Shown: positions 1-64,000 of the stretch, piece after piece
Numbering within the stretch: position 1 is the first letter of the stretch
Layout: each line of letters opens with the position of its first letter
Source of the DNA: Phytomonospora endophytica
Lineage (GTDB): Bacteria > Actinomycetota > Actinomycetes > Mycobacteriales > Micromonosporaceae
Reading direction: 5' to 3'
Assembly (NCBI RefSeq): GCF_014202425.1
Contig: NZ_JACHGT010000015.1
Span: 1 to 64,000, forward strand
DNA length: 64,000 nt
Translations under genes and position numbers: made by a program
The notes under the pieces: model-generated
What the model saw: the letters and a program-made list of their open reading frames with translations, nothing else
Told to the model about the DNA's origin: nothing
Database searches by the model: none

Positions 1-56
1 CGAAGAACCTGGGGCAGTCAAGGGAAAGAGCGCCCTTGACAGCCCCAGAACCTTCG
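1..56. repeat. 24-bp imperfect inverted repeat (hairpin) at window edge
   Basis: Bases 1-24 and 33-56 are reverse complements apart from about five mismatches, separated by an 8-base loop at 25-32. There is no T-run. It may be a bidirectional terminator of a gene lying before the window or a copy of a dispersed repeat. The part left of the window is unseen, so the arm may be longer. Confidence 0.6.
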
Positions 57-116
57 TGTTGCACCAATCCCTGGCCGAAGCGACGGAGACACACGTAAGT
101 GGTTCGAGGGGTCCGG

Positions 117-172
117 TCGCGCTACGCGCGACAAGACCCACCCGATCGCGCTACGCGCGACAAGACCCACCC
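117..172. repeat. 27-bp direct repeat, two copies
   Basis: An identical 27-base unit occurs at 117-143 and 146-172 (period 29). Each unit contains a TCGCGC/GCGCGA mini-hairpin. The TAG stop of the minus-strand gene 151-1734 lies inside the second copy, and the first copy carries the same stop in another frame. The duplication therefore sits exactly at the 3' end of that gene and extends into the spacer. Confidence 0.7.
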
Positions 173-1734
173 CTCCCGATCACCCACGCTCCCATCCCTA
201 CCCCCGCTCCTACTCCCGCCACGCATATCCCCGCCAAGCCGGTCGCGCCTGCGTACCCCGCAGGCCATCCCGCGCTCCATCCCAGGTACGGCCCGGCGAA
301 CGCCACCCACACCAGCGCCCCTGCCGCCACGACCAGCGCCTTGCCCTTTCGCGGCATCCCCGCTCCCCGCAGCGCCAACCCCGCGAACCCGCCGTGCACC
401 ACCAGCATCGTCAGCGTGAGCCCCACCGCCCACGCCGCGCTTTCCGTGAAGGCGCCCACGCCGAGCACCGGCACCCCCAGTACGAGCAGCCCGCACGAAA
501 CCGCCCACCACCCGCGCAGTCCCGCATGCGTTCCCACTCCCGCATCCACACCTGTCCGACCGGGCGGCCAACCCCGCTCTCGCTCCCACTCCCGCTCCCG
601 CGCCCCTCTCCGCTCCCGCATCGCCAGCGCCCCCGTTCCCACGGCCATCGCGAGCGCCGTGAGGAGCGCGGCGATCCCCAGCTCCGTCGTGACCCCGTAC
701 CCGAACCGGGCGAGCGCGAGCGGTCCCGCATGGAACCGCGACGGCCCGTATTCGCCACCCATCGTGTCCACGGGCACGCGGGTCCAGGTGCCGTCGGTGC
801 TTCTGACGACTAGGCCTTCGATGCCCGCGGCGACGATGACTTCGTGCCCTTGCGGGGTGGTGCGGACGAGGATGTCTCGTGCGGTGAGCAGTTCCGTGCT
901 GTAGTCGCCGCCGAGGCCGTGGCGTTCGGCGAGCCACGGCCAGCGCTCGGGTGGGATCTCCCACGTCGTGTGCCAGGTGGCGCCGTCGTCGAGGGTCTCG
1001 TCGATGCCGAGGGCTTCGCCTTCGTGGAGGCGGTAGCAGTGCCCCGGCTCCTCGGGTACGCAGTCCGTGCGGTTCATGCGGGCTTCGGCGGCGTCGATGG
1101 GGTCGGTGTCGCCGGTGCTTGGTGTTTCGATGCGCGACCAGGTTCCCGGTTGTCCGCGTGTGACGCCATAGGTGGTGTAGACGGCGACTCTTCCGTCCTC
1201 TTCTTCGACGGCGTAGACGGCGTCCATCGGCACGAGTGAGGTCGCGGTGGTGGCCAGGAGCAGGAGGGGCAGTCCCAGGAGCAGGCGCGCTCGTCCCACC
1301 GTGGTGGCGGCGACGGGGATCTGCGTCGCCGGCCGGCTTCGCCGCCAGGCGAGCCAGGCGAGGGCGAGCGCGGGGAGGGCGACCAGGTCGGTGGCGTCGG
1401 CTCGGACCAGGGAGGGGCCGGCGAGGGCGCTCCACAGCGCGGACGCGATGTCGGCGCCGGTCTGGGTGGTCTTCACCAGCGTGAAGGCGAGGCCGCTCGT
1501 GATGAGGGCGGCGACCGCCGGGGCGTGTGCGTCGAGTCGTCGTGGCGCGATCAGGCTCATGGCCAGGGCGAGGAGTGCGGGTGCCGCGGCGAGACCGGTG
1601 ACGTCGCTGAGCTTTCCGGTGATCGGTCCGGGAAAGGCCGCTTTCAGGACGTGGTCGTTGAGGAGCAGGACCAGGGCGGCGGCGATCGTCAGGGGGTGGG
1701 CGACCCAGCGGATCGAGGGGTGCGCGGCGGGCAT
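151..1734 (-). CDS. polytopic membrane protein of unknown function
   Basis: I do not recognise a characterised family. The 527-residue product has hydrophobic segments at its N-terminus (about residues 13-35, 45-65, 75-95, 120-135 and 150-170). A soluble acidic domain of roughly 190 residues follows (about 175-355), with a WTRVP-type repeat-like stretch near its end, then further membrane segments to the C-terminus interrupted by an Arg-rich loop near residue 375. The arrangement suggests an envelope protein with an extracytoplasmic domain between two membrane blocks. The ATG at 1734 gives the frame with good codon bias; a longer overlapping frame on the same strand (to 1762) has an Arg/His-rich, implausible composition. 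The C-terminal six residues are encoded inside the repeat at 146-172. Confidence 0.7.
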   Translation of the reverse strand: MPAAHPSIRWVAHPLTIAAALVLLLNDHVLKAAFPGPITGKLSDVTGLAAAPALLALAMSLIAPRRLDAHAPAVAALITSGLAFTLVKTTQTGADIASALWSALAGPSLVRADATDLVALPALALAWLAWRRSRPATQIPVAATTVGRARLLLGLPLLLLATTATSLVPMDAVYAVEEEDGRVAVYTTYGVTRGQPGTWSRIETPSTGDTDPIDAAEARMNRTDCVPEEPGHCYRLHEGEALGIDETLDDGATWHTTWEIPPERWPWLAERHGLGGDYSTELLTARDILVRTTPQGHEVIVAAGIEGLVVRSTDGTWTRVPVDTMGGEYGPSRFHAGPLALARFGYGVTTELGIAALLTALAMAVGTGALAMRERRGAREREWERERGWPPGRTGVDAGVGTHAGLRGWWAVSCGLLVLGVPVLGVGAFTESAAWAVGLTLTMLVVHGGFAGLALRGAGMPRKGKALVVAAGALVWVAFAGPYLGWSAGWPAGYAGATGLAGICVAGVGAGVGMGAWVIGRGGSCRA

Positions 1735-1782
1735 GGGTTCGAGGATCGGGGGGTGACGTCATCGGGGGGTCACGGGCTTGTT

Positions 1783-1820
1783 GCGAACCGGCACGGATCG
1801 GGGGGTCCGTGCCGGTTCGC
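1783..1820. terminator. 15-bp perfect hairpin, likely terminator of the MBL-fold gene
   Basis: Bases 1783-1797 pair perfectly with 1806-1820 around an 8-base G-rich loop. The hairpin lies 6 bases past the stop of the minus-strand hydrolase gene and upstream of the next minus-strand gene. No T-tract follows, as is common in actinobacteria. Confidence 0.75.
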
Positions 1821-1825
1821 CGGGA

Positions 1826-2773
1826 TCACCGCACGGTGAACCGTTCGAGGTGGTCGATCTTGACCCATTCGCTGCGAGGGGAGGCCTGCGCGACGGCTTC
1901 CTGCAGTGCGGCCAGTCCGCCCCAGTCGACGGCCTCCTCGGTCAGCGGCTCGTCGAAGTCGTCCCAGTGCGTGGGGATCACGTAGCGGGGTTCGCCGAGG
2001 GCCTTGAAGAGGCGCGGCACGTAGGACGGGGTGCTCGTGCCGCCCGGCTGGATGAGGATGACGTCGGGCCGCAGTCCTTCGATCTCGCGGGCGATGTAGT
2101 TGGAGGACCCGAAGTTCATGATCCGCACGCCGCCGATGGTGATGAGGTAGGCGAGGCTGTCGCCTTCGACGAGGTCGGCGATCGTCTTCGGGCGCTTCGG
2201 CGGCTTGCCCGGTCGCGTCCCCGGGAACGGCAGTTTCCCGCCGCCGGCCGAGTGCGAGGAGCGGAACACCTCGATGGTGTAACCCTCGTGCTGGAAGGCC
2301 TCGCCGCCGCGGACGAGCGACAGCTTGTCCGTGCGGGCGCCGAGGGCCTTGATCATGTTGAGGTGGCTCTCGCTGCCGATGACCATCGCGCCGGTCTTGT
2401 CGGCGATGTAGGGCACGTCGGTGAGATGGTCGTAGTGCCCGTGCGTGACCAGGATGTGGTCGGCGGTGCCGATGTAGGGGTCGATGAGCCGCGGGTCGCT
2501 CTCGATCTCGATGTCCGGCGAGGCGCCCTCGGGCGTGTAGGTGCCGGTCCAGAAACGCGTGAGCCACGGGTCGATCAGGATCGTCTTCCCGGCCCCGGTG
2601 ATCTCCCAGGAGTTGTTGCCCAGCCAGCGCAGGGTCACGTCGGTCTCCGGCGACAGGGAGGGTTCGGCGTGCACGGCGGCGCTCGCGACGGCCGGCACCC
2701 CGGTGGCGGCGACGGCTCCGGCGGCCGAGGCGGCCAGCATGCGTCGGCGGGTGAGGAAAGCGGAATCGGACAT
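1826..2773 (-). CDS. Tat-exported metallo-beta-lactamase-fold hydrolase
   Basis: The 315-residue protein starts with a twin-arginine leader (RRR at about 9-11, an Ala-rich hydrophobic stretch and an Ala-x-Ala site near residue 33), so it should be exported folded. The mature part begins with a beta-strand and IDPWLTRF, a typical start of UlaG/RomA-like members of the metallo-beta-lactamase superfamily. The metal-binding HGHYDH motif is at 111-116, with later His and Asp ligands in SSHSAGGG, FGSSNY and THWDDF. Substrate is unknown; related proteins are phosphodiesterases or lactonases, and beta-lactam hydrolysis is not implied. It is divergent from the LysR gene at 2858 across an 84-base spacer holding a palindrome, so that regulator may control it. 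ATG at 2773 is chosen because it begins the Tat leader. Confidence 0.85.
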   Translation of the reverse strand: MSDSAFLTRRRMLAASAAGAVAATGVPAVASAAVHAEPSLSPETDVTLRWLGNNSWEITGAGKTILIDPWLTRFWTGTYTPEGASPDIEIESDPRLIDPYIGTADHILVTHGHYDHLTDVPYIADKTGAMVIGSESHLNMIKALGARTDKLSLVRGGEAFQHEGYTIEVFRSSHSAGGGKLPFPGTRPGKPPKRPKTIADLVEGDSLAYLITIGGVRIMNFGSSNYIAREIEGLRPDVILIQPGGTSTPSYVPRLFKALGEPRYVIPTHWDDFDEPLTEEAVDWGGLAALQEAVAQASPRSEWVKIDHLERFTVR

Positions 2774-2830
2774 GCCGCAGACCAAAGCACGGGTTCGGGG
2801 GCCGCGTCCAAGATCGGCTCTGTGCAGGCC

Positions 2831-2850
2831 CGATATCCGGATTGATATCG
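2831..2850. promoter_or_regulatory. candidate LysR-type operator dyad
   Basis: A perfect 7-base inverted repeat (CGATATC / GATATCG) with a 6-base spacer sits immediately before the GTG start of the LysR gene, in the spacer shared with the divergent hydrolase. Its size and position fit a LysR-family binding site (T-N11-A type) that would autoregulate the regulator and control the hydrolase. Inferred from geometry only. Confidence 0.5.
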
Positions 2851-2857
2851 TCGCCGG

Positions 2858-3811
2858 GTGGACCTGGTGCGGCACCTGCGGTACTTCGTCGTGGTGAGCG
2901 AGGAACGTCACTTCGGCCGCGCCGCCGAACGCCTCGGCATGGCGCAGCCGCCGCTGAGTCAGCGGATCCGGCGACTGGAGACCGAACTCGGCGTCCGGCT
3001 CTTCGACCGGCACGCGCGCGGCGCCGACCTCACCGACGCCGGCCGGGTCCTCCTCGGCGAGACCGTCGAGCTCCTCGCCCGCCTCGACCGGGCCGTCGAC
3101 CTGACCCGCCGCGCCCACCGCGGCGAGGTCGGCACGCTGCGCGCCGGCGTCCCCGCCGACATCTCCGGCCGCGCCCTCGCCGCGATCGCCGGTGCCTTCG
3201 CCGACCGGCGGCCGGAACTCGACCTCGACCTGCAGGAACTCACCACCGCCGAACAGCTCCGCCAGCTCGCCGACCGGGCCCTCGACGCCGCGCTCGTCCG
3301 GCGGCCCGTCGAGGCCGAGGGCTTCGCGGTGGCCGCGGAGACGTCCGTCCCGCTCGGGGTCGTCCTGCCACGCGACTCGCCGCTGGCCGCCCGCACCGAA
3401 CTGCGGCTCGCCGACCTCGCGGAGCAGGGGCTGGTGAGCCGCCCGCGCGCGGCCGCGCCCGGTTTCTACGACGAGGTCCTCGACGTGTGCCGTGCCGAGG
3501 GCTTCGACCCGGTGCGCGTCCATCACGCCCAGAACCCCGAGTTCGTGCTCGGCCTGGTCCTCGCCGGGAAAGGTGTCGCCTTCGACACCGGCGAGGTCGC
3601 GCGCAAGGAGGCCCGCGTGGTGTGGCGCCCGCTGGAGGGGGACGCGCTGGTCGCGCGGTCGACGGTGCTGGTCCCGCGCGAGCACGCCCACCCGGCGGCG
3701 GAGGACTTCGCCGCGGTGGTCGTGGAGGTGCTCGACGGGGGAGCCGAACCCGCGGATCGCGAAAGGGAGACGGTGGCGCGGCCGTGGACGGCGGTGTTCG
3801 GCGAGGTCTAG
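2858..3811 (+). CDS. LysR-family transcriptional regulator
   Basis: The 317-residue protein has the LysR winged helix-turn-helix at about residues 3-62, including the segments HFGRAAERLGMAQPPLSQ and LETELGVRLFDR. A periplasmic-binding-protein-like effector domain follows from about residue 90 to the end. The GTG at 2858 gives a normal LysR N-terminus, starting two residues before the conserved LRYF. It is divergent from the Tat-exported hydrolase, the classical LysR arrangement, and a dyad lies directly upstream. Its stop overlaps the stop of the convergent beta-lactamase-like gene (TAG/CTA, 3808-3811). The effector ligand cannot be predicted. Confidence 0.92.
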   Translation: MDLVRHLRYFVVVSEERHFGRAAERLGMAQPPLSQRIRRLETELGVRLFDRHARGADLTDAGRVLLGETVELLARLDRAVDLTRRAHRGEVGTLRAGVPADISGRALAAIAGAFADRRPELDLDLQELTTAEQLRQLADRALDAALVRRPVEAEGFAVAAETSVPLGVVLPRDSPLAARTELRLADLAEQGLVSRPRAAAPGFYDEVLDVCRAEGFDPVRVHHAQNPEFVLGLVLAGKGVAFDTGEVARKEARVVWRPLEGDALVARSTVLVPREHAHPAAEDFAAVVVEVLDGGAEPADRERETVARPWTAVFGEV

Positions 3812-4659
3812 GCGCCGCGCAACTCGTCCACCGCGATCCTCGCCGCCCGCCCGATCGCCAGGTCCACGTCCGGCCGCCGCCGGTGCGGCGTCGCGATCCG
3901 CGTGAACACGGCGATCGCGTAACGCGAGCCGTCCGGGTACTCCGCGACCGCGACCTCGTTGCGCAGCCCCGGCAGCGTCCCCGACTTCGCCGCGACGCGC
4001 ACGTCGTCGTCGAACCCGGCGGCGATCCGGTGCCAGTCGGCCTGCCGCGACATCAGCGTCCGGACGTGCGCGCACGCCGCCGGCGTCCCGGCCGTGTCGC
4101 CCCAGATCGCCGCGAGCATCCGGGTCATGTCGCGAGGCGTTGACGTGTTCGTGCCGCCCGGCCGGTACGCGCGCGTCCCCGCGAGCTCCTCGTCGCTCGC
4201 GGCGGCGAGCGCCGCCAGGTCGCCGAGGTCTTCGGCCATCGCGGTCACGACCGTGCGCGGGGGGCCGGTCACGACGGTCGCGTCCATGCCGAGTTCGGTG
4301 ACGAGCGAGCGCAGGTTCGGCACGCCGACGCGGTCGCAGAGCAGGTCGGCGGCGGTGTTGTCGGAGACCGACATCATGAACGCGGCCAGGTCGCGCAGGC
4401 TCAGTTCGACGTCGTCGAGGCACCCGGCGGTGCCCGTCCCGCCGAGCCGGTCGTCTTCCCGGACGCGCACGCGGTCGGCGGGGTCGAGCTGCCCGGCGTC
4501 GGCCTGCCGCGCGAACTCCAGCGCGATCAGCACCTTCAGGACCGACGCGATCACGACCGGCCGGTCGGGCGTCAGGCCCGTCCCGGCGCCGGTGGCGAGG
4601 TCGACGGCGTGCAGTGCGGCGTCGGCGCCGACCTCGGCGAACACGTCCTGGAGCGGCAT
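3808..4659 (-). CDS. class A beta-lactamase-like serine hydrolase, cytosolic, atypical omega loop
   Basis: The 283-residue protein shows the penicillin-recognising fold motifs in order: SVLK (39-42, nucleophile Ser39), SDN (99-101) and KSGT (225-228). Two features argue against an ordinary resistance enzyme. There is no signal peptide, the protein starting almost directly at the fold. The omega-loop ExxLN motif that carries the deacylating Glu is not recognisable; only an isolated Glu near 158 could align with it. Such proteins are usually annotated as serine hydrolase or beta-lactamase-related. It is the third gene of a likely operon with the VOC and YdeI genes (9-base gap to the YdeI stop). 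Function unknown; an esterase or amidase role is possible. Confidence 0.82.
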   Translation of the reverse strand: MPLQDVFAEVGADAALHAVDLATGAGTGLTPDRPVVIASVLKVLIALEFARQADAGQLDPADRVRVREDDRLGGTGTAGCLDDVELSLRDLAAFMMSVSDNTAADLLCDRVGVPNLRSLVTELGMDATVVTGPPRTVVTAMAEDLGDLAALAAASDEELAGTRAYRPGGTNTSTPRDMTRMLAAIWGDTAGTPAACAHVRTLMSRQADWHRIAAGFDDDVRVAAKSGTLPGLRNEVAVAEYPDGSRYAIAVFTRIATPHRRRPDVDLAIGRAARIAVDELRGA

Positions 4660-4668
4660 CCGGCGAGC

Positions 4669-5232
4669 CTAACCGCGCGTGTCCTCGGCCAGCCGCTCGA
4701 CCGCCCGGCGCAGCAGCGTCTCCCGTCGTTGCGGGCTGCGCGCCTTCGCCAGCTCCAGGATCACCGCGTACCGGCCGGTCTTGCCGAGGGCCTCGAAACC
4801 CGCCGCGGCCCGCGCGTCGGCCGACAGGGCGGCCTGGAGGTCGGGCGGGACGGTCGCCTTCGCCTGTGACTCGTAGGCGCCGTCCCAGCGCCCGTCGGCC
4901 TTCGCCCGTGCGACCTCGGCGAGCCCTTCGGGCCGCATCCGCCCGGCGGCGTCCAGCGTGAGGACCCGGTCGACGTTGATCCGCGACCACGAGCTCCGCG
5001 TCCGCCTCGGGGAGTACTTCTGCAGGTAGTACCGCTCGTCGCAGCTCTTGCGGATGCTGTCGATCCACCCGAAGGCCAGGGCGCCGTCGAGCGCGTCGGA
5101 CAGCGTCACCGAGGTCGCGCCCTTCCCCTTCTTGGCGATCTTGAGCCACACGCCTTCCCGCTCGCCGGGATGCGCGGCCAGCCAGGCCTCCCATTCGCCG
5201 AGGTCGCGGGCCAGGACGATCGGGGCGCTCAT
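4669..5232 (-). CDS. YdeI/OmpD-associated family protein
   Basis: This 187-residue protein matches the YdeI-like family by its N-terminal segments (GVWLKIAKKGKG, SDALDGALAFGWIDS) and the C-terminal bacteriocin-protection/OmdA-like helical region (PPDLQAALSAD, RYAVILELAKA). The family has no settled biochemical role; members have been linked to peptide resistance or stress. The start ATG (5232) overlaps the stop of the upstream VOC gene by four bases (ATGA), which indicates translational coupling and fixes the start. The next gene follows after 9 bases, so the three genes are probably co-transcribed from the promoter region near 5640-5726. Confidence 0.85.
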   Translation of the reverse strand: MSAPIVLARDLGEWEAWLAAHPGEREGVWLKIAKKGKGATSVTLSDALDGALAFGWIDSIRKSCDERYYLQKYSPRRTRSSWSRINVDRVLTLDAAGRMRPEGLAEVARAKADGRWDGAYESQAKATVPPDLQAALSADARAAAGFEALGKTGRYAVILELAKARSPQRRETLLRRAVERLAEDTRG

Positions 5233-5639
5233 CCGAGCATCTCCAGGTAGTGCGCGTTGCTCATCAGGCCGAGGATGTTGCCGAACGGATCGGCGACCGA
5301 GGCCGTGCGGAAACCGGTCCCGCGCTCGGTGATCGGCTGGAAGGTCTCGGCCCCCATGGCGATCGCGCGCTCCACGGCCGCCTCCAGGTCGTCGACGGCC
5401 CAGTACGTGACCACGCCCCCGGGCGTTCCGGTCGTGCCGGGCGGGGCGTAGCGGCTGTCGCAGATCCCGAGCTCGGCCTGGTGGTCGCCGATGCGGAACT
5501 CGACGTAGGCGGGCTTGCCGTCGGGACCGTCGTTGCGGAAGTAGGGGTCGGCGCCGATGTACTCGCGGTACCAGTCGACGGCCGCCGCGACGTCTTCGGC
5601 CCAGTAGGTGATGGTGCACATTCCGCGCAGGACGCTCAT
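5229..5639 (-). CDS. VOC-family (glyoxalase/bleomycin-resistance fold) protein
   Basis: A 136-residue single VOC protein with two beta-alpha-beta-beta-beta halves: the first from about residue 5 (TITYWAEDVAAAVDWY) and the second from about 75 (VTYWAVDDLEAAVERA). It ends in the typical ADPFGNILGL motif. Family members are metal-dependent isomerases, dioxygenases or drug-binding proteins; the substrate cannot be told. ATG at 5639 has a purine-rich segment upstream (GAAGGAGAAG), and the stop overlaps the next start. It is divergent from the WYL regulator gene at 5727, which is a plausible controller of this three-gene unit. Confidence 0.88.
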   Translation of the reverse strand: MSVLRGMCTITYWAEDVAAAVDWYREYIGADPYFRNDGPDGKPAYVEFRIGDHQAELGICDSRYAPPGTTGTPGGVVTYWAVDDLEAAVERAIAMGAETFQPITERGTGFRTASVADPFGNILGLMSNAHYLEMLG

Positions 5640-5668
5640 GACTTCTCCTTCGTTCGGGCTGGTGAAGA

Positions 5669-5689
5669 CCACACTAGAAGCCATTGTGG
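5669..5689. promoter_or_regulatory. dyad in VOC/WYL divergent promoter region
   Basis: CCACA (5669-5673) and TGTGG (5685-5689) form an inverted repeat with an 11-base spacer in the 87-base divergent spacer. It could be the operator for the adjacent WYL regulator. The arms are short, so this is a weak call. Confidence 0.3.
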
Positions 5690-5726
5690 AAGCTCCGGTT
5701 CCGCAATCTCTGGCAAACTGCGAGGA

Positions 5727-6713
5727 ATGCTGGACACCTCCGTTCGCCTCCTCCGCCTGCTGTCGTTGCTGCAGGTCAGACGGGACTGGCCGGGCGCCGA
5801 ACTCGCCGGCCGGCTCGACGTCACCACCCGGACCGTCCGTAACGACATCGAGCGCCTGCGGATCCTGGGCTACCAGGTCGACTCGACCACGGGCCCGCAC
5901 GGCGGCTACCGCCTCGGCGCGGGCACCGCCCTCCCGCCCCTCCTGCTTGACGACGACGAGGCCGTCGCCGTCGCCGTCGGCCTCCGGGTCGCCGCCGCGA
6001 GCACCGTCACCGGCATCGAGGAGACCTCGCTGCGGGCGCTGGCCAAGCTGGAACAGACCCTGCCCCCGCGCCTGCGGCAGCGCACCGACGCGCTTCGCAC
6101 CGCCACGGTCTCGGCGGCCGGAGGCGGCCCGACCGTCGACGCCGAGATCCTCACGACCCTCGCCGCCGCCGTGCACCGCTGCGAACGCGTCCGCTTCGAC
6201 TACCTCGACCGCTCCGGCGACACGACCCTCCGCGACGTCGAACCCCACCGGCTCGTCTACACCGGCCACCGCTGGTACCTGCTCGCCTGGGACACCGCCC
6301 GCGCCGACTGGCGCACCTTCCGTGCCGACCGCGTGCGCCCGCGCGTCCCCACCGGCCCGCGCTTCACCCCGCGCGAACTCCCCGAAGGCGACGCCGCCTC
6401 GCACGTCGTGCGCGGTGTCGGCACGCGCGCGTGGCGGCACCAGGCCCGCGTCCGGCTCGACGCGCCCGCCGCCGTCGTCGCCGACCGCGTCATCCCCGCC
6501 GCCGGGACGCTGACCCCGGTCGACGAACGGACCTGCGAACTGGAGACCGGCTCCGACTCGCTGATCGACCTGGCCTGGTACCTCAGCCGCATCGACGTCC
6601 CCTTCACCGTGCTGGAGCCGCCCGAGCTGCGGGAAACCCTGCGTTCACTGGCATCGCGGTACCTGGCTGCGTCCGAAGTGGACGGACCCCCGGACGAGAC
6701 CCCGGCCCGGTAG
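5727..6713 (+). CDS. HTH / WYL-domain transcriptional regulator (YafY/DeoR-like)
   Basis: The 328-residue protein has an N-terminal helix-turn-helix (residues 1-60: LLSLLQVRRDWPGAEL, VTTRTVRNDIERLR). A middle helical part follows, then a WYL domain (about 145-215, with FDYLDRSG, RLVYTGHRWYLLAWD and FRADRV) and a C-terminal extension typical of WCX domains. WYL proteins sense small ligands or nucleic acids and act as repressors or activators of nearby genes. ATG at 5727 is preceded by GAGGA at a good distance. It is divergent from the VOC-YdeI-hydrolase operon, its most likely target, and is followed 9 bases later by the first of two paralogous membrane-protein genes. Confidence 0.92.
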   Translation: MLDTSVRLLRLLSLLQVRRDWPGAELAGRLDVTTRTVRNDIERLRILGYQVDSTTGPHGGYRLGAGTALPPLLLDDDEAVAVAVGLRVAAASTVTGIEETSLRALAKLEQTLPPRLRQRTDALRTATVSAAGGGPTVDAEILTTLAAAVHRCERVRFDYLDRSGDTTLRDVEPHRLVYTGHRWYLLAWDTARADWRTFRADRVRPRVPTGPRFTPRELPEGDAASHVVRGVGTRAWRHQARVRLDAPAAVVADRVIPAAGTLTPVDERTCELETGSDSLIDLAWYLSRIDVPFTVLEPPELRETLRSLASRYLAASEVDGPPDETPAR

Positions 6714-6722
6714 CGTGCCGCC

Positions 6723-7580
6723 ATGGACCTCCAACGCGCGTGGGCCGACGACTGGGAGACACGGCTGTCGGCATGGGCGCGCGCCGTCGCCGTCCTCCTC
6801 ACCGGCCTCGCCCTCGGCGCGGCCGCCGGCTCCGCGCTCGTCTGGTCGGCACCGGCCACGCTCCCCGGCGAGCAGGGAACCCGGGAACTCGCCGCGCAGA
6901 TCACGTCCGCACCGCCCACCACCGTCGACCAGGCGGGCGCCCCGGCGCGCCTGCCCCACGAGGACTGGCCCGTCGACGGCTTCTGGAACCACCTCCTCCT
7001 CGGCCACAACAGCGAACCCAACGTCCTCACCGCGGACTGGCTCAGCCCTCCCGGCCACACGAACCCCGACCTGCCCTCCCTCGCCGAGATCGAGGCCTCC
7101 CTGCGTGCCGGCGGCTGGATCATCGACGGCACGACACCCCTGACCGCCCACGACTCCTCGCTCGCCATCGCGATCCGCGGCGACCCCGGGCGACTGGAAC
7201 TGGCCGTGCGCGTACGGCCCTACCCGACCCCCGCCGCGCCGCTGATCGCCGCCGCGCTCGCCGGTGCCGGGATCGCGCTGCTGTGGCTGCTCTGGCGCCG
7301 CCATCTGCTGGCGTGCAAGGGAAGGCCCGGTGCCAAGGTCGGCGTCGTCGGCATGGTCCTGCTCGTCCCCAGCACCCTCGCGGTCTACGCGGCGGGTGGT
7401 GAGTCCGGCTGGTGGGGCGAGGACGCGGCGAACCTGTGGGAGTCGGCGCGCTTCTACGTCGACATCACACCGTTCGGCCTGTTCATGAACGCGGGCGTGA
7501 TCCTGCTCGTCACCGACGCGATCCTGCTGCTGGTGCGCCCCAGGGGATGGCGGCCCGACGAGATCGTGCTCGCCGCCTGA
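6723..7580 (+). CDS. membrane protein of unknown function, paralog A of a tandem pair
   Basis: The family is not recognised. The 285-residue product has one N-terminal membrane segment (about 20-45), an extracytoplasmic region of about 120 residues, and a C-terminal block of three membrane segments (about 165-190, 205-225 and 245-270). It is clearly paralogous to the next gene. Shared landmarks are MDL at the start, GLALGAA in the first membrane segment, PHEDWP followed by W-x-x-L-x-x-GH, ASLRAGGW-IDG, and YPTPAAPL before the second membrane block. TAGCGT lies 12 bases before the ATG, at the distance expected for a leaderless -10 element. Confidence 0.78.
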   Translation: MDLQRAWADDWETRLSAWARAVAVLLTGLALGAAAGSALVWSAPATLPGEQGTRELAAQITSAPPTTVDQAGAPARLPHEDWPVDGFWNHLLLGHNSEPNVLTADWLSPPGHTNPDLPSLAEIEASLRAGGWIIDGTTPLTAHDSSLAIAIRGDPGRLELAVRVRPYPTPAAPLIAAALAGAGIALLWLLWRRHLLACKGRPGAKVGVVGMVLLVPSTLAVYAAGGESGWWGEDAANLWESARFYVDITPFGLFMNAGVILLVTDAILLLVRPRGWRPDEIVLAA

Positions 7581-7622
7581 TTCGTCCGATGTGGATGGTC
7601 CGTGGTCCGGTAGCGTGCGGTG

Positions 7623-8507
7623 ATGGACCTGCCCGAGGACGCCCACCGGATCTACGGCTGGGTGAGAGTCGCCGTCGTCGGAGTGGTCGGCCTCGCGCTG
7701 GGCGCGGCGCTCGCTTCGGGTCTCGTGTGGAGCCGGCCGGAGAAGCTGCCCGACCGTGAGCGGATCGCCGAGATCGCCGCGCTGGTCTACCCGGTGGCGC
7801 CGGAGTGGATCGGGGGCGAGGACAGTCCCGGAACCGTCCCGCACGAGGACTGGCCGATGGAGGCCTGGTGGCAGAAGCTCTTCTTCGGACACAGCGACCA
7901 GGGAGGGGTGGCCGGTGCCAGCTGGTCGGACGCGGAGATCGCGGCGACCGACGCGATCGCCTACCAGCGCCTCGTCGACGCCGAGGCCGCGCTGCGGACC
8001 GCCGGGTGGACCATCGACGGGTACGGCGACGCCCTCCGGCGCGTCGACGGCACCCCGACGCCCGATGACATCCTTACCGCGCACCAGGGCCAGGTCGAGG
8101 TCGTGCTGGACAGCTACGGCGGGGAGACCCCGAGCCTCTCGATCTACCCGCTCCCGTACCCCACCCCCGCCGCGCCCGTGCTGGCCTGCGCCGCCGCCGG
8201 GCTCGTCGTCGCGTCGGCCTGGCTGTTCCTGCGCCGCCGTCACCGGCGGCGGCACCGCATCGACGCCGGTCTGACCGGGCCGGTAGGTGTCGCGTTCCTG
8301 GTGCCCAGTGCGTTGGCGGTCACGGTCAGCTTCATCGGCGGCGGCTGGGGCGTGGGCGCCGCCGACCTGTGGCAGGCCGCGCGCTTCCCCCTGCCCGTGC
8401 TGCCGCTCGGTGCGCTGATGAACATCGGGCTCCTACTGCTGCTCGTCGACGCCTACCTTCAGTTCCGGAGGGCCAGACGCGGCGCCGACGTCCCCGTCCC
8501 CGCCTGA
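7623..8507 (+). CDS. membrane protein of unknown function, paralog B of a tandem pair
   Basis: A 294-residue paralog of the preceding gene with the same topology: membrane segment about 15-40, an extracytoplasmic domain with PHEDWP and EAALRTAGWTIDG, then YPTPAAPV and three C-terminal membrane segments. Identity looks moderate, so the duplication is old. The ATG at 7623 is preferred to the GTG one codon earlier because TAGCGT again stands exactly 12 bases upstream, the same geometry as in paralog A. Both genes therefore appear to have their own leaderless promoter. No enzyme motif is visible. Confidence 0.75.
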   Translation: MDLPEDAHRIYGWVRVAVVGVVGLALGAALASGLVWSRPEKLPDRERIAEIAALVYPVAPEWIGGEDSPGTVPHEDWPMEAWWQKLFFGHSDQGGVAGASWSDAEIAATDAIAYQRLVDAEAALRTAGWTIDGYGDALRRVDGTPTPDDILTAHQGQVEVVLDSYGGETPSLSIYPLPYPTPAAPVLACAAAGLVVASAWLFLRRRHRRRHRIDAGLTGPVGVAFLVPSALAVTVSFIGGGWGVGAADLWQAARFPLPVLPLGALMNIGLLLLLVDAYLQFRRARRGADVPVPA

Positions 8508-8569
8508 GTCCGCCGAAACCCCCGACCGCGGCTCCATCGCGCCCGTAGCGTCGGGTGCGAGGAGGCGCC

Positions 8570-9529
8570 ATGCAGATCGGGTACAAGCTCATCGCCGAGG
8601 CCTTCGGCCCGGCCGAGCTCATCGCGCAGGCCGTCCGCGCCGAACAGGCCGGGTTCGACTTCGCCGAGATGAGCGACCACTTCCACCCCTGGCTCGACGC
8701 GCAGGGCCACTCGCCGTTCGTGTGGACGGTCCTCGGCGCGATCGCCGCCCGGACCGAGCGCCTCGGCCTCGCCACCGGCGTGACCTGCCCGACCGTCCGG
8801 TACCACCCGGCGATCATCGCGCAGGCCGCCGCCACGCTCGCCCTGGTCGCCGACGGGCGTTTCACGCTGGGCGTCGGGTCCGGCGAGCGCCTCAACGAGC
8901 ACGTCGTCGGGCGGGGCTTCCCCGACGCCGACGGGCGCCAGGAGCTCCTCGTGGAGGCCCTGGAGATCATCCGGCTGCTCTGGAAGGGCGGTTATCGCTC
9001 CTACGAGGGCCGCCACCTGAGCCTGTCGGACGCCCGTGTCTTCGACCTGCCCGACCCGCTTCCGCCGATCGTCGTCGCGGCGGGCGGCCCGCGCGCGGCC
9101 AGGCTGGCCGCGGAATACGGCGACGGGCTGTTCACCACCGAACCGAAGACCGAACTCGTCGAGGCCTACCGCAAGGCGGGCGGGAGCGGCCCGATGTACG
9201 CCGAGATGGCGGTGTCGTGGGCGCCCGACGAGAAGACCGCCGTCCATGCGGCCTGGGAGACCACGCGCTGGGCCGTCACGGGCTGGAAGGTCATGTCCGA
9301 GCTGCCCAACCCGGTCAACTTCGAGGCCGCGAGCGCCACGGTCCGCGAGGAGGACGTGGCGAAGCAGTTCGCGTGCGGGCCGAACGTCGAGCGCTACCTG
9401 GAGGTCGCCCGACCCTACGTCGAGGCGGGCTTCGACCACCTCGTCCTCATGAACGCCGGACCCGACCCGGAGGGCTTCCTCGCCTTCTTCGAGCGCGAGC
9501 TCGCGCCCGCCCTGCGCGACCTGGGTTAA
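8570..9529 (+). CDS. F420-dependent LLM-class oxidoreductase (TIGR03557-like)
   Basis: The 319-residue protein is a luciferase-like TIM-barrel flavoprotein of the F420-dependent group related to F420-dependent glucose-6-phosphate dehydrogenase. Telltale stretches are MQIGYKL at the start, EMSDHFHPW near residue 32, GVTCPTVRYHPA, LGVGSGERLNEHVVG near 102, and a C-terminal FACGPNVERYLEVARPYVEAG. The true substrate in this subgroup is mostly unknown; the presence of F420 fits an actinobacterium. ATG at 8570 is chosen over a GTG at 8555 because GAGGAGG stands immediately upstream at proper spacing and the family begins at this Met. Confidence 0.9.
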   Translation: MQIGYKLIAEAFGPAELIAQAVRAEQAGFDFAEMSDHFHPWLDAQGHSPFVWTVLGAIAARTERLGLATGVTCPTVRYHPAIIAQAAATLALVADGRFTLGVGSGERLNEHVVGRGFPDADGRQELLVEALEIIRLLWKGGYRSYEGRHLSLSDARVFDLPDPLPPIVVAAGGPRAARLAAEYGDGLFTTEPKTELVEAYRKAGGSGPMYAEMAVSWAPDEKTAVHAAWETTRWAVTGWKVMSELPNPVNFEAASATVREEDVAKQFACGPNVERYLEVARPYVEAGFDHLVLMNAGPDPEGFLAFFERELAPALRDLG

Positions 9530-9569
9530 CCCCTGGATCGGGCCTGTGCCGCCCTTGTAGGTTCCCGGG

Positions 9570-10034
9570 ATGAGCGATGAGACGCGGATCCGTTCGGCGG
9601 TGGAGGCGGACGCGCCCGTGATCGCCGCAATCCACCTGGCCTCCCGGGCGGCGGCCATGCCCTACCTGCCGCCGCAGAAGCGGAACCACGAGCAGGTGAC
9701 CCGATGGGTCCTCGACGTCGTGCTCAAGGAATGCCGCGTCTGGGTCGCGGTGACCGGTGCGGAGATCGACGGCTACGCGGCCCTCGACGGTGACCTGCTC
9801 GAACACCTCTACCTGCGTCCGGACGCGCGCCGGCGCGGGATCGGCACCCTGCTGCTCGACGAGGTCCGGCGGCACAGTCCCGCGGGCCTGTCGCTGCACG
9901 TCTTCCAGCAGAACGCCGAGGCCCGCGCCTTCTACGAGCGCCACGGCTTCACCGTCCTGGAGCTCGGTGACGGGCAGGGCAACATGGAGAAGCTGCCCGA
10001 CATGACCCTGCGCTGGACCCCGGACGCGCGCTAG
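9570..10034 (+). CDS. GNAT-family N-acetyltransferase
   Basis: A 154-residue single GNAT domain. The acetyl-CoA pyrophosphate-binding loop is visible as RPDARRRGIGTLLLDEV (about residues 85-101), with the following beta-strand SLHVFQQNAEARAFYERHGF typical of motif B. The acceptor amine is unknown. TAGGTT lies 12 bases before the ATG, so translation may be leaderless. The stop overlaps the stop of the convergent PfpI gene by four bases (10031-10034). Confidence 0.9.
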   Translation: MSDETRIRSAVEADAPVIAAIHLASRAAAMPYLPPQKRNHEQVTRWVLDVVLKECRVWVAVTGAEIDGYAALDGDLLEHLYLRPDARRRGIGTLLLDEVRRHSPAGLSLHVFQQNAEARAFYERHGFTVLELGDGQGNMEKLPDMTLRWTPDAR

Positions 10035-10588
10035 CCGAGCGCCTTGGCGATCGCGCCGACGAAGTCGTCGAGGTCGCCGGGATCGCGCGAGGTGATCAGG
10101 GTCCAGCCGCCGGTGTCGTCGCTGACGACGGACCGGTCGACCCACTCGCCGCCCGCGTTGCGGATGTCGGTCCGCAGCGAGGCGTAGGACGTGAGCGTCT
10201 TGCCGCGTGCCGCGTCGGCCTCGACCAGTACCCACGGCCCGTGGCAGATCGCGGCCACCGCCCGCCCGCCGGTGCGGAACGCCCCGACCAGGCCGACGGC
10301 GGCGCCGTCCTGGCGCAGCTTGTCGGCGTTGAGCGTCCCACCGGGGATCAGCAGCAGGTCGTAGGCGGACGCGTCGGCCGCGCTGATCGTCAGCGACGGG
10401 TCGACGGTCTCGCCGGGGTCCTTGTCGCCGACGAGCGTCCGGATCGGTTCGTTCTCGGCCGCGGCGACGTCGACCTGGGCCCCGCCTTCGCGGAGACGTG
10501 CGACGGGAACGAGCAGTTCGTCCTGTTCGACGCCGTAGTTGGTCACGATGGCCAGAACGCGCCGTCCGCGCAGGCTGGTGGACTCCAT
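10031..10588 (-). CDS. DJ-1/PfpI-family protein, last gene of the B12-uptake operon
   Basis: The 185-residue protein carries the PfpI/DJ-1 fold with an acidic residue near 21-24 (VEQDEL) and the nucleophile elbow AICHGPW, placing Cys115 and His116. Family members are deglycases, chaperones or proteases; no substrate is evident. The gene begins 28 bases after the stop of the EcfS gene on the same strand with no terminator between them. It is thus probably the sixth cistron of the riboswitch-controlled operon 16534-10031. That position is unusual for this family. A protective or corrinoid-processing role is speculation; read-through into an unrelated gene is equally possible. Confidence 0.85.
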   Translation of the reverse strand: MESTSLRGRRVLAIVTNYGVEQDELLVPVARLREGGAQVDVAAAENEPIRTLVGDKDPGETVDPSLTISAADASAYDLLLIPGGTLNADKLRQDGAAVGLVGAFRTGGRAVAAICHGPWVLVEADAARGKTLTSYASLRTDIRNAGGEWVDRSVVSDDTGGWTLITSRDPGDLDDFVGAIAKALG

Positions 10589-10616
10589 GGCTATCCCCTC
10601 CCTGTTCGCCTGTCGC

Positions 10617-11456
10617 CTACCCGTCCGCGCCGGGCGTCAAACCCCCAGGTCGCGGGCTCGTTTCGAAGCGCACCGGCACGCCGAAGGCCGCCCTCCGCGA
10701 CGCCCGCCGGAGCACGGCGAGCACGGCCGGGCCGGCCAGGATGATCGCGATGAGGTTGGTGACCGCCCGTCCGGTGTCCCAGCCGAAACTCGACGTCGTC
10801 ACGGTGAACACGAAGAAGGTGTGCAGGTTCTCCCCGGGCGTGGCCGCCGGGTTGAAGCCGAGGCTCGTGCCGATCGCGGTGAACGGCCAGAACCACATGT
10901 TCATGATGAAGCCGAAGGCGTAGGCGGCGACGACTCCGTAGGCCGCCAGCATCGCGATCTCGGCCTTGCCCGTGACGCGTTTGGGCAGCAGTCCGGCGCC
11001 GAGCCCGATCCAGGCCGAGGACACCATCTGGAAGGGCAGCCACGGCCCGACGCCGGCGGTGAGCAACGCCGAGGCGAACAGCGAGGTCGCGCCCATCGCG
11101 AAACCGAATCCGGGCCCGAAGACCCGTCCGGCGAGCACGAGCAGGAAGAACACGGTCTCGATCCCGGCCGTTCCGGCGCCGAGGGGGCGCAGCCCGGCGT
11201 TGACGGCCGACAGCACGCCGAGCAGGGCCAGGACCTTCGGGTCGATGCCGCCGGAGGACATCTCGGCGAGGACCACGGCGAGGATGACCGGCATCGCGAT
11301 GAGGAAGATCAGGGGCGCGTCGGCCGAGTGCGCCATCGCCTCGGGCTCCGGGGGAGCGAACAGGGGCCAGAAGAACATCGACAGCCCGGCGAGGCTGGCG
11401 ACGGTCAGCACGAAGGCCGTGCGGAGGTTGATCCGGAGGACCGACACGCGGTTCAC
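10617..11456 (-). CDS. ECF transporter substrate-binding S component, predicted cobalamin/corrinoid specific
   Basis: A 279-residue integral membrane protein with about six hydrophobic segments and a short cytosolic N-terminus. LRTAFVLTVASLAGLS is followed by alternating helices including a Gly/Ala-rich GFGFAMGATSLFAS stretch, as in S components of energy-coupling-factor importers. It would bind the vitamin in the membrane and topple within the EcfT/EcfA module encoded just upstream. The GTG start at 11456 overlaps the TGA of the ATPase gene (GTGA), so translation is coupled. Specificity for cobalamin is inferred from the riboswitch and the transcobalamin-like partners, not from the S component sequence itself. 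Confidence 0.85.
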   Translation of the reverse strand: MNRVSVLRINLRTAFVLTVASLAGLSMFFWPLFAPPEPEAMAHSADAPLIFLIAMPVILAVVLAEMSSGGIDPKVLALLGVLSAVNAGLRPLGAGTAGIETVFFLLVLAGRVFGPGFGFAMGATSLFASALLTAGVGPWLPFQMVSSAWIGLGAGLLPKRVTGKAEIAMLAAYGVVAAYAFGFIMNMWFWPFTAIGTSLGFNPAATPGENLHTFFVFTVTTSSFGWDTGRAVTNLIAIILAGPAVLAVLRRASRRAAFGVPVRFETSPRPGGLTPGADG

Positions 11457-13057
11457 GACGCCTCCTCGGCGAGTGCCGCCGCGACCTGCTCGACGGTGAG
11501 CCAGGGCGCCAGGACCTTGGCGACCTGGGGCGCGAAGGCGGGGGAGGAGACGACGACCTCGGCGGTCGGCCCGTCGGCGACGATCTCGCCTTCGGCCATG
11601 ACGACGACCCGGTCGGCGGCCCCGGCGACGAACTCCACGTCGTGGGTGGCGACGACGACGGCCCGCCCGGCCGCGGCCTGTGCCCGGACGGTCTCGGTGA
11701 AGTGGCGTTTGGCGTGGTAGTCGAGGCCGCGCGTCGGCTCGTCGAGCAGGACCACGCCGGGCGCCGAGGAGAGCTGGACGGCGAGGACGAGCGCGAGTTT
11801 CTGGCCTTCCGACAGGTCGCGCGGGTGCCGGTCGCCGGGGATGCCCGGCGCGAGCGCGTCGAGCAGCGTGCGGCAGGTTCCGGGCGGGACTTGCGACTCG
11901 GTGTCGCCCTGCTTGCATTCGGCGTCGACGGTGTCGAGGTAGATGAGGTCGCTCGCGGTCTGCGGGACGAGCCCGACGAGCGCGCGGGCGCCTTTCGCCG
12001 AGGCCTTGCCGGGGTCGGTGCCGCCGACGTCGACGGTTCCCGACCGGCGGGGACCCGAGCCCTGGAGCGCCCACAGCAGTGAGGACTTCCCGGATCCGTT
12101 GCGGCCCATGAGGGCAAGGACCTCCCCGCCGCGCAGGTCGAGGTCCACTCCGCGCACGGCGAGGGTCTGTCCATAAGCGACGGTGACCCGTCGTGCCGTG
12201 AGGCGTGCGGCGCCCGGCTCGGCCGTGTTCGTCGCCGGTTCGCGGCCCCGGAGTCGTTCGTGCAGCCCGGCGGCCCGGCGGCGGGCGTCGCGCACCGACA
12301 GCGGCGGCGGTTCCCAGCCCGCGAGCCGCGCGAGGCGCACGACCGGCGGCGCGAGGTCGCTGTCGGCGATGAGCGTGGCCGGTTCACCGTCGACGACCCG
12401 TCCGTCTCCGTCGAGCCGGACGAGCCGGTCGGCGTACTGGAGGACCCGCTCGACCCGGTGCTCGGCGACCAGCACGGTCGTGCCTAGATCGTGCACGAGG
12501 CGGATGATCGCGGCCAGGACGTCCTCGGCGGCGGTCGGGTCGAGCGCGGAGGTCGGTTCGTCGAGGACCAGCACCTTGGGATGGGCGGTCAGGACCGCGC
12601 CGATGGCGACCCGCTGCTGCTGCCCGCCGGACAGTGTCCGCAGTGGACGTCGACGGAGTTCGGCGATGCCCAGCAGGTCGAGGGTCTCCTCGACGCGTTT
12701 GCGCATCACCTCCGGTGACGTCCCCAGCTGCTCCATGCCGTAGGCGAGTTCGTCTTCGACGGTGTCGGTCACGAAGCCCGCCAGGGGATCCTGGCCGACG
12801 ACGCCGACCAGTTCGGCGAACTCCTGGGGCGCGCGGTCCTCGGTCGCGTGGCCGTCGACGGTGACCCGCCCGTGCAGTGTTCCGCCGGTGAAGCGAGGGA
12901 CGAGCCCGTTGACGGCACCGAGCAATGTGGACTTTCCCGCGCCGGTGCGGCCCGTGACCAGGCACAGCTCCCCTTCGGGGATGTGCAGGTTCACACCGGC
13001 GAGCACGGGCGTGCTCGCTCCGGCGTGGAAGAAGGTGACGTCGTCGAAGCGGATCAT
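11453..13057 (-). CDS. ECF transporter ATPase, two fused ATP-binding domains (EcfA1-EcfA2)
   Basis: The 534-residue protein contains two complete ABC ATPase domains. The first has Walker A GRTGAGKST (36-44), signature LSGGQQQR (142-149) and Walker B VLVLDEPTSALD (163-174). The second has Walker A GRNGSGKSS (318-326), signature LSEGQ (415-419) and a DEPTRGLD Walker B. A linker of about 40 residues joins them. It supplies the energy for the ECF importer together with EcfT and EcfS. The ATG at 13057 follows the EcfT stop by two bases. EcfA1 and EcfA2 are separate proteins in many bacteria; the fused form is well known in actinobacteria. Confidence 0.95.
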   Translation of the reverse strand: MIRFDDVTFFHAGASTPVLAGVNLHIPEGELCLVTGRTGAGKSTLLGAVNGLVPRFTGGTLHGRVTVDGHATEDRAPQEFAELVGVVGQDPLAGFVTDTVEDELAYGMEQLGTSPEVMRKRVEETLDLLGIAELRRRPLRTLSGGQQQRVAIGAVLTAHPKVLVLDEPTSALDPTAAEDVLAAIIRLVHDLGTTVLVAEHRVERVLQYADRLVRLDGDGRVVDGEPATLIADSDLAPPVVRLARLAGWEPPPLSVRDARRRAAGLHERLRGREPATNTAEPGAARLTARRVTVAYGQTLAVRGVDLDLRGGEVLALMGRNGSGKSSLLWALQGSGPRRSGTVDVGGTDPGKASAKGARALVGLVPQTASDLIYLDTVDAECKQGDTESQVPPGTCRTLLDALAPGIPGDRHPRDLSEGQKLALVLAVQLSSAPGVVLLDEPTRGLDYHAKRHFTETVRAQAAAGRAVVVATHDVEFVAGAADRVVVMAEGEIVADGPTAEVVVSSPAFAPQVAKVLAPWLTVEQVAAALAEEAS

Positions 13058-13059
13058 GG

Positions 13060-14238
13060 TCACTTCCTCGCGGCCCGCGGTGGGCCGCCGACGGGCAGGG
13101 CGGCCGGTGCGGTGCCCTGGGCGGGGATCTCGGCGGTCGCCGGTTCCTGTGTCGACTCCGGCGGCGGCGCGAGCCAGGCCGGGAGCACGCCGATGAGGAT
13201 CGCGACGGCCGGGAGCAGGCCGACTTCGGGCCAGGTCAGTGGATTCAGCGAGGGATAGAGGTTCGCCGGGTCGACGCGGGTCGTGAGGTACATCAGGGTT
13301 CCGGTGGCAAGACCCGAGGCGACGACGGCGAACTCGCCCGGCCGCCACCGGTCGGGTCGGTAGCGGCTGCGGCGGACGCGCCTGCCACCGATGACGAAAC
13401 CGGCGGTCGCCACGGCCAGTCCGGCGGCGAGCATCGGCGCGCCCATGTACCGGGGCGTCGAGGCGTCCATGACGCCGTAGAGCCCGGCGCAGACGCCGAG
13501 AAGTCCTGTCACGACGAGGGATCCGGTCAGCAGCCGCGTCCCGCGAGGCACGTGGCCGGTGCGACCGTAACCGCGCGAGGCCATCGCGGCGGCCAGGGCC
13601 AGCGAGCGGTTGAGGGCGTCTTCCAGGACGGGTATGAGGATTCCGCGCAGAGCACGCAGGCCCTTCTGCCCGCCGGCGCGCAGGCGGCGCGCCCGTCGCA
13701 CCCGCAGGACGCTCTCCACGAGCTGCGGTGCGACGGTCAGCGCGACCACCACCGCCGTCCCGATCTCGTACAGGGCACCGGGAAGCGCCTTGAGCATGCG
13801 CTTGGGGTTGGCCAGCGCGTTCGCCGCGCCGACGCACACGACCATAGTCGCCAGTCGCAGCCCGTCGTAGAAGCCGCCGAGGATCTGCTCGACCGCCACC
13901 GCCCCGAACAACCGGATCCCCGCCGCCCACTCCGGCAGTGGGATCTCGGGCAGTGTGAACAAGACGATGTCGCCCTGCCCGCCACCGAACACGATCCGGA
14001 AGACCACCCGCATGGTCACGATGAACGCGCCAAGGAAGAGGTACATCCGGAAGGCCAGCGCCCACGGCGCGTCCCCGCGGCGACGCACGACGACGAAACC
14101 GCACACCGCCAGGATCATCACCAGCAGGATCGGGTTCGTCGTGCGACTCGCGGCCGTCGCCAGGCCCAGTGACCACAGCCACCACGCACCGGGGTGAACG
14201 GTGCGGGGCAGCGGCGGCCACCGGTCCCGGAGGCTCAA
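13060..14238 (-). CDS. ECF transporter energy-coupling transmembrane protein (EcfT)
   Basis: A 392-residue CbiQ/EcfT-type permease. After a short polar N-terminus come membrane helices (WWLWSLGL, PILLVMILAVCGFVVV, FLGAFIVTMRVVF), the amphipathic coupling region LVESVLRVRRARRLRAGG, and the coupling motif AMASRGYGRTG, the diagnostic A-x-x-x-RG signature that contacts the ATPases. Additional C-terminal helices and a Pro/Ala-rich tail make it longer than the usual 250-280 residues. The TTG at 14238 is proposed because it overlaps the TGA of the upstream gene (TTGA), matching the tight overlaps elsewhere in this operon. Longer frames run into the upstream coding sequence. Confidence 0.88.
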   Translation of the reverse strand: MSLRDRWPPLPRTVHPGAWWLWSLGLATAASRTTNPILLVMILAVCGFVVVRRRGDAPWALAFRMYLFLGAFIVTMRVVFRIVFGGGQGDIVLFTLPEIPLPEWAAGIRLFGAVAVEQILGGFYDGLRLATMVVCVGAANALANPKRMLKALPGALYEIGTAVVVALTVAPQLVESVLRVRRARRLRAGGQKGLRALRGILIPVLEDALNRSLALAAAMASRGYGRTGHVPRGTRLLTGSLVVTGLLGVCAGLYGVMDASTPRYMGAPMLAAGLAVATAGFVIGGRRVRRSRYRPDRWRPGEFAVVASGLATGTLMYLTTRVDPANLYPSLNPLTWPEVGLLPAVAILIGVLPAWLAPPPESTQEPATAEIPAQGTAPAALPVGGPPRAARK

Positions 14239-15125
14239 CTCGTCTCGCCGCGGCGGGCGAGTCTCCGGCGCCAGGCGATCGCGCCCCCGCCGACCGCGAG
14301 CAGGGCCACCACGCCGATCCCGGCGAGCGTGCTGCCGGGAATGCCGCCCTCGGTGGTGTTCGACGCGCTCTTCAGGCCGTCCTCGCCGACGCCGGTCCAA
14401 TTCGGGGCCTCGGTCGGCAGATCGGCCGGACCGGGACCGGACTCCACAGTGGACGGAGTGGCGCTCGCCGACGGTGCCGCGGACTCGCCCGGTTTCGGTG
14501 CGGCCGGGTCGCCGCCGCCGGGTTTCGCGGGTTCACCGCCGGGGCCGGAACCGTTGTCGCCGGGCGGATCGCCGCCGTCGCCGCCGTCATCACCGCCGTT
14601 GTCGCCGCCGGTCGGCGGGGGCGCGGGTCGCTGCGGTGCCACGCCGGGCGGGGGATTGGAGGTCGAGGAGTTGTTCTTGGAGAACGACCAGCCCTCGAAG
14701 CTGCCCTGCGGCGGCTTGCGGTTCATCACGCCCCACTGGCTGTAGGTCCAGTTCCCGCCGTTGGGCGCGTGCCAGTAGCTCCAGTAGGCCGAGGCCGGGG
14801 GCGTGTCGATGCAGGGTTCGTCGGCGGGGCCCGGCTTGCCCTCGACGCGGCAGATGAAGGCCTCGCCCCAGCGGTTCGTCCCGGCGATCTGGATGCCGGC
14901 GTTCTTCAGCGCGGTCAGGCCGGTGGCCTGGTCGCCGGGGGCGCAGCGCACGATCGTGGTGCCGCCGAGCTCCTGGAAGTCGATGATCACGGTGACGCCG
15001 GTGGCGTCGGGGCAGAAGCCGGGCGTGCCCTTGCCCGTGTCGATCGCCGAGGCGGGCGCGGCCCACCCGGCCGTCAGACCGGCCGCGAGGGCGAGGGCCG
15101 TCAGTGCGTTGCGGACGCGTCTCAT
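14235..15125 (-). CDS. membrane-anchored DUF4430 (transcobalamin C-terminal-like) protein
   Basis: The 296-residue protein has a Sec signal peptide (residues 1-28, ending ASA). One DUF4430-like beta domain follows (about 40-135), with TGVTVIIDFQELGG, TNRWGEAFICRVEG and the aromatic signature SAYWSYWHAPNG. A Pro/Gly/Asp-rich spacer of about 110 residues and a C-terminal membrane helix (about 266-286) with a basic tail complete it. DUF4430 is the fold of the C-terminal cobalamin-covering domain of intrinsic factor/transcobalamin. The product should stand on the cell surface on a flexible stalk. It overlaps both neighbours (ATGA at 15122-15125 and TTGA at 14235-14238). I infer that it cooperates with the barrel protein next to it in corrinoid capture. 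Confidence 0.85.
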   Translation of the reverse strand: MRRVRNALTALALAAGLTAGWAAPASAIDTGKGTPGFCPDATGVTVIIDFQELGGTTIVRCAPGDQATGLTALKNAGIQIAGTNRWGEAFICRVEGKPGPADEPCIDTPPASAYWSYWHAPNGGNWTYSQWGVMNRKPPQGSFEGWSFSKNNSSTSNPPPGVAPQRPAPPPTGGDNGGDDGGDGGDPPGDNGSGPGGEPAKPGGGDPAAPKPGESAAPSASATPSTVESGPGPADLPTEAPNWTGVGEDGLKSASNTTEGGIPGSTLAGIGVVALLAVGGGAIAWRRRLARRGETS

Positions 15126-16534
15126 GCCTTCGTCGCCTCCTTGCGCTTGCGCGCGATGAGGAGCAGGACCAGGCCGCCGCCGAGCAGGCCGATCGCCAGG
15201 CCGCCGAAGCCGAGGAGGCTCGCACCGGTCAGCGGAAGTTTGCCGTTGCCTCCCGGACCGGGTGTACCGGGTGCGGTGGTGGTGGCGGTGGTGCCCGAAG
15301 GGCTCGCGGTCGTCGAATCGGAGGGGCCAGGTGAGGCGGGGTCCGAAGTGGATGGAGCGGAGGAGCCGGGCGACGACGGGCTCGGCGAGTCGGAGCCGCC
15401 CGGGTCGGGGTCGGTGACACCGATCTCGCCGAGCGGGATCTGGGCGAGGGTGAGCAGGGCCTGCGGGGTGGCGCGGCGCCAGGTGTCGCGCTGGAGCGGG
15501 TCGAGGCCGTTGGCCTTGGCGTCGGCCAGGATCTCGTCGTTGTAGGCGATCGTCCCGGCGTCGGCCTTGGCCGCGCCCCCGCCGGCCTCGGTGATCTGGT
15601 GCGCGACGACCCACGCGGCGGCCTTGTCGGCCTCGGCCTTGTGGCCGGTCGCGGCGAGGGCCTGCCCGGCCAGGCCGGTGGAGTTGGTGTTCGGCGCGGC
15701 CGTCGGGCCGGACCCGCCGAAGGATCCGTCGGGCTTCTGGATCGACGTCAGCCAGTCGCCGCCCTTCTTCGCGGCGGCCTCGGCGCCCTCCACCCCGTCG
15801 GCCGCGGCCGCCAGCAGCGCCTGCACGGCCATCCCGGTCGAGTCGGGATCGAGGACCGGATCGTCTTGTGCGTCGCAGTTCCCGGTCACACCGCTGCCGC
15901 CGAAGGCGTACGGGTACAGGCGGAAACCGCCCTCGGAGCACTGCTGGTCGATGAGGAAGTCGACGGCGGGCGGCGGGACCTCGCCGCTGCGCACGAGACC
16001 GAGTACGGCGAGGGACTGGTCGAAGGTGTTGCTGTTGTCGTTGCCGGAGGTGACCTTGTCCTTGACCCGTCCCTCCTCCGGGCCCTTGTCCGTCCCGGCG
16101 AGCAGATCCAGGACCTCCTGACGCATGTCGTACTCGCCGAAGGCCTCCGGGTCGGCGCCGGAGACGACCGCCGCGTAGAGGACCTTCGCGGTCGCGCCGG
16201 CGATGCGCTGACCCTTGGTGTCCCACAGATCCAGGGAGAAGTACTCGTACGCGCGGGTCTTCAGCGTCTCGGTGATCTTGTCGGCGACGGCGTCGTCGGC
16301 ACCGGTCGCCTTCAACGCGATGAGCGTGTCGATCGTCAGACCCCAGTCGGCGGTGCCCCAGCCGGAGGGCACGAAGCCCTCGGCGGTGACCTCGCGGGCC
16401 TGCCACGCGGCGGCGGCCCGCGCGGCGGACGGGTCGGCGAGGGCGGTCGGGGACAACACGATCGCGGCGCCTGCCACCACGGAGGTGGCGGCCCCAAGGG
16501 CGGCCAGGGTTCTGGCGGTGGGTCTGCCGGACAT
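15122..16534 (-). CDS. wall-anchored alpha/alpha-barrel protein, intrinsic-factor N-domain-like, LPLTG sorting signal
   Basis: The 470-residue protein has a signal peptide (about 1-33) and a long alpha/alpha-toroid region (about 38-385) with repeats of the form (D/N)STG-x-A-x-QAL (DPDSTGMAVQAL, NTNSTGLAGQAL), and a Ser/Thr/Pro-rich stalk. It ends in a cell-wall sorting signal: LPLTG at 433-437, a hydrophobic helix and a basic tail. The fold is annotated as prenyltransferase/squalene-oxidase repeat, but the protein is secreted, lacks the squalene-cyclase DxDD motif, and is fused by overlap to a DUF4430 gene. The intrinsic factor/transcobalamin barrel has the same fold. It is the first gene after a cobalamin riboswitch and attenuator. 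Sortase anchoring is predicted; no sortase gene is in the window. Confidence 0.88.
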   Translation of the reverse strand: MSGRPTARTLAALGAATSVVAGAAIVLSPTALADPSAARAAAAWQAREVTAEGFVPSGWGTADWGLTIDTLIALKATGADDAVADKITETLKTRAYEYFSLDLWDTKGQRIAGATAKVLYAAVVSGADPEAFGEYDMRQEVLDLLAGTDKGPEEGRVKDKVTSGNDNSNTFDQSLAVLGLVRSGEVPPPAVDFLIDQQCSEGGFRLYPYAFGGSGVTGNCDAQDDPVLDPDSTGMAVQALLAAAADGVEGAEAAAKKGGDWLTSIQKPDGSFGGSGPTAAPNTNSTGLAGQALAATGHKAEADKAAAWVVAHQITEAGGGAAKADAGTIAYNDEILADAKANGLDPLQRDTWRRATPQALLTLAQIPLGEIGVTDPDPGGSDSPSPSSPGSSAPSTSDPASPGPSDSTTASPSGTTATTTAPGTPGPGGNGKLPLTGASLLGFGGLAIGLLGGGLVLLLIARKRKEATKA

Positions 16535-16592
16535 CGGTGGCACCTTTCGACGCGCGCGGGGCGATCGGCGTCGCGGGCCAGGGCGGCGAACC

Positions 16593-16635
16593 AAAAGAGC
16601 CCCTGGCGCATCCGTTGACGAATGCCGCAAGGGGC
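16593..16635 (-). terminator. intrinsic terminator in the cobalamin-riboswitch leader (attenuator)
   Basis: On the minus strand a stem with GCCCCT/AGGGGC at its base and a paired upper part (one mismatch, one bulge, 10-base loop) is followed by TCTTTT (16598-16593). It lies between the riboswitch aptamer and the start codon at 16534, the position of a transcriptional expression platform. An alternative pairing of the terminator 5' arm with GCCCG about 20 bases upstream (16634-16657) could act as antiterminator. The terminator is directly visible; the switching is inferred. Confidence 0.75.
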
Positions 16636-16689
16636 CCGAAAGACTCGGCTACCGGGCTCCACACCGCAGACCATGACAGTGAGAAGCAG

Positions 16690-16820
16690 TGCACGCGCCC
16701 GGCAGGTGTTCCGACTTGCGGCCTTCGCCGCTCACGGTTGCAGGTCAGCGCCGGATTCGCACCGGCTTTCCCTTGCCTTGCACGCGATTCGCTTGTCCGC
16801 CGACGGGCAGTCGGCGACCG
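16690..16820 (-). ncRNA. cobalamin (AdoCbl) riboswitch controlling the ECF/transcobalamin-like operon
   Basis: The minus strand shows the conserved core of class-I cobalamin riboswitches in the right order. First comes GGGAAAGCCGGTGCGAATCC (about 16772-16753), then GGCGCTGACCTGCAACCGTGAG (16752-16731 region). The B12-box follows as a GCAAGTCGGAACACCTGCC-like segment (about 16719-16701). It is followed by the attenuator at 16593-16635 and the barrel gene. High B12 would be expected to stop transcription of the uptake operon. A TAGACT hexamer (16827-16822) could be the -10 element. Confidence 0.93.
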
Positions 16821-16900
16821 GAGTCTACTTCCCGTCACGGTCCGTGCGCCAGGTCGCCGCTGCGATCCGGCCCACATCTGTCCGGAGGTTCACACCCGGC

Positions 16901-16929
16901 TTGACACGTACCGTGCGGCCGCACATACT
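16901..16929 (+). promoter_or_regulatory. sigma-70-type promoter of the plus-strand riboswitch unit
   Basis: TTGACA at 16901-16906 and CATACT at 16924-16929 are separated by exactly 17 bases, which puts the transcription start near 16936, just before the riboswitch core. This is one of the best consensus promoters in the window and supports transcription of the plus-strand barrel/DUF4430 pair from this point. Confidence 0.7.
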
Positions 16930-17050
16930 GCCTGCGCACATCCAATCAGGACGGTAGCGGGGGAAGTCCGGTCGAAGTCCGGCGCTGACCCGCAACGGTG
17001 GGCCGCAACGTATGCGGCGAGCCCGAATACCCGCACCGCCCGTATTGCAT
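16930..17050 (+). ncRNA. cobalamin (AdoCbl) riboswitch controlling the secreted barrel/DUF4430 pair
   Basis: The plus strand has a second copy of the conserved cobalamin aptamer core: GGGGGAAGTCCGGTCGAAGT (about 16959-16978), CCGGCGCTGACCCGCAACGG (16979-16998), and a B12-box-like GCCCGAATACCCGCACCGCC (17021-17040). No T-tract terminator follows. Two hairpins (17114-17136, CCGGTA/TACCGG, and GGCGTT/AACGCC at about 17141-17153) lie immediately before the ATG at 17155, so control is probably translational. The neighbouring minus-strand riboswitch has an attenuator instead. Confidence 0.93.
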
Positions 17051-17154
17051 CGCCCATTTCCCGTCGTGGTCCGCGGGACGGCGACCGGTATCAGGGCGCA
17101 GCCGTCCACGGACTCCGGTACGCGTCTCGCATACCGGAAAGGCGTTAAACGCCC

Positions 17155-18183
17155 ATGTCATTGCGCCTGTTGACGCGAGCCGCCCTTGTCGGCGGACTCG
17201 CGCTCACGGTCTTCGCGGCGACGCCCGCCGTCGCGTCCTCCCCTCCCACCGGCGATCGTGGCGACGCCGCGGCCGGCTGGCTCGCCCGCCACATGGTCGA
17301 CGGCGAACGCTTCGAGGCAGTCTTCGACGGCGTCGCCTACCCCGACCAGGGCCTGACCGTCGACGCCGTGTTCGCCTTCGCCGCGAGCAAGACCGCCGAC
17401 GCCTTCGCCGAGCGTGCCCTGACCTGGCTCGCCTCGCCGGGTGTCACCGGCGGCTACATCGGTGAAGGCACCGAGGCCTACGCCGGTGCCACCGCCAAAC
17501 TGACCCTCGCCGTCCAGGTCCGCGGCGGCGACCCGTCGGCCTTCGGCGGCTTCGACCTCGAAGCGCGCCTCCGCGGCCTGCAGACCCCCTCGGGCCGCTT
17601 CTCCGACAGCTCCCAGTGGGGTGACTTCAGCAACGGCTTCAGCCAGTCCCTGGCCGTCCTGGCCCTCGACCGCACCACCGGCGGCGCGCCCGCGACGGCG
17701 GTCGGCTTCCTCGCCGGAAGCCGTTGCGCCGACGGCGGCTACCCGCTGCTGTTCGCGCAGGCGACCTGCACGAGCGACGTCGACGTCACCGCGATCGCCG
17801 TCCAGGCCCTGATCGCGGCCGGGCGCTGGTCGGACGCCGCCGCCGGACTGTGCTGGCTGCTCTCGGTGCAGTCGGCGAACGGCGCCTTCAGCGCCCTCGG
17901 CGTCGAGAACGCCAACAGCACCGGCCTCGCCGCCCAGGCCCTCCTCGCCGGGGGCAGGTTCACCGCGGCCGCCAAGGCCCGCCAGTTCCTGCGCGGGCTC
18001 CAGGTCGACTGCACCGGAGCGGCCGCCGACCGTGGCGCGATCCGTTTCAAGGCCGGGCCTCTCGACCCGGCGACCGCCACCCGCGCCACCGCGCAGGCCG
18101 TCCTCGGTCTCGCGTCGGTCAGCCTCGGCCGCCTCGACGCGACCGGCGCGCGGTCCGGCGACCCCGTCCTCTCCTGCCAGTAA
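17155..18183 (+). CDS. secreted alpha/alpha-barrel protein, intrinsic-factor N-domain-like
   Basis: The 342-residue protein has a signal peptide (about 1-27, ending VASS). The rest is an alpha/alpha toroid similar to that of the gene at 15122-16534. It has the paired motifs FSQSLAVLAL, DVDVTAIAVQALIAAG and NANSTGLAAQALLAGG, and four cysteines in the last two thirds that could form disulfides. Unlike its divergent relative it has no stalk, LPXTG motif or membrane anchor, so it should be released or associate with other surface proteins. It is the first gene behind a cobalamin riboswitch. I infer corrinoid binding together with the DUF4430 protein encoded 12 bases downstream. A terpene-cyclase role is unlikely given secretion and missing catalytic motifs. 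Confidence 0.88.
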   Translation: MSLRLLTRAALVGGLALTVFAATPAVASSPPTGDRGDAAAGWLARHMVDGERFEAVFDGVAYPDQGLTVDAVFAFAASKTADAFAERALTWLASPGVTGGYIGEGTEAYAGATAKLTLAVQVRGGDPSAFGGFDLEARLRGLQTPSGRFSDSSQWGDFSNGFSQSLAVLALDRTTGGAPATAVGFLAGSRCADGGYPLLFAQATCTSDVDVTAIAVQALIAAGRWSDAAAGLCWLLSVQSANGAFSALGVENANSTGLAAQALLAGGRFTAAAKARQFLRGLQVDCTGAAADRGAIRFKAGPLDPATATRATAQAVLGLASVSLGRLDATGARSGDPVLSCQ

Positions 18184-18195
18184 AGGGAACCCGAC

Positions 18196-18666
18196 ATGAC
18201 CACGCTCACCCGCCGGGCGGCGCTGCTGCTCGCCGCCCTCCTCACCGCCGTCTCCTTCGTCGCCGCCGACCCGGCCGCCCGCCCCGCGCAGGCCGCCGGG
18301 TGCAGCGGCACGACGGGGGTCACCGTCGTCGTCGACTTCACCGCCTTCGGCGGCAGCGTCGAACGCCGTTGCGCGCTCGGCGATCCCGCCACCGGCATCG
18401 CCGCCCTCCAAGGCGCGAGTTTCACCGTCACCGGCACCAGCCGCTGGGGACTCGCCTTCGTCTGCCGTCTCGACGGCCTGCCGACGGCGGCCGCCGAGGC
18501 CTGCGTCAACACGCCACCGACCTCGGCCTACTGGTCGTACTGGCACGGCACCCCGGGCAGCGCCTGGACCTACAGCACTTCCGGTGCCAGCGCTTACAAC
18601 CCGGCGCCGGGCAGCGTCGAAGGCTGGGCCTTCGGCTCGGGCGCGCAGCCGACCGTGGCGCCGTAA
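18196..18666 (+). CDS. secreted DUF4430 (transcobalamin C-terminal-like) protein
   Basis: A compact 156-residue protein: signal peptide (about 1-33, ending AQA) and one DUF4430-like domain with TGVTVVVDFTAFGG, a Cys pair (RRCALGD, FVCRLDG), TSRWGLAFVCRL and the aromatic block SAYWSYWHGTPG that also marks the minus-strand paralog. It lacks the stalk and membrane helix of that paralog. It starts 12 bases after the barrel gene and ends before a strong hairpin, so the two form a bicistronic unit under the plus-strand riboswitch. Predicted role: second half of a split, soluble, transcobalamin-like corrinoid binder. Confidence 0.85.
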   Translation: MTTLTRRAALLLAALLTAVSFVAADPAARPAQAAGCSGTTGVTVVVDFTAFGGSVERRCALGDPATGIAALQGASFTVTGTSRWGLAFVCRLDGLPTAAAEACVNTPPTSAYWSYWHGTPGSAWTYSTSGASAYNPAPGSVEGWAFGSGAQPTVAP

Positions 18667-18675
18667 CGCAGGCGC

Positions 18676-18702
18676 GCCCCGGCGGTGCCGCACCGCCGGG
18701 GC
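18676..18702. terminator. 12-bp perfect hairpin terminator
   Basis: GCCCCGGCGGTG (18676-18687) pairs perfectly with 18691-18702 around a 3-base loop. It separates the plus-strand DUF4430 gene (stop 18666) from the convergent hydratase-family gene (stop 18713) and can serve both. Confidence 0.8.
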
Positions 18703-18712
18703 GTTCGAGTCC

Positions 18713-19711
18713 TCAATGGACGAGACCGAGCTCCCGCTCGCCGGGGGCGAACAGGGCGTCGACGTCCCCGACCGGCGCCCAGCGCGGATCGCGGTCCTTG
18801 TCGATGATCTGCGCGCGAATGCCCTCGGCCAGATCGTGGGTGCGCAGCAGCGCCGCCGAGAGCCTGAACTCCCTGTCCAGCACGGCTTCCAGGCTCGGCA
18901 GCGCGGCCGCCTCGCGCACCGACCGCAGCGTCACGGCCAGCGATGTCGGCGACTTGCCCTCGATCTCCTTGGCCGCGGCCCGCGCGCCCGGCGCCGGGTG
19001 GTCCCGCAGTCGCGCGAGGATTCCGGCGATGTCGGGAGCGGCGTAGCAGTCGTCGATCCAGTCCCGGGCGGCGGCGAGCTCACCGTCCGGAACCGGTGCG
19101 GTGAAGCCGGGGACCTCACCGTCGTGAAGCTCCAAGGCCAGCGACGGCAGCCGTGACGAGGGCACGTAATGGTCGGCGAGGCCGGTGTAGATCGCGTCGC
19201 CCGCACCGATCGAGCCGCCCGTCAGCGCCAGATGCAGGCCCGTGCGGCCGGGCGCGAGGGCGAGCAGGCGGCTGCCGCCGACGTCGGGATGGAAACCGAT
19301 GCCGACCTCGGGCATCGCCAGCCGCGAGCGCTCGGTGACCAGCCGGACCCCGGCGTGGCCGCCGATGCCGATGCCGCCGCCCATGACCAGGCCGTCCATC
19401 CACGCCACGATCGGCTTGGGGTAGGCGGCGATGCGGGCGTTAAGGCGGTACTCCTCCGCCCAGAAGTCGAGCGAGGCCGTGCCGCCCGACAGCGCGTCGG
19501 CGTGGAAGACACGGAGGTCGCCGCCCGCGCACAGACCCCGGTCACCGGCGCCGGTCACGAGGATCGCACGCACCCGAGGTGAGTGCTCCCAACGATCGAG
19601 GACGGTGTGCAGCGCGGCGACCATGTCGGCGTTGAGGGCGTTGATCGCGCGCGGCCGGTTGAGCACGATCCGGCCGAGGCGCCCGGTGACGCGGGTGAGG
19701 ACCGGGACCAT
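18713..19711 (-). CDS. enoyl-CoA hydratase/isomerase family, 3-hydroxyisobutyryl-CoA hydrolase-like
   Basis: The 332-residue protein is a crotonase-superfamily member of the long 3-hydroxyisobutyryl-CoA hydrolase type. It has NRPRAINALNADM near residue 18, the oxyanion-hole segment GLCAGGDLRVFH, MDGLVMGGGIGI, MPEVGIGFHPDVGGS with the catalytic-type Glu/Asp pair, and the long C-terminal helical extension that plain hydratases lack. The role would be thioester hydrolysis in valine breakdown. The ATG at 19711 shares one base with the stop of the upstream toxin gene (TGATG), so the gene is tied to the toxin-antitoxin pair, an odd partner. Confidence 0.9.
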   Translation of the reverse strand: MVPVLTRVTGRLGRIVLNRPRAINALNADMVAALHTVLDRWEHSPRVRAILVTGAGDRGLCAGGDLRVFHADALSGGTASLDFWAEEYRLNARIAAYPKPIVAWMDGLVMGGGIGIGGHAGVRLVTERSRLAMPEVGIGFHPDVGGSRLLALAPGRTGLHLALTGGSIGAGDAIYTGLADHYVPSSRLPSLALELHDGEVPGFTAPVPDGELAAARDWIDDCYAAPDIAGILARLRDHPAPGARAAAKEIEGKSPTSLAVTLRSVREAAALPSLEAVLDREFRLSAALLRTHDLAEGIRAQIIDKDRDPRWAPVGDVDALFAPGERELGLVH

Positions 19712-20043
19712 CAGCGCCGGGGGAGCCCGAGGACGACGCCGAGGGCGACGTCGAGATGTTCGAGGGTCTCGGCGGGAAGATCGCCGAGCGAGGGGCCGAG
19801 CTTGATCTGGGTGACCTCGTTGAGGCGGTCGGGCATGATCCAGCCGACCGCGTCCATCCCGGTGGGCAGTGGGACGGACACACCCGTGTCGGCGGCCTCG
19901 GCATCGGCCGTGATGCGCGCGACGATCGCGCGGCTTGTCGCGTCGTGCATCTCGTCGGCGGACACGACGGCGGTGAGGATGTCACCCGCGACGGTGGTCC
20001 GCAGACGGCGGATCTGGCCGCGCCGCACCCCGGCCGGGCGCAC
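19711..20043 (-). CDS. MazF/PemK-like toxin (predicted)
   Basis: A 110-residue small basic-to-acidic protein with the PemK/MazF layout. It has an N-terminal R-R-G-x-I strand (VRRGQIRRL), a VVSADEMHD-type segment in place of the usual VVSND, a central VPLPTGMDAVGWIMPDRLNEVTQ strand pair, and a C-terminal GVVLGL. Family members are sequence-specific endoribonucleases. The GTG at 20043 overlaps the last base of the antitoxin stop codon, which supports this start and translational coupling. The PRPVVVVS motif of canonical members is incompletely preserved, so activity is uncertain. Confidence 0.72.
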   Translation of the reverse strand: MRPAGVRRGQIRRLRTTVAGDILTAVVSADEMHDATSRAIVARITADAEAADTGVSVPLPTGMDAVGWIMPDRLNEVTQIKLGPSLGDLPAETLEHLDVALGVVLGLPRR

Positions 20044-20282
20044 TACGCGTGGTCCCCGACGAGCTCCTCGGTGAGGCGGTCGACGTCGAGCTGCTCGCGA
20101 TGCGCGATGCGCTCCGAGACCCGGAAGTAGGTCATGGCGGTCCGTGCCTGCTCCCGCCGCGCCAGCTCCCCGTTGACATAGGCCGAAAGCGAGACCCCGG
20201 CACATTTCGCCTGGTCGCGCAAGCGCGCGAGGAGATCGACGTCGAGCGAGAGGGAGACGGGAGCGGTCGTCATAGGAACCAT
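20043..20282 (-). CDS. ribbon-helix-helix-type antitoxin (predicted)
   Basis: The 79-residue protein has a short N-terminal beta-strand segment (APVSLSLDVDLL) followed by helices (ARLRDQAKCAGVSLSAYVNGEL), as in MetJ/Arc/CopG DNA-binding antitoxins, and an acidic C-terminal tail suited to wrapping a toxin. It precedes and overlaps the MazF-like toxin by one base, the usual antitoxin-first order. The ATG at 20282 has GAGAGGA eight bases upstream; a second ATG three codons later is possible. Confidence 0.75.
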   Translation of the reverse strand: MVPMTTAPVSLSLDVDLLARLRDQAKCAGVSLSAYVNGELARREQARTAMTYFRVSERIAHREQLDVDRLTEELVGDHA

Positions 20283-20330
20283 CGTAGCGATCCTCTCATG
20301 CGGAATGGGAGGGGCGGCGGCCGGAGAAAT

Positions 20331-22205
20331 TCAGCGCCGCCGCAGTCGCCTCGCGAGCGCCGTCAGCCGCGGCAGGAGGCGGACGCGCACCGACCGGCCC
20401 TTCTTGTTGACCACCAGCACATCCCGGTGGAGGTCACCGATCTGGAGATCCACGCGGACGTCCCAGCTGCCGGGGCGCAGGCGGACACCGGGCAGGGCCA
20501 GACCGGCGGTGAGACGCAGATTTCCCGCCGCCGTCGTCGTGGTCGTCGAGAGCCGATGCCGGACCGGCCCGCGCGCCAGCGTGATCACCGCGTCGACGAG
20601 ACGATCGTCGGGCGGCGCCGGGTAGTCGACCGTGAGGCGGAGACGGGTCGTGGTGCTGCGCATCGACTTCAAAAGCGGCACCGGCATCGTCGAATGGACG
20701 TGCTCGCCGAGGTCGAGGCCGAGATTGCCGTACTTGGTGTGGAAGACCGTGGCGACAACGGATCCGTCGCGGCCGGGCAGCTCGTGCGACTCGGTCGCGG
20801 CGGCGAGGCCGTCGGCGCGACGGGTGCCGAGGCGTTGCTCTCGCCGAAGCCCGTCGACAGCGACGGCGACCGACACGTCCCAGAGCCCGTCGGGCATGGC
20901 GTGTTTCGACGGGTCGAGGACGCCTTCGAAGGCGCCGGACTCGGTCGTGGTCGCGGGGATCGTCACGGTCGACTCGCCGGCGCGTTCGCGCAGGACGAGT
21001 TCGACGGTCTGCGGGTGGTTTGGCAGATCGGGGATCACGGCCGTGCCGGTGACGCGCAGGCCCTCATCGGTCCGGGCGAGGCCGCCGAGTTCGTGGTCGA
21101 CTCGAAGGCGGTCGGTCACGTCGTAGATCTGGTCGGGGACGGTCCTGGTGGCGTCGCGGAAGAAGGTCAGCGGCAGGTAGGCGCGGCCGTCCTCGACGAC
21201 CGGCGACGCTTCCGTGTCCGCGACGATCTCGCCGAGAGCCGCGATGAAGCCGTCGAAGTCGCCGACGGCGATCAGGTGCGACAGCAGGCGCCGCCTGGGA
21301 TCGAGCGCGGCGAGGATCCCGTCGGTGAGGTGCTCTTCGAGCAGCGCGTGGGCCTTGCCGAAGGTGCCGCGCTTCTCGGTGTCGGACAACGTCGCCAGCC
21401 AGTACCCGCCGAAGAGGGTGAGGACGGCCGTGCGGACGTGGCGCTGCAGCAGGCGATCGCGCTTCTCACCGCGCGGGACGTTGTCGGTGACGATGCCGAA
21501 GAGGTCGGCGGCGATGTCGAGCAGCGCGGGGTAGTCGGGGGGCTGGTTGGTGGCGTTGGAGCCGTCGGCGCGCTGGCGGAGGTAGTAGCAGTCGTAGTCG
21601 GCGACGATCGAGATGGTCGCGGCCTTGAGATAGCAGAGGCTCGTGAAAGGGCCGTCCTCGCGGCGGGGGACGCCTTCGGGGAAGCGGATGCCGTTGTCCT
21701 CGATGAGGGAGCGGCGGAAGAGCTTCCACGGGCCGAGGCTGTTGAAGACCTTCGAGGTGTACAGGTCGGCCTTCTCCATCGAGCGCCCGAACATCGACTT
21801 CGGCGCCCGGTCCCGATGCCCCGGCGGCGTGGCCATGCGACCGAGGACGACGTCCGCGGACGCACGCTCGGCCATCGCGACGAGCCGTTCGAGGGCCTCG
21901 TCACCGAGATAGTCGTCCCCGTCGAGAAAGAAGACGTAGGTGCCGCTCGCCAGTTCGAGGCCCCGATTGCGCGGGCCGCCGGGCCCACCGGAGTTCGCCG
22001 GAAGCCGCTCGGCCGTCAACTCGGGGAACTCCGCGGCCAGCCGCGAAAGCTCCTCCCAGCTCCCGTCGGTGGACCCGTCGTCAACGGCGATGACCTCTAG
22101 TCTCGCGGTCCCGATCGTCTGCCGGCGGACCGAGTCGAGGCACTCGCCCAGCCACGGACGCACGTTGTAGACGGGGATGACGACGGACACGGTGGGGTCA
22201 GGCAC
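20331..22205 (-). CDS. family 2 glycosyltransferase with C-terminal extension
   Basis: The 624-residue protein begins with a GT-A fold of GT2 type: SVVIPVYNVRPWLGECLDSVRRQT (two parts of the nucleotide-binding region), VDDGSTDGS near residue 42, and the metal/sugar-nucleotide motif FFLDGDDYL near 93. An ED acceptor-site motif is at RREDGPFTS. From about residue 330 a second region of mixed beta composition, with WDVSVAVAVDG- and WDVRVDLQIGD-like repeats, resembles C-terminal domains of wall polymer glycosyltransferases of the TarS/TagF type. A role in decorating or building a cell-surface glycopolymer is likely but the sugar is unknown. It stands alone. Confidence 0.88.
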   Translation of the reverse strand: MPDPTVSVVIPVYNVRPWLGECLDSVRRQTIGTARLEVIAVDDGSTDGSWEELSRLAAEFPELTAERLPANSGGPGGPRNRGLELASGTYVFFLDGDDYLGDEALERLVAMAERASADVVLGRMATPPGHRDRAPKSMFGRSMEKADLYTSKVFNSLGPWKLFRRSLIEDNGIRFPEGVPRREDGPFTSLCYLKAATISIVADYDCYYLRQRADGSNATNQPPDYPALLDIAADLFGIVTDNVPRGEKRDRLLQRHVRTAVLTLFGGYWLATLSDTEKRGTFGKAHALLEEHLTDGILAALDPRRRLLSHLIAVGDFDGFIAALGEIVADTEASPVVEDGRAYLPLTFFRDATRTVPDQIYDVTDRLRVDHELGGLARTDEGLRVTGTAVIPDLPNHPQTVELVLRERAGESTVTIPATTTESGAFEGVLDPSKHAMPDGLWDVSVAVAVDGLRREQRLGTRRADGLAAATESHELPGRDGSVVATVFHTKYGNLGLDLGEHVHSTMPVPLLKSMRSTTTRLRLTVDYPAPPDDRLVDAVITLARGPVRHRLSTTTTTAAGNLRLTAGLALPGVRLRPGSWDVRVDLQIGDLHRDVLVVNKKGRSVRVRLLPRLTALARRLRRR

Positions 22206-22627
22206 AGCCGGATCCTAACCGCGCCCGGCACGACCGGCACAGGCTTGAGACGGAGCCGAATCCGGGCACCGCACGGCCAGGGCCGTTACGCGTGGTGGCC
22301 TTGTCGCCAACGGCCCCGGATCGCCGGATTTGCGCTCACCCTGGGTGGTGACGACGGCCACTGGGCGGGGTCGGATTCAGGTTGGCGAAGTCTGTTCTCC
22401 GCCGGGGGCGAGCCGATCGGTGGGACGGCGACGAGCCGCCCGGATGAACGTCCTCCTGCAACAGGCCCGAGCCGCGAAGTCGGCGAAACCATGCTTTCCC
22501 CACGCGAACACCGCGATATTGAGGGCTGTGGGCGGCAAACAACCTGCAAACCAGTGGTATTGACCCCTTTCGTCGCGCGCTCTTAGGTTCGGGGGAGGCC
22601 CCGCCCACACGCGTTGACAGGAGCCCG
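22206..22627. other. 422-base non-coding stretch with one promoter
   Basis: No convincing gene. The part near 22331-22371 resembles 24291-24332 (shared core CTGGGTGGTGACGA), suggesting a degraded dispersed repeat. The last 70 bases hold the promoter of the pectate lyase gene. Short open frames here have no family features or codon bias. Confidence 0.6.
22560..22589 (+). promoter_or_regulatory. candidate promoter of the pectate lyase gene
   Basis: TTGACC (22560-22565) and TAGGTT (22584-22589) are spaced by 18 bases, 39 bases before the start codon. Both hexamers are close to actinobacterial housekeeping consensus. Confidence 0.5.
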
Positions 22628-23956
22628 ATGCGTCTCATGACACTCACCCCCGCGGTCGTCTCTCTGGTCCTCCTGGCGTCAGGCGTCACGGCGGTTCCCG
22701 CCGCCCAGGCGCACGCTCGTGATTTAGGGCGCCAGACCCTGCCCGCCGGGGACGGCTGGGCGTCGGCCGGTCCCGGCACGACCGGTGGGTCCGCCGCGTC
22801 GTCCGCCGATGTCCACGTCGCCGGTTCCCGGGCCGAGCTCGTCGCGGCCCTCGGCGGCGACAACGCCACGAACAAGGCCAACGGGACTCCGAAGATCGTC
22901 TACATCCGCGGGGTCATCGACGGGTTCGAGTCCGATGACGGTGGCCTGCTCACATGTGCCGAGCTCGCCGATCCCGCCTACACGCTCGACGCCTACCTCG
23001 CCGCCTACGACCCGGCGGTGTGGGGTCGGGTGAATCCTTCCGGTCCGCTGGAGGAGGCGCGTGTCCGATCGGTGGCCGCCCAGACCCGGCGGACGCAGAT
23101 CAACGTCGGCCCCAACACGACCATCGTCGGGACCGGCGGCGCCGTCCTGACCGGCCTGACGCTGATGGCCGACACCGCGAGCAACGTCATCATCCGCAAC
23201 ATCACCTTCGACGATGCCCGTGACTGCTTCCCGGCGTGGTCGCCGACCGACGGCGCGACCGGCAACTGGAACTCCCAGTACGACGGGATCTCGGTTCGCC
23301 GTTCGGAGAACGTCTGGATCGACCACAACACCTTCACCGACGGCGACAACCCCGACAGCGCCCAGCCCGTCCACTTCGGACGGCCCTACCAGGTTCACGA
23401 CGGCGGGCTCGACATCACGCACACCGCGAGCCTGGTCACGGTCTCCCACAACCGGTTCACCGAGCACGACAAGGGCATGCTCATCGGCTCGTCCAACACC
23501 GTCGGCCCCGACGTCGGACGCCTCAACGTCACCGTTCGCCACAACGTCTTCGACGGGGCCCTCCAGCGCCTGCCGCGCGTGCGTTTCGGCCAGGTCGACG
23601 TCTACAACAACTACTACCGCCTCACCGGCGGCTTCGCCTACGCCATCGGCGTCGGCGTCCAGTCGGCCGTGTACGCCGAGAACAACGCCTTCGTGCTCGC
23701 CCCCGGCGCCGCCGCCGGGAACCTGCTCTACGACTGGGGCGGGACGGCGCTCACCGAGAAGGGCAACCGCGTCGGCACCGGGCCGTGGACCCTGCGCCCG
23801 GTGAGCCTTCTCGACGTCTACAACGCCGCGCACGATCCGGACTTGGGCTCCGACGCGGGCTGGACGCCGGTCTTGCGGCGAGGACCGTTGCTGCCGGCCT
23901 CGGCGGTGCCACTTGTCACCGCGCTGACCTCGGGCGCCGACCGCCTCATCCTCTGA
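22628..23956 (+). CDS. secreted pectate lyase, PL1 family
   Basis: The 442-residue protein has a signal peptide (about 1-30, ending AQAHA) and a right-handed parallel beta-helix of the pectate lyase C superfamily. Motifs in order are NTTIVGTGG, NVIIRNITFDD, the Ca-binding/active-site strand NVWIDHNTFTDGD, VTVSHNRFTEHDKGML and RLPRVRFGQVDVYNNYY (RxPRxR supplies the catalytic Arg). It cleaves pectate by calcium-dependent beta-elimination outside the cell and points to a plant-matter-degrading lifestyle. AGGAG lies at suitable distance before the ATG, and a good promoter is at 22560. It stands alone. Confidence 0.95.
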   Translation: MRLMTLTPAVVSLVLLASGVTAVPAAQAHARDLGRQTLPAGDGWASAGPGTTGGSAASSADVHVAGSRAELVAALGGDNATNKANGTPKIVYIRGVIDGFESDDGGLLTCAELADPAYTLDAYLAAYDPAVWGRVNPSGPLEEARVRSVAAQTRRTQINVGPNTTIVGTGGAVLTGLTLMADTASNVIIRNITFDDARDCFPAWSPTDGATGNWNSQYDGISVRRSENVWIDHNTFTDGDNPDSAQPVHFGRPYQVHDGGLDITHTASLVTVSHNRFTEHDKGMLIGSSNTVGPDVGRLNVTVRHNVFDGALQRLPRVRFGQVDVYNNYYRLTGGFAYAIGVGVQSAVYAENNAFVLAPGAAAGNLLYDWGGTALTEKGNRVGTGPWTLRPVSLLDVYNAAHDPDLGSDAGWTPVLRRGPLLPASAVPLVTALTSGADRLIL

Positions 23957-24391
23957 ACCTGTCAGTGCCCCGATCCGCTCGGCATCGCCTGGCCGCGACG
24001 TCTCCGAGCAGGAGGGTGCACAGTTCACTTCGTCGGCCCCGGTATGGGCCTCCAGGCGCACGAGCAGGCCTCAGGAGGCGCCTTTCCGTGCCTTATGGAG
24101 GATGAGCGCCCACCGAGCGGCAGCGGGCGGCACAGGCCGCTCGTCCGGAAGCGCCGTCGGCGCGACTCCGGTGATCGGTTCGCGCCGAGCGGCTCCCACT
24201 CGCCGTCCTAGGGCCGACGCGCTGGCGACCGTGCTCCCCGGCGGGCGGCTCCGCGTGCGGCGGTCCCGAGAGGACCGCCCTCGGCGGAAGTTCGCGGTCA
24301 CGCTGGGTGGTGACGATCGCCACCGAGCGGAGTATGGTTCCTAGCAGCTCGGTAGGCGTGGTCGCCACTGGGCGTGTCGCCATGCGCTGAG
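23957..24391. other. 435-base non-coding stretch beside tRNA-Arg
   Basis: No supportable gene. It contains a GGCGGTCC/GGACCGCC hairpin (24259-24279) and a sequence at 24291-24332 related to 22331-22371. It adjoins the 3' end of the tRNA gene, a common integration position, but no integrase or second attachment site is visible, so nothing more can be claimed. Confidence 0.5.
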
Positions 24392-24467
24392 TGGCGCCCC
24401 CGGCAGGATTCGAACCTGCGGCCTTGAGATTAGAAGTCTCCTGCTCTATCCGCTGAGCTACGGGGGC
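24392..24467 (-). tRNA. tRNA-Arg (anticodon UCU)
   Basis: Read on the minus strand the 76 bases fold as a cloverleaf: acceptor GCCCCCG/CGGGGGC, D-arm GCTC/GAGC, and anticodon arm with loop CTTCTAA (anticodon TCT at 24434-24432; the outermost stem pair is a G-A mismatch). The T-arm is GCAGG TTCGAAT CCTGC, with discriminator G and an encoded CCA (24394-24392). It decodes AGA/AGG, rare codons in this genome. Confidence 0.96.
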
Positions 24468-24597
24468 CGGTGGGCATGATCGTTGTTGGTCCATGATGCA
24501 TGCCGATGGAAGATTATCGTTCCCTGGCCCACCGCTGCTAGCGACTACACGAACGGGTGATCGCCATCGTGGTCGTTCGGGCTGGCAGACTCGCCGG

Positions 24598-25257
24598 GTG
24601 GTGCAAGAGGTCGTGGAGTCCGTCGAGGGGTGTGTCGCGCGTGCCGGGGTGCTGGCGCGGGGCGGCGGTCGTCGTGTGCTCGGGATAACCGGTGCGCCGG
24701 GCGCCGGCAAGTCGACGGTGGCGCGGCGGGTGGTCGCCGCCCTCGGTGACCTGGCCGTCTATGTCCCGATGGACGGCTTCCATCTGGCGCAGGTGGAGTT
24801 GGCTCGGCTGGGGCGTACCGCGCGCAAGGGGGCGCCGGACACCTTCGACGCCGACGGCTACGTCGCCCTGCTGCGGCGGGTGCGCGACGTGGGCAACGTG
24901 GGCGACGCCACGGTCTACGCGCCGGAATTTCGTCGTGACCTTGAGGAGCCGATCGTGGGAGCGATCGCGGTCGAGGCCTCTACGCCGCTGGTTGTGACCG
25001 AGGGGAACTATCTCCTGCTCGGCGAGGGGCCGTTCGGGGCGGTGGCCGCGCTGCTGGACGAGTCCTGGTACGTCGAAGTGCCCGAGGACCTGCGCATGAA
25101 CCGTCTCGTCGAGCGGCATCGCGCCTACGGGAAGACGCCCGCGGCGGCGCGGGAGTGGGCCTACGGCTCCGACCAGCGCAACGCCGTCCTCGTCGAGGGC
25201 GCGCGCGAGCGCGCCGGCGTCCTGGTGAGCCTGGCCGAAGGTCAGGCTTCGAGGTAG
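24598..25257 (+). CDS. P-loop nucleoside/pantothenate-kinase-like phosphotransferase
   Basis: The product of about 219 residues has Walker A GAPGAGKST (around 32-40). MDGFHLAQVELARLG follows, a substrate-binding segment typical of the YfdG/YggC/uridine-kinase-like group. It also has DTFDADGYVALLRRVR, YAPEFRRDLEEP, VVTEGNYLLL (Walker B region) and a lid with VERHRAYGKT. Relatives phosphorylate sugars, nucleosides or pantothenate; annotation as nucleoside/nucleotide kinase family is safest. Two consecutive GTG codons (24598 and 24601) can start it, with no clear ribosome site. The end overlaps the convergent amidase gene by 16 bases. Confidence 0.85.
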   Translation: MVQEVVESVEGCVARAGVLARGGGRRVLGITGAPGAGKSTVARRVVAALGDLAVYVPMDGFHLAQVELARLGRTARKGAPDTFDADGYVALLRRVRDVGNVGDATVYAPEFRRDLEEPIVGAIAVEASTPLVVTEGNYLLLGEGPFGAVAALLDESWYVEVPEDLRMNRLVERHRAYGKTPAAAREWAYGSDQRNAVLVEGARERAGVLVSLAEGQASR

Positions 25258-26063
25258 GTCGTCAGGCCGGCCGCGATGGACTCGGCGATCTTCTGCCGGA
25301 AGTCGGCGTCGGAGAGCTTCTCGGCGTCTCCCTTGTGGCGCATGTTGCCGCACTCGACCATGACCTTGGGCACCGTCGTGAGGTTGAGCCCGCCCATGTC
25401 GTCGCGCGGGTTCAGGCCGTCGTCGCCGATGTAGTCGGCGGGCGGCAGGCCCGTGCCCTCCTCGTAGGCGTCCCGGATGGCGATGGCGAGCTGGTGCGAG
25501 GGCTTGACGATCTCGTCGTTGTGGCCTTTGACCAGGACGGGCTCCATGATGTGGAAGCCGTGGCCCTTCGCCGAGCCGCCGTCGGCGTGGATCGAGACGG
25601 CGACGTCGGCACCGGCGTCGTTGGCGACGGCCGCCCGCTCGGTGATGCAGGGCCCGACGCCGTCGTCGCCCTCGCGGGTCAGGAGCACCGTCGCGCCGCG
25701 CTCGCGCAGGACCGCGGCGAGGCGCTCGGCGACGTCCCAGTTGAAGGCGTGCTCGGGGTAGCCGTCGTTGGTCTCGGTGCCCGTGGTGTCGCAGGGTTTC
25801 TTCTTGGTGACGACGTCGACCAGCTTGTCGACGACCTCGGGGTGCTCGGCGTTGCCGCCGTTGTGGCCGGGGTCGATGACGATCACGCGGCCGCCGAGAA
25901 CGCCTTCGGACTGGGCGGCGACCGAACCGGCCGTGCCCTCCGGCGAGGCCTGTGTGCAGGCCGCCGCGAGCAGCAGCGCGGCCACGCCGAGGACGGCCGT
26001 GAGCAGCCGCGCGCGAACGCGCGCCGGGTGGGTCCGTCTCGGTCGTACGCCACCGGGACTCAC
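25242..26063 (-). CDS. N-acetylmuramoyl-L-alanine amidase (amidase_3, Rv3717-like)
   Basis: The 273-residue exported zinc amidase trims stem peptides from peptidoglycan. After an Arg-rich N-terminus and a hydrophobic helix (about 19-35) comes LLAAAC, a possible but imperfect lipobox (Cys36). Catalytic-domain motifs follow: VIDPGHNGG (zinc His67), the zinc Glu region in AFNWDVAERLA, SIHADGGSAKGHG (zinc His), and VMVECGNMRH with the catalytic Glu. The short DPGH domain without SPOR or LysM parts and the Cys-bearing loop KKKPCDTTG resemble mycobacterial Rv3717. It lies in an isolated position between the convergent kinase and ssb. Confidence 0.93.
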   Translation of the reverse strand: MSPGGVRPRRTHPARVRARLLTAVLGVAALLLAAACTQASPEGTAGSVAAQSEGVLGGRVIVIDPGHNGGNAEHPEVVDKLVDVVTKKKPCDTTGTETNDGYPEHAFNWDVAERLAAVLRERGATVLLTREGDDGVGPCITERAAVANDAGADVAVSIHADGGSAKGHGFHIMEPVLVKGHNDEIVKPSHQLAIAIRDAYEEGTGLPPADYIGDDGLNPRDDMGGLNLTTVPKVMVECGNMRHKGDAEKLSDADFRQKIAESIAAGLTTYLEA

Positions 26064-26167
26064 GTGGTCGTCACCTCATCCGTTCGGTCAGCTGGCCACG
26101 TGAGACCGTACCGGGTCCGGCCGGGGGAGGGGTGGGGGCGGGTTGGACGAGGGTGCGAGCGAGGCGC

Positions 26168-26192
26168 GGGACGCCGCCACCACCGCGGCGTC
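26168..26192 (-). terminator. 9-bp GC hairpin after ssb
   Basis: GGACGCCGC (26168-26176) pairs with GCGGCGTCC (26184-26192) around 7 bases, 48 bases past the ssb stop on the minus strand. Probable terminator; no T-run. Confidence 0.45.
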
Positions 26193-26239
26193 CACCCCGC
26201 AACGGCCGCGCCTCAGCGCCGCTGCCGCCCGGTCCGTCC

Positions 26240-26848
26240 TCAGCTCACCGGCGCGTCCTCCCGGGCCTCCTCTTCGGGTGGGGCCTCCGTCCAGCCGAAG
26301 CGGCCGTCGAGGCGTCCGCCGGTGGCCTCGGGACCGCCCCCGCCGCCTCCCGTCACGGTCAGTGCCGTCCGCTCGGCGGCTGATCCGGCTGATCCGGCTG
26401 ATCCGGCTGACCCGCCGTCGCCCGCCAGTCCGGCCAGGACGACGCGGTCGAGTCCGGGCATCGCCGTTGGTGTGCCTGCGCCCTTGCTCGCCCGTTCGAA
26501 GGTGGCGAAGCCCCAGTTGAGGTTGTGGCCGAGGGCTCTTGCCTCCAGCTCGTAGCTGTAGCGTTTGGCGCCGGTGGCGTCGACCCAGGAATCGCCCTTG
26601 AACGACCCGTGCACGATGACCGGGTCCCCTTTCGACACCGATTCGAAGACGCGGTCGGCGAGGTCGCGCCAGCAGACGACGCGGACGGCGAAGAGGTCCC
26701 CGTCGGTCCATGTTCCGGTCTCGCGGTCTTTGACGCGGCTGGTCGACAAGACGCGAAAATCGGTCAGGGACACCCCGGAAGGCTGAAGTCGGCGGCGGCT
26801 CGGGCGGTCGGCGACATTCCCGATGACGGTCAGCGGTGTGTCGTACAT
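26240..26848 (-). CDS. single-stranded DNA-binding protein, non-canonical paralog
   Basis: The 202-residue protein has an N-terminal OB fold (residues 1-115: PLTVIGNVADRP, FRVLSTSRVKDRETGTW, FAVRVVCWRDLADRVFESVSKGDPVIVHGSF). A low-complexity C-terminal tail follows with four Gly-Ser-Ala repeats encoded by 9-base tandem repeats (26378-26413). The tail ends in an acidic stretch but not in the DDDIPF-type tip that recruits partner proteins, and no rpsF/rpsR/rplI genes are next to it. It is therefore likely the accessory SSB known in actinobacteria, not the replicative one. Two DnaA-box-like sequences lie 86-112 bases upstream of the start. Confidence 0.92.
   Translation of the reverse strand: MYDTPLTVIGNVADRPSRRRLQPSGVSLTDFRVLSTSRVKDRETGTWTDGDLFAVRVVCWRDLADRVFESVSKGDPVIVHGSFKGDSWVDATGAKRYSYELEARALGHNLNWGFATFERASKGAGTPTAMPGLDRVVLAGLAGDGGSAGSAGSAGSAAERTALTVTGGGGGGPEATGGRLDGRFGWTEAPPEEEAREDAPVS
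26378..26413. repeat. 9-bp tandem repeat, four copies, inside ssb
   Basis: Unit GGCTGATCC occurs three times exactly and once with one change (26405-26413), in frame with the ssb reading frame. It encodes the Gly-Ser-Ala repeats of the tail. Copy number could vary between strains. Confidence 0.85.
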
Positions 26849-26933
26849 GAGTCGGCTCCGGATTCCTCGGGTGCGTTGACTCCTCGACGATCCCGCAGGT
26901 CGGGGACGCCTGCCAGCCGGTGGCCGCGAGCCC

Positions 26934-26960
26934 TGTGGATTACTCACCGGTTGTGGATAA
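26934..26960. promoter_or_regulatory. pair of DnaA-box-like sites upstream of ssb
   Basis: TGTGGATAA at 26952-26960 is the exact complement of the DnaA box TTATCCACA. TGTGGATTA at 26934-26942 differs by one base. They have the same orientation, 18 bases apart. No dnaA, dnaN or AT-rich region is here, so this is not oriC; control of ssb by DnaA is a possibility. Confidence 0.5.
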
Positions 26961-26995
26961 CCTTCGGCCGAGGCGGGGCGGAAAAACACATGGAT

Positions 26996-27047
26996 ACGGC
27001 GTGGGGCACCGGGAAGATGGATGATTCTTCCCGGTGCCCCACGCCGT
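26996..27047. terminator. 22-bp perfect hairpin in a divergent spacer
   Basis: Bases 26996-27017 pair perfectly with 27026-27047 around an 8-base loop. On the minus strand a TTTTT run follows about 10 bases later. It is terminator-like, yet it lies between two divergent genes where no gene body ends, so it may end an unseen short transcript or act as a DNA or RNA structure. Confidence 0.55.
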
Positions 27048-27200
27048 TTCGCTGACCCACCATACGAATAGCCGTAATGGGACGCACGAGTCAAGTCGCA
27101 GCGCCGTAGATGTTATGCGGATGTTACCGCGAGAAGATGGCACCTCATCGAACGTGACGGCGGATTCACCCGCCGGCACCCGAGCTGACCTGGGAGATTG

Positions 27201-27830
27201 ATGGAAACCGGCCGTTACGGGGCACTCGCGGCGTCCATTCTGGAGCGCCCGCCCTTTTTGGGGGACATCCGGGTCGTCGCCGTCGACGGTGGCACCGGCG
27301 CGGGCAAGTCCACAGTGGCCTCGGCACTCGACCGCGCGTTCCGGGCGGCCGGCGCGTCGACCCACGTCCTCCACACCGACGACCTCCTCGACGGATGGTC
27401 CGACCTCGCCGGCTCCGGCCGCCGCCTCGCCGAGCTCGTCCTCACCCCGCTCGCCGAGGGCCGCCCGGCGGCCTATCCCGCCTACGACTGGCACGCCTCC
27501 CGCTTCGGCGACCGCCTCCGCCACGTCGGCGCCCCCGACGTCCTCATCCTCGAAGGCGTGGGCAGCGCCCGGAGGGCCAATCGCCCGCACCTGACCTTCA
27601 CCGTCTTCGTCGAGGCGCCCCTGGCCGTGCGCAGGGAACGCGTCCTCGCCCGCGACGGGGCCCAGGTCGACGCGCCCCTGCGCCGCTGGATCGCCGAGGA
27701 GACCGCCCACTTCACCGCCGAGGGCACTCGCGGGGCAGCCGATGTCGTGATGGACGGACGTGCGCGCGTGGGGCACGATCATGACACCGAGTACGTTCGC
27801 CTCGACCCGCCCCCCGGGCAAGGAGCCTGA
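27201..27830 (+). CDS. uridine-kinase-family P-loop protein
   Basis: The 209-residue protein has Walker A GGTGAGKST near residues 30-38, a HTDDLLDGWSDL segment (the DD that contacts substrate in uridine/phosphoribulokinase-like enzymes), YDWHASRFGDR, a Walker B-like DVLILEGVGS and an FVEAPLAVRRERVLARDG lid. It is commonly annotated as (d)CMP/uridine kinase-like; the acceptor is not certain. ATG at 27201 follows GGGAG at a good distance. The downstream M48 protease gene starts 4 bases after its stop, so the two are probably co-transcribed. Confidence 0.85.
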   Translation: METGRYGALAASILERPPFLGDIRVVAVDGGTGAGKSTVASALDRAFRAAGASTHVLHTDDLLDGWSDLAGSGRRLAELVLTPLAEGRPAAYPAYDWHASRFGDRLRHVGAPDVLILEGVGSARRANRPHLTFTVFVEAPLAVRRERVLARDGAQVDAPLRRWIAEETAHFTAEGTRGAADVVMDGRARVGHDHDTEYVRLDPPPGQGA

Positions 27831-27834
27831 GCCG

Positions 27835-28818
27835 ATGGCCGACGCCGACCTGACGACCCCCCGCCGCCGCGTCATCCTGCGCGGCATCAGCTCCCGGGCC
27901 TGGGAACATCCCGCCGACCGCGGCGCCCTCGTCGCACTGCGGGAGCTGCGCGGCTTCGACACCGTGCTGCGCAAGCTCTTCGGGATGTTCGACGAGCGCT
28001 CCCTGCGGCTGCGCCACCTCGGCTCCTCGATCCGCGTCGACCATCGCCAGTTCTCCAAGGTCCACGCGGTCTACGCCGACGCCGCCGCCACCCTCGACCT
28101 CGCCGAGCTGCCCGAGCTCTACGTCAGCCGCGATCCCGACCTCGGCGCCATGACCATCGGCATGGACAAGCCCTTCATCGTCATCACCAGCGGCACCGTC
28201 GACCTCTACGACGAGCCGGAGCTGCGCTACGTCCTCGGTCACGAACTCGGCCACGCCGCCTCCGGGCACGCCGTCTACCGGACCATGCTCGACCTGCTGG
28301 TCAATCTCGCCCTCGGCGTCTCCTGGATCCCCGTCGGCTCACTGGCCCTGCGCGCGATCGTCGCCGCCCTCTACGAGTGGAGCCGTAAGGCCGAGTTGTC
28401 CGCCGACCGCGCCGGCCTGCTCGCCGGACAGGACCCGGCCGCCGGAATCCGCGCCCTCGCCAAACTCGCCGGCGGCGGCGACCTGTCCGATGTGGACATC
28501 ACCGCTTTCCTCGCCCAGGCACGCGAATTCGAGGCGGGCGGAGATGTGCGCGACAGCGTTCTCAAACTGATGATGCTCGAACGCCGCAGTCACGATTTCG
28601 CCGTCGCGCGCGCCGCTTCCCTTCAGCAATGGGTCGATGACGGTGAATACGGGAAAGTGCTCCGCGGCGAATATCCGCGACGCGAAGACGACGACAAGGT
28701 CTCGATCTCCGACGAGGTCAGGGCCGCCGCACGGTCCTATAGGGACGCTTTCAACAGATCGCAGGACCCGATCGCGGGACTCGTCCGTCGGCTGCGCGGC
28801 CGAGGCGACATCGACTGA
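27835..28818 (+). CDS. M48-family zinc metallopeptidase
   Basis: The 327-residue protein contains the zinc-binding HELGH motif at 136-140 (consensus HExxH), preceded by LRYVLG and followed by a hydrophobic segment (about 152-172). A downstream ELSADRAGLL segment provides the third zinc ligand Glu and the catalytic-site Asp of HtpX/Ste24-type proteases. Unlike HtpX it lacks N-terminal membrane helices; only the central hydrophobic region could touch the membrane. The presumed role is turnover of damaged or membrane-associated proteins. ATG at 27835 follows AGGAG at 27821. Confidence 0.9.
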   Translation: MADADLTTPRRRVILRGISSRAWEHPADRGALVALRELRGFDTVLRKLFGMFDERSLRLRHLGSSIRVDHRQFSKVHAVYADAAATLDLAELPELYVSRDPDLGAMTIGMDKPFIVITSGTVDLYDEPELRYVLGHELGHAASGHAVYRTMLDLLVNLALGVSWIPVGSLALRAIVAALYEWSRKAELSADRAGLLAGQDPAAGIRALAKLAGGGDLSDVDITAFLAQAREFEAGGDVRDSVLKLMMLERRSHDFAVARAASLQQWVDDGEYGKVLRGEYPRREDDDKVSISDEVRAAARSYRDAFNRSQDPIAGLVRRLRGRGDID

Positions 28819-28939
28819 ACGTATCGAGATCCATTAGATTGCAAGACTTCCCGTAACCGAACAGGCAACATCCCGTTATCCAGTTATTGGGACCGCTCAC
28901 TTTTCGTGGGCGCTTGGGGATATTTCCGTGGGGAGTCGT

Positions 28940-29890
28940 ATGAAGATCCATGCTGCGCTCAAACAGGCCGGTGGCCTGTTCGCCGCCCTCGCCCTGGCCG
29001 GGATCGGTGTGCTCGCCGTGCCCTCGGCCGCCGTCGCCGAGGGCACGCTCACCCTCTCCGGTGAGGCCGCGGAGGCCACGGTGGATGGAGCCGGCAGAGT
29101 CACGCTCACCGTCGCCAACGAAGGCGACGATCCGGTTCGCCTCACCGGGCTGACCGCGCCCACGGGCTTCGACTGCGCGCCCGCCGAGGCGATCCTCGCG
29201 CCCGGCGGCCGGTCCATTCTCGACTGCACCGGGAAGTACGCCGACCGCGAGTCCGCGTCCTTCGGCGTCACCGGCACGGCGGGCAAGACCGAGTCGAGCG
29301 CCGACACGACCGTGCCGCTCCCGAGGACACCCGTCAAGGCCGAGCCGGAGCCCGAGGCCGAAGGCGCGGTCCTCAGCGTCGACGTCAAGGCGAACAAGAC
29401 CACCGTGCACCCCGGTGACCCCGTGACCTACACGATCACCGTCAAGAACGTCCACCCGACCTTCACGATCCTCGACGTCGTCGTCCGCTCTCCCGACGTC
29501 GAGGAATGCGAACGCGACCTCGGTGACATGTCGCCCGGCCAGGTCGAGGAGTACACCTGCGTCTCGCCCGCGCCCGACCAGAGTTTCACCGTCCGCATCC
29601 GCGTCCGCGGCTTCGACTCCGGCGGCACCCAGATCGGCGAACACGACAACGACGTCCGCATCGAGGTCCTGCCGCCCTCACCCAGCCCGAGCGCGAGCTC
29701 CTCGGCCTCCGAGAGCTCGCCGACCCCGAGTACCCCGGTCACCCCGACCGGCCCCGGCAACGGCGGCGGACTCGCCGTGACCGGCCCGACCGCGACCCTC
29801 CTGGCGATCGTGGGCGCGGTCCTGCTCGCGGGCGGCGCGGGCCTGTGGCTCCTCGCCCAGCGGCGCCGCGCGGAGACCTACGGGGACTGA
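28940..29890 (+). CDS. surface protein with DUF11-like domain and LAXTG sorting signal
   Basis: The 316-residue protein has a signal peptide (about 1-33, ending VAEG), two beta-sandwich regions with conserved single Cys pairs (FDCAPAEA/ILDCTG and VEECERDLG/EYTCVSPA), the second resembling DUF11 repeats (VHPGDPVTYTITVKNV), and a Pro/Ser-rich stalk. It ends in a sorting signal: LAVTG, a hydrophobic helix and an Arg-rich tail. LAXTG is recognised by class E sortases of actinobacteria. Function is unknown; probably an adhesin-like or hyphal surface protein. ATG at 28940 is chosen over a GTG at 28928 because GGGAG stands 5 bases before it. Confidence 0.85.
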   Translation: MKIHAALKQAGGLFAALALAGIGVLAVPSAAVAEGTLTLSGEAAEATVDGAGRVTLTVANEGDDPVRLTGLTAPTGFDCAPAEAILAPGGRSILDCTGKYADRESASFGVTGTAGKTESSADTTVPLPRTPVKAEPEPEAEGAVLSVDVKANKTTVHPGDPVTYTITVKNVHPTFTILDVVVRSPDVEECERDLGDMSPGQVEEYTCVSPAPDQSFTVRIRVRGFDSGGTQIGEHDNDVRIEVLPPSPSPSASSSASESSPTPSTPVTPTGPGNGGGLAVTGPTATLLAIVGAVLLAGGAGLWLLAQRRRAETYGD

Positions 29891-29902
29891 CGAACGCAAA
29901 CC

Positions 29903-29936
29903 AGCGGGGACGGCCCTCACCAGGGCCGTCCCCGCT
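29903..29936. terminator. 15-bp perfect bidirectional terminator hairpin
   Basis: 29903-29917 pairs perfectly with 29922-29936 around CACC. It sits between the convergent stops of the LAXTG protein gene (29890) and the dipeptidase gene (29950). Confidence 0.85.
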
Positions 29937-29949
29937 CGCTCGTCGTGTG

Positions 29950-31308
29950 TCAGTTCTTCGGCGCGAGGTTCCGCAGCAGGTAGGCCTCGGCCAGGCAGAC
30001 CCGCGCGAACTCGCCCAGGTGCAGGCTCTCGTTGGGGCCGTGCGCCCGGGCGTCGGGGTCCTCGACACCGGTCACCAGTACGGCCGCCTCCGGGAACATC
30101 TCCTGGAAGGTCGCGATGAACGGGATCGAGCCGCCCACCCCGATGTCGACGGGCCGCACGCCGTCCCACGCCTCGGCGAAGGCGTCGCGGGCGGCGTCGT
30201 AGGAGGGGCCGGTGGCGTCGATGACGCAGGGCAGGCCGCCCTGGTCAAGGCTCACGGTCACCTCGGCGCCCCACGCGTTCTGCGCGAGCAGGTGCTTCCG
30301 GAGGTACTCGAAGGCCTGCATGTCGTTCTCGCCGGGCGCGATGCGGATGCTCACCTTGGCGCGCGCGTAGGGCTGGAGGGCGTTGGCCGACTCCTGCGCG
30401 CCGGGCGCGTCGATGCCGAGGACGGTCGCGGTCGGCTTGGTCCACATGCGTTCGACGAGGCGGCCGGTGCCGATGAACTCGACGCCGTCGAGCATGCCCG
30501 CCTCGGCGCGCAGGCGGTCCTCGGGGTAGTCCAGCGGCGAGGCCTCGGAGCGGATCAGCTCCGGGATCGCGACGTCGCCGTTCTCGTCGTGCAGGCCTGC
30601 CAGAACGCGGCACAGGACGGTCAGGGCGTCGGGGACGGTCCCGCCGAACATGCCCGAGTGCACGGCGTGGGTGGCGGTGCGGACCTCGACGTAGGCGTTG
30701 ACCAGGCCGCGCAGGGATGTCGTCAGCGCGGGGTGGCCGATGTCCCAGTTTCCGGAGTCGGCGATGACGATGACGTCGGCGGCCAGCTCCTCCTTGTGCT
30801 CCTCGATGAGCTTCTCCAGCGAGGCCGAGCCGTACTCCTCCTCGCCTTCGACGAACACCGTGACGCCGACCGGCAGGTCGTCGCCGAAGGCGCGCAGGGC
30901 GGCGACGTGGGCCATCACACCGGCCTTGTCGTCGGCGGCGCCGCGCCCGTAGAGGCGGCCGTCGCGCTCGACGATCTCGAAGGGGTCGTCCTGCTCCCAC
31001 TCGGAGGGCTTCCCGGCGGGCTGCACGTCGTGATGCGCGTAGAGCAGCACCGTCGGCGCGCCCTCGGGCGCGGGACGGCGGCCGATGACGGCCGGCTGGC
31101 CGGGGGTGCCGTCGGGCGCGTTCGTCGACACGATCGTGACGTCGGGCAGGCCCGCGCCCCTCAGGAGCTCGGCGACGGCCTCGGCGCTGCGCCGGACGTG
31201 GCTGTGGTCGAACCCGGGAAAGGCCACGCTGGGAATGCGGACGAGGCGCTCCAGGTCGGCGCGCACGCCGGGAAGAACCGCCTCCACCGCGGAACGAAGA
31301 TCACTCAT
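29950..31308 (-). CDS. M20-family dipeptidase
   Basis: The 452-residue protein is a metallopeptidase of the M20 CNDP/DapE-like group. It has the metal ligands in LLYAHHDVQP (around residue 92), LYGRGAADDKAGV (around 119), the catalytic Glu pair in FVEGEEEYGS, SGNWD, a lid/dimerisation domain with TATHAVHSGMFGG, and a final HGPNESL ligand. It hydrolyses dipeptides or acylated amino acids in the cytosol. ATG 31308 overlaps the stop of the upstream membrane-protein gene by four bases (ATGA), and that gene in turn overlaps SURF1, so three genes form a unit. Confidence 0.94.
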   Translation of the reverse strand: MSDLRSAVEAVLPGVRADLERLVRIPSVAFPGFDHSHVRRSAEAVAELLRGAGLPDVTIVSTNAPDGTPGQPAVIGRRPAPEGAPTVLLYAHHDVQPAGKPSEWEQDDPFEIVERDGRLYGRGAADDKAGVMAHVAALRAFGDDLPVGVTVFVEGEEEYGSASLEKLIEEHKEELAADVIVIADSGNWDIGHPALTTSLRGLVNAYVEVRTATHAVHSGMFGGTVPDALTVLCRVLAGLHDENGDVAIPELIRSEASPLDYPEDRLRAEAGMLDGVEFIGTGRLVERMWTKPTATVLGIDAPGAQESANALQPYARAKVSIRIAPGENDMQAFEYLRKHLLAQNAWGAEVTVSLDQGGLPCVIDATGPSYDAARDAFAEAWDGVRPVDIGVGGSIPFIATFQEMFPEAAVLVTGVEDPDARAHGPNESLHLGEFARVCLAEAYLLRNLAPKN

Positions 31309-31829
31309 GCCGCCATCGTATGACCCGAGCGGGAACGGCGTCGGCTCCACTGCCCGACGTAGGCGACCGCCTGATGAATCTGGCCGACCTGCGTCACCGA
31401 CGTCACCGGCAGCCGCATCGTGTACCTGCCGGCCGGGTGCTTGATGGTGACCTTCACGTGCCCGCGCAGGTGCGACTCCTTGACCATCAGCAGGAGCAGG
31501 CTCAGCCCCAGCGTGAAGGGGACGCCGACGAGCGAGGCGACCGTCGCCCACTCCGGCGTCTCCTCGGTCCAGGTGAAGCGGTGTTCGACCCGCCAGCGCA
31601 CCTCGTGGAGGGGCAGCGTCACCGCGGGCGTGTAGACACGGCGGTTGGTGACCCGGACGGGCCCCAGCGCCGTGAGCAACACCTCACCGCCGCCGCGCAC
31701 CGTACGCCTGGTACGCAGGGACGAGGGCGGTCCGGTCACGGGGATCGGCAGCGCAGGGTGGTGCGGTGCGACGTCGAGCGAGAACTCGTTCAGCGTTTCG
31801 CCCGAGGTGCGGTACCGGTCGGTCTTCAT
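31305..31829 (-). CDS. small membrane protein of unknown function
   Basis: The 174-residue product has a beta-rich N-terminal part (about 40-90, VLLTALGPVRVTNRRVYTP), a single hydrophobic segment (about 96-116, VASLVGVPFTLGLSLLLLMV) and a basic C-terminus resembling a plasma-membrane-bound small domain. Family not recognised. Its start overlaps the stop of SURF1 by four bases, and its stop overlaps the dipeptidase start. Co-translation with SURF1 hints at an envelope role, but nothing in the sequence shows it. Confidence 0.75.
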   Translation of the reverse strand: MKTDRYRTSGETLNEFSLDVAPHHPALPIPVTGPPSSLRTRRTVRGGGEVLLTALGPVRVTNRRVYTPAVTLPLHEVRWRVEHRFTWTEETPEWATVASLVGVPFTLGLSLLLLMVKESHLRGHVKVTIKHPAGRYTMRLPVTSVTQVGQIHQAVAYVGQWSRRRSRSGHTMAA

Positions 31830-32617
31830 ACCCCGGACGGTACCGGCTCATCGCCATCGACCCGGTCCCCGAAAAGTGCCTCCTTGCGCTCGCCGCGCTT
31901 CTCCTTGCGGGCCAGGATGACCAGCCCGATCGGGATGAGACCGGCGAAGAGCCACCACTGGTAGGCGTAGGCGAAGTTCTGCCAACTGCGCTGCTCGGGC
32001 ACCGGGATGGCCTTGAAGCCCTCCTCGGGCACGTCGGGCGTCATGTACCCGTCGAGTACCGGGTAGGGGAGCGCCTCGCCGATGAGGGACGGGCTCAGGC
32101 GGCGGGTCTGGAGCGCGCCGTTGAGTTCGGCGATCTCGCCCATCGCCGTCTCCGAGGGGCGGATCCGGCCGTCGACGGTGACCTCGCCCGACGGGACCGG
32201 CGCCACGTCCGGGGGCTGCGTCGCGCCCTTGTCGCCCTGCGGAACCCAGCCGCGGTCGACGAGGACGGCGGTGCCGTCGGCGAGCTTGAGCGGGACGACG
32301 ACCTCCCAGCCGGTGTTGCCGTCGACGGTTCGTCCGCGCAGGAAGATCTGGTTGGCGGCGTCGAAGGTGCCCGTCGCGGTGACCAGGGTCCACTCGTCGT
32401 CCTCGGCGAGGGCCGCGCCCGCGGGGAGGACCCCGCTCAGCGCGCGCGGTTCGGAGTCGGCGGCGGCCGTCACCCGGTCGTTGGCCGCGGCGCGCTCCTC
32501 GTAGCGCCCGTACTGCCACTGCGCGAGGAAAGCGCACAGCGCCATGGCGGCGATCCCGCCCACGATGATCCCGATCCAGCGGGGGGAGGCGAGGAAGCGG
32601 TAACCGGGCGTCGACAC
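31826..32617 (-). CDS. SURF1-family cytochrome oxidase assembly protein
   Basis: The 263-residue protein shows the SURF1 architecture: N-terminal membrane helix (about 14-33) ending in LAQWQYGRYEER (the conserved W-Q-x-x-R region), a periplasmic beta-rich domain with GTFDAANQIFLRGR, GWEVVVPLKLADG and VLVDRGWVP, and a second helix preceded by NFAYAYQWWLFAG. SURF1 helps place heme a in subunit I of cytochrome c oxidase. It is the first gene of the unit 32617-29950. Divergent from the CobB-like gene. Confidence 0.94.
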   Translation of the reverse strand: MSTPGYRFLASPRWIGIIVGGIAAMALCAFLAQWQYGRYEERAAANDRVTAAADSEPRALSGVLPAGAALAEDDEWTLVTATGTFDAANQIFLRGRTVDGNTGWEVVVPLKLADGTAVLVDRGWVPQGDKGATQPPDVAPVPSGEVTVDGRIRPSETAMGEIAELNGALQTRRLSPSLIGEALPYPVLDGYMTPDVPEEGFKAIPVPEQRSWQNFAYAYQWWLFAGLIPIGLVILARKEKRGERKEALFGDRVDGDEPVPSGV

Positions 32618-32742
32618 GGCGGCGAGTTTACGCTTCGCCCCTGTGAGTCCCCTGGCGCTCCCGCCGCCGATGCGACCCGGTACACCGCGATTTGCCGAAG
32701 CCGGGCACTATTTAAGGCTCGCCACCAGTTCTCGGAGGAGCA

Positions 32743-34107
32743 ATGACCGCCATCCCCCGTTTCATCGTCGCCTCCCCGTCCTCGGGGCACGGCAAGACGG
32801 CGGTCACCGCCGGTCTCCTGGCCGCGCTGAGCTCGCGGGGACTGAAACCGGCGGCGTTCAAGATCGGCCCCGACTACGTCGACGCCGGCTACCTCGGCCT
32901 GGCCGGTGGCCGCGTCGGCCGCAACCTCGACCCGCAGCTGACCTCGCCGGCGCTGGTCTCGCAGCTGTTCGCGCACGGATCGCAGGGCGCCGACATCGCC
33001 GTGGTCGAGGGGACGCTCGGCCTCTTCGACGGGCTCGGCGGCCGCGCCGACACCGAGAGCACCGCGCAGGTCGCCGGGATGCTCCGGGCACCGGTGATCC
33101 TCGTCGTGGACTGCGGGTACACGGGCCAGTCGGTGGCGGCTCTCGTGCACGGCTTCAAGACCTTCCACGAGCCCCTGTGGCTCGGCGGCGTGATCCTCAC
33201 CCGGGTCGTCTCCGACCGCCACGAGCACATCCTCCGCGAGTCCCTCGACGCGATCGAGGTGCCCGTCCTCGGCGTCCTGCGCCGCCGCGACCAGGTCGTC
33301 CTGCCGCCGCGCGCCCAGGGCCTCGTCCCGGTCGTGGAGCGCTCGGTGGAGGCCGTCCGCGCCATCCGCCGCCTCGGTGAGCTCATGCTCGACTCGGTCG
33401 ACCTCGACCGCCTGCTCGGCATCTGCCGTTCGGTGCCGCCGCTGACCTCCGAGCCGTGGTCGGCGGAGGCCGCGATCGGCGACCCCGTCGAATTCGAGGA
33501 CGACGAGCGGCCGCTGATCGCCGTGGCGGGCGGGAACATCTTCAGTTACTCCTACGCCGAGTCGCTCGAACTCATGTCCGCCGCGGGCGCCGAGATCGCC
33601 GTCGTCGACCCGCTGCGCGACACCGCGCTGCCGCCGGGCACGAAGGCGCTGGTGTTCGGCGGGGGTTTCCCGGAGCAGTACGTCGACGAGCTGTCGGCCA
33701 ACGAGGAACTGCGCGACGCCGTCGCCGAACTCGCGCGCACGGGCGCACCGGTCGTCGCCGAGTCCTCGGGTTTCCTGTGGCTGACCAAGGAGTACGACAA
33801 CCGGCCGATGGGCGGTGTCCTCGACGCCGAGGCCCATTCCTCGTCGATGCTGGTGCTCGGGTACCGCAACGCCGTCGCGCAGTCGAGCAGTGTGATCGCC
33901 GACGAAGGCGACGAGATGACCGGGCACAAGGGTCACCGTTCGACGGTCATGCCCCGCACCGGTGACGCGGCCGCGTGGAAGTGGGAGGGCGGGCAGCCCG
34001 AGGGCTACGTGTGGCGTAACGTCCACGCGTCCTACCTGAACCTGCACTGGGCCGGGTACCCGCGCATCGCGCACCGCCTGGTCGCGGCCGCCGCTGCGGC
34101 GACCTGA
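32743..34107 (+). CDS. CobB/CbiA-like cobyrinate a,c-diamide synthase homolog with altered glutaminase site
   Basis: The 454-residue protein has both domains of cobyrinic/hydrogenobyrinic acid a,c-diamide synthase. The N-terminal dethiobiotin-synthetase-like ATPase (P-loop SSGHGKTAVTAG near 13, KIGPDYVDAGYL, RNLDPQL) is intact. The C-terminal class I glutaminase-like domain starts near 258 (IAVAGGNIFSYSYAESLELM) and retains the final His region (NVHASYLNLHW). The nucleophile site reads AESSGFLWL where the family has AECGGLMYL, so the catalytic Cys is Ser341. The GHEFHYS-like motif is also altered (GHKGHRST). It may use free ammonia, partner with another glutaminase, or have a new role. No riboswitch precedes it and no other B12 synthesis genes are nearby. 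Confidence 0.85.
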   Translation: MTAIPRFIVASPSSGHGKTAVTAGLLAALSSRGLKPAAFKIGPDYVDAGYLGLAGGRVGRNLDPQLTSPALVSQLFAHGSQGADIAVVEGTLGLFDGLGGRADTESTAQVAGMLRAPVILVVDCGYTGQSVAALVHGFKTFHEPLWLGGVILTRVVSDRHEHILRESLDAIEVPVLGVLRRRDQVVLPPRAQGLVPVVERSVEAVRAIRRLGELMLDSVDLDRLLGICRSVPPLTSEPWSAEAAIGDPVEFEDDERPLIAVAGGNIFSYSYAESLELMSAAGAEIAVVDPLRDTALPPGTKALVFGGGFPEQYVDELSANEELRDAVAELARTGAPVVAESSGFLWLTKEYDNRPMGGVLDAEAHSSSMLVLGYRNAVAQSSSVIADEGDEMTGHKGHRSTVMPRTGDAAAWKWEGGQPEGYVWRNVHASYLNLHWAGYPRIAHRLVAAAAAAT

Positions 34108-34124
34108 ACCACATGGGAGACGAC

Positions 34125-34955
34125 ATGTACTTGGTGAGCGGGGCCAGTGGGAACGTCGGCCGGGCGGTGGTCGAGGCGCTCGTCGCCGACGGCCGCGAGG
34201 TCCGGGCGCTGACGCGCTCGGGCGCGCCGGCCGGGTTCGGCGAGGGTGTGGCGACGGTCGCGGGAAACCTCGACGAGCCGGCGAGCCTCGCCGCCGCCCT
34301 GGAGGGCGTGCGCGGGGTGTTCCTGCTGCCGGGCTACGCCGACATGCCGGGCGTGCTCGCCGAGGCGGCGAAGGCCGGCGTCGAGCGGGTCGTGCAGCTG
34401 TCGGGCATGTCCGCGGGCAGCGGCGACCTGACCAACGCCGTCACCGCCTACATGGCCGCCTCGGAGGACGCCGTGCGCGCCTCCGGGCTCGCCTGGACGA
34501 TCGTGCGCCCGTCGGCGTTCATGGCCAACACCCTGCGCTGGCTGCCGCAGCTGCGGGAAGGCGATGTCGTCCGCGAGGCCTTTGGCGATGTCGCGGCCGC
34601 GATGATCGACCCCTACGACATCGGCCGGGTCGTCCGCGTCGCCCTGACCGACGATGGTCACGCCGGGAAGGTCTACGAGGTCTCCGGGCCCGAGCCGATC
34701 CTGCCCGCCGAGCGCGCGCGCGTCCTGGCCCGGGAACTCGGCCGCGACCTGCGCTTCGAGGCGATCCCCGACGACGTCGCCCGCGTCGAGATGGAGGCGG
34801 CGATGCCGAAGAAGTACGTCGACGCCTTCTTCGACTTCTACGTCGACGGCAACCTCGACGAGTCGCGCGTCCTGCCCACGGTCGAGGAAGTCACGGGGAC
34901 GGCTCCGCGCGGGTTCCGGGAGTGGGTCCGCGCGCACCTCGCGGAGCTGAGCTGA
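34125..34955 (+). CDS. NmrA-like NAD(P)-binding protein
   Basis: The 276-residue protein is an atypical short-chain dehydrogenase of the NmrA/NAD(P)H-azoreductase-like group. It has the glycine-rich nucleotide loop SGASGNVGRAVV near residues 5-16, RALTRSG, a GNLDEPASLAAALEGV segment and TIVRPSAFMAN, and no Tyr-x-x-x-Lys pair at the classical place. Such proteins act as redox sensors or quinone/flavin reductases. ATG at 34125 is preferred to the ATG at 34113 because GGGAGA stands eight bases upstream and the fold starts at MYLVSG. Confidence 0.88.
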   Translation: MYLVSGASGNVGRAVVEALVADGREVRALTRSGAPAGFGEGVATVAGNLDEPASLAAALEGVRGVFLLPGYADMPGVLAEAAKAGVERVVQLSGMSAGSGDLTNAVTAYMAASEDAVRASGLAWTIVRPSAFMANTLRWLPQLREGDVVREAFGDVAAAMIDPYDIGRVVRVALTDDGHAGKVYEVSGPEPILPAERARVLARELGRDLRFEAIPDDVARVEMEAAMPKKYVDAFFDFYVDGNLDESRVLPTVEEVTGTAPRGFREWVRAHLAELS

Positions 34956-35048
34956 TCACCCCCTAAGGGCCGTTCCCGGGGAATCCTCAGGTTTCCCTCA
35001 GCCTGCGGAACGATTGCCTACCGGCTATGTGGCACTAACGTCAGTGGC

Positions 35049-36005
35049 GTGTCTGTCATAGCTACCGAGGAACTCACCAAGCGGTATCCGCGGGTGACCG
35101 CCCTCGACCAACTCACCGTGGACGTCCCCGAGGGCGTCACCGGCCTGGTCGGCGCCAACGGCGCGGGCAAGTCCACGCTGATCAAGATTCTGCTCGGCCT
35201 CTCCCCGGCCACCGAGGGGAAGGCCCGTGTCCTCGGGCTCGACGTCGCCACCGAGGGCGCCACCATCCGCGAGCGAGTCGGGTACATGCCCGAGCACGAC
35301 TGCCTGCCGCCCGACGTCTCGGCCACCGAGTTCGTCATGCACATGGCGCGCATGTCGGGTCTCCCGTCGACCGCCGCCCGTGAACGCACCGCCGACACCC
35401 TGCGGCACGTCGGCCTCTACGAGGAGCGCTACCGCCCGATCGGGGGCTACTCGACGGGCATGAAGCAGCGCGTCAAGCTCGCCCAGGCCCTCGTGCACGA
35501 CCCGAGGCTGGTGCTCCTCGACGAGCCCACCAACGGCCTCGACCCGGTCGGCCGCGACGAGATGCTCGACCTGATCCGCCGGATCCACACCGACTTCGGG
35601 ATCTCGGTCTTCGTCACCTCGCACCTGCTCGGCGAGCTGGAACGCACGTGTGACCACGTGGTGGTCGTCGACGGCGGGAAGCTCCTGCGCGCCCAGGCCA
35701 CCAAGGAGTTCACGCGCACGACGGGCGTGTTCACCGTTGAGGTCGACACCAACGCCGACGGGTCCGACGGCACCGACGACGCGCAGACCGCGCTGGTCGG
35801 CGCGGGCCTCCCCGTCGAGCGCGACGGGCGGCTGCTGCACGTGTCCGTCGCCGACGAGACCGGCTACGACACCATCCGCGACACCATCGACGGCCTCGGC
35901 GTCGGACTCGTCCGCCTCCAGCAGCGCCGGCACCGGATCGCCGAAGTGTTCCTGGGTGAGCAGAGTCAGGCGCCGCAGACCGAGAAGGAGACGGCCGATG
36001 CCTAG
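35049..36005 (+). CDS. ABC-2 transporter ATP-binding protein
   Basis: The 318-residue ATPase has Walker A GANGAGKST near residue 39, a Q-loop replaced by GYMPEHD, signature YSTGMKQR, and Walker B LVLLDEPTNGLDP with the H-loop THSHLL-type SHLLGEL. A C-terminal accessory domain of about 90 residues follows. It is the first of four genes (35049-38577) alternating ATPase and permease, which together suggest an exporter made of two ATPases and two membrane proteins. GTG 35049 is used; the coding end overlaps the following permease gene by eight bases. The substrate is not predictable. Confidence 0.93.
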   Translation: MSVIATEELTKRYPRVTALDQLTVDVPEGVTGLVGANGAGKSTLIKILLGLSPATEGKARVLGLDVATEGATIRERVGYMPEHDCLPPDVSATEFVMHMARMSGLPSTAARERTADTLRHVGLYEERYRPIGGYSTGMKQRVKLAQALVHDPRLVLLDEPTNGLDPVGRDEMLDLIRRIHTDFGISVFVTSHLLGELERTCDHVVVVDGGKLLRAQATKEFTRTTGVFTVEVDTNADGSDGTDDAQTALVGAGLPVERDGRLLHVSVADETGYDTIRDTIDGLGVGLVRLQQRRHRIAEVFLGEQSQAPQTEKETADA

Positions 36006-36909
36006 TTCCGAAGCGGTGAACCAGAGCTCCGCGCGCGGCACCGGGGTCATCCACGACATCGGCTACCGCCACTACGAGGGACCGCGCGGCGGCCGCCGCC
36101 AGATCACGCGGGCCCTGTACGTCCACAGCCTCCGGGGCGTCTTCGGCCTCGGCCGCGCCGCGAAGTCGAAGATCATGCCGATGGGCCTGGCGACCTTCAT
36201 GGTGCTCCCGGCCGCGATCATCGTCGCCGTCATGATCTTCATGGGCGCCGAGGAGCCGCTCGTCGCCTACACCAGCTACGCGATCATCGTGCAGGCCGTC
36301 CCGGCGATCTTCCTGGCCGCCCAGGCGCCCCAGACCGTGTCGCGCGACCTGCGCTTCCACAGTCTCCCGATGTACTTCTCGCGCCCGCTGACCGACCGCG
36401 ACTACGTCGCGGCGAAGTGGGCCGGCATGACCTCGGCGCTGTTCATCCTGCTCGCCGCGCCCGTCGTGATCCTCTACGCCGGCGCGCTGCTCGGGAAGCT
36501 CGACTTCATGGAGCAGACCGGCGACTTCCTGCTCGCGCTGGTCGCGGTGCTGCTGCTCGCGGCGCTCCTGTCGGGCATCGGCCTGCTCATCGCCTCGCTC
36601 ACCCCACGCCGGGGTCTGGGCGTCGCGGCGATCATCACGCTGCTGGCGGGCAGCTACACCGTCGTCAGCGCCGTCCAGGGCATCACCTACGAGCTGGGCA
36701 GCGAGAAGCTGGCCGGCTGGGCCGGGCTGTTCTCGCCGATGACGCTGTTCGACGGTGCCCAGGTCGCGCTGTTCGGCGTCGACTCCAACACGCCCGCCGG
36801 TCCGCCCGGGACCATCGGGAAGGTCGTGTTCGTGGTGGTGCTCCTCGCGGTCATCGCCGGCAGCTACGCCCTCCTGTCCCTGCGCTACAAGAAGGTGTCC
36901 CACTCATGA
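35998..36909 (+). CDS. ABC-2 type transporter permease
   Basis: The 303-residue protein has six hydrophobic segments (about 62-80, 95-112, 145-165, 175-200, 210-230 and 275-295) after a polar N-terminus with YRHYEGPRGGR, a motif seen in many ABC-2 permeases of gliding/Nos-type exporters. It overlaps the upstream ATPase gene by 8 bases and the downstream one by 4 (ATGA), so the four subunits are translationally coupled. It probably forms the channel together with the smaller permease at 37858. Confidence 0.88.
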   Translation: MPSSEAVNQSSARGTGVIHDIGYRHYEGPRGGRRQITRALYVHSLRGVFGLGRAAKSKIMPMGLATFMVLPAAIIVAVMIFMGAEEPLVAYTSYAIIVQAVPAIFLAAQAPQTVSRDLRFHSLPMYFSRPLTDRDYVAAKWAGMTSALFILLAAPVVILYAGALLGKLDFMEQTGDFLLALVAVLLLAALLSGIGLLIASLTPRRGLGVAAIITLLAGSYTVVSAVQGITYELGSEKLAGWAGLFSPMTLFDGAQVALFGVDSNTPAGPPGTIGKVVFVVVLLAVIAGSYALLSLRYKKVSHS

Positions 36910-37823
36910 CCACCATCAGCGTTGACCGGGTCTCCCGCTGGTTCGGGAACGTGGTCGCCGTCAACGACGTGACCATGACGATCGGTCCGGGCGTCACGGG
37001 ACTCCTCGGCCCGAACGGGGCCGGCAAGTCGACCCTCCTGCACATGATGGGCGGCTTCCTCGCTCCTTCGACCGGGACCGTCACCCTCGACGGTGCCGCG
37101 ACGTGGCGCAACGAGGACATCTACAACCACATCGGCCTGGTGCCCGAGCGCGAGGCGATGTACGACTTCCTCACCGGACGCGAGTTCGTCGTCGCCAACG
37201 CCGAGCTGTTCGGGCTGCCCAACGCCGGTTTCGCCGCGCAGACCGCGATCGACACCGTGCAGATGGAGTACGCCGCCGACCGCAAGATCGCCACGTACTC
37301 CAAGGGCATGCGGCAGCGCGTCAAGATGGCCTCGGCCCTGGTGCACAACCCGTCGGTGCTGCTCCTCGACGAGCCCTTCAACGGCATGGACCCCCGTCAG
37401 CGCATGCACCTGATGGACCTGCTGCGCAAGATGGGCGCCGAGGGCCGCACGGTGCTGTTCAGCTCGCACATCCTCGAAGAGGTCGAGCAGCTCGCCCACC
37501 ACATCGAGGTGATGGTGGCCGGGCGGCACGCCGCGTCGGGCGACTACCGGCAGATCCGCCGGCTCATGGTCGACCGGCCGCACCGTTACACCGTCCGCTC
37601 CGGCGACAACCGCGCGCTGGCCTCGGCCCTCATCGCCGACGACAGCACCGCCGGGATCGAGCTCGACCTGCGCGACGGTGTCCTGCACATCCAGGCGATC
37701 GACTTCGTCGGGTTCACCCGCAGGCTGCCGCAGGTGGCCCGCGAGCGGGGGATCCGGCTCTACGAGGTCTCGCCGACCGACGAGTCGCTGGAAAGCGTCT
37801 TCACGTACCTGGTGGGTGCCTGA
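36906..37823 (+). CDS. ABC-2 transporter ATP-binding protein
   Basis: The 305-residue second ATPase of the cluster has Walker A GPNGAGKST near 39, signature YSKGMRQR and Walker B VLLLDEPFNGMDP with SSHILEEVEQL, then a C-terminal accessory domain. It differs in the sequence near the signature from the first ATPase (PFNGMD instead of PTNGLD), so the pair probably forms a heterodimer. The gene starts within the stop of the preceding permease and is followed after 34 bases by the last permease. Confidence 0.93.
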   Translation: MTTISVDRVSRWFGNVVAVNDVTMTIGPGVTGLLGPNGAGKSTLLHMMGGFLAPSTGTVTLDGAATWRNEDIYNHIGLVPEREAMYDFLTGREFVVANAELFGLPNAGFAAQTAIDTVQMEYAADRKIATYSKGMRQRVKMASALVHNPSVLLLDEPFNGMDPRQRMHLMDLLRKMGAEGRTVLFSSHILEEVEQLAHHIEVMVAGRHAASGDYRQIRRLMVDRPHRYTVRSGDNRALASALIADDSTAGIELDLRDGVLHIQAIDFVGFTRRLPQVARERGIRLYEVSPTDESLESVFTYLVGA

Positions 37824-37857
37824 TGCGCCGGGCCGCCCCTTCTGAGGAGTCGAAGTC

Positions 37858-38577
37858 ATGAACCGCACCATCGCCCGCCTGACGATGCGGGGACTGCTGT
37901 CGCCGCGCAGGCTGCTCCTGCTGTCGCTGATCCCGCTGGTGCTGCTGGCCGTCGCCGGTCTCCTGCGCGGACTGGCGTCGGGCCTGGCCATCGACGAGTC
38001 CACGACGGTCCTGGCGACGCTGGGGATCGGGACCGTGCTGCCGCTGGTCGCGCTGATCTGCGGGACCGGCGCGATCGCCACCGAGATCGACGACGGGTCG
38101 GTCGTGTACCTGCTGGCCAAGCCGATCGGCCGGCCGACGATCATCCTGACGAAGTACGTCGTCGCCGTCTTCGGTGCCGTGCTGCTCGCCGTCATCCCGA
38201 TCACGCTGGCCGCGCTGATCCTGGTCGGTGCCGACAAGGGCGTCGTGCTGGCGTTCGCGGTGTCGGCGCTGGTGGGGGCGCTGGGGTACTCGGCGCTGTT
38301 CCTGCTGCTGGGGGTCGTGACGAGGCACGCGGTCGTCGTCGGGCTGCTGTACGTGCTGATCTGGGAGAGCTTCGTCGGTGGTGCCGTGCCGGGCGCGCAG
38401 GCGTTGAGCGTGCAGCAGTGGTCGCTGTCGGTCGGTGAGAAGGTCGCCGACGACGGGCTGATCTCGGCGGCGGTGTCGCTGCCGGTCGGGGCGTCGCTGC
38501 TGACGGCGGTCGCGCTGTTCGGGCTGTACTTCGCGGTGCAGCGGCTGCGGTCGCTGACGCTGGCGGGGGAGCAGTAG
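37858..38577 (+). CDS. ABC-2 type transporter permease, small
   Basis: A 239-residue permease with six hydrophobic segments: about 18-38 after a short basic N-terminus, 55-73, 105-128, 132-155, 160-180 and 200-225. It carries ATEIDDGSVVYLLAKPIGR, the coupling segment that contacts the ATPase in ABC-2 exporters of NosY-like type. It closes the four-gene exporter cluster and is followed by a hairpin terminator at 38617-38649. Confidence 0.87.
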   Translation: MNRTIARLTMRGLLSPRRLLLLSLIPLVLLAVAGLLRGLASGLAIDESTTVLATLGIGTVLPLVALICGTGAIATEIDDGSVVYLLAKPIGRPTIILTKYVVAVFGAVLLAVIPITLAALILVGADKGVVLAFAVSALVGALGYSALFLLLGVVTRHAVVVGLLYVLIWESFVGGAVPGAQALSVQQWSLSVGEKVADDGLISAAVSLPVGASLLTAVALFGLYFAVQRLRSLTLAGEQ

Positions 38578-38616
38578 GGCGGTCGTCCGCCGCCAGACCC
38601 GCGGGGGCGGGGTGTG

Positions 38617-38649
38617 GGCCCCGGCGTCCAGGGAGTGGGCGCCGGGGCC
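38617..38649 (+). terminator. terminator hairpin after the ABC cluster
   Basis: GGCCCCGGCG (38617-38626) pairs with CGCCGGGGCC (38640-38649) around 13 bases, followed by TTCGTGT. It ends the exporter cluster before the penicillin-binding protein gene. Confidence 0.7.
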
Positions 38650-38748
38650 TTCGTGTGGGTGGGTCACCGCGCCCTTCTCGGTGACCCAATCCCCACTACT
38701 TGGCGCGTTGCCGCCCATTTCATCCCGAACTGACTTAGCGTCAACCCT

Positions 38749-40914
38749 GTGACGCTGGAGGGGATTCGGCAAGGCGCAAGGGGAGCGGCACTCGGTCTTC
38801 GCAGTCTGGTGCGCGTCGGCGTGATCGCCGGACTGCTGGTCGCGGTGATGCTCTTCCCATTGGTGGCGCTCGGGGGGCTGACGGTCAAGTCCAGTGTGGA
38901 CGACCTGCAGAACGTCTCCGAGTCCCTCGCGATGGACCCGCCGCCGCAGACGACGTACGTGTACGCCAACGACGGCAAGACGCTGCTCAGCATGTTCTAC
39001 GACGAGTTCCGCCGCTACGTCCCGCTCTCGGACATCGCGCCTGTCATGCAGCAGGCGATCGTGTCCAGCGAGGACTCCCGCTTCTGGGTGCACAACGGCG
39101 TCGACCTCAAGGGCATCGTGCGCGCCATGACCGCCAACCACAGCGCGGGCGAGGTCTCCCAGGGCGCCTCGACGCTGACCATGCAGTACGTCCGCGGCGC
39201 CTTGAAACAGAGCGCGAAGAGCGACGAGGAGGTCTTCGCCGCGACCGACCGCACCAGTGAGCGCAAGATCCGCGAGATGCGCCTGGCGGTGCAGATCGAG
39301 GAGGAGCTCACCAAGGACGAGATCCTGGAGCGCTACCTCAACCAGGTCTACTTCGGCCACAACGCCTACGGCATCTACGCCGCCGCCTACATCTACTACT
39401 CGAAGTCGCCGCGCGACCTCACCCTCCCCGAGGCCGCCATGCTGGCCGGGCTGGTGCAGGCGCCGTCGTCCTACGACCCGGCGGTGACCGACAAGTCGGC
39501 GGCGACCAACCGCCGCAACTACGTCATCGACCAGATGGTCGAGCTGGGCTACGTCCCGGCCGCCGAGGCCGAGGTCATCAAGGCCGAGAAGATCAAACTG
39601 AAGCTGCGCAACCCGGTCAACTCCTGCATGATCCCCAAGAAGAAGGACAAGGGCTACGGCTTCTTCTGCGACTACGTCCGCCACTGGTGGCGCGGCCAGA
39701 AGGCCTTCGGGGAGACCCCGCGCGAGCGTGAGACGAACCTCCGGCAGGGCGGCTACACCGTCATCACCTCCCTCGACCCGGACACGCAGGAGGCCGCGCA
39801 GAAGGAAGTCGACAAGTCGGAGCGCAAGACCAGCCAGTTCGCCATCGGCGTGACCTCGGTCGAGCCGGGCACGGGCCGGGTCACCGCGATGGCGACGAAC
39901 CGCCGCTTCAGCCTCGACCAGAGCAAGAACCTCGACCACTCGAACCCGGTCGCCCGCGCAGACGGCGTCAAGGGCAACTATCCCAACACCGTCAACCCGC
40001 TCATGGGCGGCGGCGATCTGGCCGGCTACCAGGCCGGTTCGACGTTCAAGATGTTCACCATGCTGGCCGCGCTCGACTCGGGCATGAAACTCAACCACAC
40101 GATCCAGTCCCCGAACCGGGTGGTCACGAAGTACCCGGTGGCGTCGGGCCCGGCGTCGTGCGGCGGCCTGTGGTGCCCGTCGAACGCCAGCAAGGGCATG
40201 GCCGGTTCGCGGACGATGTGGTCGGGCTTCGGGATGTCGGTCAACACCTACTTCGCGCAGCTGATCCAGCAGGTCGGGGCCGACAAGGTCGTCAAGATGG
40301 CCGAGCGGCTCGGACTGCGCTGGCGCAGCTCGACCGACAAGTACTTCGCCGACCCCGCGCGCTCCTCGGGCTGGGGCTCGTTCACCCTCGGCGTCGCCGA
40401 CACGACCCCGCTGGAGATGGCCAACGCCTACGCGACGGTCGCCGCCGACGGGATCTACTGCAAGGCCACGCCGGTCCTGAAGATCATCGACTCGCAGGGC
40501 CGGGAACTCGACGCCGGATCCCCGAAATGCCACCGTGAACTGGACAAACAGGTGGCCAGGGCCGCGACCGACGCCGCCCGTTGCGTCACCGGCTACGGCG
40601 CCTCGAAGGGCGGTTGCGGACCGTGGAGCACGGCGCCGAGCGTGTACCCGAAGGTCGGCTCGCCCGTCGCGGGCAAGACCGGTACGACCGACGAGACGCG
40701 CGCGGCCTGGTTCGTGGGCTTCACCCCGTACCTGGCGGCGGCGAGCTTCATCGCCGACCCGGACAACCCGTTCCACGCCGTCGGCGACGGGAACTCGATG
40801 AAACCCATCGACACCGCCTCGGCGGTACTGAAACAGAACGCCGACGACAGACCGCCGAAGAAGTTCAAGAAACCCAACCGGTGGATCTCCTACGGCAGAG
40901 GTTTAGCGAGCTGA
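38749..40914 (+). CDS. class A penicillin-binding protein (transglycosylase/transpeptidase)
   Basis: The 721-residue bifunctional enzyme builds and cross-links peptidoglycan outside the membrane. N-terminal membrane helix about 22-45. GT51 domain about 75-265 with catalytic Glu108 (SSEDSRFW) and GASTLTMQYVRGAL, KIREMRLAVQIE, ILERYLNQVYFG motifs. Transpeptidase domain about 360-690 with STFK (nucleophile Ser431), SVN (497-499) and KTGTT (643-647). The C-terminal tail is short. GTG at 38749 starts just after a TTAGCG-like hexamer, perhaps leaderless. The downstream 21-bp hairpin ends the transcript. It stands alone, without mre or division genes. Confidence 0.96.
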   Translation: MTLEGIRQGARGAALGLRSLVRVGVIAGLLVAVMLFPLVALGGLTVKSSVDDLQNVSESLAMDPPPQTTYVYANDGKTLLSMFYDEFRRYVPLSDIAPVMQQAIVSSEDSRFWVHNGVDLKGIVRAMTANHSAGEVSQGASTLTMQYVRGALKQSAKSDEEVFAATDRTSERKIREMRLAVQIEEELTKDEILERYLNQVYFGHNAYGIYAAAYIYYSKSPRDLTLPEAAMLAGLVQAPSSYDPAVTDKSAATNRRNYVIDQMVELGYVPAAEAEVIKAEKIKLKLRNPVNSCMIPKKKDKGYGFFCDYVRHWWRGQKAFGETPRERETNLRQGGYTVITSLDPDTQEAAQKEVDKSERKTSQFAIGVTSVEPGTGRVTAMATNRRFSLDQSKNLDHSNPVARADGVKGNYPNTVNPLMGGGDLAGYQAGSTFKMFTMLAALDSGMKLNHTIQSPNRVVTKYPVASGPASCGGLWCPSNASKGMAGSRTMWSGFGMSVNTYFAQLIQQVGADKVVKMAERLGLRWRSSTDKYFADPARSSGWGSFTLGVADTTPLEMANAYATVAADGIYCKATPVLKIIDSQGRELDAGSPKCHRELDKQVARAATDAARCVTGYGASKGGCGPWSTAPSVYPKVGSPVAGKTGTTDETRAAWFVGFTPYLAAASFIADPDNPFHAVGDGNSMKPIDTASAVLKQNADDRPPKKFKKPNRWISYGRGLAS

Positions 40915-40960
40915 CACACGGCCGGGGGCCGCGGCGGAAGCCGCGGCCCCCGGCCGTGTG
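40915..40960. terminator. 21-bp perfect hairpin terminator
   Basis: 40915-40935 pairs perfectly with 40940-40960 around GGAA, beginning directly after the stop codon of the penicillin-binding protein gene. Confidence 0.85.
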
Positions 40961-41066
40961 AGGTGGCGTGCCTTCGGCCGGACCGGCGGAATCGTCGGCA
41001 CGACCGCATAGTGTGAGGCCGGACCGCACGTCCACGCCGTTCAGCCGGAACCCGGAGCGCTCCACC

Positions 41067-41558
41067 ATGAAGTACACCGTCTCGATCGAGCTCGCCCTGC
41101 CGCGTGAGAAGGCCGTACAGCTGCTCGCCGACCCGGCGCACATGCCCAAGTGGCTGCGCGGGCTGGTGCTGCACGAAGCGCTGAGCGGGGAACACGGGCA
41201 GGTCGGCACCACGTCGCGGGTCGTGATGCGGATGGGGAAGCAGCGGTTCGAGGCCACCGAGACCATCACCCGCCGCGAACCGGCGGACCTGCGCGAGATC
41301 CCACGGGAACAGGCCGTCCACTTCGAGCGCGAGATCGAAGGTCAGGGCATGTGGAACGCCGTGCGCGACCGGCTGACCGAGGCCGGCCCGGAGACGACGC
41401 TGTGGGAGAGCGAGAACGAGTTCCGCTTCGGCGGCGTGCTCATGCGACTGGTGGGGCTCCTGATGCCCGGCACCTTCCGCGAGCAGTCGCGACAGCACAT
41501 GCGGGACTTCAAGGAATTCGCCGAGCACGGAACAGACGTCCGCGAGACCGAGGACTGA
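41067..41558 (+). CDS. SRPBCC-family (START-like) protein
   Basis: The 163-residue protein has the helix-grip fold pattern of polyketide-cyclase/START-like SRPBCC proteins: an N-terminal strand VSIELALPREKAVQLLAD, a central beta-sheet with TSRVVMRMGKQRFEATETI, and a long C-terminal helix (LMRLVGLLMPGTFREQSRQHMRDFKEFAE). Such proteins bind hydrophobic ligands; no ligand can be named. ATG at 41067 follows CCGGAGCG, a moderate ribosome site, and is where the family begins. Confidence 0.85.
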   Translation: MKYTVSIELALPREKAVQLLADPAHMPKWLRGLVLHEALSGEHGQVGTTSRVVMRMGKQRFEATETITRREPADLREIPREQAVHFEREIEGQGMWNAVRDRLTEAGPETTLWESENEFRFGGVLMRLVGLLMPGTFREQSRQHMRDFKEFAEHGTDVRETED

Positions 41559-41640
41559 AACCGGACCCCCGCCCGTGCCGTGGGACGCCCGCGCCCCGGT
41601 CCCGACCCCAAGATCTCCCCGGCGACTACCCTCAAGAACT

Positions 41641-42855
41641 GTGAGCCTCTACCCTCTCGGACTCCGCCTCTCGGGTCGCCGGGTCCTCGTCGTCGGGGGA
41701 GGCGTGCTGGCCACCCGGCGCGTCCCCGCGCTGCTGGCCGCGGGCGCGCACGTCGACGTCGTCTCGCCGGTCGTGACACCCGCGCTCCAGGACCTCGCCG
41801 ACAAGGGCCGCATCGGCTGGCACGGCCGGCCCTTCGAGCCCTCCGACGTCGACGAGGCCTGGCTGGTCCTGGCCGCCACGAACGAACCCGGCGTGAACGC
41901 CCAGATATCGGCCCGCTGCGACGCCGAACGCGTCTTCTGCGTCCGCGCCGACGACGGTGAGGCCGCCACCGCGCACACGCCCGCCGTCGCCCGCCACGGC
42001 GAGGTCACCGTCGCCGCCTTCGGCGGTGGCGACCCGCGCCGGGCCGCGCGCCTGCGCGACGACATCGCCGAGAAACTCGCCGACGGCACCTTCACCGGCA
42101 AGGCCTTCCGCGATGCTCCCAAACAGGGCCGCGTCACGCTCGTCGGTGCCGGGCCCGGCGACCCCGAACTCATCACCGTCCGGGGCCGGCGGGCGCTCGC
42201 CGTCGCCGACGTGGTCGTCGTCGACCGGCTCGCGCCCCACCTGCTGCTCGACGAGCTGCGGCCGGACGTCGAGATCTTCGACGCCGCCAAGATCCCCTAC
42301 GGCCGCTACGCCGCCCAGGAGAAGATCAACGCATTCATCGTCGAGCGCGCGCTGCAGGGGCTCGACGTCGTGCGCCTCAAGGGCGGCGACGCGTTCGTGT
42401 TCGGCCGGGGCGGCGAAGAGGTCGCCGCCTGCGCCGCCGCGGGCGTCCCGGTCACGGTCGTACCGGGCGTGACCAGCGCGATCGCCGCGCCCTCGGCCGC
42501 CGGGATCCCCGTGACGCACCGCGGGGTCGTGCACGACTTCACCGTCGTGTCCGGGCACGTTCCGCCCGGGCACCCCAAGTCGCTCGTGGACTGGCCGGCG
42601 CTGGCCCGCATGAAGGGGACGCTCGTCCTCCTCATGGCCATCGAGAACCTGCCCGCGATCACCGCCGCCCTCATCGACGGCGGCCGCGACGCCGACACCC
42701 CCGCGGCCGTCATCGCCGATGCGACGACGACGCGACAGGAAGTGGTCCGCGCGACGCTCGGCACACTCGGCGAACACGAGCTGCGACCGCCCGCCACCGT
42801 GGTGATAGGCCAGGTCGTGGCCCTGGAAGAGGAGCTAAGGGGCACAGTTCGGTAA
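41641..42855 (+). CDS. cobA: siroheme synthase-type fusion: precorrin-2 dehydrogenase + uroporphyrinogen-III C-methyltransferase
   Basis: The 404-residue protein joins an N-terminal NAD-binding precorrin-2 dehydrogenase/ferrochelatase domain (about 1-155, VLVVGGGVLATRRV) to a SAM-dependent uroporphyrinogen-III methyltransferase (about 160-400). The second domain has LVGAGPGDPELITVRG, the conserved RLKGGDAFVFGRGGEE, and TVVPGVTSAIAAPSAAGIPVTHRG. This is CysG-like, though the small middle dimerisation domain is shortened. It leads to siroheme (for sulfite/nitrite reduction), and its precorrin-2 can also feed B12 synthesis. GTG at 41641 is the natural start of the Rossmann domain. No cbi/cob neighbours are present except the distant CobB-like gene. 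Confidence 0.93.
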   Translation: MSLYPLGLRLSGRRVLVVGGGVLATRRVPALLAAGAHVDVVSPVVTPALQDLADKGRIGWHGRPFEPSDVDEAWLVLAATNEPGVNAQISARCDAERVFCVRADDGEAATAHTPAVARHGEVTVAAFGGGDPRRAARLRDDIAEKLADGTFTGKAFRDAPKQGRVTLVGAGPGDPELITVRGRRALAVADVVVVDRLAPHLLLDELRPDVEIFDAAKIPYGRYAAQEKINAFIVERALQGLDVVRLKGGDAFVFGRGGEEVAACAAAGVPVTVVPGVTSAIAAPSAAGIPVTHRGVVHDFTVVSGHVPPGHPKSLVDWPALARMKGTLVLLMAIENLPAITAALIDGGRDADTPAAVIADATTTRQEVVRATLGTLGEHELRPPATVVIGQVVALEEELRGTVR

Positions 42856-42966
42856 AGGTCGGGCGTTCCGGTGATCGAGCACTGGCGAGGCCTTGCCGGA
42901 CCCCAGTAGGCTGCGCGAGGTCTGTGTTGAGTAGTACCTGCGGAGTCCTGGGGAGGACAGCCCACC

Positions 42967-45513
42967 ATGCCAGGTGCAGCCGTTCGGAAGCTGAAGAGCA
43001 AGGGCGCGGTCATCAGCCTCGTCACCACCGTGGCGCTCATCGCCGCGATCGTCGCGACACTGCTCGGTACGGGGTTCTTCAGTACCGCCGTCGCGACGCA
43101 CGACGCCGCCGCCTGGTTGTGGTCGGTCATGCCCGGCGAGATGGCGCACGTGAACGGTGACACCGGACGGGTCGACATCCGCGAGGAGCTCAAGGACGCG
43201 CAGGGTCACGACGTCGAGATCGTTCAGACCGACGAGCAGATCCTGCTGCGCGACCTCGACACGGGCAAGATCAACGCCATCGACCCGGCGACGCTCCAGG
43301 TGACCGGCTCGGCCGAGACGCCGCCCGGACAGGGCATCAATGTCGCGCTGCACGACGGGAAGGCGTTCATCGTCGACTCCGTCCAGGGCGTGGTGCGCCA
43401 GGTCGACGCCAAGACCCTCACGCCGATCGGCGAGCCGCTGCGCTTCGCGGCGGGCCTGACCGGCGGTGTCTTCGACAACGAGGGCAAGCTCTGGTTCGCG
43501 GTTCCCAAGGAGGGCACGCTCGTCGGCATCACGCCCGGCGAGAACGGCGCCAACGCCAAGGTCGACAACACGATCGGCGTCGCCGAGCCCAGCCACGAGC
43601 TGGTCATCTCCGTCCTCCGCGAGGGCGTCGCCGTGCTCGACACCACGGGCGCGACGCTGACGACCGTCTACGGAGCCGACGACGTGCGCAACGTCGCCGT
43701 CCCGCTCAACGGCATGGCGATCATGCCCGCCAGCACCGACTCGACAATCGCCACGATCACGGTCACCGACGGCCGGCACGTCTTCGCCGTCGACGGTGAA
43801 TCCGTCAAGGACTACGCGGTGCCCGGTGAGGGCGCCGAACTCGGCGCGGCGATGGAGTGGTGGGGACGCATCTACGTCGCCGACAACGCCACCGACACGG
43901 TCTACGTCTTCGACAAGGACGGCAAGGTCGTCGACGAGATCGAGATCGCGGCCGGAGACGGCCTGATCGAGATGCAGACCCGCGACGGCCACCTGTTCAT
44001 CAACGCGCCGTACACCAAGAACGCGCTCGTCGTCGATGAGAACCACAAGGTCAAGAAGGTCGACAAGGGCGTCGGGGGCATCCTCGGTGCGGACATCCCG
44101 CCGGAGGAGAAGGTCGAGGCCGACCCGCCCAAGCCCAAGGAGGCCCCGCCCGGAGCGCCGCGCAACGTGCGCGCCACGCCCGGCAACGGCAGCGCGACCT
44201 TGAGCTGGGACGCCGCCCCCAACAACGGCGCGGCCATCACGAAGTACGTGGTGGAGGGCGCGCTCGACAAGACCTTCGAGGTGGCCGGCAACCAGCAGGT
44301 CCTCAAGATCCCCGGGCTGGACAACGGCACCGAGTACAACCTCACGGTGTACGCGATCAACAAGAAGGGCGAGGGCCCGAAGGGCGCGGCGAACCCGGTC
44401 GTCCCGACCGCCGAGGTCCCCGACGCGCCCGGCGCGCCGACCGCCACGGCCAACCCCGACGGCACCGTCGCGATCCAGTGGCCCGCCGCCGACGGCCAGG
44501 GCAACAAGATCTCCGGCTACAAGGTCGACTCCATCGGTGCGGGCGGCGCTTCGCAGCCCGTCGGCGAGGTCGGCGACGAGACCACGATGACCGTTCCCGC
44601 CGGTGACCTGACCTACGGTCAGCAGTACGCCTTCACCGTCACGGCGATCGCCGAGAGCGGCGCGGCCTCCGACCCGTCGGCGGTCAGTGCGACGGTCGTG
44701 CCCTTCACCAAGCCGGACAAGCCGGTGAACCTGACCGCGACCACGGCCAACGCCAAGGGCACCGTGCACGCGACCTGGGGCGCCCCGGCCGACAACGGAC
44801 GCCCGATCACCGGCTACAAGGTGACCGCCAACGGCGCTTCGCAGACCGTCACGGGCACCTCGGCCGACATCGGCGGCATCGGCGACGGCGCGACCGTGCA
44901 GGTCGACGTGGTCGCGATCAACGAGGCCGGTGAGAGCGAGGCCGCCTCGACGACCGCGCAGGCCATGTCGAAGCCGACGGTCAGCGTCGGCAACCACAGC
45001 GCCACGACGAACTCGATCACGGTGAACTTCAGCGCCAACGACGGCGGCGGACAGGCGACGTGCAAGCTCTCGGCCGGCGGCAAGTCCGTCGACGGCGGGT
45101 GCTCCTCGATCACCCTCGGCGGGCTGCCCGCGTCCTCGTCCTTCGAGGCCGTGGTGACCGTCACGAACGCCGCCGGTTCGGCGACCGACAAGAAGAACGT
45201 CAACACCAACGACCTCGGTGGTGTCACGCGTTGCGTGAACTACGGCAGCGGGGACACCGCGGTGTACTGCAACACCGGCATCCGGATCTACTCCGGGCCG
45301 AAGCAGAGCTACTCCAAGACCGGGACCATGTACAACGGCGACCGCGGCACCGCCGTCTGCAAGGCGGACGAGGGCGACAACGTCTACGCGTACAACTACA
45401 ACAACGACAAGCAGAGCACCGTCTTCATCAAGTTGAGTAACGGTTCTTACATCCCGTGGGCCTGGTTCAACCTCGACTCGGGCGATAACACTGGTCTCCT
45501 GGCGAACTGTTAG
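42967..45513 (+). CDS. membrane-anchored beta-propeller / fibronectin type III protein
   Basis: The 848-residue protein has a single N-terminal membrane helix (about 13-38). An extracellular propeller-like repeat region follows (about 70-365, with units such as VDSVQGVVRQVDAKTL and VADNATDTVYVFDKDGK), then a Lys/Pro hinge and four fibronectin type III domains (about 395-480, 485-575, 580-665 and 670-755). A cysteine-bearing SH3-like C-terminal domain (CVNYGSGDTAVYCN to the final Cys) completes it. It is the first gene of a four-gene unit with MoxR, DUF58 and transglutaminase-like proteins, a conserved actinobacterial neighbourhood thought to concern the envelope. GGGGAGGA precedes the ATG. 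Confidence 0.87.
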   Translation: MPGAAVRKLKSKGAVISLVTTVALIAAIVATLLGTGFFSTAVATHDAAAWLWSVMPGEMAHVNGDTGRVDIREELKDAQGHDVEIVQTDEQILLRDLDTGKINAIDPATLQVTGSAETPPGQGINVALHDGKAFIVDSVQGVVRQVDAKTLTPIGEPLRFAAGLTGGVFDNEGKLWFAVPKEGTLVGITPGENGANAKVDNTIGVAEPSHELVISVLREGVAVLDTTGATLTTVYGADDVRNVAVPLNGMAIMPASTDSTIATITVTDGRHVFAVDGESVKDYAVPGEGAELGAAMEWWGRIYVADNATDTVYVFDKDGKVVDEIEIAAGDGLIEMQTRDGHLFINAPYTKNALVVDENHKVKKVDKGVGGILGADIPPEEKVEADPPKPKEAPPGAPRNVRATPGNGSATLSWDAAPNNGAAITKYVVEGALDKTFEVAGNQQVLKIPGLDNGTEYNLTVYAINKKGEGPKGAANPVVPTAEVPDAPGAPTATANPDGTVAIQWPAADGQGNKISGYKVDSIGAGGASQPVGEVGDETTMTVPAGDLTYGQQYAFTVTAIAESGAASDPSAVSATVVPFTKPDKPVNLTATTANAKGTVHATWGAPADNGRPITGYKVTANGASQTVTGTSADIGGIGDGATVQVDVVAINEAGESEAASTTAQAMSKPTVSVGNHSATTNSITVNFSANDGGGQATCKLSAGGKSVDGGCSSITLGGLPASSSFEAVVTVTNAAGSATDKKNVNTNDLGGVTRCVNYGSGDTAVYCNTGIRIYSGPKQSYSKTGTMYNGDRGTAVCKADEGDNVYAYNYNNDKQSTVFIKLSNGSYIPWAWFNLDSGDNTGLLANC

Positions 45514-45526
45514 CAGGAGGTCTTAG

Positions 45527-46498
45527 TTGAGTCACCCACTCTCCCCGCAGGAGGCGCAGTCCTTCGCCGATCTGTTCGACCGGCTGTCCCAGCAGATCGG
45601 TCAGATCGTGCTGGGCAAGCCCGAGGTCGTGCGGCTGGCGCTCGTCGCGCTCTTCGCCGAAGGGCACGTCCTCCTCGAAGACGTGCCCGGCACGGGTAAG
45701 ACGACGCTCGCGCGGGCCATCGCGGCCAGTGTGCACGGGTTGTGGCGCCGGGTGCAGTTCACGCCCGACCTGCTGCCCTCCGACGTAACCGGCGTGACGA
45801 TCTTCAACCAGGGCAGCCGGGAGTTCGAGTTCCACCCCGGCCCGGTGTTCGCCAACATCGTCATCGCCGACGAGATCAACCGCGCCTCCCCGAAGACCCA
45901 GGCCGCGCTGCTGGAGGTCATGGAGGAGCGGTACGTGACCGTCGACGGCACGCGCCACCCGGTGCCGCAGCCGTTCCTGGTCGTCGCCACCCAGAACCCG
46001 GTGGAGATGGACGGGACCTACCGGCTGCCGGAGGCGCAGCTCGACCGCTTCCTGATGAAGCTCTCGGTCGGGTACCCCTCGGAGGACGTCGAGATCGAGG
46101 TCCTGCGGGGCGCGTCGCACCGCTCGCCGGAGGACCTGCGGCCGGTCGTCAACACCGAGACGGTCGCGCTCATGGCGCAGGAGGCCCGCCGGACCTACAT
46201 CGCCGACCCGCTGTACACCTACCTGGTGCGGCTGGCCGCGGCCACGCGCGACCTGCCGGAGGTGCGCGTCGGCGTGTCCCCGCGCGGTGTCATCGCGCTG
46301 TCGCGGGCCGCGCGGGTCTACGCGCTGTCGGCGGGGCGGACCTACGTCGTCCCCGAGGACGTCAAGGCCCTGCTGCTCCCCGTCTTCGGGCACCGGCTCG
46401 TGCTGGCGCCCGACGCGGCCATGCGCGGTGCCAACGCCGCCGACATCCTGGAGCGCATCGCCGCCCAGGTCCCCGTCCCCGTTCCCGCCAACGCCTGA
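45527..46498 (+). CDS. MoxR-family AAA+ ATPase
   Basis: The 323-residue protein has Walker A EDVPGTGKTTLARA near residue 46, Walker B IVIADEINRASPKTQAALLEVMEE, sensor 1 VVATQNPVEMDGTY, and the arginine-finger region LPEAQLDRFLMK, all standard for MoxR ATPases (AAA_3). MoxR proteins act as chaperones that activate or assemble partner proteins, typically the DUF58 and VWA proteins encoded alongside. The TTG at 45527 is supported by a perfect AGGAGG seven bases upstream and by the family start. The DUF58 gene follows after 74 bases. Confidence 0.95.
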   Translation: MSHPLSPQEAQSFADLFDRLSQQIGQIVLGKPEVVRLALVALFAEGHVLLEDVPGTGKTTLARAIAASVHGLWRRVQFTPDLLPSDVTGVTIFNQGSREFEFHPGPVFANIVIADEINRASPKTQAALLEVMEERYVTVDGTRHPVPQPFLVVATQNPVEMDGTYRLPEAQLDRFLMKLSVGYPSEDVEIEVLRGASHRSPEDLRPVVNTETVALMAQEARRTYIADPLYTYLVRLAAATRDLPEVRVGVSPRGVIALSRAARVYALSAGRTYVVPEDVKALLLPVFGHRLVLAPDAAMRGANAADILERIAAQVPVPVPANA

Positions 46499-46572
46499 TC
46501 GCACAGCATGGAACACCACGCCGTCGCGTCCACGGTCCCGCCTGTCCGATGTCGATCACGTGAGGTGCTCCC

Positions 46573-47703
46573 ATGGTGACGTCGCGAGGGTGGGGGATGG
46601 CGGCGGCCGGCGCGGTGCTGCTCGGCGTGGGCTTCTGGCTCGGTTACCCCGAACCGGCCACGATCGGCACGGCGGCGGTGACGGCGTTCCTGGTCGCGCT
46701 GCTGGTGGCGGGCTGGCGGCCGAAGCTGACCGTCACGCGCGGTATCGAACCCGAGCGCGTCGAGCGCGGTGAGGCCTGCACGGTGACCCTGACGGTCCGC
46801 AACGACGGAAAGCTGCGGGCGGTGAGCATGGTCGCCCACGACATCTGCGACCGGATGCGCGTGCCGGTCCCGCTGCACCGGGTACGGCCGCGCAAGGAGG
46901 CGACCGTCGACTACCGCGTCCCGACCGAGCGCCGGGGCGTCATGCGGCTGGGGCCGCTCACGGTGGGCCGCCGTGACCCGCTCGGGCTGGTCAAGCTCGC
47001 GCGCAGCTACGGCGATCCGGGAACGGTGTGGGTCCACCCGGTCGTGCATCCCCTGTACACGTCCCCGCAGGGCGTGGCCCGGAGCATGGACGGGCAGATC
47101 GACCGCATCGAGCACGGCAGCCTCACCTTCCACGCGCTGCGCGAGTACGTCGTCGGCGACGACCTGCGCCACGTCCACTGGCGGACCTCGGCGCGCATCG
47201 GCGACCTGATGATCCGCGAGCACATGGACACCTCGCTGCCGCACATCGTCGTCCTCCTCGACGACCGCGCCCAGTCCTACCGCCACGACGGCTTCGAGAC
47301 GGCCTGCGAGGCCGCCGCGTCGGTCGTCGTCGCGGCCCTGCGCGAAGGACTGTCGGTCGCGATGACCCTGACCAGCGGCCGCACGATCGTCACCGGCGGC
47401 CGCGACGACTACCTCGACGCCCTCTCCGAGGCCGAGCTGACCGTCGACGAGGACGCGCTGAACGAGACCGTGAACCGCCTGCGCCACCAGCGCCTCGGCG
47501 ACACCCTCATCTACCTCACCGGGTCCGGCCGGCCCCTGGAGACGCCCCAGCTGGCGTCACTGCGCGGCGGGCATCCGGCGATCCTCGCGGCGGTCCTCGG
47601 GCCCGGCAACCCCGGGCACGGCACCGTCGGCGGCTTCCCGGTGCTCGGCGCCGCCGACGGCCGCGAGTTCGCCGCGGCCTGGCACGGGGCGGGCGCGTGG
47701 TGA
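46573..47703 (+). CDS. DUF58-domain membrane protein
   Basis: The 376-residue protein has two N-terminal membrane helices (about 8-25 and 30-46), an Ig-like region (GIEPERVERGEACTVTLTVRNDG) and a DUF58/VWA-like domain. The signature EYVVGDDLRHVHWRTSARIGDLMIREH near 190-215 is followed by HIVVLLDDRAQSY, a vWA-type strand. DUF58 proteins are the usual partners of MoxR ATPases. The stop TGA overlaps the GTG of the next gene (GTGA, 47700-47703), so the products are probably made in equal amounts. Confidence 0.92.
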   Translation: MVTSRGWGMAAAGAVLLGVGFWLGYPEPATIGTAAVTAFLVALLVAGWRPKLTVTRGIEPERVERGEACTVTLTVRNDGKLRAVSMVAHDICDRMRVPVPLHRVRPRKEATVDYRVPTERRGVMRLGPLTVGRRDPLGLVKLARSYGDPGTVWVHPVVHPLYTSPQGVARSMDGQIDRIEHGSLTFHALREYVVGDDLRHVHWRTSARIGDLMIREHMDTSLPHIVVLLDDRAQSYRHDGFETACEAAASVVVAALREGLSVAMTLTSGRTIVTGGRDDYLDALSEAELTVDEDALNETVNRLRHQRLGDTLIYLTGSGRPLETPQLASLRGGHPAILAAVLGPGNPGHGTVGGFPVLGAADGREFAAAWHGAGAW

Positions 47704-49925
47704 ACCGGTTGCGGCTGCTGATCGTGCCGCTGACCCTGGTCGGGATGATCACCCTGGCCGGGGGAGCGCTCGGCCGGATCTACGTCAACGAGCTGCTGCT
47801 GTACCTGGTGGCGGGCGCGGCGCTCGGGTCGGTCGCGGTCGGGACGCTGCTGCGGAACCGCAGCGCGGTGTTCCTGCCGCCGCTGACGGTCGTGCTGCTG
47901 TTCGGGTACACGATCCTGTGCGTGCAGATGACCGCCGGGCGCGCGACGGTCAGCGGCACCCTCGCCGACATCTACCTCGACGCGGTCCGCAACAGTGTGC
48001 CGCGCTTGCTGACGTCGATGATCCCGGTCGAGCCGCAGCCCGACACCGTGCTGGTGCCGGTCGTGGCGAGCTGGGCGGTCGGGCTGATCGCGACCGAGTT
48101 CGCCGTCCGCTACCGGCGGGTGCTGCTGGGGTATCTGGGCCCGATGGTGCTGTACGGCGGTTCGCTGTACCTCGTCGGGCCGAACGCTTCCGGGCTGATC
48201 TGGTACGCGCTGGCGTTCGCGGGCCTCGCCGGGCTGGGCCTTGCGGTGTCGGCGATCGAGCCGGTGCCCGAGGGGACCATCACCGCGACGCAGCAGGGCG
48301 GCCGGAGTGTGCGCCTGCGCGCGATCACGACGGGCGCGGCGGGACTGGCCGTGCTGATCGGGGCCGTCGCCGTGCTCGGGCCGGTCGCCGGTGGCGCGGT
48401 GAGCGGATCGCCGAGCGATCCGCGGCAGTACGTCGTGCCGCCGCAGCTCAACGACATCGACGCCAACCCGCTGATCCGCATCGCCGGGTGGGCGCAGAAC
48501 CCCGACCAGCCGCTGCTGACCACGAACCTGTCGGAGGACGCGCGGCTGCGGCTGGCGGTGATGTACGACTACGACGGCATCACCTGGAAGGTCGGCTCGA
48601 TCTACCGGGCCGCCGGGCGTGTGCTGGCGCCGCCGGTGAACACCCTGGCGCCGACGCGGGAGGTCACGCAGAAGATCACCATCGGCGAGCTGACCGGGCG
48701 GCTGGTGCCGTCGGTCGCCGACCCGATCCGGGTCGAGGGCATGCGCGTGGCCTACGACCGGGAGACCGGCACGCTGATGAACCCGACGGGCCTCGTGCAG
48801 GGCGAGACGTACACGGTGACCTCCGCCGAGCCGCAGATTCCGGTGAACCGGCTGGCGACGGCGTCGACGGGCAGCGGTCCGTCGGTCGCGCGCTTCCTGG
48901 CGCTCCCGCCGGAACTCCCGAAGGAGCTGACGGACCTCGCGACCTACCTGGAGGACCAGGGCGGCGGGCCGTACCAGCGTGCGACGACGCTGGAGCAGTT
49001 CATGGCGACGCATTACGCGTTCAAGGCCGACATGCCCGGCGGGCACTCGCTGCCGAACCTCGGGTTCTTCCTCGGCGCGCCGCCGCGCGGTGGCGGGCAG
49101 CAGGGGACCTCGGAGCACTTCGCCGCGACCTACGCGGTGATCGGGCGGATGCTGGGGCTGCCGACGCGGGTGGCCGTCGGTTTCCACGCCAAGGCCGGTG
49201 AGTACACCGTCCGGGGCGCCGACGCGCTGGCGTGGCCGGAGGTCTGGTTCGAGGGCGCGGGCTGGGTGCCCTTCGACCCGATGCCGCAACCCGACCAGAA
49301 CATCACGCCGCCCGAGGACGAGATCAAGCCGCCGGAGGAGTCGAAGCCGCCGGAGAGTTCGGCGCCGCCGCAGGACTACGACGACCCGTCGGTGACGCCC
49401 CCGTCGGGCGACGACTCGGGCGACCCGGGCGCGACGGCCACGGCGAAGGACGGGATCCCGGGCTGGGTGTTCGGGGCCGTCGGCGGGCTGGTCGTGCTGA
49501 TCGCGGTCGTCGTGACGATCCTGGCGATGAAGCGTGCGAAGACGTCGCGGCGACTGTGGCACGGGAGCGCCGCCTCGCGGGTGAGAGGCGCGTGGCAGGA
49601 GGTCCACGACGGGCTGCGGCTGGCGCGCAGGCGCCCGCCGCCGACGTTGACGGCGACGGAGGTCGCCGACTTCGCGGTGGGAGCCGTACGACCGCGCGAG
49701 GGCGTCGAGGCTCCGAGCATGCGGGCACTCGTCGCCGCGATCAACGAGGTCGCCTTCGCCTCCGACGCGGTTCGGGAGGACGTCGCCGAGGCGGCGGCCC
49801 GGACGGCCGAGGCGTACGTGGCGGCCTTGCGCGGGTCGCGGTCGTGGCTCGGCAGGGTGCTGTGGACGCTGACGCCCAGGCCGCTGTTCTGGCGGGACGC
49901 GCCGCTGCCGAGGGCGCGGGGTTAG
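47700..49925 (+). CDS. TgpA-like transglutaminase-fold membrane protein with degenerate catalytic triad
   Basis: The 741-residue protein has about seven N-terminal membrane helices (residues 5-235), an extracellular region, a transglutaminase-like domain (about 395-535), a Pro/Asp-rich linker, a further membrane helix (about 597-620) and a cytosolic tail. The fold is clear (SEHFAATYAVIGRMLGLPTRV, AWPEVWFEGAGWVPFDP). The catalytic Cys is Ser471 (GTSEHFA instead of G-x-CEQFA) and the catalytic His is Leu510 (DALAW instead of DAHAW); only the Asp (526) remains. It is probably not an enzyme but a structural or binding pseudo-transglutaminase. Its stop overlaps that of the convergent gene at 49922. 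Confidence 0.87.
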   Translation: MNRLRLLIVPLTLVGMITLAGGALGRIYVNELLLYLVAGAALGSVAVGTLLRNRSAVFLPPLTVVLLFGYTILCVQMTAGRATVSGTLADIYLDAVRNSVPRLLTSMIPVEPQPDTVLVPVVASWAVGLIATEFAVRYRRVLLGYLGPMVLYGGSLYLVGPNASGLIWYALAFAGLAGLGLAVSAIEPVPEGTITATQQGGRSVRLRAITTGAAGLAVLIGAVAVLGPVAGGAVSGSPSDPRQYVVPPQLNDIDANPLIRIAGWAQNPDQPLLTTNLSEDARLRLAVMYDYDGITWKVGSIYRAAGRVLAPPVNTLAPTREVTQKITIGELTGRLVPSVADPIRVEGMRVAYDRETGTLMNPTGLVQGETYTVTSAEPQIPVNRLATASTGSGPSVARFLALPPELPKELTDLATYLEDQGGGPYQRATTLEQFMATHYAFKADMPGGHSLPNLGFFLGAPPRGGGQQGTSEHFAATYAVIGRMLGLPTRVAVGFHAKAGEYTVRGADALAWPEVWFEGAGWVPFDPMPQPDQNITPPEDEIKPPEESKPPESSAPPQDYDDPSVTPPSGDDSGDPGATATAKDGIPGWVFGAVGGLVVLIAVVVTILAMKRAKTSRRLWHGSAASRVRGAWQEVHDGLRLARRRPPPTLTATEVADFAVGAVRPREGVEAPSMRALVAAINEVAFASDAVREDVAEAAARTAEAYVAALRGSRSWLGRVLWTLTPRPLFWRDAPLPRARG

Positions 49926-51043
49926 AGGGTCTCCAGGACCATCGAGAGTTCCCGCTCGGCCCATTCCTCCAGCAGCCCGAGGGCCGTCCCCTCCGCCGGT
50001 TCCGCCGGATTCGCCGGTGCCCGGCCGAAGCCTTCGGCGAGCGCTCCGGCGAGGACGGCTTCGAGCTCGGGCGAGTCAGCGGCGAGCGCCGCCGCCAGCC
50101 GGAGCATGGTCGAGCGGGGTGAGTCGCCCTCGGACTCGGCCCAGGCCGTGATCTCGCCGGCGAGGTGTCGGCCTTGGCGCGGGCAGGCGGCGGCGAGCAG
50201 GGCGAGGGCGAAGCACACGGCCTCGGACTCGTCGTCCCAGCGGGCGAGCAGTGCGGGTGCACTCGCCTCGACCGCTTCTCGTGCTGAGCGTTCCTCGGCG
50301 TCCTCGTCTTGGGAGAGGCCGAGTGAGTCGCGGCGGTCGGTGTCGGCGGCGGCGAACCTGCGTCCGGCGGTCGCGGCGAGGAAGAGGAAGTCGACGAGGG
50401 TCGCGCGCAGTGCCGGGCGCACGTCGTCATGTGCCGCCAAGGCGGCGATGAGGGGCACTTCGCGGGCGGTGTGGTCGTAGCAGCTTCCCTGGTGCATGAA
50501 GGTGTCGTGCAGCTCGAAGACCAGTTCGGTCTCGCTCGATCCGGCGAAGGCGTCGGCATCGGTGGTGCGCCACCATGAGTCGGCCGTCGCGACCGTTCGC
50601 AGGACCTCGAACAGCGGCCGGTACGAGCCGGCTCGCGTGGCCAGTGGGTCCGTCGGCTCGGGCGGCTTCACCGTCGCCGGGAATCGTGCGACGACCTCTC
50701 GCCGGATGGCGCGCGCCGAAGCCGCGTCGTCGGCGTCGTCCTCGCGGTGCATGAGGGCGGTTCGCCGGTGCGCGATCATCTCGCCCCTGCGATGGCCGCC
50801 GTGGCCGCGGGCCAGCGCCCCGGTGGCCGCGGCTTCGTGGGCCGCCTGCCCGAACTCGGCCTCGGGGCCGGGCGCCTCCTCGTCCACAAGGGACTCCAGT
50901 CGCCAGCGCCCTTCGTGGGGGTGGGACCGTACGAAGCGGTGCCCCCGCAGTGCCAGGTCGGCCGCCAGGGCTTGCGCGGAGTCTTCGTCCGGAGTCTCGA
51001 AGAGGTGGGTGCGGATCATCTCGCTCAAGCGCTCGTCGGGCAC
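49922..51043 (-). CDS. uncharacterised soluble alpha-helical protein
   Basis: Family not recognised. The 373-residue product has no signal peptide or membrane helix. Residues 1-95 contain a short alpha/beta region (RLSEMIRTHLFETPDEDSAQ...) and the rest is rich in Ala/Glu/Asp helices, with repeated units such as EVPLIAALAAHDDVRPAL, SAPALLARWDDESEAVCFALALLAAA and SPRSTMLRLAAALAADSPE. These read like HEAT-type or armadillo-type repeats. Starts at GTG 51043, in a 23-base spacer divergent from the DinB-like gene. A longer look would need structure prediction. Confidence 0.7.
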   Translation of the reverse strand: MPDERLSEMIRTHLFETPDEDSAQALAADLALRGHRFVRSHPHEGRWRLESLVDEEAPGPEAEFGQAAHEAAATGALARGHGGHRRGEMIAHRRTALMHREDDADDAASARAIRREVVARFPATVKPPEPTDPLATRAGSYRPLFEVLRTVATADSWWRTTDADAFAGSSETELVFELHDTFMHQGSCYDHTAREVPLIAALAAHDDVRPALRATLVDFLFLAATAGRRFAAADTDRRDSLGLSQDEDAEERSAREAVEASAPALLARWDDESEAVCFALALLAAACPRQGRHLAGEITAWAESEGDSPRSTMLRLAAALAADSPELEAVLAGALAEGFGRAPANPAEPAEGTALGLLEEWAERELSMVLETL

Positions 51044-51066
51044 CCGCCCAAGCTACCCTCACCCCC

Positions 51067-51681
51067 ATGACCCCATCCCTCACCGAGACCCACGCCGCCG
51101 TCCTCGACACGGCCGTCGCCACCGTCCACAAGGTCCGGTCGGCCCACCTCGACCTCCCGACCCCTTGCGCCGACTGGAATGTCGGCCAGCTGCTCGCGCA
51201 CATGATCGCGCAGAACGACGGCTTCGCGGCCGCGGCCCTCGGCGAGGTCAGCGACCGTTCGATGTGGACTCCGCGGCCGGTTCCGGCCGATGAGGGCGCG
51301 GCCGGGAAGGCCTTCGAGACCTCGGCGCGGTCGCTCCTGCGCGCGGTCGCCGAGGACGGTGCCGTCGACCGCCTCTGGAAGCTGCCGGAGTTCCGCGAGG
51401 AGCCCTTCCCGGGCTCGCAGGCCCTCGGCTTCCACCTGATCGACTACGTCGTCCACTCCTGGGACGTGGCCGCCGCGATCGGCGAGCGCGTCGAGTTCGA
51501 GCCCGGTGTCCTCGCGGTGGCGCTGCCGATCGCGAAGGCGGTCCCGGACGGCTCTAACCGGCAGCGGGACGGTGCGGCCTTCCGGCCGGCGCTCGGGCCG
51601 ATCGAGCACGGCACTCTCGACGAGATCCTGCGCTGGCTGGGCCGCGATCCGGCGTGGGCTCAGCGCGAGGTGCAGACCTGA
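51067..51681 (+). CDS. TIGR03086-family DinB-fold protein (mycothiol-type, metal-binding)
   Basis: The 204-residue protein matches the actinobacterial TIGR03086/mycothiol-dependent maleylpyruvate-isomerase-like family. It has PTPCADWNVGQLLAHMIAQN near residue 31-50 (metal-ligand His45 in the four-helix bundle), the conserved FETSARSLLRAV, and FHLIDYVVHSWDVAAAIG with two His/Asp ligands near 120. Such enzymes use mycothiol or act as thiol transferases; the substrate is unknown. The last 22 bases overlap the convergent kinase gene. Confidence 0.9.
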   Translation: MTPSLTETHAAVLDTAVATVHKVRSAHLDLPTPCADWNVGQLLAHMIAQNDGFAAAALGEVSDRSMWTPRPVPADEGAAGKAFETSARSLLRAVAEDGAVDRLWKLPEFREEPFPGSQALGFHLIDYVVHSWDVAAAIGERVEFEPGVLAVALPIAKAVPDGSNRQRDGAAFRPALGPIEHGTLDEILRWLGRDPAWAQREVQT

Positions 51682-53336
51682 TTCGACTTGGCGACCAGCT
51701 CCACCGAGTACAGCGCGCCGACCGTGAAGCAGTAGTTCTGCGCCGGGTTCAGTCCGCTGATCGTCGCGGTCGTGGTGCCCGCCTCGATGGCCTGCATGAC
51801 ACCGGGTTCGGTGCCCCGGCGGCCGCCGAAGACGATGAACGACAGGGTTCCGGTCGAGGGGTCGACCCACTGGAGTGTCACGCCGTTGCCGTCGTCGGAG
51901 ACGATCGCCAGGTCGGTCGGCGGGTTCTCGATGGTCACGTCGGCGGTGCCGTCGACCTGCTCGGGCGTGTTGTTCTTGTCGGCGTTCGGCAGTACGAAGC
52001 CGATGACGACGACGAGGATCGCCACGATCAGCAGTCCGGCCCCGCCGCCCAGGATCAGCGGCAGGCGGCTCCTGCCCTCCGGCCGCGCCGGGCCCGGGCC
52101 GGGGGCCGGCGCGTACTGCGGCGGCGCGGAGACCGGGGGAGCCGACACGGCGAAGGGATCGCTCGGTGGCGCCGACACCGGCGGGGGCGTGTACGGCTGC
52201 GCGGACACGGGGTGCGGTGGCGTGTAGGGCTGCGCCGACACGGGTTGCTGTCCGTGCGGCAGCCGCAGCGGCACGGTCTCGGCCGTCGAGTGCGGTGACG
52301 GCGGCGGCGTGTAGGCGGCCGGGGTGGCGAAGGGATCGGTGGCCGGGTAGAGCGGCGGGGGTGCCGGGGGCGTCATCGGTGCCGGCGATGAACTCACCCC
52401 CGCCGCGGTATTACCCGAGGGAGGGAACGCGAAGGTGGTCAGTTCGTCGGAGGGATCCGGCATCGGGGGCTGGATCGCGGCCGAACCGACCGAGGTGGAG
52501 GTGATGGCGCCGTAGGAGTGCCTGCGCAGCGCCTCGGCGAAGGCGAAGGCGCTCTGGTGCCGGGCCTGCGGATCCTTGGCCAGCGCGCGGGCGAGTTCGT
52601 GCTGGAGCCAGTCGGGGATGTCCGAGCGCGGCACGGACGGCGCGAGGGAGTACTCGACGCGCTGCCGGAACTCGTCGGGGTCGGTGCGGCCGGCCGGTGA
52701 GGAGAACGGCCCGCGCCCGACGAGCAGGTGCCACATGGTCGAGGCGAGGCTGTAGACGTCGGTGGCGGGCGACTGGGCGTCGCGGCGCAGGGCCTCGGGC
52801 GCCGAGTGCAGCGGGGTGAGTTTGTCGATGGTGCCGGTGGCGGCCAGGTCGTCGGCGGCGCGGGCGATACCGAAGTCGGCCAGCGCGGGCCCGAACTTGG
52901 TGCGCAGGATGTTCTGCGGTTTCACGTCCCGGTGCAGGATCGACACGGAGTGCGCGGCGTGCAGGGCCTCGCCGATCTTGACGCCGACCTCGATGACGTC
53001 GTTGACGGGCAGCGGCCCGTTCGCCTTGAGGATCTGCGAGTAGGACCCGCCCTCGCAGTACTCCATGACGATGTAGGGCTGGCCGCTCGCGGAGGTGCCG
53101 GTGTCGATGATGGAGACGATGTGGGGGTGCGCCGACAGCGCGACGGTCGTCTCCAGTTCCTTGGCGACCGACGCCTGGGTGGTCATGACCTCGTCGACGC
53201 TCAGGACCTTGATGGCCACATCGCGGTCGAGGCGCTCCTGCCGGGCGCGGAAGACGAGGGCCGTGCTGCCATGGGCAATCAACTGCAGGTCTCGGTAGCC
53301 GGAGATGTCCGGACCGGCTGACAGATTACTGCTCAA
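51660..53336 (-). CDS. membrane Ser/Thr protein kinase with extracellular FN3-like domain
   Basis: The 558-residue protein has an N-terminal Hanks-type kinase domain (about 13-275) with catalytic Lys43, HRDVKPQN (135-142) and DFG (154-156). The glycine loop is atypical (AHGSTALVF). A Pro/Ser/Thr-rich juxtamembrane segment of about 150 residues carries repeats of the form PVSAQPYTPP and PVSAPP. One membrane helix (about 433-455) and an extracellular fibronectin-III-like domain (TDLAIVSDDGNGVTLQWVD...NYCFTVGAL) follow. It is an envelope-sensing kinase related to PknB-type but without PASTA domains. Its proximity to the FN3/MoxR/DUF58 operon suggests a shared signal. Confidence 0.93.
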   Translation of the reverse strand: MSSNLSAGPDISGYRDLQLIAHGSTALVFRARQERLDRDVAIKVLSVDEVMTTQASVAKELETTVALSAHPHIVSIIDTGTSASGQPYIVMEYCEGGSYSQILKANGPLPVNDVIEVGVKIGEALHAAHSVSILHRDVKPQNILRTKFGPALADFGIARAADDLAATGTIDKLTPLHSAPEALRRDAQSPATDVYSLASTMWHLLVGRGPFSSPAGRTDPDEFRQRVEYSLAPSVPRSDIPDWLQHELARALAKDPQARHQSAFAFAEALRRHSYGAITSTSVGSAAIQPPMPDPSDELTTFAFPPSGNTAAGVSSSPAPMTPPAPPPLYPATDPFATPAAYTPPPSPHSTAETVPLRLPHGQQPVSAQPYTPPHPVSAQPYTPPPVSAPPSDPFAVSAPPVSAPPQYAPAPGPGPARPEGRSRLPLILGGGAGLLIVAILVVVIGFVLPNADKNNTPEQVDGTADVTIENPPTDLAIVSDDGNGVTLQWVDPSTGTLSFIVFGGRRGTEPGVMQAIEAGTTTATISGLNPAQNYCFTVGALYSVELVAKSNQVCTSR

Positions 53337-53473
53337 GTGACGAACTCCTTTGCGCCCTGCGCAGGCTACCGCACCGGGGCCAGGGACGAATTCGCATGTC
53401 TCGATGAGGGCCCGTTTGTCCGCTTCGGCTTCGGGGGTGTGCCGACGGTCGCGGGTCTGGCTAGGTTTCAGAC

Positions 53474-54199
53474 ATGACCGAACCTCAACCCCCGTGGGTG
53501 GCCCCGTTCGTCCTCGACACCCCCGAGGTGCCGCGCGAGCGGCACGGGCACTGGGACCTCTATGACCCCCAGAGCGACCACCCCCGTCCCCTCGTGGTCT
53601 TCGTCCACGGCGGCCCCGTCAACCCCGCCTGGCCCGCCTCGCCGCGTGACTGGCACGTGTACCGCGGCTACGGCGCCCAGGTCGCCGCACGCGGCTTCAC
53701 CGCCGTGACCGTCGACCACCGCCTGCACGGCGGCGACGCCTATCCCCAGGCATACGCCGACGTGCTCGACGCCGTCGAGGCCGCCCGCGCCGACGAGCGC
53801 GTCGACGCCGACCGCGTCGCCGTGTGGGTCTTCTCCGGAGGCGGCCCGATGCTGGCGCCGCTTTTGCGGGACCGCCCGTCCTGGCTGAAGGTCCTCGGCG
53901 CGACCTACCCGGCGCTCGACTCCTTCCTCGACGTGAAACCGCCCGAGGGCTTCCATCCCCTCGAAGAACTGGCCGATGCCCCGGCGATCCCGCTGGTCTT
54001 CACCCGCGTGGGCCTCGAACGCGACTTCCTCGCCCCCGCGCAGGCGACGTTCCTGGAAGAGGCCGAGGGCGGTCCGCTCGCCGTCGAACTGATCGAGGTG
54101 CCCAACGGGGTCCACGGCTTCGACCACACCAATGACACCGACGAGTCCCGTACGGCCGTCGACCTCGCCATCGGCAAGGTCCTGTCGCACCTTTCCTAG
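53474..54199 (+). CDS. alpha/beta hydrolase (dienelactone-hydrolase-like)
   Basis: The 241-residue protein has the alpha/beta-hydrolase layout: LVVFVHGGPVNPAW (oxyanion-hole HGG near 46), the nucleophile elbow VWVFSGGGPM (Ser120 area, FSGGG in place of G-x-S-x-G) and the final catalytic His in VPNGVHGFDHTND. The small size and this His motif fit the dienelactone hydrolase/acyl-peptidase group; the true substrate is unknown. It stands alone, separated from the PadR gene by a 37-base convergent spacer. Confidence 0.87.
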   Translation: MTEPQPPWVAPFVLDTPEVPRERHGHWDLYDPQSDHPRPLVVFVHGGPVNPAWPASPRDWHVYRGYGAQVAARGFTAVTVDHRLHGGDAYPQAYADVLDAVEAARADERVDADRVAVWVFSGGGPMLAPLLRDRPSWLKVLGATYPALDSFLDVKPPEGFHPLEELADAPAIPLVFTRVGLERDFLAPAQATFLEEAEGGPLAVELIEVPNGVHGFDHTNDTDESRTAVDLAIGKVLSHLS

Positions 54200-54236
54200 C
54201 CCGTTCCGCCGCGTGCGCCGCCCCGCGCGCGGCCCG

Positions 54237-54752
54237 TCAGGCCCCGGCCGCCTTCTGCTCGATCGCGTCGGCGGTCTCGGTCGCCCAGGCCTCCATGGCC
54301 CGCATGTTGTGGTAGCCCATGCGCGCCTGGTACATGCTGACGTCGTTGCCGATGTGCGAGCAGATCTCGTCCAGCCGCTTGGCCCGCGTCGTGTACATCG
54401 CCGCCTCCGCCCGCAGTAGCGGCACCGACTCCTCCGGCCCGAGCAGCGGCAGCAGGAACATTCGCAGGCTCGCCTCGTTGCGGATCGTCCGCTCGGGCTC
54501 GTGCTCCACGAGCCAGCGCCGCAGCTCGACCCGCCCGGCCTCGGTGACGTCGTAGGTCCGCTTGCCGCGCGCGCCCTCCTCGACGGTCTCGATGGCGCCG
54601 TCGGCCTCCATCTTCCGCAGCTCCGGGTAGATCTGGCTGTGCTTGGCGTGCCAGACGTTGCCGGCCGACAGCTCGAAGTGCTTCGTCAGGCCGTAACCGG
54701 AGGCGGCCCCGGATTCCACCAGGAGCCCGAGCAGGGCGATGCGCAGTGACAT
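54237..54752 (-). CDS. PadR-family transcriptional regulator
   Basis: A 171-residue PadR protein: N-terminal winged helix (residues 1-80, SLRIALLGLLVESGAASGYGLTKHF, NVWHAKHSQIYPELRKMEADGAI) and a C-terminal dimerisation helix bundle (about 90-165). PadR regulators normally repress efflux or detoxification genes and release DNA on binding the drug or phenolic ligand. The gene is divergent from an MFS exporter, and the shared spacer carries four ACATGT palindromes, so it very likely represses that exporter and itself. ATG at 54752 is preferred because AGGA is eight bases upstream; an ATG three codons earlier is possible. Confidence 0.93.
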   Translation of the reverse strand: MSLRIALLGLLVESGAASGYGLTKHFELSAGNVWHAKHSQIYPELRKMEADGAIETVEEGARGKRTYDVTEAGRVELRRWLVEHEPERTIRNEASLRMFLLPLLGPEESVPLLRAEAAMYTTRAKRLDEICSHIGNDVSMYQARMGYHNMRAMEAWATETADAIEQKAAGA

Positions 54753-54777
54753 GACCGCCATCCTAATGCAAGGTTTG

Positions 54778-54824
54778 ACATGTTGGAGTTGACATGTATG
54801 GTGCACATGTAAATCTCGACATGT
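54778..54824. promoter_or_regulatory. four-site ACATGT operator array between padR and the MFS gene
   Basis: The palindrome ACATGT occurs at 54778-54783, 54792-54797, 54805-54810 and 54819-54824, at start-to-start distances of 14, 13 and 14 bases. A TTGACA -35-like hexamer (54789-54794) overlaps the second site. Regular spacing in a divergent PadR/transporter spacer strongly suggests cooperative binding of PadR dimers. Confidence 0.7.
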
Positions 54825-54854
54825 CAAAAACTTCCTGTCTCATGGAGGAATCCC

Positions 54855-56321
54855 GTGTCCGTACAGACGGCACCCCCCGTCGCGGCGTCGGCGCGCCCGC
54901 CCGTCAAGAACCTGAGCCTGCTCCTCGTCGCCGTCTTCGGCGGCATGTTCCTGGCCCTGCTCGACTCCACCATCGTCGGCACCGCCCTGCCGCGCATCGT
55001 CGAGGAACTCGGCGGCGCCTCCCTCTACACCTGGACCGTCACCGCCTACCTGCTCGCCTCCACCATCACCGTGCCGATCTACGGCCGGCTGTCCGATGTG
55101 TACGGCCGCAAGTTCCTGCTGGTGACCGGCCTCTCGCTCTTCCTGCTCGGCTCGGCGCTGTGCGCCTGGTCGCCCGACATGGTCTGGCTCATCGCCTTCC
55201 GGGCGGTACAGGGACTCGGTGCGGGCGCCCTGATCCCGCTCTCACTGGCCCTGGCCGCCGACCTCATCCCGGTCGAGAAGCTCGGAAAGATGCAGGGCCT
55301 GCTCGGCGTCATGATGGGCGCGAGCATGATCGGCGGCCCCTACCTCGGCGGCGTGCTGACCGACAACGTCTCCTGGCACTGGATCTTCCTGATCAACCTG
55401 CCAGTCGGCGTCGTGATCCTCGGCGTGATGCTCTGGGCCCTGCCGAAGTCCACAAGGGACCGCTCGGTGAAGGTCCGCGTCGACTACGCCGGCATCGCCG
55501 TCTTCGCCCTCGCCGTCTCCGGCCTGCTCATCGGCCTCACCCAGAAGTCGGCCGTCGAGGCCGGCACCGGCGAACTGCGCGACTGGAGCGACTGGCAGGT
55601 CGCCGGACCGCTCGCCGCCGCCGCGGTGCTCCTGGTCGTCTTCGTACTGATCGAACGCAAGGTGGCCGAACCGCTCATCCCGCTGGGAATGTTCAAGAGC
55701 CGCGCCTACACGACCTTCAACCTGGCCTCCTTCTTCGGCGCCTTCGGGATGATGACCGCGATGGTCTTCCTGCCCCGCTTCTTCCAGACCGCCCACGGCG
55801 TCAGCGCCACCGACTCCGGCCTGCGCGTCTACCCGATGATGATCGGGATGGTCATCGGCAGCATGGGCGCCAGCATCCTCATCACCCGTACCTTCCGCTA
55901 CAAGGCCCTGCTCGCCGGATCGGCCGTCCTGCTGCTGGCCGGGACCGTCCTCTTCGGACAGTTGGAGCACGGCACCTCCCCGCTCGAAACGGGGATCTGG
56001 ATGGCCGTCATCGGACTCGGCGTCGGGCCGATGCTGTCCGGCCTGACCATCGCCGTGCAGGGAACCGTCGAACCGCGCCACATCGGCCTGGCCACCGGCA
56101 AACTGTCCTTCTTCCGCCAGATCGGCGGCTCGGTCGCCCTCGCGCTCGCCGGAACCCTGTACATCCAGGACGTCGAGGACATCGCCCCCGCGCGAGGTCT
56201 CGCCGAGGCCGCCTCCGGCGCGACCGGCTCGGTGCTGGCCTGGGTCGGCGGGATCGGCGCGGCCGTCATGCTCCTGGCCCTGCTGGCCGCCCCCGGCGGC
56301 AAACTCACCCTGCGCCGCTGA
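54855..56321 (+). CDS. MFS drug-efflux transporter, DHA2 (EmrB/QacA) type
   Basis: The 488-residue protein has 14 predicted membrane helices and DHA2 motifs: LDSTIVGTALPRIVEEL at the first helix (motif D1), YGRLSDVYGRKFLL between helices 2 and 3 (motif A), and GASMIGGPYLGGVL (motif C). It exports hydrophobic compounds using the proton gradient. GTG at 54855 follows GGAGGA at proper spacing. It is divergent from padR with the four-site operator in between, so it should be induced by its substrate via PadR. Confidence 0.95.
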   Translation: MSVQTAPPVAASARPPVKNLSLLLVAVFGGMFLALLDSTIVGTALPRIVEELGGASLYTWTVTAYLLASTITVPIYGRLSDVYGRKFLLVTGLSLFLLGSALCAWSPDMVWLIAFRAVQGLGAGALIPLSLALAADLIPVEKLGKMQGLLGVMMGASMIGGPYLGGVLTDNVSWHWIFLINLPVGVVILGVMLWALPKSTRDRSVKVRVDYAGIAVFALAVSGLLIGLTQKSAVEAGTGELRDWSDWQVAGPLAAAAVLLVVFVLIERKVAEPLIPLGMFKSRAYTTFNLASFFGAFGMMTAMVFLPRFFQTAHGVSATDSGLRVYPMMIGMVIGSMGASILITRTFRYKALLAGSAVLLLAGTVLFGQLEHGTSPLETGIWMAVIGLGVGPMLSGLTIAVQGTVEPRHIGLATGKLSFFRQIGGSVALALAGTLYIQDVEDIAPARGLAEAASGATGSVLAWVGGIGAAVMLLALLAAPGGKLTLRR

Positions 56322-56449
56322 ACGCCCGGGGCGGGCGAGCGGGCACGAATCCGCCGTCCGCCCCATCCCGCGTAGTTTTCCTTCTTCCCAGCGGGCTCCG
56401 ATGTAGATAAAGTGCGGCCATGGCCCAACCGTTAACGAACAGGGGAACC

Positions 56450-58420
56450 ATGAGCGCCTTCCGCAGACCCCCGGGCGGACGCGGGCTCGCCGCGGGTTCG
56501 ACCGCCGCCGTGCTCCTCGCCGCGAGCCTCGCCGCCCTCGCCGCTCCGGCGGCGGCCGACCCGGTCACCGGCCGCCAGGCCGAGTACGCCGCCGCGGCCG
56601 CCGAGTTCGGCATCCCCGAGAGCATCCTCCTCGGTGTGTCCTATCTGGAGTCCCGCTGGCAGGACCACGCCGGGGATCCCAGCACCGGCGCCGGTTTCGG
56701 CCCGATGCACCTCACCGACGCCCTCGCCGTCGCCACCGAGGACGGCACCCACCACGACGACGGCACCGAGGACCCGCGCGGCGACGACAGCCGTCCGGCC
56801 CCCGAGCTCGCGCCCATGCCCGACGCCCCCACCGAGGCGTCCCTCCAGACCCTCGACACCGCCGCCGCCCTGACCGGCGTCGACGAGCAGACCCTGCGCA
56901 CCGACCCCGCCCAGAACATCCGCGGCGGCGCGGCCCTGCTCGCCGAGCACCAGCGAGTCCTCGGCGTGGACGGCGACGCCCCCGGCGACTGGTACGGCGC
57001 CGTGGCCCGGTACAGCGGCGCCGCCGACCTCGGCACGGCGGGACGCTTCGCCGACGACGTCTTCGCCACGATCCGCTCCGGCGCGGTGGAGTCCACCGAC
57101 GGCGGCGAGGTGACGCTGGCCGCCGACCCGGACCTGGCGCCCGCCGCGGGCCAGCTCGAAGCGCTCGGCCTGCGCCCGACCAAGGACGGCACCCGCACCG
57201 ACTGCCCCCGCTCCCTCGGCTGCGAGTGGATCCCGGCGCCCTACGAGCAGTACGGCCCGGCCCCGAACCAGTACGGCAACCACGACAAGGCCGACCGCCC
57301 GAACGACCTCGACATCCAGTACATCGTCATCCACGACATCGAGGGCTACTACCACACGGCGATCGACATGGTCCAGGATCCGACCTACGTCTCCTGGCAG
57401 TACACGATGCGCTCCACCGACGGCCACACCGCGCAGCACGTCAAGCCCACCGACGTGGCCTGGCAGGCCGGCAACTGGTACGTCAACTCGCACTCGATCG
57501 GCATCGAGCACGAGGGCTTCGCCGCCAACGGCGCCTGGTACACCGAGTCCCTGTACCGGACCTCGGCGCGCCTGGTCGGCTACCTCGCCGACCGCTACGA
57601 CATCCCGCTCGACCGCGCCCACATCATCGGCCACGACAACGTCCCCGGCATCAGCCCGGCCAAGGTCCCCGGCATGCACTGGGACCCGGGCCCCTACTGG
57701 GACTGGTCGCACTACTTCGACCTGCTCGGCGCGCCCTTCCGCTCCTTCGGCGGCAAGCACTCCGGCATGGTCACCATCGACCCCGACTTCACCGCGAACC
57801 GCCCGGCCATGATCGGCTGCGACTCCAAGCAGCCCGCGCTGCCCTGCCCGGACCGCGCCTCCAGCACGGTCTTCCTGTACAGCGAGCCGAGCTTCGACGC
57901 GCCCCTGCTCTACGACCGGGGCATGCGTCCCGACGGCAGTCGCGCCACCCGGCAGGTCAGCGACCACGGCAGTCGCGTGGCCACCGGCCAGCAGTACGCC
58001 GTCGCCGACCGTCAAGGCGACTGGCTGGCGATCTGGTACCTCGGCCAGAAGGGCTGGATGTACAACCCCGCGAGCAATCCGGTCGCGACCCCGACGCTCG
58101 GCCTGGTCGTGACGCCGAAGCGCGGGGAGGTCAACGTGCCGGTCTACGGGCGGGCGCTGCCGGAAGCCGCGGCCTACGAGGGCACCGGCGTGCCCTACCA
58201 GGAGCTCACCCCGCTGCCGTACGTCCTCAACGCCGGTGAGCGCTACACCCTGGGCGACTTCTCGCCCCAGACCGAGTACTACTGGGCACAGACCCTGGCG
58301 GGACCGAACGTCGTCGTCGACGGCGACACCAGGTACTACCAGATCCAGCTCGGACACCGCATCATGTTCGTGAAGGCCGAGGACGTCAACATCCTCCCGT
58401 CCTTCCTCGGGGCGCCGTGA
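56450..58420 (+). CDS. exported two-domain peptidoglycan hydrolase: lytic-transglycosylase-like + amidase_2
   Basis: The 656-residue protein has a signal peptide (about 1-35) and an N-terminal SLT/lysozyme-like domain (about 45-165). The latter has IPESILLGVSYLESRWQDHAG (candidate catalytic Glu) and GFGPMHLTDA. A zinc-dependent amidase_2/PGRP-type domain (about 280-425) follows, with IVIHDIEGYYHTA (zinc His), HSIGIEHEG, HIIGHDNVPG and MHWDPGPYWDW. A C-terminal beta-rich SH3-like part (about 445-655) may bind the wall. Cleaving both glycan and peptide links would suit wall remodelling or sporulation. An ATG at 56420 is possible, but 56450 has AGGGGA just upstream and gives a better leader. Confidence 0.92.
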   Translation: MSAFRRPPGGRGLAAGSTAAVLLAASLAALAAPAAADPVTGRQAEYAAAAAEFGIPESILLGVSYLESRWQDHAGDPSTGAGFGPMHLTDALAVATEDGTHHDDGTEDPRGDDSRPAPELAPMPDAPTEASLQTLDTAAALTGVDEQTLRTDPAQNIRGGAALLAEHQRVLGVDGDAPGDWYGAVARYSGAADLGTAGRFADDVFATIRSGAVESTDGGEVTLAADPDLAPAAGQLEALGLRPTKDGTRTDCPRSLGCEWIPAPYEQYGPAPNQYGNHDKADRPNDLDIQYIVIHDIEGYYHTAIDMVQDPTYVSWQYTMRSTDGHTAQHVKPTDVAWQAGNWYVNSHSIGIEHEGFAANGAWYTESLYRTSARLVGYLADRYDIPLDRAHIIGHDNVPGISPAKVPGMHWDPGPYWDWSHYFDLLGAPFRSFGGKHSGMVTIDPDFTANRPAMIGCDSKQPALPCPDRASSTVFLYSEPSFDAPLLYDRGMRPDGSRATRQVSDHGSRVATGQQYAVADRQGDWLAIWYLGQKGWMYNPASNPVATPTLGLVVTPKRGEVNVPVYGRALPEAAAYEGTGVPYQELTPLPYVLNAGERYTLGDFSPQTEYYWAQTLAGPNVVVDGDTRYYQIQLGHRIMFVKAEDVNILPSFLGAP

Positions 58421-58456
58421 CCTCGCGCTCGCCCGGCCGCTCCACCTAGACGCCCG

Positions 58457-58487
58457 GGGTCCGCGCTCGTGCCGGGAGTGCGGACCC
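58457..58487 (+). terminator. hairpin after the hydrolase gene
   Basis: GGGTCCGC (58457-58464) pairs with GCGGACCC (58480-58487) around 15 bases, 36 bases past the stop codon. Confidence 0.45.
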
Positions 58488-58615
58488 TCGGGTCCCCTAG
58501 ATGGAGCCCCCCTGACGGAAGTAAGGGGAAAGATCAGACCTCGGGCCCATGCGGGCGGTTGCGAGGGGCGCTTACCGTATTGGAGACGCCGCACCCCGAC
58601 GATTGGCCCGCCTCG

Positions 58616-59296
58616 ATGACCCAGAACATCATGCAGTTCATGGAAGAGCTGATGAGCTCTCCATGGATCTACCTCGGGATCTTCACGATCGCCCTGCTCG
58701 ACGGCTTCTTCCCGATCGTCCCCGCCGAGACGGCCGTGATCACCGCGGGCGTCTACGCCTCGACCACCGGCAAGCCGATCCTGTGGCTGGCGATCGTCGT
58801 CGCCGCGGCGGGCGCGTTCGCCGGCGACCACATCTCCTACTTCATCGGCCGCACGGCGGGCGGCGGGATCCGCCGCAAGATGAAACCGGGCACGAAGAAG
58901 GCCAAACTCTTCGACTGGGCGGAGAACGCCCTCGCCGAACGCGGCGGCCTGGTCCTCATCATCGCCCGCTACATTCCCGGCGGCCGCACCGCGACGACCC
59001 TCATCACCGGCTCGGTCGGCTACCCGCTGCGCAAGTTCGCCTTCTTCGACTCGATCGCGGCGATCTCGTGGGGCGTCTACTCCGCCGGGATCGGCTTCTT
59101 CGCCGGTCACGCCGTCGAAGGCGACCCGATCAAGGGCCTGCTCCTCGGCTTCGGGATCGCGGTCTCGATCACCGCCATCCACGAGACGGTCGCCTACCTG
59201 CGCAAGCGCGCCAAGCGCAACCGCGAGGCCCTGGCCACCGAAGGCGTGGTGCCCGTGGTCGCCGAGCCCGTCGTGGCCCCGGCCGCCGCGGAGTAA
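58616..59296 (+). CDS. DedA-family membrane protein
   Basis: The 226-residue protein has four to five membrane helices and the DedA (SNARE-associated) pattern: LLDGFFPIVPAETAVITAG near 20-40 (the E/D motif of the family), GDHISYFIGRTAGG, and IIARYIPGGRTATTLITGSVGYP with the conserved Arg-x-x-PGGR. DedA proteins act as lipid scramblases or undecaprenyl-phosphate/PE flippases and support proton homeostasis. ATG at 58616 is used; an in-frame TTG at 58580 would add 12 residues and no strong ribosome site decides it. The hairpin at 59317-59348 ends the gene. Confidence 0.9.
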   Translation: MTQNIMQFMEELMSSPWIYLGIFTIALLDGFFPIVPAETAVITAGVYASTTGKPILWLAIVVAAAGAFAGDHISYFIGRTAGGGIRRKMKPGTKKAKLFDWAENALAERGGLVLIIARYIPGGRTATTLITGSVGYPLRKFAFFDSIAAISWGVYSAGIGFFAGHAVEGDPIKGLLLGFGIAVSITAIHETVAYLRKRAKRNREALATEGVVPVVAEPVVAPAAAE

Positions 59297-59316
59297 CACC
59301 CGAAGCGCGACGTCGA

Positions 59317-59348
59317 GCCGGTGGGGGAAATCCATTGCCCCCACCGGC
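59317..59348 (+). terminator. 11-bp hairpin terminator after dedA-like gene
   Basis: GCCGGTGGGGG (59317-59327) pairs perfectly with CCCCCACCGGC (59338-59348) around 10 bases, followed by TTCGCTTT. It lies between the DedA gene and the deaminase ATG at 59372 and excludes an earlier GTG start for the latter. Confidence 0.75.
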
Positions 59349-59371
59349 TTCGCTTTGCCAGGCTCACCACC

Positions 59372-60742
59372 ATGGAAGCTCCACCCCACGGACGCGGCGA
59401 CCTCGTCGAACTCCACCTGCACCTCTACGGATGCATCCGCCCGGCCGACCTGCTGCGCCACATCGTCGCCGCCGACCCCGCCCTGCTCACCTGGGACGGG
59501 TACGAACAGGCCATGAGCGACGCCTACGGGACCGTCCCGGCCGCCCGCGAGCTCATCGAACGCCACCGGGCCGGGGATCCGTCCGCCGAGGCGGCCTTCG
59601 CCGAACTGTTCGTCATGGGCGAGGCCGACGCGGGGAACTTCGCGCGCTTCTCGGCGAAGTTCCAGCTGCTGTTCATCGCCTCCCTCGTCGCCGGGCGGCG
59701 CGGCTCGCTCACCGACATCGCCGCCGAGGTCGCCGCCTTCACCGCCGGGATCCGTGCCGACCACGCCCGGCAGGGCATCGGCCACGCCGAGATCCGCTGC
59801 CTGCTCGGCGAGGACCTGCGGCTGCCCGTCAACGCCGTCATCATCGACACCCTCCTCGACTCCTTCGGCCCGAACGAGAGACTCGTCCTGTCCCTCGACC
59901 GCGCCGACCCCTGGCCCGGCTGGGAACGCGTCCAGGAGCTCGCCCTCGGCCCGCGCGGGGAGACCATCGTCGGCATCGACTTCTGCCACGTCGAGGAAGG
60001 GCACCCGCCGAAGAACTTCGCGCGGCTGTTCGCCGCCGTGGCCGCCTTCAACACCGCGCACCCCGAACGGGCCCTCGCCGTCCTGCACCACGTGGGCGAG
60101 AGCTTCACCGACAAGAGCCTGGAGTCGGCCGTGCGCTGGGTCCAGCAGGCCGCCGAGTTCGGCGCGCACCGGCTCGGGCACGCCATCGCCCTCGGCATCG
60201 ACCCCGCCGTCTACGGCGAGCACACGCGCACCGAGTCGGCCGCCGAGCGCCTCGACCAGATCGACTACGACCTCGCCCACGCCGAAGGACTCGCGACGGC
60301 CGGTGTGCTCGTCGACGCCGAGGCGCTGCTGGCCGAACGGGCCGCGCTCGCCGAAGGCCCGGCCGACGCGACCGTCGCGGTCGTCTACGACGTCGCGCGT
60401 CTCGCCGAGGTGCGGCTGCGGCAGCGTTACGCGATGGCGCGCGTGCGCGCGGCCGGCGCGGTGGTCGAGGTCTGCCCGACCTCGAACCTGCGGATCGGCG
60501 GGATCCTCGACCCCGCGCACCATCCCGTCCACCGCTTCCAGGCCGAAGGCCTGCCCTACGTCGTCTCCAGCGACGATCCCGGGATCTTCGGGACCACGCT
60601 GAGCGAGGAGCTGGACTGGGTATGCGCGCACACCGGTGGCGGTGCCGGGCTGCGGCGGGAACTGCTGCGGCGGGCGTGGGACTCCCGCTCCGAAGTCCTC
60701 AGTGGACGCACCTCGGCCGTGACCGGCGCCATCCACCCTTGA
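59372..60742 (+). CDS. adenosine-deaminase-superfamily amidohydrolase
   Basis: The 456-residue protein belongs to the adenosine/AMP deaminase family. It has the zinc-binding HLHLYGC near residue 14 (family HxH), HVGESF near 232, GAHRLGHAIALG near 262, VCPTSNLRIGG near 366 (metal/substrate loop) and SSDDPGIFGTTLSEEL, the catalytic Asp pair, near 392. It is longer than classical adenosine deaminase (about 340 residues) and has inserted helices, so the substrate may be another purine or an adenosine derivative. ATG at 59372 is fixed by the terminator directly upstream. Confidence 0.9.
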   Translation: MEAPPHGRGDLVELHLHLYGCIRPADLLRHIVAADPALLTWDGYEQAMSDAYGTVPAARELIERHRAGDPSAEAAFAELFVMGEADAGNFARFSAKFQLLFIASLVAGRRGSLTDIAAEVAAFTAGIRADHARQGIGHAEIRCLLGEDLRLPVNAVIIDTLLDSFGPNERLVLSLDRADPWPGWERVQELALGPRGETIVGIDFCHVEEGHPPKNFARLFAAVAAFNTAHPERALAVLHHVGESFTDKSLESAVRWVQQAAEFGAHRLGHAIALGIDPAVYGEHTRTESAAERLDQIDYDLAHAEGLATAGVLVDAEALLAERAALAEGPADATVAVVYDVARLAEVRLRQRYAMARVRAAGAVVEVCPTSNLRIGGILDPAHHPVHRFQAEGLPYVVSSDDPGIFGTTLSEELDWVCAHTGGGAGLRRELLRRAWDSRSEVLSGRTSAVTGAIHP

Positions 60743-60763
60743 ATCCTATCGGATTAGTAGGAT
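60743..60763. promoter_or_regulatory. dyad before the tiny ORF and winged-helix gene
   Basis: ATCCTA (60743-60748) and TAGGAT (60758-60763) form a perfect 6-base inverted repeat with 9 bases between, 12 bases before the ATG of the small ORF. TAGGAT could be a -10 element. It may be an operator; no regulator is assigned. Confidence 0.35.
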
Positions 60764-60774
60764 ATGGTGGCGCC

Positions 60775-60873
60775 ATGAGCAGGGGCGCCACCGACACCGG
60801 GCCATCCGAGCAGCGGATGGACGCCGGAACGTGCCCGCGCGGCTCCCGGGCCTGTCGCCCCGGCCGCCGCTGA
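60775..60873 (+). CDS. possible 32-codon leader ORF
   Basis: The 32-codon frame (ATG 60775, stop TGA 60871-60873) encodes an Arg-rich peptide with two Cys residues near its end (GTCPRGSRACRPGRR). It begins immediately after a dyad/-10-like sequence and 97 bases before the orphan winged-helix gene. It could be a translated leader, for instance responding to Cys or Arg supply, or simply chance. Low confidence. Confidence 0.3.
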   Translation: MSRGATDTGPSEQRMDAGTCPRGSRACRPGRR

Positions 60874-60969
60874 ACCGCGCCCGCCATCGGCCGCGACCGC
60901 GGCCTTCCCGAGTCCGCGCGCCCGCGTCCGCCGCCGCGCGAAACGCTCCTGATCAGGGGGAACATCCCG

Positions 60970-61536
60970 ATGACCATCCAGCTCGAACACCCACCGGCCA
61001 TCCGTGTCGCCACTCCACCGCGCCCGCTGCCGACTCCCGTGCGGCCCGCTCCGACATCCGGGCTCACGGTGACCATCGAGCTGTCGGCGGAGGGGTCGGC
61101 GCTCAACGAGGAGCTGCTCGCCGCCCTCGACGCGGCCCGGGGGCACATCGCCCACCTCGGCGCGGTGACCATGACCGTCCGCGCCGCCGAACCGCACGCG
61201 ACCGCGCCGGCCGAGGCGCCGGTCGTCGACCCCGGCGTCCACGTGCACATCTACCCCGACTCGCGCGTGGTCCGCTTCGGCGAGGCCGAACTGCCGCTCA
61301 GCCGGCTGGAGTTCGACCTCCTGCTCTACCTCGCCGAGCACCCCGGGCAGGTCTTCAGCCGGGCGCAGCTGCTGACGTCGGTATGGGGCGACGCCCATGT
61401 CGGGCGCCGCACCATCGACGTCCACGTCCGGCGGCTGCGCGCGAAGATCGACGACCGTTTCCCCTTGGTGACGACCATCCGTGGCGTCGGTTACCGCTTC
61501 GACGGCAAGGGGCGGGTGAGCGTCACCCGGTCCTGA
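60970..61536 (+). CDS. orphan winged-helix (OmpR/PhoB-type) DNA-binding protein
   Basis: The 188-residue protein has a Pro-rich N-terminus (about 1-30), a divergent middle region (about 31-90) without the receiver-domain Asp/Lys signature, and a C-terminal Trans_reg_C winged helix (about 92-182). The latter has [47 protein letters not shown] and IRGVGYRF. There is no phosphoacceptor domain and no histidine kinase next to it, so it must be controlled otherwise. ATG at 60970 has GGGGGAA at suitable distance. Its target genes are unknown. Confidence 0.88.
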
Positions 61537-61588
61537 ACCACCGCCGGGCACCGTCCACGATGGACGGGCCCGGCGAGGCGGATGGCCG

Positions 61589-62845
61589 TCACCCGATGCC
61601 GAGCGCGTCGAGAGCGTCGTCGGCCGGGCACCGTCCACGTTGGACATAGTCGGCGGTGAACTCCTCGACCGCCGTCGTGACGCTCCACCCCGCGCCGAGG
61701 CGCGGCAGTGCCTCGACGGCGGCCGTGAAGCAGCCGCGCGCGGCCGCGGCCAGCTCCGGGTCGGCGAGCCCGTGCTTCGCGGCACGCCACCACGGTGTCT
61801 CCACCGAAGGGCGCTCCCACAAGGGTTCCAGGGCCGCCGAGGCCTCGTCTGCGGCGACGGGGTCGTCGAGCAGCGCGGTCGCCACCGCCAGCGCCACCGT
61901 CCAGCCGTCACCGGGCTGCGCGTCGACCATCCGCAGCTCCAGGTATCCGCGCGGCCGGATCGGCGGGAACAGCGTCGACAGGTGGTACTCCAGATCGTCC
62001 ATCGTCGGCCTGCGCGGGACGCCCGCCCGGATCCATTCGCTGAACGACAGACCCCTCGGCACGAGCCACGGCCGGTCGGGGAAGCGGATCATCATCACGT
62101 CGGCCGACAGCGCGTAGCGCACCCACGCGTCACGCGGATCGCCCGGATCGACCGGCGCCGTGCGGCCCGGATCGAGCCGCGACCACACCGACTGCCGCAT
62201 CGACTTCCAGCCCGCCGGTTCGCCCAGTCTGATCGGGGAGTTCGCGAAGGCCGCCACCAGTACCGGGCCGAGCCGGTGCGCCAGTCGCCAGCGCTCGCGG
62301 AAGCCCAGGGTGCCGGCGCGTTCGTGACCCGCGTCGAGGCAGATCTGCACCGAGGCGGTGTTGGCCATCATCCAGCGCCCGGCCCGGCCGTTCCGGTCGA
62401 AGAACTGCTCCATCGCGGTGTAGCGCGGTGAACGCCCGACCCGCCGGGGTGGGCGTTCGGGATCGAGACCGCTGCCCAGCAGCCGGATCCCGAGTGCGTC
62501 GAGGGCCGCGCGGACGCGGGAGAGGTCGGCCGAGGTGCGCCGGAGGCACTCGGCGAGTCCGTTCGCCGGGTGCGAGCTGAGTTCTAAAGCACCGCCGGGC
62601 TCGAAGGTGACATGGCCGTGCCGGGGTGCCGTGCCGGTCTCGTTGAGCAGGGCGTCGATGATCGAGGGCGGCGTGCGGGAGAGGCGGTCGTGTGTGGGGC
62701 GGACCAGCCATTCGAGCTCGACGCCGACGGTGGCGGGCGGGCCGGTGCGGAACGCCGACTCGGCGATGTGCCGCGTGGCCTCCTCTTCGGTGAGCGCCTC
62801 GTGGGCGGTCGGGGTGCGGGTGTCGGCCGTCGGTGCGTTGAACAT
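61589..62845 (-). CDS. egtA: glutamate-cysteine ligase, EgtA-like
   Basis: The 418-residue protein matches the actinobacterial GCS2/EgtA ligases that make gamma-glutamylcysteine for ergothioneine. It has VGVELEWLVRP near residue 41 (Glu of the ATP/metal site), HGHVTFEPGGALELSSHPA near 77, the conserved MMANTASVQICLDAG and RWRLAHRLGPVLVAAFANSPI. The rest of the pathway (egtB-C-D-E) is not adjacent, so it is a solitary copy and could equally serve another gamma-glutamyl thiol. ATG 62845 has AGGGAG seven bases upstream; longer starts exist up to 62926. Confidence 0.85.
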   Translation of the reverse strand: MFNAPTADTRTPTAHEALTEEEATRHIAESAFRTGPPATVGVELEWLVRPTHDRLSRTPPSIIDALLNETGTAPRHGHVTFEPGGALELSSHPANGLAECLRRTSADLSRVRAALDALGIRLLGSGLDPERPPRRVGRSPRYTAMEQFFDRNGRAGRWMMANTASVQICLDAGHERAGTLGFRERWRLAHRLGPVLVAAFANSPIRLGEPAGWKSMRQSVWSRLDPGRTAPVDPGDPRDAWVRYALSADVMMIRFPDRPWLVPRGLSFSEWIRAGVPRRPTMDDLEYHLSTLFPPIRPRGYLELRMVDAQPGDGWTVALAVATALLDDPVAADEASAALEPLWERPSVETPWWRAAKHGLADPELAAAARGCFTAAVEALPRLGAGWSVTTAVEEFTADYVQRGRCPADDALDALGIG

Positions 62846-62977
62846 GCGCGGCTCCCTGTCGACTCTGGGTGAGCTTCCCTTGACCATAGGCGCACGGATC
62901 GCGCCCGGCAATACCCTACTGTTCATATAGGAGTACTAGGCTATGTCGCATGGCGGACACGTCCGGTGCGGCGTGGT

Positions 62978-63008
62978 GAGGGGCCGATCCGTGACGGACC
63001 GGCCCCTC
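62978..63008 (-). terminator. hairpin terminator after doxX-like gene
   Basis: GAGGGGCCG (62978-62986) pairs with CGGCCCCTC (63000-63008), with an additional inner TCCGT/ACGGA stem. It is 34 bases beyond the stop of the minus-strand DoxX gene. Confidence 0.7.
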
Positions 63009-63041
63009 GGGTGGCGGCGGATATGGCGCGGGACGCGGTGT

Positions 63042-63974
63042 TCAGCGAAGGAACGGCAGCGCGCGGACCAGGCCCGAGCGCGCCCACGGCTTGCCGAGGC
63101 CGAGCGTGTCGCCGCCCCGGACGAAGGCCAGGCCGAGCAGCACGACGGCGTAGACGAGGTGCTCGTCGAGGAACGGGTTCTGCGTCATCGGCAGCGAGGC
63201 CATCCACATGAACACCAGCAGGACGGTGCCGGTGAGCGCGGCCAGCCAGACGCCGATGCCGAGGATGAGCGCCAGGCCGATCCCGGCGAGGCCGATCATG
63301 AACAGCCAGTCCGCCCAGGCCTGTCCGGCCATGGAGTTGAAGAAGCTCGCGAACGGACCGTCGACGCCGTTGAGGTAGCCGCTGGTCGGGCTGCCACCGT
63401 TGATCCAGGAGTTCGCCGACTCGGTGGCGTAACCGAGCCCGAAGAGCTTGTCCAGGAAGGCCCAGAAGAAGACCCAGCCGAGCAGGATGCGGGCCAGTCC
63501 GAAGAAGAAGCGGCCGGGACCCGAGGTGACGGCCATGCCGAGTGTCATCTCGTGCATCGGGACGGTCTCGCCGCCCGCGCCGGTGTCGGTGACGGCGGCC
63601 GGCGTGACCACTCCCGCGGCCGGGACGGCGCCCGCGGCGGGTGCCGTGGCGGCGGCGGTGTCCGCGGTCGGCGTGGCGACGGAGGTGGTCGCGGCCGCTC
63701 TCGCCTCGTCGGCGGCGTTCCGTGTCCGTTCGGTGGCCTCGTCGGCCGCGGCCCGTGCGCGCTCGGCGGCCTCGTCGGCGCCCTCGCGGGCGGACTCGGC
63801 CTTCGCGGCGGCGTCGCGGGCGGTGGTGTTGATGGCCGAGATGCCTTCGGTGCCGGCGGAGTCGCGGGCGGTGTCGCCGGTCGGCGGGACGTTCACGTCC
63901 GCCGGGTTCGGGGCGGCGTCGGCGGCGTTCTCCGTCGTCTCCCAGGGCTCGTGGCCCGTCGCAGAACTGCTCAT
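63042..63974 (-). CDS. DoxX-family membrane protein with long Ala-rich N-terminal region
   Basis: The 310-residue protein has an unusual N-terminal 140 residues that are soluble and rich in Ala/Glu/Asp/Thr (about 50-100 may form a coiled coil, e.g. ARDAAAKAESAREGADEAAER). A DoxX-type membrane domain with four helices follows (about 155-300), including GLARILLGWVFFWAFLDKLFGLG, LFMIGLAGIGLALILGIGV and FLDEHLVYAVVLLGLAFVRGG. DoxX proteins are associated with thiosulfate:quinone or redox membrane complexes. The start near the window's end has GGGAG upstream. Confidence 0.88.
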   Translation of the reverse strand: MSSSATGHEPWETTENAADAAPNPADVNVPPTGDTARDSAGTEGISAINTTARDAAAKAESAREGADEAAERARAAADEATERTRNAADEARAAATTSVATPTADTAAATAPAAGAVPAAGVVTPAAVTDTGAGGETVPMHEMTLGMAVTSGPGRFFFGLARILLGWVFFWAFLDKLFGLGYATESANSWINGGSPTSGYLNGVDGPFASFFNSMAGQAWADWLFMIGLAGIGLALILGIGVWLAALTGTVLLVFMWMASLPMTQNPFLDEHLVYAVVLLGLAFVRGGDTLGLGKPWARSGLVRALPFLR

Positions 63975-64000
63975 GTCACTCCCGCCTCTCGTCTCCCCGT

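Follow-up and report, generated by a model that had tools for sequence, protein, structure and literature searches.

In the stretch of DNA analysed here (the window; 64,000 nt of Phytomonospora endophytica), two neighbouring gene units probably encode a two-piece corrinoid capture system that is coupled to an ECF vitamin importer. As the preliminary description of the window had proposed, the units are divergent and each consists of a cobalamin riboswitch followed by an exported alpha/alpha-toroid protein (the barrel) and then an exported DUF4430-like protein (the small protein), an arrangement confirmed by RF00174 matches and gene calls (Table 1). The two riboswitches, together with the T, double A and S genes, also support the reading of the locus as a B12-controlled uptake unit. 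Its limits are narrower than first given: positions 10031-10588, where it had been made to start, hold a DJ-1/PfpI gene that is at most a putative member, and the plus-strand unit finishes at 18666 rather than 18702.

Table 1. Features of the locus, in window positions.
Feature	Position	Strand	Evidence or remark
Cobalamin riboswitch, anchored/importer unit	16683..16837	-	RF00174, 42.7 bits, E 2.1e-7
Cobalamin riboswitch, soluble unit	16917..17052	+	RF00174, 37.3 bits, E 7.2e-6
barrel1, exported alpha/alpha-toroid protein, 470 aa, LPLTG wall signal and membrane helix	15122..16534	-	NF053823 6.2e-23, below cut-off
DUF1, exported DUF4430-like protein, 296 aa, Pro/Gly-rich stalk and C-terminal membrane helix	14235..15125	-	NF040672 1.5e-6, below cut-off
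EcfT, energy-coupling transmembrane component, TTG start overlapping DUF1 stop	13060..14238	-	PF02361 CbiQ 1.4e-9, 38.3 bits (cut-off 25)
EcfA, double ATPase domain, single chain	11453..13057	-	PF00005, two stretches, 3.6e-48
EcfS, substrate-binding membrane component	10617..11456	-	weak PF07155 6.6e-5 and TIGR04518 7.2e-5, both below cut-off
barrel2, exported alpha/alpha-toroid protein, 342 aa, anchor-free	17155..18183	+	AF2 pLDDT 86.9, pTM 0.89
DUF2, exported DUF4430-like protein, 156 aa, anchor-free	18196..18666	+	NF040672 7.3e-7, below cut-off
DJ-1/PfpI gene	10031..10588		neighbour of importer unit; at most a putative member

Both riboswitches score above the RF00174 gathering score (31.5 bits) and cover positions 1-189 of the covariance model; in the whole 8.35-Mb genome five such matches were found, two of which stand back to back at this locus. 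The gene overlaps that had been claimed are there, 4 nt each, at barrel1/DUF1, DUF1/EcfT and EcfA/EcfS. The anchored pair overlaps the ECF importer genes, and the second pair is a separate divergent unit without an anchor. The distinction between anchored and soluble forms also held up, with tails on barrel1 and DUF1 (Table 1) and with barrel2 and DUF2 ending 0-1 residue beyond their domains. In the minus-strand leader, the riboswitch is followed by a hairpin and then UCUUUU (z -1.13, an ordinary value), and in the plus-strand leader a hairpin lies between riboswitch and start (z -2.65); neither is in the terminator-scan list.

The AF2 model of barrel2 supports an alpha/alpha fold. In profile-profile comparison, the barrel family (66 rows) matches the alpha-domains of intrinsic factor (IF), haptocorrin (HC) and transcobalamin (TC) with P 5.3e-6 and probability 86, against P 0.05 for the best of 60 column shuffles and P 0.65 for the animal beta-domain; the alignment is in register and the inner-helix motifs match. 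Three conserved barrel residues, D (62/66), N (59/66) and Q (59/66), whose columns rank 11, 22 and 24 of 312 in conservation, align with IF D153, D204 and Q252 and with TC D176, N224 and Q273, positions that we take to be cobalamin contacts. Judged by its profile, the barrel thus shows kinship to the intrinsic factor/transcobalamin family, not membership of it. This kinship surfaced in profile-profile comparison only: hmmsearch with the bacterial profile against IF, HC and TC gave nothing significant (E 56 or worse), and in Pfam PF01122 (cut-off 25 bits) barrel1 scores 11.8 bits, barrel2 has no match and 11 of 31 relatives match weakly (best 0.039).

Both sequence and structure place the barrel nearer to class II cyclases, squalene-hopene cyclase among them, than to transcobalamin. 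In hmmsearch the cyclase is matched at 1.7e-32, and IF and TC are absent among the best 60 of the 83 chains found; Foldseek with the barrel2 model gives a cyclase at 2e-8 and rat TC at 1.3e-4, at rank 29, and TC is absent from the best 50 VIA-align matches listed. The match to the alpha-domain may in part mirror a common toroid fold. For the window barrels and small proteins, Pfam and NCBIfam scans give sub-threshold names only; in one examined record a barrel is annotated as 'prenyltransferase/squalene oxidase repeat-containing protein' and its small partner as 'hypothetical protein'.

It had been claimed that the two proteins have exactly the two folds of the animal carriers. This stands for the barrel, but not for the small domain: the predicted model is poor (pLDDT 54.6), and Foldseek and VIA-align yield no meaningful fold match for a model of such low confidence. 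The small-domain profile compared with the animal beta-domain gives P 0.0042 with 30 rows and 0.018 with 59 rows, the latter no improvement on 60 shuffles, the best of which gave 0.021, and hmmsearch with that profile against IF, HC and TC gives no match; kinship to the beta-domain is weak and indirect. The claimed DUF4430 resemblance holds through relatives but not for DUF1 and DUF2 themselves, which have no match to Pfam PF14478 (cut-off 23.8 bits) at E up to 1. It is matched by two of the 29 family members scanned, of which L066 (2.8e-6, 28.1 bits) lies above the curated cut-off; the label of the window proteins rests on these relatives. That the locus encodes, as separate proteins, counterparts of the two intrinsic factor/transcobalamin domains is supported by the in-register alpha-domain match and by natural fusions.

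Among the importer genes, EcfT passes the CbiQ-like model PF02361, and EcfA, with its two PF00005 stretches, has TIGR04520 (ECF ATPase) as best NCBIfam model, at 266 bits and thus under the equivalog cut-off of 315. EcfS matches PF07155 weakly (23.4 bits, cut-off 26.7); TIGR04518 matches 21 of the 29 members of its family (best 9.5e-6), and mean column identity is 64% across these 29, window copy included. The Pfam scan gave EcfS no CbiM match, which the S-component of a CbiMNQO-type cobalt importer would have, and the searches run found no close characterised relative. As no PDB chain was found to resemble EcfS by sequence, its presumed substrate is read from the riboswitch.

Relatives bear out the expected conservation of gene order. 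The T-A-S genes adjoin the barrel and/or the small domain in 16 of 23 near-relative loci and in all 20 of the further, chosen loci. In the sampled genomes of the class, the barrel occurs in 144/394 and the small domain in 188/394, counts for which at most five barrel and ten small-domain candidates were scored per genome and in which many weaker matches span part of the profile, like the permuted SCO2321/SCO2322 forms. An above-threshold cobalamin riboswitch lies directly upstream of a barrel/small-domain unit in 14 of the 30 loci scanned, and a laxer scan of eight of these 30 added 23-31-bit matches at the same upstream place in five more, with no match in L064 even then. Several two-unit loci, among them L047, L048, L049 and L056, have an above-threshold riboswitch ahead of one unit only; in L052 and L058, where the stretch fetched contains no importer genes, the pairs have riboswitches.

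Although the two domains are split in the window, they are fused in some relatives, in both orders. L126 encodes barrel and then small domain in one 513-aa frame, in the order of intrinsic factor, and has sub-threshold (23-31 bits) riboswitch matches ahead of both units, the fused gene included; L042 has small domain-barrel-LPETG, and L127, L128 and L129 have small domain-barrel-barrel. Trees support duplication as pairs: within the family of the window, eight tail-less barrels group in one clade (99/98), and the small-domain tree splits likewise, into an anchored clade (100/97) and a weakly supported tail-less one (82/67). In the window, as in several relatives, the tail-less pair makes up a divergent unit of its own; in L055 and L056 (genomes G044 and G057) it stands directly ahead of the importer genes, and in the Nocardioides loci L146-L148 the barrel is tail-less and its small partner anchored.

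Based on these comparisons, we can present a proposal for how the system might work. At low B12, the two riboswitches would permit expression of both units. Corrinoid would first be bound by the small protein and then be enclosed by the barrel, by analogy with human transcobalamin, whose domains, when expressed apart, are reported to assemble only upon addition of corrinoid (PMC5599065, PMC11107200). The anchored pair, a wall-linked barrel and a membrane-stalked small protein, would retain the corrinoid on the surface of the cell and pass it to EcfS, which with the ATP-driven module of T and double A would carry it into the cell. Human carriers are described as releasing cobalamin by proteolysis only (PMC5997447), so that a very tight trap would impede such a hand-over; we propose that a trap made of two chains could reopen, as a single-chain animal carrier hardly can. 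The unanchored pair, a conserved paralogous set, might gather corrinoid further out or be a binder within the wall zone. What we infer in this scheme is that corrinoid is bound, that the ligand drives closure and that EcfS receives it, as well as the part that the soluble pair plays. We are doubtful of a bolder version, in which shared ancestry or convergence with the animal carriers on a ligand-glued two-part trap, kept as two genes in bacteria, is combined with an unanchored pair that acts as a secreted, siderophore-like protein, fetching corrinoid and being recaptured by the wall-anchored pair.

The importer might instead take up B12 alone, with barrel and small protein as accessories at the surface, for scaffolding, wall attachment or protection, that make no contact with corrinoid. 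ECF-CbrT reconstituted in proteoliposomes is indeed reported to transport cobalamin (PMC5997447), and corrinoid binding by the window pair is putative; against this, the well-conserved barrel columns include those matching IF and TC, barrel and small domain are fused in several architectures, and pairs stand under riboswitches of their own, both the soluble pair here and those of L052 and L058. We regard this reading as improbable. Much the same can be said of a ligand other than a complete corrinoid, such as cobalt ion, cobinamide or another precursor, a lower-ligand base or another tetrapyrrole: cobalamin riboswitches are reported to govern cobalt and precursor transporters as well (PMC3766115), an ECF-type haem transporter has been described (PMC7299338), and EcfS had no close characterised relative in the searches run. 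However, EcfS has no CbiM match, corrinoids are what the animal carriers with a matching barrel bind, and neither CobS nor CbiC was found in the host genome, so that the cell would gain little from free cobalt or early precursors.

How the soluble pair works is more evenly balanced. Rather than a diffusing shuttle, it could be a further binder whose corrinoid preference differs, or be held in the wall zone, delivering directly to the importer, and we put the chance of this only a little short of even. The placement of tail-less pairs in L055 and L056, the mixed pairs of Nocardioides and the separate clades of tail-less and anchored barrels favour it; yet the separate, divergent position of the tail-less pair in the window and several relatives is what a scavenger could have. 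We give almost no credence to the reading suggested by its database name, in which the barrel is an exported enzyme of the class II terpene cyclase type: squalene-hopene and related cyclases are its nearest solved structures, but DxDD is present at the corresponding place in 0/66 barrels, and in the window the barrel is exported, B12-regulated and wall-anchored.

P. endophytica seems, from its gene content, unable to make vitamin B12: neither CobS nor CbiC was found in its genome, which has matches to the B12-binding model PF02310 in five places, four of them above cut-off. The genome also encodes a BtuFCD-like system that is under a riboswitch of the cobalamin class, so the window importer is not its only likely B12 route. 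Across 61 genomes (own included), CobS is missing in 8/21 with the barrel and 5/40 without (Fisher P 0.045, kinship ignored), and in 7/20 versus 3/36 after removal of five genomes less than 90% complete (P 0.025, kinship again ignored); with relatedness uncorrected, this is only a hint of a link.

The closest known systems each share part of this design. With IF, HC and TC the window system shares an exported alpha/alpha-toroid with matching inner-helix motifs and D, N/D and Q positions and, through its relatives, a second small domain of DUF4430 type; unlike them it is bacterial, made of two genes instead of one chain, anchored to wall and membrane and coupled to an ECF importer, with barrels short of the PF01122 cut-off and a small domain only indirectly akin to the beta-domain. 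The SCO2321/SCO2322 families of Streptomyces (NF053823, NF040672), whose NCBIfam names carry no function, have homologous domains in the same place ahead of T-A-S and, in L145, a cobalamin riboswitch upstream, but their barrel and small domain are both circularly permuted with respect to those of the window; the window barrels score 81.3 and 102 bits against a family cut-off of 300, and the small proteins 28.7 and 29.7 against 85. In the open-licence literature, we found no paper that treats SCO2321-SCO2325 as a B12 system, the single hit concerning a transdermal peptide, and none that describes a transcobalamin-like protein from bacteria.

ECF-CbrT of Lactobacillus has the same ECF architecture, with corrinoid uptake reported for it (PMC5997447) and inferred here; the window system differs in having S, T and A in one operon, fused ATPases, an added barrel partner and an EcfS that matches no PDB chain. 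In Lacticaseibacillus, a DUF4430 gene is reported near rtpR, an adenosylcobalamin-dependent reductase gene, and a table in the same paper names a lipoprotein as part of a putative cobalamin ECF transporter, its identity with the DUF4430 protein being unstated in the text available (PMC9963975). By description, that extra exported component resembles ours, and the paper already hints at, and so partly anticipates, a DUF4430-B12 link. Also by description, the BtuG and BtuH surface lipoproteins of Bacteroidetes are extra surface proteins that catch B12 for an importer, as the window proteins putatively do, though in another organism group and cell envelope (PMC6143338, PMC8941943).

If the pair binds corrinoids, two common families that lack an assigned function would gain one, the two-domain sandwich of the animal carriers would have a bacterial counterpart, and a natural split binder would be at hand for B12 sensing. 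Our analysis suggests that some bacteria may run an animal-type B12 carrier as separate parts. Two scans of viral contigs yielded no relative; those of plasmids yielded 3 and 5 records.

The window covers the opening 64 kb of contig 15 in a genome of 8.35 Mb and 35 contigs. Its two cobalamin riboswitches lie back to back, among five RF00174 matches genome-wide, and a promoter-like site overlaps the beginning of the plus riboswitch. The minus unit runs from barrel1, an exported alpha/alpha-toroid protein, through the exported small protein DUF1 to the ECF importer genes EcfT, EcfA (a double ATPase) and EcfS, with start/stop overlaps of 4 nt each at barrel1/DUF1, DUF1/EcfT and EcfA/EcfS; the plus unit consists of barrel2 followed by DUF2. 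At the C-terminus a membrane helix follows the LPLTG of barrel1 and the stalk of DUF1, whereas barrel2 and DUF2 stop at the domain end. The small domain has four conserved cysteine columns (54-59 of 59 rows), from which the first cysteine of DUF2 is judged by eye to be a structural residue rather than a lipoprotein site. RF00174 matches, gene order and tails all uphold the preliminary description of divergent, riboswitch-led units with paired barrel and small proteins and an ECF importer. A DJ-1/PfpI gene on the strand of the importer falls inside the coordinates given there; its membership of the system is putative. Elsewhere, an open frame may encode a second wall-sorted protein of the window.

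Features of the window and of loci from the same genome (L045, L046) and from relatives
Feature	Sequence	Coordinates	Strand	Detail
Cobalamin riboswitch, minus unit	window	16683-16837	-	RF00174, 42.7 bits
Cobalamin riboswitch, plus unit	window	16917-17052	+	RF00174, 37.3 bits
Promoter-like site	window	16901-16929	+	10/12 positions
DJ-1/PfpI gene	window	10031-10588	-	28 nt past EcfS
Frame resembling barrel1 C-terminal stalk and sorting tail	window	29672-29875	+	7.7e-4
4HBT thioesterase-like and overlapping LysE-type frames	L045, contig 3	7321-8733	+	riboswitch 5' (63.2 bits)
BtuFCD-like operon	L046, contig 12	4597-7652	-	after partial cobalamin riboswitch match
Lone tail-less small-domain gene	L052	9969-10679	-	own cobalamin riboswitch
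Riboswitch match of fused gene	L126	9544-9614		sub-threshold
Fused surface protein	L127	6736-10419	-	small domain-Ig domain-barrel-barrel
SCO2321/SCO2322 pair	L145	6961-9248		Streptomyces

The system probably works like intrinsic factor (IF) in two pieces. The best evidence that barrel and small protein act together is their repeated natural fusion. A single 513-aa frame in L126, with an unfused pair on one side and the importer on the other, carries the barrel and then the small domain, the domain order of IF; L042 has small domain-barrel-LPETG in one frame; and L127, L128 and L129 have small domain-barrel-barrel, the L127 protein also having an Ig domain and its gene being followed by a further small-domain gene and by the importer.

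We compared the bacterial families with IF, haptocorrin and transcobalamin (TC) sequences taken from PDB records. Single-profile searches with the bacterial profiles found nothing significant among these carriers. Profile-profile comparison matched the barrels to the alpha-domain set of four carriers at P 4e-5 (32 rows) and 5.3e-6 (66 rows, probability 86), the controls for the 66-row match being 60 column shuffles (best 0.05) and the beta-domain (0.65); the match may in part reflect the toroid fold that other families share. In the alignment, IF VDTGAMA, DIYSTGLAMQAL and MSIAQILPSL stand opposite bacterial DVDxTA, NANSTGLAAQAL and RATAQAVLGL. IF D153, D204 and Q252 (TC D176, N224 and Q273), which we take to be cobalamin contacts, fall on a bacterial D (62/66), N (59/66) and Q (59/66), ranking 11, 24 and 22 among 312 filled columns. 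Against the beta-domains the small domain scored P 0.0042; with 59 rows the value rose to 0.018, on a par with the best shuffle (0.021). Squalene-hopene and related cyclases are the solved structures nearest to a barrel2 model (seven sequences, pLDDT 86.9), and rat transcobalamin comes in at rank 29; DxDD is absent from the equivalent position in all 66 barrels. The DUF2 model (five sequences) is unreliable.

EcfT and EcfA exceed the cut-offs for CbiQ and ABC ATPases; EcfS matches riboflavin and folate S-component models weakly and no PDB chain. For the window's barrels, squalene-cyclase and toroid models score below cut-off, and the barrel is not a PF01122 member (barrel1, only 11.8 bits). 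The DUF4430 label does not hold for DUF1 and DUF2, because neither matches that Pfam family; 2 of 29 small-domain members reach it (L060, and L066, which alone passes the curated cut-off), and human IF residues 322-397 match it at 0.0029, below cut-off. Two-part corrinoid capture is the likely reading. NCBIfam assigns barrels to SCO2321 and small proteins to SCO2322, both below cut-off.

A split carrier is workable, because the separately expressed domains of human TC join only upon corrinoid addition (PMC5599065) and the beta-domain binds first, the alpha-domain then closing over (PMC11107200). The small protein would capture corrinoid, the barrel would close over it, and the ligand would be released to EcfS; binding, sequence of events and hand-over are all predicted. 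Human carriers hardly release cobalamin (PMC5997447). Separate chains would probably bind more loosely than one chain, easing hand-over. A lactobacillus proteome paper mentions a DUF4430 protein of unassigned function, its gene near rtpR, and in a table names a lipoprotein as part of a putative cobalamin ECF transporter; its passages on these proteins describe no barrel partner or IF-like pair (PMC9963975).

The genome seems to need outside B12: at 99% completeness it yielded neither CobS nor CbiC, yet the B12-binding family PF02310 hits it in five places, four of them over the cut-off. Of its other three riboswitches, one lies ahead of a ribonucleotide reductase, one ahead of a thioesterase-like frame and one ahead of a BtuFCD-like operon, a second likely B12 route. 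Barrel2 homologues occur in 21 of 61 genomes (this one counted); CobS is missing from 8 of these 21 and from 5 of the 40 others (P 0.045, uncorrected for kinship). Across the class, 144 of 394 sampled genomes have the barrel (family profile, E 1e-15) and 188 the small domain (1e-5).

The importer genes, in the order T-A-S, adjoin barrel and/or small domain in 16 of 23 near-relative loci; among the other seven, L043, L055 and L057 stop at contig ends, and the fetched stretches of L042 (fusion), L058 (pair), L052 (pair and lone small-domain gene) and L061 (barrel) hold no importer genes. T-A-S is present in all 20 further loci, which were selected for variety and for hits that stood in tandem or were fused. 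On a Streptomyces plasmid, a 'prenyltransferase/squalene oxidase repeat-containing protein' and a 'hypothetical protein' precede ECF T, ATPase and ECF S, with metE adjacent on the opposite strand.

In Rfam scans, an above-threshold cobalamin riboswitch lies immediately 5' of a barrel- or small-domain-led unit in 14 of 30 loci (L047-L050, L052-L054, L056, L058, L060, L066, L127, L131, L145). A laxer scan of eight loci gave 23-31 bits at the equivalent place in five more (L041, L051, L063, L126, L148; weakest L051, E 0.08), a match preceding the second unit of L049, and none in L064; the remaining ten of the 30 loci (L042, L043, L055, L057, L059, L065, L146, L147, L149, L150) gave no hit in the standard scan. 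In two-unit loci the threshold was often reached 5' of one unit only (L047, L048, L049, L056). L053 has four above-threshold matches inside 18 kb, and the lone L052 gene lies beside an anchored pair.

Trees were built from 60 barrels and 53 small domains, omitting L127-L129 rows and the permuted L145. One supported clade (99/98) holds eight tail-less barrels from the window's family, and the window's anchored barrel falls in another (97/94), whose ten rows include the tail-less L139 barrel with a TGA in its frame. The small domains split in parallel, though their bootstrap had not settled: anchored ones group at 100/97 (13 rows), with the tail-less L139 domain beside them, and the tail-less group is weak (82/67, 10 rows). 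Within the family, duplication and inheritance seem to have involved whole pairs. The soluble pair may be a shuttle to the anchored pair, as first proposed, but tail-less forms need not be shuttles, because anchoring varies (Nocardioides L146-L148 combine an anchored small protein with a tail-less barrel) and a tail-less pair adjoins the importer in L055 and L056.

Unlike the window's pair, both members of the Streptomyces pair in L145, above cut-off for SCO2321 (526 bits) and SCO2322 (220 bits), are circularly permuted: in the barrel, the stretch matching profile positions 147-315 stands ahead of the one matching 20-136, and the small protein starts with the YW-rich half that, by inspection, comes last in the window's small proteins.
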